In this document: in pieces, positions 1 to 13,444 of the stretch | Position numbering within the stretch: position 1 is the first letter of the stretch | Layout: the number at the start of each line of letters is the position of its first letter | Source of the DNA: Campylobacteraceae bacterium | GTDB lineage: Bacteria > Campylobacterota > Campylobacteria > Campylobacterales > Sulfurovaceae | Direction: 5' to 3' | Length of the DNA: 13,444 bases | NCBI GenBank assembly: GCA_027056615.1 | Contig: JALUKJ010000105.1 | Location: 1-13,444 of the forward strand | Program-made: the position numbers and the translations under genes | Notes under the pieces: generated by a model | What the model was told of the DNA's origin: nothing | The model's database searches: none | Seen by the model: only the letters and a program-made list of their open reading frames with translations

Positions 1-10
1 TAGGTAAACT

Positions 11-583
11 ATGAGTGAAAATAAAAAAGCATATCTATTGCCAGGAAGAAAAGGTAAATTAGATGGGTTTATTGGAACTCTACTTTTAAATATGGGTTAC
101 GATGTCTATGGTCGTGAGATAGATGGAGTGTTTGAGAAGTTAAAAATCTCTAAACAAGTTGAGATAATTCAAAATGATTTAAAAGATGGTTTTTGGGATG
201 AAAAATCTATCGTTATTGGAACTTCTTATGGAGCTTATCTTTTTTTACACTCCATAATAGATAGTAAAAAGTTTCCTGCTAAGGTGCTTCTCTTTTCTCC
301 TGTATTGGGCAGATCAAGAGCTTTACCCAATAGACCAATTATCTCTCCTCCAAGAGCAAAAAAGCTATTAGAGTATCGGAAAAATAATAAATTACCACAG
401 ATAAATATAAAGGTACATACAGGGATTGAGGATGAGATATGTGACCCAAAATTAGCCCAAGAGATTTTTTTAGGAATACAACATAGTCAGCTAACCCTTG
501 TTGATGGTGGTTCTCATCAATTAGATAGAGATTACATAAAAGATGTATTAAATAAATTTTTAAATTACAAAGGAACAAAATGA
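11..583 (+). CDS. Small alpha/beta-fold hydrolase (YqiA/RBBP9-like esterase family)
   Basis: A 190-residue protein, about the size of YqiA/RBBP9-type single-domain serine hydrolases. The nucleophile elbow is G70-T-S72-Y-G74, a G-x-S-x-G motif after the hydrophobic strand SIVIG. The likely catalytic histidine is H169 in GGSHQLD near the C terminus, and the likely acid is D141 or D145 in the segment TGIEDEICD. The N-terminal strand and loop AYLLPGRKG sits where related enzymes have the HG oxyanion segment. There is no signal peptide, so it is probably cytoplasmic. AGG at 2-4 gives a weak ribosome site 6 nt before the ATG. The stop overlaps the next gene's start (ATGA at 580-583), so the two are probably co-translated. 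The substrate cannot be told from sequence, and the family assignment rests on motif order and length only. Confidence 0.75.
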   Translation: MSENKKAYLLPGRKGKLDGFIGTLLLNMGYDVYGREIDGVFEKLKISKQVEIIQNDLKDGFWDEKSIVIGTSYGAYLFLHSIIDSKKFPAKVLLFSPVLGRSRALPNRPIISPPRAKKLLEYRKNNKLPQINIKVHTGIEDEICDPKLAQEIFLGIQHSQLTLVDGGSHQLDRDYIKDVLNKFLNYKGTK

Positions 584-1302
584 GTATGCACTATGGAAGA
601 ATTATAAATGAAAAGTATGAACGGATTAATATAAATGCACGATTAAAAAAACTTTATCAAAGTAAATGGGATGAGTTGATATTAAATGCAAAAGATACAG
701 ATGCTACCTATCCTCTACTTATTAAAGTTGATGATAGCTATAAAAATGCAGATATTAGAGTTATGATTGTCGGACAAGAGACCGATGGTTGGTGTGGAGT
801 ATTAGAAGATGGAGAAAAAGATATTGACTCTGTTCAAGAGAGCTACTTTAACTATCTGTATAAAAACAAAGAGAAATATAGACGACCCTTTTGGAATAGA
901 AAAAACTTTAGATATTTTGAAGAGGAGATTTCAAAGATGTTTCCTGATAAAAAAGTAGCATTTATTTGGAATAATGTTTCAAAAATAGGTAAAAACTCTA
1001 GTGGAAAACCTACTAAAAAAATAGAAGAATTAGAAAAAAACTATTTCGATATTTTTGAAGAGGAGTTTGCTCTTTTAAATCCAAGCATTGTGATTTTTAC
1101 AACAGGTAATAGAACTATACCTCTTATTCATAAAATAAAAAAATCTCTTAAAGAGGAGCCTGTTTCAAAAGTATTGTTAAAACGTTATCCATCTATTGTT
1201 GCTGTAAGAACTTATCACCCTAATGCACAAATTAAAGGTGGAAAAAAGAGATTTAAAGAAGATATTATTGATTTAATTAAGAGCAAAACAGATTATTTTT
1301 GA
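580..1302 (+). CDS. Uracil-DNA-glycosylase-fold-like protein, function unknown
   Basis: A 240-residue cytoplasmic protein that I do not recognise as a named family. Its layout resembles the UDG superfamily. A strand leads into V-M-I-V-G-Q-E (residues 61-67), where UDGs have the GQDPY-type motif 1. A central strand gives FIWNN (128-132), and another gives VIFTTG (171-176). R-T-Y-H213-P214-N215 lies near the C terminus, where UDGs carry the HPS-type motif 2. Q66 followed by E rather than D, and HPN rather than HPS, make it divergent, so glycosylase activity is not assured. The ATG is preceded by AAAGGA at 569-574 with a 5-nt spacer, and it overlaps the upstream hydrolase stop by 4 nt. Residues 133-155 are Lys/Ser rich. 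It could instead be a nucleotide-binding Rossmann-like protein. Confidence 0.55.
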   Translation: MSMHYGRIINEKYERININARLKKLYQSKWDELILNAKDTDATYPLLIKVDDSYKNADIRVMIVGQETDGWCGVLEDGEKDIDSVQESYFNYLYKNKEKYRRPFWNRKNFRYFEEEISKMFPDKKVAFIWNNVSKIGKNSSGKPTKKIEELEKNYFDIFEEEFALLNPSIVIFTTGNRTIPLIHKIKKSLKEEPVSKVLLKRYPSIVAVRTYHPNAQIKGGKKRFKEDIIDLIKSKTDYF

Positions 1303-1440
1303 TAATTAACTCGTTATTACATTGTTAAGCTGAGTTCGACGAAATAGAGACTATACTGCTCATTTGGATTAGTAAGAAAATAAAGATACGAGGGGTTACT
1401 TTTATGGAAATTATAAATTTATGCATGTTTGTTTTTGTTG

Positions 1441-1455
1441 TGTGACATGGTCACA
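1441..1455. repeat. Perfect palindrome TGTGAC-ATG-GTCACA
   Basis: Six-base arms TGTGAC and GTCACA around a 3-base centre. The half sites TGTGA and TCACA match the CRP/FNR-family type, but the spacing is 5 rather than the usual 6 bases. No gene starts nearby on either strand, as both flanking genes end here. A regulatory operator is therefore unlikely by position, and an RNA hairpin at the 3' end of a transcript is the simpler reading. Confidence 0.5.
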
Positions 1456-1511
1456 TACGCGTCAACCTAAGCAAAAAAATATATAGCTTTTAATTCTTAG
1501 GTTGACGTACG
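1456..1511. repeat. Short inverted-repeat element flanked by a 4-bp direct repeat
   Basis: Perfect 12-bp inverted arms (CGTCAACCTAAG at 1460-1471, CTTAGGTTGACG at 1496-1507) enclose a 24-base AT-rich centre. The tetranucleotide TACG stands directly outside both arms (1456-1459 and 1508-1511). Inverted termini bracketed by a short direct repeat are what an inserted miniature element or a transposon scar with a target-site duplication looks like. At 48 bp between the direct repeats it has no coding capacity. A plain transcription hairpin with a chance TACG match (about 1 in 256) remains possible. Confidence 0.45.
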
Positions 1512-1520
1512 ATAAGCTGA

Positions 1521-2159
1521 CTAATGATTGTTAGTCACCTCTCTCTTCTCCTTAATGACCAATTCAATAGGCTCTTTGGTAGTTGTTCCTAAGTAAGGTT
1601 TTGAGGCTTCTATGAGTAGTGGAATGATTTTTCTTAAATTTTTAGACTTGCCAACACTAGAGACATCAACACGCCATAACTCTTTGGCAAATTTATCTTT
1701 TGCTAAAATAGTTATATATCGATTATAGTATGTATTAGTGTAGCTATGATAACGATTTCCATAGTATACAGGGTAGTAAAATGGGTCATAGTATCCAAAT
1801 ACTCCATAAGGGTAAGAGAATCCAAAACCAATAGTAATGTCAGGCTCTTTATAACTCTTTCGTTCCTCTTTGACTTTCTCTATGCCATAGTCAAAGTAGA
1901 TAATTTGTTGTGGAATTTCTCCTTTGGTTACTTTGAGATAACCTTTTTCATGTAGTAGTTTAGCAAGTGGATTAGAATATTGTTGAAATCTTAAACTATT
2001 ACTATCTAGATTTTTCTTTAATGATTCAAATTTATATGTAGATGGTTTAAGTGTTATATTAGGTGCAGTAATAGCATCTATAGTTACTCTATATTTAGGA
2101 GTAATGGTACATCCTATTATAAATATTAGTGTAAATATAATTATAGCTATTTTTTTCAT
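1521..2159 (-). CDS. DUF4136-type lipoprotein
   Basis: A 212-residue predicted lipoprotein. The N terminus MKK plus a hydrophobic stretch ends in I-I-G-C, placing the lipidated cysteine at C17, so it should be membrane-anchored and face the periplasm or outer membrane. The mature part follows the DUF4136 pattern: an early strand (KYRVTIDAI), a central region with an aromatic and glycine-rich stretch at about 111-148 (many Tyr/Phe with Gly and Pro), then a strand ILAKDKFAKELWRVDVSS followed by a helix rich in Ile/Leu. The function of this family is unknown. The ATG overlaps the ubiD-family stop in the arrangement ATGA (2156-2159), with only a weak GGGG ahead of it, so translation is likely coupled to the upstream gene. 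It is the last gene of the minus-strand run. Confidence 0.75.
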   Translation of the reverse strand: MKKIAIIIFTLIFIIGCTITPKYRVTIDAITAPNITLKPSTYKFESLKKNLDSNSLRFQQYSNPLAKLLHEKGYLKVTKGEIPQQIIYFDYGIEKVKEERKSYKEPDITIGFGFSYPYGVFGYYDPFYYPVYYGNRYHSYTNTYYNRYITILAKDKFAKELWRVDVSSVGKSKNLRKIIPLLIEASKPYLGTTTKEPIELVIKEKREVTNNH

Positions 2160-3979
2160 TTAAACCCCAAAAGTCCAAACTTTCGAATAAACTTTTTATC
2201 TATATTTATAAGCCCTTGTTTTTGTAAATCATCTAATACCTCTTTACTACATAGAGTATCTCCAGGCCACTCTCGATTGAAGCCATCTAGCTTGGATTTA
2301 TTTGTTCCATCAATGGAAATAAAAGGTTCAAGAGTAACATCACGCTGGGCATCTATATTGTTTACTACACGCCAAAGAAGCATGTATGGGTTATCTATCT
2401 CATTATTTGATTTATCGGCTATAACAAGTAGTTTAATATGCTTTTGAAGAGGTTTCAGCTTAGTAATGATATTTTGTATAGACTCTACTTTGTTAACCAA
2501 TATAATACAGATAGGATTTTTAGTATGGGTAAAGTACTGTTTTAACTCTAAAATATTGCTATCTATCTCTTTCATCTTTTCTAATAATGTTTTATCTGAT
2601 AGTAAAGTTTCGACTCCATTTTCTACCTCTTTGGCTGTCGCATCAATACCAAGTTTTCCACCCACTAAAGACTCATTGGCTGTGTGGTCAAGTGCATCAA
2701 TAATCCCTTGGGTAATTAAAATCTTTTGTGGGTCGAGTCTATTTAAAATGTACTCTGTAATAGCTGTTGCATCTTCTAACTCTGGAGCATCTTCATTAAC
2801 AAAAATAGCATGTTTAACAAAGCTCATTTGACCTACACCCCAAAATGCATGCATAAACTGCTGTGCATGACCTTTGTAGAGAGTTTTCATCTTTCCAAGT
2901 ATTAAATTATGAAAAACACCATTTTCAGGCATATAGTAGTCTATAAGGTCAGGAGCCATTGGTTTTAGCATTGGTAGGAAGATACGCTCTGTTGCCCAAC
3001 CCATATATTTGTCTTCTAGTGGTGGTTTACCTACAACAGTGGCTTGAAAAACAGGTTTTTCTTTCATTGTAATGGTCTCTATCTCCATAACAGGGTAGGG
3101 TTCTTTTAGTGTGTAATAACCTGTATGGTCTCCAAAAGGTCCTTCTGTCTCCATCTTTGTAGGGTCAACAAATCCCTCTATGACAATATCTACATCTCTT
3201 GGAATATAAATATCGTTAGTTATTGACTTCACAAGTTGTGCATTTCCCCCTCGTACAAATCCATAAAGTAGCATCTCAAACATACCATGAGGCATAGGAG
3301 CTTGACCACACCAAATATAGAGAGGGTCACCACCAATAGCAACAGTTACAGGCATTTTTTTACCTGCTTTTTGATATTGGTCAAAGAAGTGTGAAGCATC
3401 TTTGTGAATCTGCCAATGCATTCCTAGATGGTTTTTATCATACTGTTGTAGACGGTACATTCCTAAGTTTTGCATACCACCATCAAGACTTTGTGTATAA
3501 ACTTGACCCATGGTAATAAAAGCTCCACCATCCTCTTCCCATGTCTTTAAGATAGGTAGTTTGTCTAAGTCTACTTTCTCTTTAGTTATGATAATATCTT
3601 GACAAGCACCACGTGAGTTAGAACGCTTTGGAAATACATTTTTAAGAGCAAAGAGTTCAGGAATCATTTTAATTTTATCAATAAACTTTGCAGGTGGTTT
3701 TAGTTTTAGTAGTTTCTCTATATCTTGTGCCACATCATCAGGATGTTTATCAAAGATTTTTTCAGTTAGTTCTTTATTGGCAAATATATTCATAAGTACT
3801 GGCATATCATACGTTATATTTTTTTCTTTGTTAATAGGTTGTGTAAATAGGAGAGGGTGAGAGGTATCTTTTTTGACCTCAATATAAGCAATATGAGGGA
3901 TTTCTAGTTCTACATCTAAAGGTTCATCTATAACCTTTAGATTTCCATTTTTTTTAAGCCATTCAACGATATCTTGCAT
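2156..3979 (-). CDS. ubiD: UbiD-family decarboxylase, probably menaquinone biosynthesis (futalosine route)
   Basis: A 607-residue member of the UbiD family, which removes an aromatic carboxylate using prenylated FMN supplied by a UbiX-type partner. Family landmarks are clear: PVTVAIGGDP (210-219), the arginine in M-Y-R176-L-Q of the cofactor/substrate site, and E279-G-P-F-G-D284 followed by HTGYY. That spacing places acidic residues five apart, like the catalytic Glu pair of Fdc1. Length and N/C-terminal extensions fit the roughly 600-residue Campylobacterota proteins annotated as menaquinone biosynthesis decarboxylase. Those bacteria make menaquinone through futalosine, so the substrate is inferred to be a prenylated naphthoate. 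It has no signal peptide and is cytoplasmic. The ribosome site is weak (GGAAAA about 9 nt before ATG). A REP-like hairpin lies in the 75-bp gap upstream. The symbol is the family name; mqnL-type naming is equally defensible. Confidence 0.9.
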   Translation of the reverse strand: MQDIVEWLKKNGNLKVIDEPLDVELEIPHIAYIEVKKDTSHPLLFTQPINKEKNITYDMPVLMNIFANKELTEKIFDKHPDDVAQDIEKLLKLKPPAKFIDKIKMIPELFALKNVFPKRSNSRGACQDIIITKEKVDLDKLPILKTWEEDGGAFITMGQVYTQSLDGGMQNLGMYRLQQYDKNHLGMHWQIHKDASHFFDQYQKAGKKMPVTVAIGGDPLYIWCGQAPMPHGMFEMLLYGFVRGGNAQLVKSITNDIYIPRDVDIVIEGFVDPTKMETEGPFGDHTGYYTLKEPYPVMEIETITMKEKPVFQATVVGKPPLEDKYMGWATERIFLPMLKPMAPDLIDYYMPENGVFHNLILGKMKTLYKGHAQQFMHAFWGVGQMSFVKHAIFVNEDAPELEDATAITEYILNRLDPQKILITQGIIDALDHTANESLVGGKLGIDATAKEVENGVETLLSDKTLLEKMKEIDSNILELKQYFTHTKNPICIILVNKVESIQNIITKLKPLQKHIKLLVIADKSNNEIDNPYMLLWRVVNNIDAQRDVTLEPFISIDGTNKSKLDGFNREWPGDTLCSKEVLDDLQKQGLINIDKKFIRKFGLLGFK

Positions 3980-4004
3980 TTTAATTTTCCAATTTTTATT
4001 TGAC

Positions 4005-4030
4005 GGTGTAGTCTGGGGACTACACCCTAC
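4005..4030 (-). repeat. REP-like hairpin (copy 1) between the heme lipoprotein gene and the ubiD gene
   Basis: Read on the minus strand: GTAG (4030-4027), then a 9-bp perfect stem GGTGTAGTC / GACTACACC (4026-4018 and 4013-4005) around the 4-nt loop CCCA. GTAG immediately 5' of a hairpin is the arrangement recognised by TnpA_REP (RAYT) transposases in REP elements. A second hairpin with the same head and orientation lies at 11796-11819. No T run follows on the minus strand (GTCAAATAAAAATT), so it is not a standard terminator, although it could still affect readthrough or mRNA stability between the two genes. Confidence 0.6.
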
Positions 4031-4054
4031 ATTTTTGGATGTATTATAGCGAAG

Positions 4055-4720
4055 TTATTTTTTAATTTTAGCGACAACTGCACCTCTAAACTCACCAAGT
4101 TTAAAGTTTGTTGCCATATCTTTTGGATAACGTTTATCTAATATTTTTCTTAAATCAGGAGAGATATTTTGACCATGACAAATAAGACATGGTTGTTTAA
4201 TGGTTAATGCTTTATAGACACGATAGTGGTCTCCCATGTCTACAACTTGAGCTTCTTTAAAATCTTTAGTATCTAAGAAATGCTCCATCACAATGGTATC
4301 TGTTTCATCAGGTTTGTTTTTTGGATTTCTATATTTGAGTGCTGTTCTTCTGATTTTAACCTCTGAAATTTTATTATAGTCATCTGCCATACCAGGTCCA
4401 ATAGATGAACAAGCACCAAGAGCTGTTTTATAGGTAGAATCACTTTTCATAAGTCCCATAAGTGTTGATTTCATGGTTGTCATGTAGCTATCAATATTCA
4501 TCACTCCTACATCTTTAACCATCTTGTTACCGTTTACATAGGTAACAGTTGTAGTTTTTGATTCCATAGGTGCAGGTAGTTGTTTTTGTATAGTTCTTAC
4601 TGTTGCTTGTTGAACAACTTGTATGTTTTTTTCTACCTTTGGTTTAACTTCATTATTAGAGTTACAAGCTGTAAAAATTAGAGGTGTTGTAAACAATAGA
4701 GTGCAAAGCATTTTGTTCAT
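4055..4720 (-). CDS. DUF3365 (Tll0287-like) mono-heme c lipoprotein
   Basis: A 221-residue exported protein. The signal peptide ends in the lipobox F-T-A-C, giving C19 as the lipidated residue. A low-complexity linker (20-60) leads to a DUF3365-type domain, recognised by A-L-K-Y-R131-N-P133 with KNKPDE, by the haem c attachment motif C178-L-I-C181-H182 in QPCLICHG, and by the closing LGEFRGAVVAKIK. This predicts one covalently bound haem in a periplasm-facing, membrane-tethered PAS-like sensor or electron-transfer fold. The partner is unknown; related domains often act as redox or ligand sensors, here with no fused output domain. AGGAG at 4733-4729 lies 8 nt before the ATG, a strong site suggesting independent translation. 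The gene lies 38 nt downstream of the deacetylase gene. Confidence 0.82.
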   Translation of the reverse strand: MNKMLCTLLFTTPLIFTACNSNNEVKPKVEKNIQVVQQATVRTIQKQLPAPMESKTTTVTYVNGNKMVKDVGVMNIDSYMTTMKSTLMGLMKSDSTYKTALGACSSIGPGMADDYNKISEVKIRRTALKYRNPKNKPDETDTIVMEHFLDTKDFKEAQVVDMGDHYRVYKALTIKQPCLICHGQNISPDLRKILDKRYPKDMATNFKLGEFRGAVVAKIKK

Positions 4721-4758
4721 TATAATGTCTCCTAAGTAATTTATAACTATAAGTATAA

Positions 4759-5730
4759 CTATTTAGATAAAACCATTAGCTTAATTTTGCTCTTAACTTT
4801 AACACCAATTTTAATACGATTTAATTTAATATGCTTATTGGCATTCCAAATAATTTTACCATTATTGACTTTTACCTTAGTCCAACCATTATTAGAGATA
4901 AAGATATCTGCTGATTTAATAGTTTTGTCATCTAGTGTTACTTCAACTCTTTTAACTATTTTATTTTTTGGATAAATTATTGGTTGTTGAAAATGAACAC
5001 CACAAAGTTCTTTAAATTTAAGATATAGTTTAAAATCATGAGCATTACTACCTACAACAGCTGAACGGTCAATATCTTTAATATCACTACATACACCATT
5101 TACAGCACCAATATTTTGATTGAAAACAGCTTTAAAGTTATAGTTTTCTAAAACCTTTTCAACTCTACTATCATATTCACCATAAGGGTAAACAAAAAGA
5201 TTTGGCTCATAGTTTAGGTGCTTTTTCATAAGAGCTAGACCTTTGTCTATGTCAGCTTTTATCTTTGCATCATTCATCTGTCCATAGTGACCATGTCCAT
5301 AAGAGTGAAATTCAATTGTACCATATTTGGCAATGGTCTGAAGTTGTTTCCATGAGACATAGTCTTTATACTTTTTTTCAGTAAATTTTACAGCAATAAA
5401 TAGAGTAAAAGGAAAGTTGTACTCTTTAAAAACAGATAAACCATGAGTATAAAAGCTTTTAAATCCATCATCTATGCTAAAAGCAACCCATTTAGATGGA
5501 ACAGCTTCACCTTTGTTTACTTTATTGACAATATCAATAAGAGGAACAACTTTATAGTTATGTTTTTTTAAGTAATTAAACTCTTTACGAAGCTCTTTTG
5601 TAGAGATATTCGTAGTTGGATAACGGCTATCATCAAAACGGTGATAGACAAAGATATGCCCATCTGCAAAAAGCAGATAAGGTGACAAAAGGAGAAGGAG
5701 GAGTAAGAGGAGTTTTGTCATTTTAGGCAT
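4759..5730 (-). CDS. Secreted polysaccharide deacetylase (NodB domain)
   Basis: A 323-residue exported metal-dependent deacetylase of the carbohydrate esterase 4 type. The signal peptide is extreme, with nine consecutive leucines at residues 7-15 and a likely cut near FADG (about 22-24). Catalytic motifs are present: F-S-I-D87-D88-G (motif 1, catalytic base and metal ligand), H142-S-Y-G-H146 (motif 2, metal histidines), and Y-P-Y-G (181-184, motif 3). Residues from about 250 to 323 are beta-strand rich and look like an added C-terminal sandwich domain. The substrate could be N-acetylated peptidoglycan or an exopolysaccharide of the PgaB/IcaB kind. The ATG is 5 nt after the ftsZ stop and has no good ribosome site, so translation may be coupled to ftsZ. 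ATG at codon 4 is an alternative start. Confidence 0.85.
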   Translation of the reverse strand: MPKMTKLLLLLLLLLSPYLLFADGHIFVYHRFDDSRYPTTNISTKELRKEFNYLKKHNYKVVPLIDIVNKVNKGEAVPSKWVAFSIDDGFKSFYTHGLSVFKEYNFPFTLFIAVKFTEKKYKDYVSWKQLQTIAKYGTIEFHSYGHGHYGQMNDAKIKADIDKGLALMKKHLNYEPNLFVYPYGEYDSRVEKVLENYNFKAVFNQNIGAVNGVCSDIKDIDRSAVVGSNAHDFKLYLKFKELCGVHFQQPIIYPKNKIVKRVEVTLDDKTIKSADIFISNNGWTKVKVNNGKIIWNANKHIKLNRIKIGVKVKSKIKLMVLSK

Positions 5731-5735
5731 TGAAT

Positions 5736-6902
5736 TTAATCCATCTGTTTACGTAAAAAAGTTGGTGTATCTAAATAATCTTCATGACCATAGCTATCAC
5801 CACCACTAACTCTTGCTGAATTCATTTTATGTAATATAGAACCTTGTGTTGGTGTTCGGAGTGTTCCAATTGTATTATTGACAGTTGTTTTCTTTTGTAT
5901 GGTTTGTTCTGTTTCATAATCACTTGGGTCTTCAAAACCTGTTGCAATAATAGTTAATTTAACTTCATCAATAGGAATCTCTTCTGATGTTGTTGTACCA
6001 AAGATAATATTTGCATCTTCATCTGCATTCTCTTCAACAATATCCATCGCTTCAGATATTTCAGCAAGAGGATAGTCTGGGTGAATATGGAAGTGAACTA
6101 AAATACCCATTGCCCCATCAATTGACAAGTTATCAAGTAGTGGAGACTCAATAGCTGCTTTTGCTGCATCATAAGCTGCAGAGCTACCTTGAGACTCTCC
6201 TACACCCATAAGTGCTAAACCTCTATGACTCATAACCGTTTTAACATCGGCAAAGTCAAGGTTAATATCATTTGCACCATGAGATAGAATTACGTTTGAA
6301 ATTCCACCTACTGCTTGTGAGAGAACATTATCAACTAATCTAAAGCTATCTCTCATACCAAGATTTTTCTCTACAATAGAGAGAAGTCTTTCATTTGGCA
6401 CAACAATAATTGAATCTGTCTCTTTTTTAAGTCTATCTAATCCCTCTTTTGCAAGTCGTTTTCTTTTTCGCCCCTCAAAGGCAAATGGGCTTGTTACAAT
6501 AGCAACAGTTAGTGCATTTATCTCTTTTGCTGCTTGGGCAATAACAGGTGCAGCACCTGTTCCTGTACCTCCACCAAGACCAGCAGAGATAAAGACTAAG
6601 TCCGCACCATCTAACATAGTTTTTATACTATCAAAGCTCTCTTCTGCTGCTGCTTGACCCACTTCTGGTTTCATACCTGCACCAAGACCTTTTGTAGCAT
6701 TGATTCCAAGTTGCATTTTATAAGGAGCAATTGATGCAGCAAGTGCTTGAGCATCTGTATTGGCAACTATTAGGTCAATACCTTCAATTCCCTCTCTAAT
6801 CATATGGTTAATCATGTTTCCACCACCACCACCTACACCAATTGCTTTAATTTTGGCTCCATGAACAGCAGCTGTTGATTCTGTTATATTAAACTCTTCC
6901 AT
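5736..6902 (-). CDS. ftsZ: Cell division GTPase FtsZ
   Basis: A 388-residue tubulin-like GTPase that polymerises into the cytokinetic ring. It has the N-terminal glycine loop VGGGGGNM (23-30), the tubulin signature G110-G-G-T-G-T-G116, and the T7 synergy loop N214-L-D-F-A-D-V, whose acidic residues complete the GTPase site of the neighbouring subunit. A variable linker (about 325-372) precedes the C-terminal conserved peptide Y-L-D-T-P-T-F-L-R-K-Q (376-386), which binds FtsA and other tethers. All key residues are present. The start is fixed by a perfect AGGAGG (6913-6908) 5 nt before the ATG. This site lies just past the ftsA stop, so the strong translation of ftsZ relative to ftsA is built into the 12-nt junction. 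Confidence 0.98.
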   Translation of the reverse strand: MEEFNITESTAAVHGAKIKAIGVGGGGGNMINHMIREGIEGIDLIVANTDAQALAASIAPYKMQLGINATKGLGAGMKPEVGQAAAEESFDSIKTMLDGADLVFISAGLGGGTGTGAAPVIAQAAKEINALTVAIVTSPFAFEGRKRKRLAKEGLDRLKKETDSIIVVPNERLLSIVEKNLGMRDSFRLVDNVLSQAVGGISNVILSHGANDINLDFADVKTVMSHRGLALMGVGESQGSSAAYDAAKAAIESPLLDNLSIDGAMGILVHFHIHPDYPLAEISEAMDIVEENADEDANIIFGTTTSEEIPIDEVKLTIIATGFEDPSDYETEQTIQKKTTVNNTIGTLRTPTQGSILHKMNSARVSGGDSYGHEDYLDTPTFLRKQMD

Positions 6903-6914
6903 TTTATCCTCCTC

Positions 6915-8300
6915 TTAAAAGATTTTCGATGCCCACTGCATAAAGTTTTGCACGGGATTGTTTTTATTGTTTTTTGGTTCTTGACTTAAGTCTTTAAATA
7001 GGTCATTACTATTTTCTTTCTCCTCTTCAAATGAGGGAGTAGAGACAGAAATTTTAGGTTTAGATACATTATTTAAAGTTTGAATATTTGCAATATCTTG
7101 TAGTGATTTTTTTGGATGATACTCTTTTGAATGAAGCATTGTTTTACTTCCATCAAGTTCATATTCTGTATGTTCACCTGATTCATAAGAGATAAGACCA
7201 ATAACAGTTGAAAATTCAGGAGCATCTAAATCTTTTGATATATTGGTAATATTTGTTGGTTTTCCAATTCGTATAGGCAAATTTGGCATCAATGCTTGTG
7301 CCAACTCTCTTGTTCCTTCAATATGTGTCATACCACCTGTTAAAACTACTCCTGCTCCAAGTTGACTTCTTAGTCCACTCTGTTCTAATGAGTTAGTTAA
7401 AAGTCCAAGTGTCTCTTCCATTCGACTATAGATTATACTATGTACAATATCTAGTGAGACAGGGTTTACCTTTGTATCATCACCTATAATAGGTAGATGA
7501 ATCTCTTCTGGCTCTTTTTGGAAGAGGCTTCCTTTTATTATTTTAAGCTCTTCAGCTGCTTCAAGTGGAGTATGTAGTGCTACAGATAAATCATTTGTTA
7601 TATGGTTTGAACCAACCGATAAGAAGTCATTATACTGAATTGCATTTCCTACATGTATAACAAGATTAGAGGTTTGACCACCTAAGTCAATTACGGCTAC
7701 ACCTCTCTCTTTATCATCTTCTGATGTTATAGCCAAAGAAGAAGCATAACCTGAAAGAACTACTCTTGCTATGTCGATTCCTGCTGCATGAACAGCTTTT
7801 TTTAAATTTCCAAGATTTGATTTGCTTGTCATAATAATATGTGTGTCAACTTCCATACGACTAGCATTCATTCCATTTGGGTCTTCTATAAAATCTTGTT
7901 CATCTATTTTAAATTTATAAGGTAATACATGTAAAATTTCAAACTCATTAGGAATATTTGCATTATAGAGTGCTGTTTGCATAACACGGTTAATTTCATT
8001 AATTGAAATCTCTTGATTTGGAATATTGACAACACCTGATGATTTTAGACTCTTGACATAAGCACCAGAGATTGAGATTGTCGCTCTTGTTAAATTTATT
8101 CCTGCAACACGTTTGGCATCATCAACAGCATCTTTTATTGATTTAGAAGCTAACTCTATGTTTGAGATAGCTCCCTTTTTGATACCATGAGATTTACTGA
8201 TACCATGACCAGCAATCTCTATATGATCATTTTTCATTTCACCAATAATCGCACATATTTTCGTAGAACCGATGTCTATAGCTAAAATGGGCATGTTCAC
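6915..8300 (-). CDS. ftsA: Cell division protein FtsA, membrane tether for FtsZ
   Basis: An actin-fold ATPase that anchors FtsZ filaments to the membrane. Numbering from the chosen GTG (461 residues): phosphate-1 loop A-I-D-I-G-S-T-K (7-14), phosphate-2 loop V-I-D-L-G-G-Q-T (203-210), adenosine loop V-L-T-G-G-M (319-324). A variable low-complexity tail (about 390-445) ends in the amphipathic membrane-targeting helix NPVQNFMQWASKIF (448-461). For the start, AAGGA at 8312-8308 is 7 nt before GTG 8300 and 13 nt before ATG 8294, so GTG is preferred and ATG (459 residues) is the alternative. An in-frame TTG at 8333 would add residues unlike other FtsA proteins and has no ribosome site. The gene lies 36 nt after the PpiD-like gene. 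Confidence 0.95.
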   Translation of the reverse strand: MNMPILAIDIGSTKICAIIGEMKNDHIEIAGHGISKSHGIKKGAISNIELASKSIKDAVDDAKRVAGINLTRATISISGAYVKSLKSSGVVNIPNQEISINEINRVMQTALYNANIPNEFEILHVLPYKFKIDEQDFIEDPNGMNASRMEVDTHIIMTSKSNLGNLKKAVHAAGIDIARVVLSGYASSLAITSEDDKERGVAVIDLGGQTSNLVIHVGNAIQYNDFLSVGSNHITNDLSVALHTPLEAAEELKIIKGSLFQKEPEEIHLPIIGDDTKVNPVSLDIVHSIIYSRMEETLGLLTNSLEQSGLRSQLGAGVVLTGGMTHIEGTRELAQALMPNLPIRIGKPTNITNISKDLDAPEFSTVIGLISYESGEHTEYELDGSKTMLHSKEYHPKKSLQDIANIQTLNNVSKPKISVSTPSFEEEKENSNDLFKDLSQEPKNNKNNPVQNFMQWASKIF

Positions 8301-8336
8301 GATCTCATCCTTAGTTCTCAAATCTCTTGTCAAATT

Positions 8337-9791
8337 CTAATAAAGTTCAGTTGGATATTTTTTATCTAACATTTTCATCAAATTTGATTGAAAGTTTTGA
8401 TTCTTAACCATATTGGCACTTTTATGCAACTTTTTGGTCTCATTATTCTCAAGTGGAATCAATTTTTGTTCGATAATTTTGTAAACCATTACTTTACTTC
8501 CTATAGGAATGATACCCTTTTCTTGCTCAGAAGTAAAGAGGCTAGAGATAAAATTTGAGGTTTCTTGTTTATTTATATCTAAATTTTGTGTTTCTACGTT
8601 ATCTAGTGTGATAAAAGTTGACACATTTAGTTCTTCATTGTCAATATTTGTCAATTTTTCTTCAGCAAGAAGAGATAATGCTTTTTTCTCAGCTTCAACT
8701 TGATATATAGGGGTAATTTCAGCTTTAACCTCTTCAAATGTTTTAGTAACAGGGGTAATAATATTAATAATTTTCACAGATGCATATCTATTGTTTACAA
8801 CTTTTGGTTTAATAAGCTCTCCCTTGGAGTGATTTGCTATCTCTTGCCACAATTTTTTAGATAGTTTAGGATTATTAATATCAAGAGTAAGGGTTTCATC
8901 GAAATTTAACTCTCCCTTTTTTAATTGAATATATCTTTTTAAAGCAGTTTTTTTACTTTTGGCAACTTTAGTGGCCTCTTTAACCCACTCTTTTACCTCT
9001 TTAAACTCTAAAATTTTCCCATCTTTGTCTGTGTAGTTAAATCTATTTTTATTATAATACTCTTCAACTTCTTTATCAGTTACTGGAGTATCTTTTGTCT
9101 GGGTCCATTGCACCTCTAAGGTATATTTTGTTGGTGTTTTATATTGCTCTTTTCTTGGCTCCCAAAACTTTTTTAATTTTGCATCATCAATAGTAACATT
9201 TACATCTTTATTGGTAAGTAGAGTATACTTTAACTTATCAGCAACTTCGTAAGAGATTTTAAAAGCGTTGTACTCATTTTCTAAACTTTTAGCATTAAGC
9301 ATTTTAAATGTTTTTTGTATGGTCAGTTGATTCATAAGATTATCTTCAAATGTTTCATGGCTTAACCCTCTATTTTGTAGATAGTTATCATAAATTTTTC
9401 TATCAAACTTTCCATTACTTTGAAAAGCAGGAACAGAAGCTAACTCTTTTGCAGCTTCTTCTTCAGTAACAATAATTCCAAATTCTTTTGCAAGGTTTAA
9501 AAGTTTTGCTTCTGCTGCCATATTTCTAATAACTTTACCTTGAAGACCCATCTGTTTTGCTTGTTTCTCATCGAATTTGCCTTGCATCATTTGGTTATAT
9601 TGTTGAAAAATTTGGCTGTATTCCATTTGAAATTTATCTTTAGAGAGTTTTATGTCACCTACTTGACCGATGTTATTACTCTTTAGTCCAGCAGAACCAC
9701 CAATGACTGCTGTTGAAAGTATAAATGAGAGTGCAGCTATCCACATGATGATAACTGTAAATTTGTTGTTGTGTTGCATCCAACTTATCAT
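8337..9791 (-). CDS. PpiD/SurA-N-like membrane-anchored periplasmic chaperone
   Basis: A 484-residue protein with PpiD architecture: a short cytoplasmic N terminus, one membrane segment (about 11-33), then a periplasmic SurA-N-type helical domain (about 40-185, including VGDIKLSKDKF and a segment resembling E-A-K-L-L-N-L-A-K-E-F-G-I). The rest (about 186-484) is Lys/Glu-rich. A parvulin PPIase core is not obvious: I cannot find the usual FxxxAxxxSxDxxS pattern, so it may be a chaperone without isomerase activity. It is probably the counterpart of the gene that precedes ftsA in Campylobacter. TAAGG at 9805-9801 lies 9 nt before ATG 9791; the second ATG at codon 5 lacks such a site. It is first in the minus-strand run and probably carries the main promoter for ftsA and ftsZ. 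Confidence 0.82.
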   Translation of the reverse strand: MISWMQHNNKFTVIIMWIAALSFILSTAVIGGSAGLKSNNIGQVGDIKLSKDKFQMEYSQIFQQYNQMMQGKFDEKQAKQMGLQGKVIRNMAAEAKLLNLAKEFGIIVTEEEAAKELASVPAFQSNGKFDRKIYDNYLQNRGLSHETFEDNLMNQLTIQKTFKMLNAKSLENEYNAFKISYEVADKLKYTLLTNKDVNVTIDDAKLKKFWEPRKEQYKTPTKYTLEVQWTQTKDTPVTDKEVEEYYNKNRFNYTDKDGKILEFKEVKEWVKEATKVAKSKKTALKRYIQLKKGELNFDETLTLDINNPKLSKKLWQEIANHSKGELIKPKVVNNRYASVKIINIITPVTKTFEEVKAEITPIYQVEAEKKALSLLAEEKLTNIDNEELNVSTFITLDNVETQNLDINKQETSNFISSLFTSEQEKGIIPIGSKVMVYKIIEQKLIPLENNETKKLHKSANMVKNQNFQSNLMKMLDKKYPTELY

Positions 9792-9904
9792 ATTCTATTG
9801 CCTTAGTTTAAAATTTGCCTAATTTTAGTCTACTTGTTATTAATTATTAATGAAAAAATCACGTTATACATTGTATATTTCTCCTAAAAAAGGCAATTTA
9901 TATA
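9792..9904. promoter_or_regulatory. Divergent promoter region between the ppiD-ftsA-ftsZ run and bioA
   Basis: A 113-bp AT-rich gap between divergent starts. On the minus strand, TAAAAT at 9827-9822 is a plausible -10 box about 30 nt before the PpiD-like start, with an AT-rich upstream. On the plus strand, TATATT near 9874-9879 preceded by TG could be an extended -10 for bioA. Two perfect odd palindromes are present: ATTAAT-T-ATTAAT (9839-9851) and TATACA-T-TGTATA (9865-9877), the latter covering the proposed bioA -10. They could be operators, but in such AT-rich DNA short palindromes arise easily. The bioA ribosome site is weak (AGG at 9891-9893, 11 nt from the ATG). Confidence 0.45.
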
Positions 9905-11206
9905 ATGAAAAATAAGAATACTCAAATTGTAACAGAAGATTTAAAGAATATTTGGCACCCTTGTACTCAGATGAAAGACCATGAAACCTTGCCACTTATC
10001 CCTATTAAACGAGCGAAAGGAGTCTATCTATATGATTTCGATGATAAATCTTATATTGATGCTATTAGTTCATGGTGGGTAAATATCTTTGGTCATGTCA
10101 ATGAGCATATCTCTTCTAAAATTAAAGAGCAACTTGATACTTTAGAGCATGTACTTTTAGCAGGATTTACTCATAAACCAGCTGTTAACTTAGCAGAGAA
10201 AATTGTTAACTTAACCCCCAAAGGATTAGATAAAGTATTTTTTGCAGATAATGGTTCAAGTTCTGTAGAGGTAGCATTAAAGATGAGTTTTCATTATCAT
10301 AGAAACAGAGGAGAAAACCGTCCTCTTTTTCTCTCTTTAACAAACTCTTATCATGGTGAAACTATAGGTGCTTTAAGTGTTGGAGATGTAGAACTCTATA
10401 AAGAGACTTATGCTCCACTATTAATCTCTTGCATTCAAACTCCTGTACCAAAAGACCAAAGTAAGCAGAGTGCAAAAGAGGCAATAGTTGATTTAGAGAG
10501 AATTTTAAAAGAGCGTGGAGGTGAAATTTCAGCCTTTATTTTAGAACCACTTGTACAAGGAGCAGGATATATGCACATGTATCATCCTCTCTATATTACT
10601 TTAGCAAAAGAGGTTTGTGAAAAATATGGAGTACATCTTATTGCCGATGAGATTATGACAGGTTTTGGACGAACAGGAACAATGTTTGCTTGTGAACAAG
10701 CTGGTATTACTCCTGATTTTATGACCATCTCAAAAGGGCTTACAGGTGGGTATTTGCCACTTGCTCTAACGGTGACAACATTAGATATTTACAAAGCTTT
10801 TTATTGTGACTACAATGAGTATAAAGCCTTTTTGCACTCACACTCATATACAGGAAATCCATTGGCTTGTACATCTGCACTTGCAACCATAGAGCTTTTT
10901 GAAGCCTCGGATGTGTTAGGTGAAAATAGAAAAAAATCAACCTATATTTTAGAAAAACTAGAGAAGTTTAAAACCTTAAAAAATGTAAAAGAGGTAAGAC
11001 AAACAGGTATGATTTCAGCTATTGAGCTAAAAGGCTATACTCCACAAGAGCGAATTGGTCTTAAAGTTTATGAGTATGGACTAGAGCATGGAGTACTATT
11101 ACGCCCATTAGGTCATATTGTCTACTTTATGCCACCTTATATCATTACTTATGATGAAATAGATAAGATGATAGATACAGCTTATGAGGCGATTGTAAGA
11201 TTGTAG
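9905..11206 (+). CDS. bioA: Adenosylmethionine-8-amino-7-oxononanoate aminotransferase (BioA)
   Basis: A 433-residue PLP enzyme of fold type I, class III. It converts KAPA to DAPA in biotin synthesis with S-adenosylmethionine as the usual amino donor. The BioA-specific start W17-H-P-C-T-Q-M-K-D-H is present, with S-S-W-W-V-N-I-F-G-H (55-64) in the substrate pocket. Other landmarks are F-A-D-N-G-S-S-S (113-120), Y149-H-G-E-T (149-153), D248 in IADEIMTGFGRTG for the PLP nitrogen, Schiff-base K277 in ISKGLTGG, the segment HSHSYTGNPLAC (311-322), and R400 in LLRPLGHIVYFMPPY. Full length with all key residues, cytoplasmic. The gene stands alone on the plus strand. Its last 25 bases overlap the convergent cobB 3' end. 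No other bio gene is in the window. Confidence 0.95.
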   Translation: MKNKNTQIVTEDLKNIWHPCTQMKDHETLPLIPIKRAKGVYLYDFDDKSYIDAISSWWVNIFGHVNEHISSKIKEQLDTLEHVLLAGFTHKPAVNLAEKIVNLTPKGLDKVFFADNGSSSVEVALKMSFHYHRNRGENRPLFLSLTNSYHGETIGALSVGDVELYKETYAPLLISCIQTPVPKDQSKQSAKEAIVDLERILKERGGEISAFILEPLVQGAGYMHMYHPLYITLAKEVCEKYGVHLIADEIMTGFGRTGTMFACEQAGITPDFMTISKGLTGGYLPLALTVTTLDIYKAFYCDYNEYKAFLHSHSYTGNPLACTSALATIELFEASDVLGENRKKSTYILEKLEKFKTLKNVKEVRQTGMISAIELKGYTPQERIGLKVYEYGLEHGVLLRPLGHIVYFMPPYIITYDEIDKMIDTAYEAIVRL

Positions 11207-12447
11207 TTGGCTCTAAACATTGTATGTAAGTAAGTACCAAGTACCTTATCTTTAGTCCAAGAGCTAACATTTCCTTTCCCATTAGGAGTTTTAGAAAGAA
11301 TATTAAACCCTTTCTTTAAACTCTCATCTGTTGGCTTTGTATAGTGAAAAGCATGACCTTTAATTCCTTGTTCATTGTAGTAATACCCTAAACGGTTAAA
11401 TCGTTTATCAAGAGTAAACTCTATATCTAAGATTCCACTCATATTTTTCTCATCAACACCCTTACTAAGGTACAAAAGCCCTGCACACTCTGCATAGATA
11501 GCTTTTGTTTTAGAATGTTCTATAAGTGAGTTTTTAAAATTATTAGAGTTTTTAACTCTCTCATAGGCTTTATCTGTCTCTACATATCCACCACAGATAT
11601 AGACTATATCAGTGTTAGAAGGAATTTTTTCATCTTTGGTTGAGTCTACTATTACTACTTTAGTAAAAAGCTCTTTTAAGAAGTTTATGTTGTCATGGTA
11701 TAAAAAAGAGAAGTTTTTATCTTTTACTATGGCTAGTTTTTTATCTGTTTTTTTTATGGGTGGAAAGGGATATTGTGATTGAGTTTGGTTTTGTTGGTGC
11801 GATGGCAATCGCACCCTACGTAGCTTTTCTAGGTCTATGTGTTCTAAAACCTCTTTACTGATTTGTTCTATTTTAGATAAATCTTTTAAATCTAGTCCTA
11901 AATGGGTGTTACTTAGAGCAGGAAGTTTTTTTTGAATCCACCCTAGTACCACAATATTTGGGTGGTCTTGCTCTATTTGGTTTTTAATTAATTCATAGTG
12001 CATTTTAGAGGAGAGGTTATTTAAAACTATACCCTTAATTGTATTGTCTGGTTTATACTCCAATAGACCTTTAAGTACAGCCGAGATAGTAATATAACTT
12101 CCTCCTCCATCAAGTAGCAAAATAGTAGGAACATTTAGAAGCTTACTTATCGAATAGGCAGAGCAACCTTTATTGTCACCATCATAAAAGCCCATTACTC
12201 CTTCAAGAATATTTACTTGTTTATTACTGTAGTAGTCATAAAGCCACTTTACTTGCTCTTCATTCATAATAAAACTATCTAAATTTACCGAATCAGTCCC
12301 ACAAACTATTTTATGAAACTGTGGGTCGATAAAGTCAGGACCTATTTTAAAAGGTTGCACAGACTCCCTAAAGTACCATAAAAGAGCAGTTGTGAGTATG
12401 GTTTTACCTTGATTTGAAGCAGTAGCAGAGATACAGAGACTTAACAT
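11182..12447 (-). CDS. cobB: Cobyrinate a,c-diamide synthase (CobB/CbiA family) with a translated REP-like insert
   Basis: A 421-residue two-domain enzyme that amidates the a and c side chains of cobyrinic acid with ATP and glutamine. The N-terminal dethiobiotin-synthetase-like domain has the P-loop variant A8-T-A-S-N-Q-G-K15-T16, K-I-G-P-D-F-I-D-P (34-42) and L-E-G-V-M-G-F-Y-D-G (81-90). The C-terminal class-I glutaminase domain has C-G-G-Y (285-288), nucleophile C321 in AECAGLLYLS, H-A-F-H-Y (365-369) and H408 in GTYLHTMF. The interdomain linker (about 207-236) holds codons 211-218 encoded by a REP-like hairpin, followed by a Gln-rich stretch. The start directly abuts the cobJ stop (TAG then ATG, no gap). 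The 3' end overlaps bioA. The length is near normal for the family, so the insert sits in a tolerated, variable region. Confidence 0.92.
   Translation of the reverse strand: MLSLCISATASNQGKTILTTALLWYFRESVQPFKIGPDFIDPQFHKIVCGTDSVNLDSFIMNEEQVKWLYDYYSNKQVNILEGVMGFYDGDNKGCSAYSISKLLNVPTILLLDGGGSYITISAVLKGLLEYKPDNTIKGIVLNNLSSKMHYELIKNQIEQDHPNIVVLGWIQKKLPALSNTHLGLDLKDLSKIEQISKEVLEHIDLEKLRRVRLPSHQQNQTQSQYPFPPIKKTDKKLAIVKDKNFSFLYHDNINFLKELFTKVVIVDSTKDEKIPSNTDIVYICGGYVETDKAYERVKNSNNFKNSLIEHSKTKAIYAECAGLLYLSKGVDEKNMSGILDIEFTLDKRFNRLGYYYNEQGIKGHAFHYTKPTDESLKKGFNILSKTPNGKGNVSSWTKDKVLGTYLHTMFRANYNLTIAS
11796..11819 (-). repeat. REP-like hairpin (copy 2), in frame inside cobB
   Basis: Read on the minus strand: GTAG (11819-11816), then an 8-bp perfect stem GGTGCGAT / ATCGCACC (11815-11808 and 11803-11796) with a 4-nt loop. 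Its head GTAG-GGTG and orientation match copy 1 at 4005-4030, while the inner stem bases differ in a compensated way. It is read through in cobB, giving codons for R-V-R-L-P-S-H-Q (211-218) between the two enzyme domains, with no frame disruption. Its GC-rich arms contrast with the AT-rich coding sequence around it. Confidence 0.6.
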
Positions 12448-13230
12448 CTAATTTTTTAATTCCCCACTCATTTCATACTTATTTAAATACCCACGAGGAG
12501 TGAGTACCTGTCCATTGCTAGTATGCCGTGTTTGAGAATTTCCAACAATAATAAGCGTAGACATAGTAACTTCAGGGTGTTCTATATCTTGCTCTATTAA
12601 ATCAGTTGTCGTTGTTACGGTAATTTGCTCTTTATCTCGCCCCACATGAGAAGCAATAATAGCAATACGCTCTTCACCCTCACTCAATACCTTTAAAAAG
12701 TTCTGATAAGGCAAAATACGTTTTCTTGATTTTGGGTTATAGATTCCTAAAATCATATCAGCATCTAAACAGTTACGTACACGTTTATCTATAATATTTA
12801 TATCAGTCAACTTATCAGAGAGTGAAATGACTGCAAAATCTTGGCTAATAGGCGCTCCAATGCGTGAAGCTGTCGCTAAAAATGAGGTCACACCTGCCAC
12901 AGAAATTACTTCTATTTCGTCCCATAACTGTTGTTCGTCCATAAGTTCAGTAACAAGTGTTGCCATACCAAATACATTAACATCTCCATTAGAGATAATA
13001 CAAGTGGTTTTTCCATCTTTAGCATAGTTTATAGCTTCTTGACATCGTGCTATCTCTTTGGTCATTCCTGACATAAACAGAGGCTTATCACCTATGAGTT
13101 CTTTTAGCTCTTTGACGTAGTTACGATATCCGACTACTGCTTCACACTCATCTAGTGCGTTTAGTGCCTCTGTTGTCATGTATTGTGTGCCACCTGCACC
13201 TGAACTTAGTATGTATAGTTTTTTTGCCAT
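12448..13230 (-). CDS. cobJ: Precorrin-3B C17-methyltransferase (CobJ/CbiH)
   Basis: A 260-residue SAM-dependent tetrapyrrole methylase that methylates C17 and contracts the corrin ring. It has the N-terminal glycine loop S-S-G-A-G-G-T (9-15), V-V-G-Y-R-N-Y (32-38), the SAM-site loop I-S-N-G-D-V-N-V-F-G-M-A (79-90), V-A-G-V-T-S-F-L-A-T-A-S (111-122), Y-N-P-K-S-R-K-R (164-171), H-V-G-R-D-K-E (195-201) and the family-typical end T-P-R-G-Y-L-N-K-Y (244-252). The SAM loop deviates from the more common SSGDxGxYGM pattern at N81, N85 and F87. Length is standard for a single-domain CobJ, without the fused CbiG seen in some bacteria. AGGAG at 13242-13238 is 7 nt before the ATG. It follows a partial gene by 14 nt and abuts cobB, so they form one unit. 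Confidence 0.93.
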   Translation of the reverse strand: MAKKLYILSSGAGGTQYMTTEALNALDECEAVVGYRNYVKELKELIGDKPLFMSGMTKEIARCQEAINYAKDGKTTCIISNGDVNVFGMATLVTELMDEQQLWDEIEVISVAGVTSFLATASRIGAPISQDFAVISLSDKLTDINIIDKRVRNCLDADMILGIYNPKSRKRILPYQNFLKVLSEGEERIAIIASHVGRDKEQITVTTTTDLIEQDIEHPEVTMSTLIIVGNSQTRHTSNGQVLTPRGYLNKYEMSGELKN

Positions 13231-13244
13231 TATATCGCTCCTGA

Positions 13245-13444
13245 TTATGCTATGATTTTTTCTAATTCTTTACAGCTTATTAATTTAGGTTTAGACATTT
13301 TGATATAGTTGTCAACATCATTAAGAACAGATTTCACTTCAAGAATAAGATTATCATATAAGGAAGTAGGTATAGTTAATCCATTTAATTTAGCCATAAA
13401 AGTTTCTTGTGAATTTTTACTCAAGTCTACATCTACTACTAAAT
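13245..13444 (-). CDS. Unidentified protein, C-terminal part only (runs off the window)
   Basis: The minus strand stays open from the window edge to TAA at 13247-13245, giving 65 residues from codon 13442. It begins L-V-V-D-V-D-L-S-K-N, continues through KLNGLTIPTSLYDNLILEVK, and ends K-E-L-E-K-I-I-A. The stretch looks mostly helical in its second half, with no membrane segment, cysteine motif or metal site. I do not recognise it, and it does not resemble the C terminus of CbiG, CobM, CobI or CbiX as I know them. Its stop is 14 nt before cobJ in the same orientation, so it is probably co-transcribed with the cobalamin genes. Being open for 66 codons with sensible codon use supports a real gene, but the start lies outside the window. 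Confidence 0.6.
   Translation of the reverse strand, partial: LVVDVDLSKNSQETFMAKLNGLTIPTSLYDNLILEVKSVLNDVDNYIKMSKPKLISCKELEKIIA

Follow-up and report, generated by a model that had tools for sequence, protein, structure and literature searches.

The window, a 13,444-nt stretch of DNA, carries on its minus strand an intact cobB gene, inside which a short hairpin is translated as part of the protein. An aminotransferase gene on the plus strand (9905-11206) overlaps cobB tail to tail by 25 bases (11182-11206). The features of cobB are:

11182-12447, minus strand: cobB, cobyrinic acid a,c-diamide synthase, 421 aa, intact (reading frame, Pfam, NCBIfam)
11749-11817, minus strand: interdomain coil, residues 211-233, as predicted by the structure model
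11796-11819, minus strand: GTAG REP element, 24 nt, in frame, codons 210-218 of cobB, read in frame +2 as RVRLPSH
11816-11819, minus strand: GTAG tag at the 5' end on the coding strand (sequence; tag as defined in PMC3733652)
11808-11815, minus strand: 5' arm of the stem, GGTGCGAT (sequence and fold)
11804-11807, minus strand: loop, TGCC (sequence and fold)
11796-11803, minus strand: 3' arm of the stem, ATCGCACC (sequence and fold)

A hairpin at the CobB domain joint

From 11819 to 11796 the minus strand reads GTAG-GGTGCGAT-TGCC-ATCGCACC, a perfect 8-bp stem with a 4-nt loop within a full-length cobB, just as the sequence-only reading had described it. The same reading gave the encoded residues as 211-218; the element is indeed in frame, but it extends from the second base of codon 210 to the first base of codon 218, its full codons spelling RVRLPSH. 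The 41-nt surround folds as RNA at -13.2 kcal/mol (z -3.2), and the element pattern, allowing up to three mismatches, matches once in the window and never in 200 shuffles. The unpaired GTAG at one stem end, a stem of 5-13 bp and a loop of 2-20, by which Di Nocera, De Gregorio and Rocco 2013 (PMC3733652) delimit the GTAG REP superfamily, are all present. Rfam yielded no family at its gathering score, and a sequence search of the PDB returned no chain at E<=0.001.

The protein scores above the NCBIfam CobB cut-off, and Pfam places CbiA at residues 5-173 and GATase_3 at 238-413, the insert lying between the ATP and glutaminase domains as had been proposed. In the structure model (mean pLDDT 90.3), a helix at 206-210 gives way to a coil at 211-233, and a strand starts at 234; block means in the coil are 70 and 76 versus 90.3 overall, and a second dip (77, 70) is seen at residues 171-190. 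According to this model, the REP residues fall in a predicted flexible linker where the CbiA domain joins GATase_3.

The repeat family and RAYT genes

The source genome, a draft of 2.40 Mb in 467 contigs, holds 36 copies of GTAGGGTGCGA...TCGCACC, every one with the full 8-bp stem, and 45 copies within three mismatches; a reversed-pattern control finds 0. The cobB element is a GTAG-type REP, and the further copies on which that identification depended are thus abundant. A chance palindrome, considered as a candidate, is rejected on the strength of 0/200 shuffles and of 45 genome copies versus 0 for the control. Of the 45 sites, 14 are arranged as seven head-to-head pairs separated by 39-51 nt, and no tail-to-tail or head-to-tail pair lies within 150 bp. 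Exact-stem copies are present in 18 of the 34 genus genomes.

As expected of REPs, the copies in the source genome are mostly extragenic, judged on frames of at least 120 aa plus L023 and L032, two frames without a Pfam match. Among the 45 sites, cobB holds the only deep in-frame copy found in a recognisable gene, the doubtful DUF1016 frame of L015 aside, in a count that takes in L023 and L032 alone from the frames of 60-119 aa. Longer frames over REPs were rejected as intragenic cases, their domain and first-Met positions putting the REP upstream of the gene. REPs lie just 5' of likely starts at L022 1032-1055, L016 1501-1524 and L028 1501-1524, ahead of hisIE (PRA-CH/PRA-PH), ribosomal S21 and CDP-alcohol phosphatidyltransferase domains; another falls right at the end of a TPR protein. 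A further GTAG hairpin, with a GGTGTAGTC stem, adjoins a REP of the cobB-element family at L003, near 150-173.

Across 141 REP sites from nine genomes, a set that does not include the G020 transposase case described below, deep in-frame copies in recognisable genes are those in cobB (seven genomes) and one in a RAYT transposase gene of G033. The remaining overlaps with frames of at least 120 aa involve gene ends, a frame's open end without a preceding Met, or doubtful frames. Long open frames end in REPs in G000 (L041 1575-1598), G010 (L185 1501) and G020 (L212 1501).

Y1_Tnp is found in 30 of the 34 genus genomes, and the RAYT of G003 is matched in 25. Y1 transposase genes of 160-174 aa lie next to a cobB-type REP in G003, G020 and G033, all three above the NCBIfam REP_Tyr_transpos cut-off. 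The REP, or a GGGGCGAT variant of it in which one position is unpaired, flanks the RAYT on both sides in G003 and G020 and lies downstream in G033, where the contig starts just before the gene; in G025, ten REP copies surround a RAYT match containing a stop. A cobB-type REP is nearby at only 3 of 49 scanned Y1-transposase loci, and the RAYT link of the cobB REP thus rests on few loci. Other repeated GTAG hairpins, of four kinds, adjoin 5 of 13 distinct transposase loci (L265, L264, L241, L263, L266): GTGTGAC in G001 and G009, GGTGTAGAC in G020, GTTCGAT in G030 and GTTCGGT in G029.

In the source genome no complete cognate RAYT was found. One close piece (67% over 27 residues) sits at a contig edge, with weak matches elsewhere, and the 1500 bases read at this piece contain no cobB-type REP. 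Contig C224 breaks off within a Y1 piece, which was rejected as a REP_Tyr_transpos member (55.6 versus a cut-off of 80 bits). A full RAYT gene may be hidden by the draft assembly.

Two RAYT genes themselves contain an in-frame REP with one mismatch: G033 (L229 290-313, VGCDCYHT) and G020 (L240 1097-1120, VGCDCYLT). It is missing from the eight other RAYTs in the alignment, which 10 of 14 named loci entered after filtering; six of the eight are shorter at the site, and L241 and L267 are not. These two cases suggest that a REP is able to lodge even in the gene encoding its own transposase. The RAYT frame of G003 (L169 1281-1304) terminates in the REP-variant residues VGGDCHRTN.

The linker across CobB relatives

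A cobB match was obtained in 21 of 60 genomes searched (source included), and the linker could be read in 18, L066 and L067 being without one and L064 left out; in a wider set, 2 of 32 cobB loci have no linker anchor. Seven of the 18 linkers carry the cobB-type REP (source included), nine carry no repeat, and those of G001 and G019 contain other hairpins. The carriers, picked by CobB similarity and not by the repeat, form one clade with support of 86/95 in a tree built without the linker and without L064. The cobB of G014 (L056) has an internal TGA stop, and in G019 a REP variant occupies an open frame right before the likely cobB start (L053 1472-1495).

The spacing from LEKL to YPF is 16 residues in carriers (17 in G021, 18 in G006) versus 12-14 in the nine non-carriers and is 20 in the more distant gene L081. 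The source linker exceeds those of the nine non-carriers by 2-4 codons, and the gap of 8-12 codons that the sequence-only reading predicted for element-free orthologues is not seen; because the non-carriers show no clean gap, later trimming or replacement must be assumed. Orthologues that retain the residues and lack base pairing, which were to speak against the element, are represented by one carrier of seven: G006 keeps the REP residues with one A-C stem mismatch and no significant fold, whereas the other six keep the perfect stem. The residues are identical in all seven carriers, as would be expected if RVRLPSH arose by chance or were held by a protein-level constraint with no mobile element involved; set against the 45 genome copies (0 in the control) and a linker that is not conserved outside the clade, this account is extremely improbable.

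The two sister cobB genes carry hairpins unrelated to the cobB-type REP. The linker of G001 contains GTAGGGACAACC-CCCTGT-GGTTGTCC in inverted orientation (GTAGGGACAACCCCCTGTGGTTGTCC); a single copy of this repeat, that of cobB, was found in G001, an exact copy in G031 and looser copies in other genus members, for a total of 7 of 34 genus genomes with an exact or looser copy. The linker of G019 contains a hairpin repeat of about 50 nt, of which the G019 copy outside cobB folds strongly; its 45-nt core, allowing up to three mismatches, is present in 4 of 8 searched genomes (G019, G032, G000, G020).

Similar turnover is visible in proteins. Among the 120 CobB homologues listed of 897 at E<=1e-100, at least 28 hold the exact frame +2 translation of a known REP variant (RVRLPSH 18, RVRLLSH 2, RVRFPTH 6, RVRFLTH 1, RVRLPTH 1). 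The REP variants behind these peptides all occur in genus or family genomes; the underlying codons are at hand for the genomes read, and stem pairing elsewhere cannot be judged from peptides. That an RVRFPSH-type peptide betrays a broken stem was considered and dropped, as such a REP would still pair. Within the 54-protein tree set described below, the peptide of the G001 type (type B) occurs in five proteins, two exact and three altered, and that of the G019 type (type C) in five, altered in P0033; DNA supports each type in cobB in one genome, the remainder being peptides. P0038 combines RVRFPTH with the G001-type peptide. Several further linkers give the impression of decayed REP peptides (for example, RKIRLPSY in P0030 and RVRLPLH in P0018). 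A hunt for the DNA of RVRFPTH linkers gave a cobB match in 26 of 175 family genomes, and no REP peptide appeared in the 8 readable linkers among 11 additional loci (L282-L292).

On a tree of 54 CobB proteins built without the linker (the first 60 of the 120 listed homologues minus six near copies), five linker labels need 22 changes, types B and C needing five each. A single clade is rejected for B and for C (p-AU 3e-9 and 2e-37), p-values that are weakened because the labels A1, A2, B and C were assigned after viewing the linkers and because P0036 was typed inconsistently, as B in this tree and untyped in one analysis. Types B and C likewise need five changes each on the N-domain, C-domain and joint trees; well-supported branches force two for either type on the N-domain tree, two for C on the C-domain tree, and five for B on the C-domain tree and for both on the joint tree.

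These switches could also arise by short-tract recombination of linkers between the cobB genes of related species, in which case a small number of entries per family, perhaps just one, would have been followed by spread as a cassette. Three of the five type C linkers share the flank LSLL (P0032, P0033, P0039), consistent with such a cassette, but the left flanks differ among type B rows, and the five changes for each type recur on the N-domain, C-domain and joint trees, albeit with fewer forced by well-supported branches on the N-domain tree and, for type C, on the C-domain tree. We regard linker swapping as doubtful, although it is a real rival explanation for the switches.

Probably tolerated inserts, possibly useful hairpins and known REPs

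Among the seven carriers, the 24 nt of the REP show one substitution (in G006; a 3-nt insertion in the G021 REP is excluded from the count) versus a mean of 11.4 per 24-nt cobB window. Two of 1176 windows have so low a count, that of the REP and that of the conserved stretch FIDPQFHK; elsewhere in the linker there are 7 changes at 16 sites upstream of the REP and 18 at 23 sites downstream. In the seven REP codons a single synonymous change is seen where amino-acid matched sampling predicts 7.5 (P 0.0017), a separate count being in agreement; every carrier has TGCC as its loop. Non-coding REPs at orthologous sites, a partial set of relatives' REP sites that was chosen by REP pattern and leans towards intact copies, often keep their stems as well, while their flanks diverge and the loop changes at several. 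Because these non-coding REPs also keep their stems, the conservation is not necessarily specific to cobB and may be a property of REPs in general.

We posit, as the probable explanation, that a RAYT-type GTAG REP entered a tolerant cobB linker in an open frame and was inherited by at least seven species, and that the linker was re-colonised by at least three unrelated hairpins. A RAYT would have moved the REP, a small non-autonomous mobile hairpin, into the interdomain linker; the frame would have stayed open, so that eight linker residues were passed on in at least seven species. A linker that tolerates many short in-frame sequences could then take up hairpin repeats again and again, from at least three unrelated families, each switch of linker type presumably representing a new insertion. 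Tolerance, not benefit, would keep the REP in place. Against tolerance, the 24 nt of the REP show conservation in excess of what an insert that is simply tolerated should have.

This excess is what would be expected if the hairpin were useful as an mRNA structure between the domains, either (i) slowing the ribosome or (ii) shaping the transcript, with any REP family able to supply it and selection keeping or replacing it. The low number of changes in the 24 nt (one, versus a window mean of 11.4), the shortage of synonymous changes and a perfect stem in six of seven carriers agree with such a role, as does the hairpin nature of the other linker types (shown for G019 by folding its copy outside cobB). 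Yet non-coding orthologous REPs keep their stems too, one stem pair is lost in G006, half of the readable cobB genes (9 of 18) lack any repeat, and stem pairing in the other linkers is not visible from peptides. We consider selection for the hairpin unlikely. Quite unlikely, in our view, is the broader proposal that the CobB linker is a recurrent docking site, where unrelated mobile hairpins replace one another because an mRNA hairpin at a domain boundary is useful, and where parasitic repeats would be recruited as interchangeable translated linkers. Whichever way it is read, the CobB linker is a tractable case of mobile repeats becoming protein, in which a single short linker switches repeatedly among at least three repeat families across many species, and it permits a test of whether inserts are merely tolerated or the hairpin is selected.

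The element is of a known kind. The sequence-only reading knew of no description in Campylobacterota, but PMC3733652, which defined the GTAG REPs, counts Sulfurovum sp. NBC37-1 among their hosts and already reports intragenic copies in many species, proposing that linkers tolerate them. The intragenic GTAG REPs described there share with the cobB element the GTAG tag, a short perfect stem and a small loop, as well as head-to-head dimers, the link to RAYTs, some translated copies in genes and the suggested linker tolerance. The genes named in the sections of that paper covered here do not include CobB. Different REPs near the same recB site are described there for two Xanthomonas species; the cobB case differs in the three unrelated families at one linker, the multiple switches on the tree and the nucleotide conservation across species. 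Our literature search found no report of three unrelated families occupying one linker and switching repeatedly.

Rickettsia palindromic elements (RPE), as presented in PMC3733652, resemble the cobB REP in being palindromic repeats that lie in frame in protein genes. The intragenic RPE-4 and RPE-6 of R. conorii, however, are classed there as CGTC repeats, a type without a dedicated transposase, whereas the cobB element is of the GTAG type and has RAYTs adjoining it in relatives. G003, G020 and G033, in which a Y1 gene lies next to a cobB-type REP, resemble REPtrons and their RAYT transposases (NCBIfam NF047646), but unlike REPtrons, G020 and G033 also have a REP in frame inside the transposase gene. 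What is new is the presence of the same, highly conserved REP at the same cobB site in seven genomes, the unrelated hairpins in two sister linkers, the repeated changes of linker type and the in-frame REP in the RAYTs of two species.
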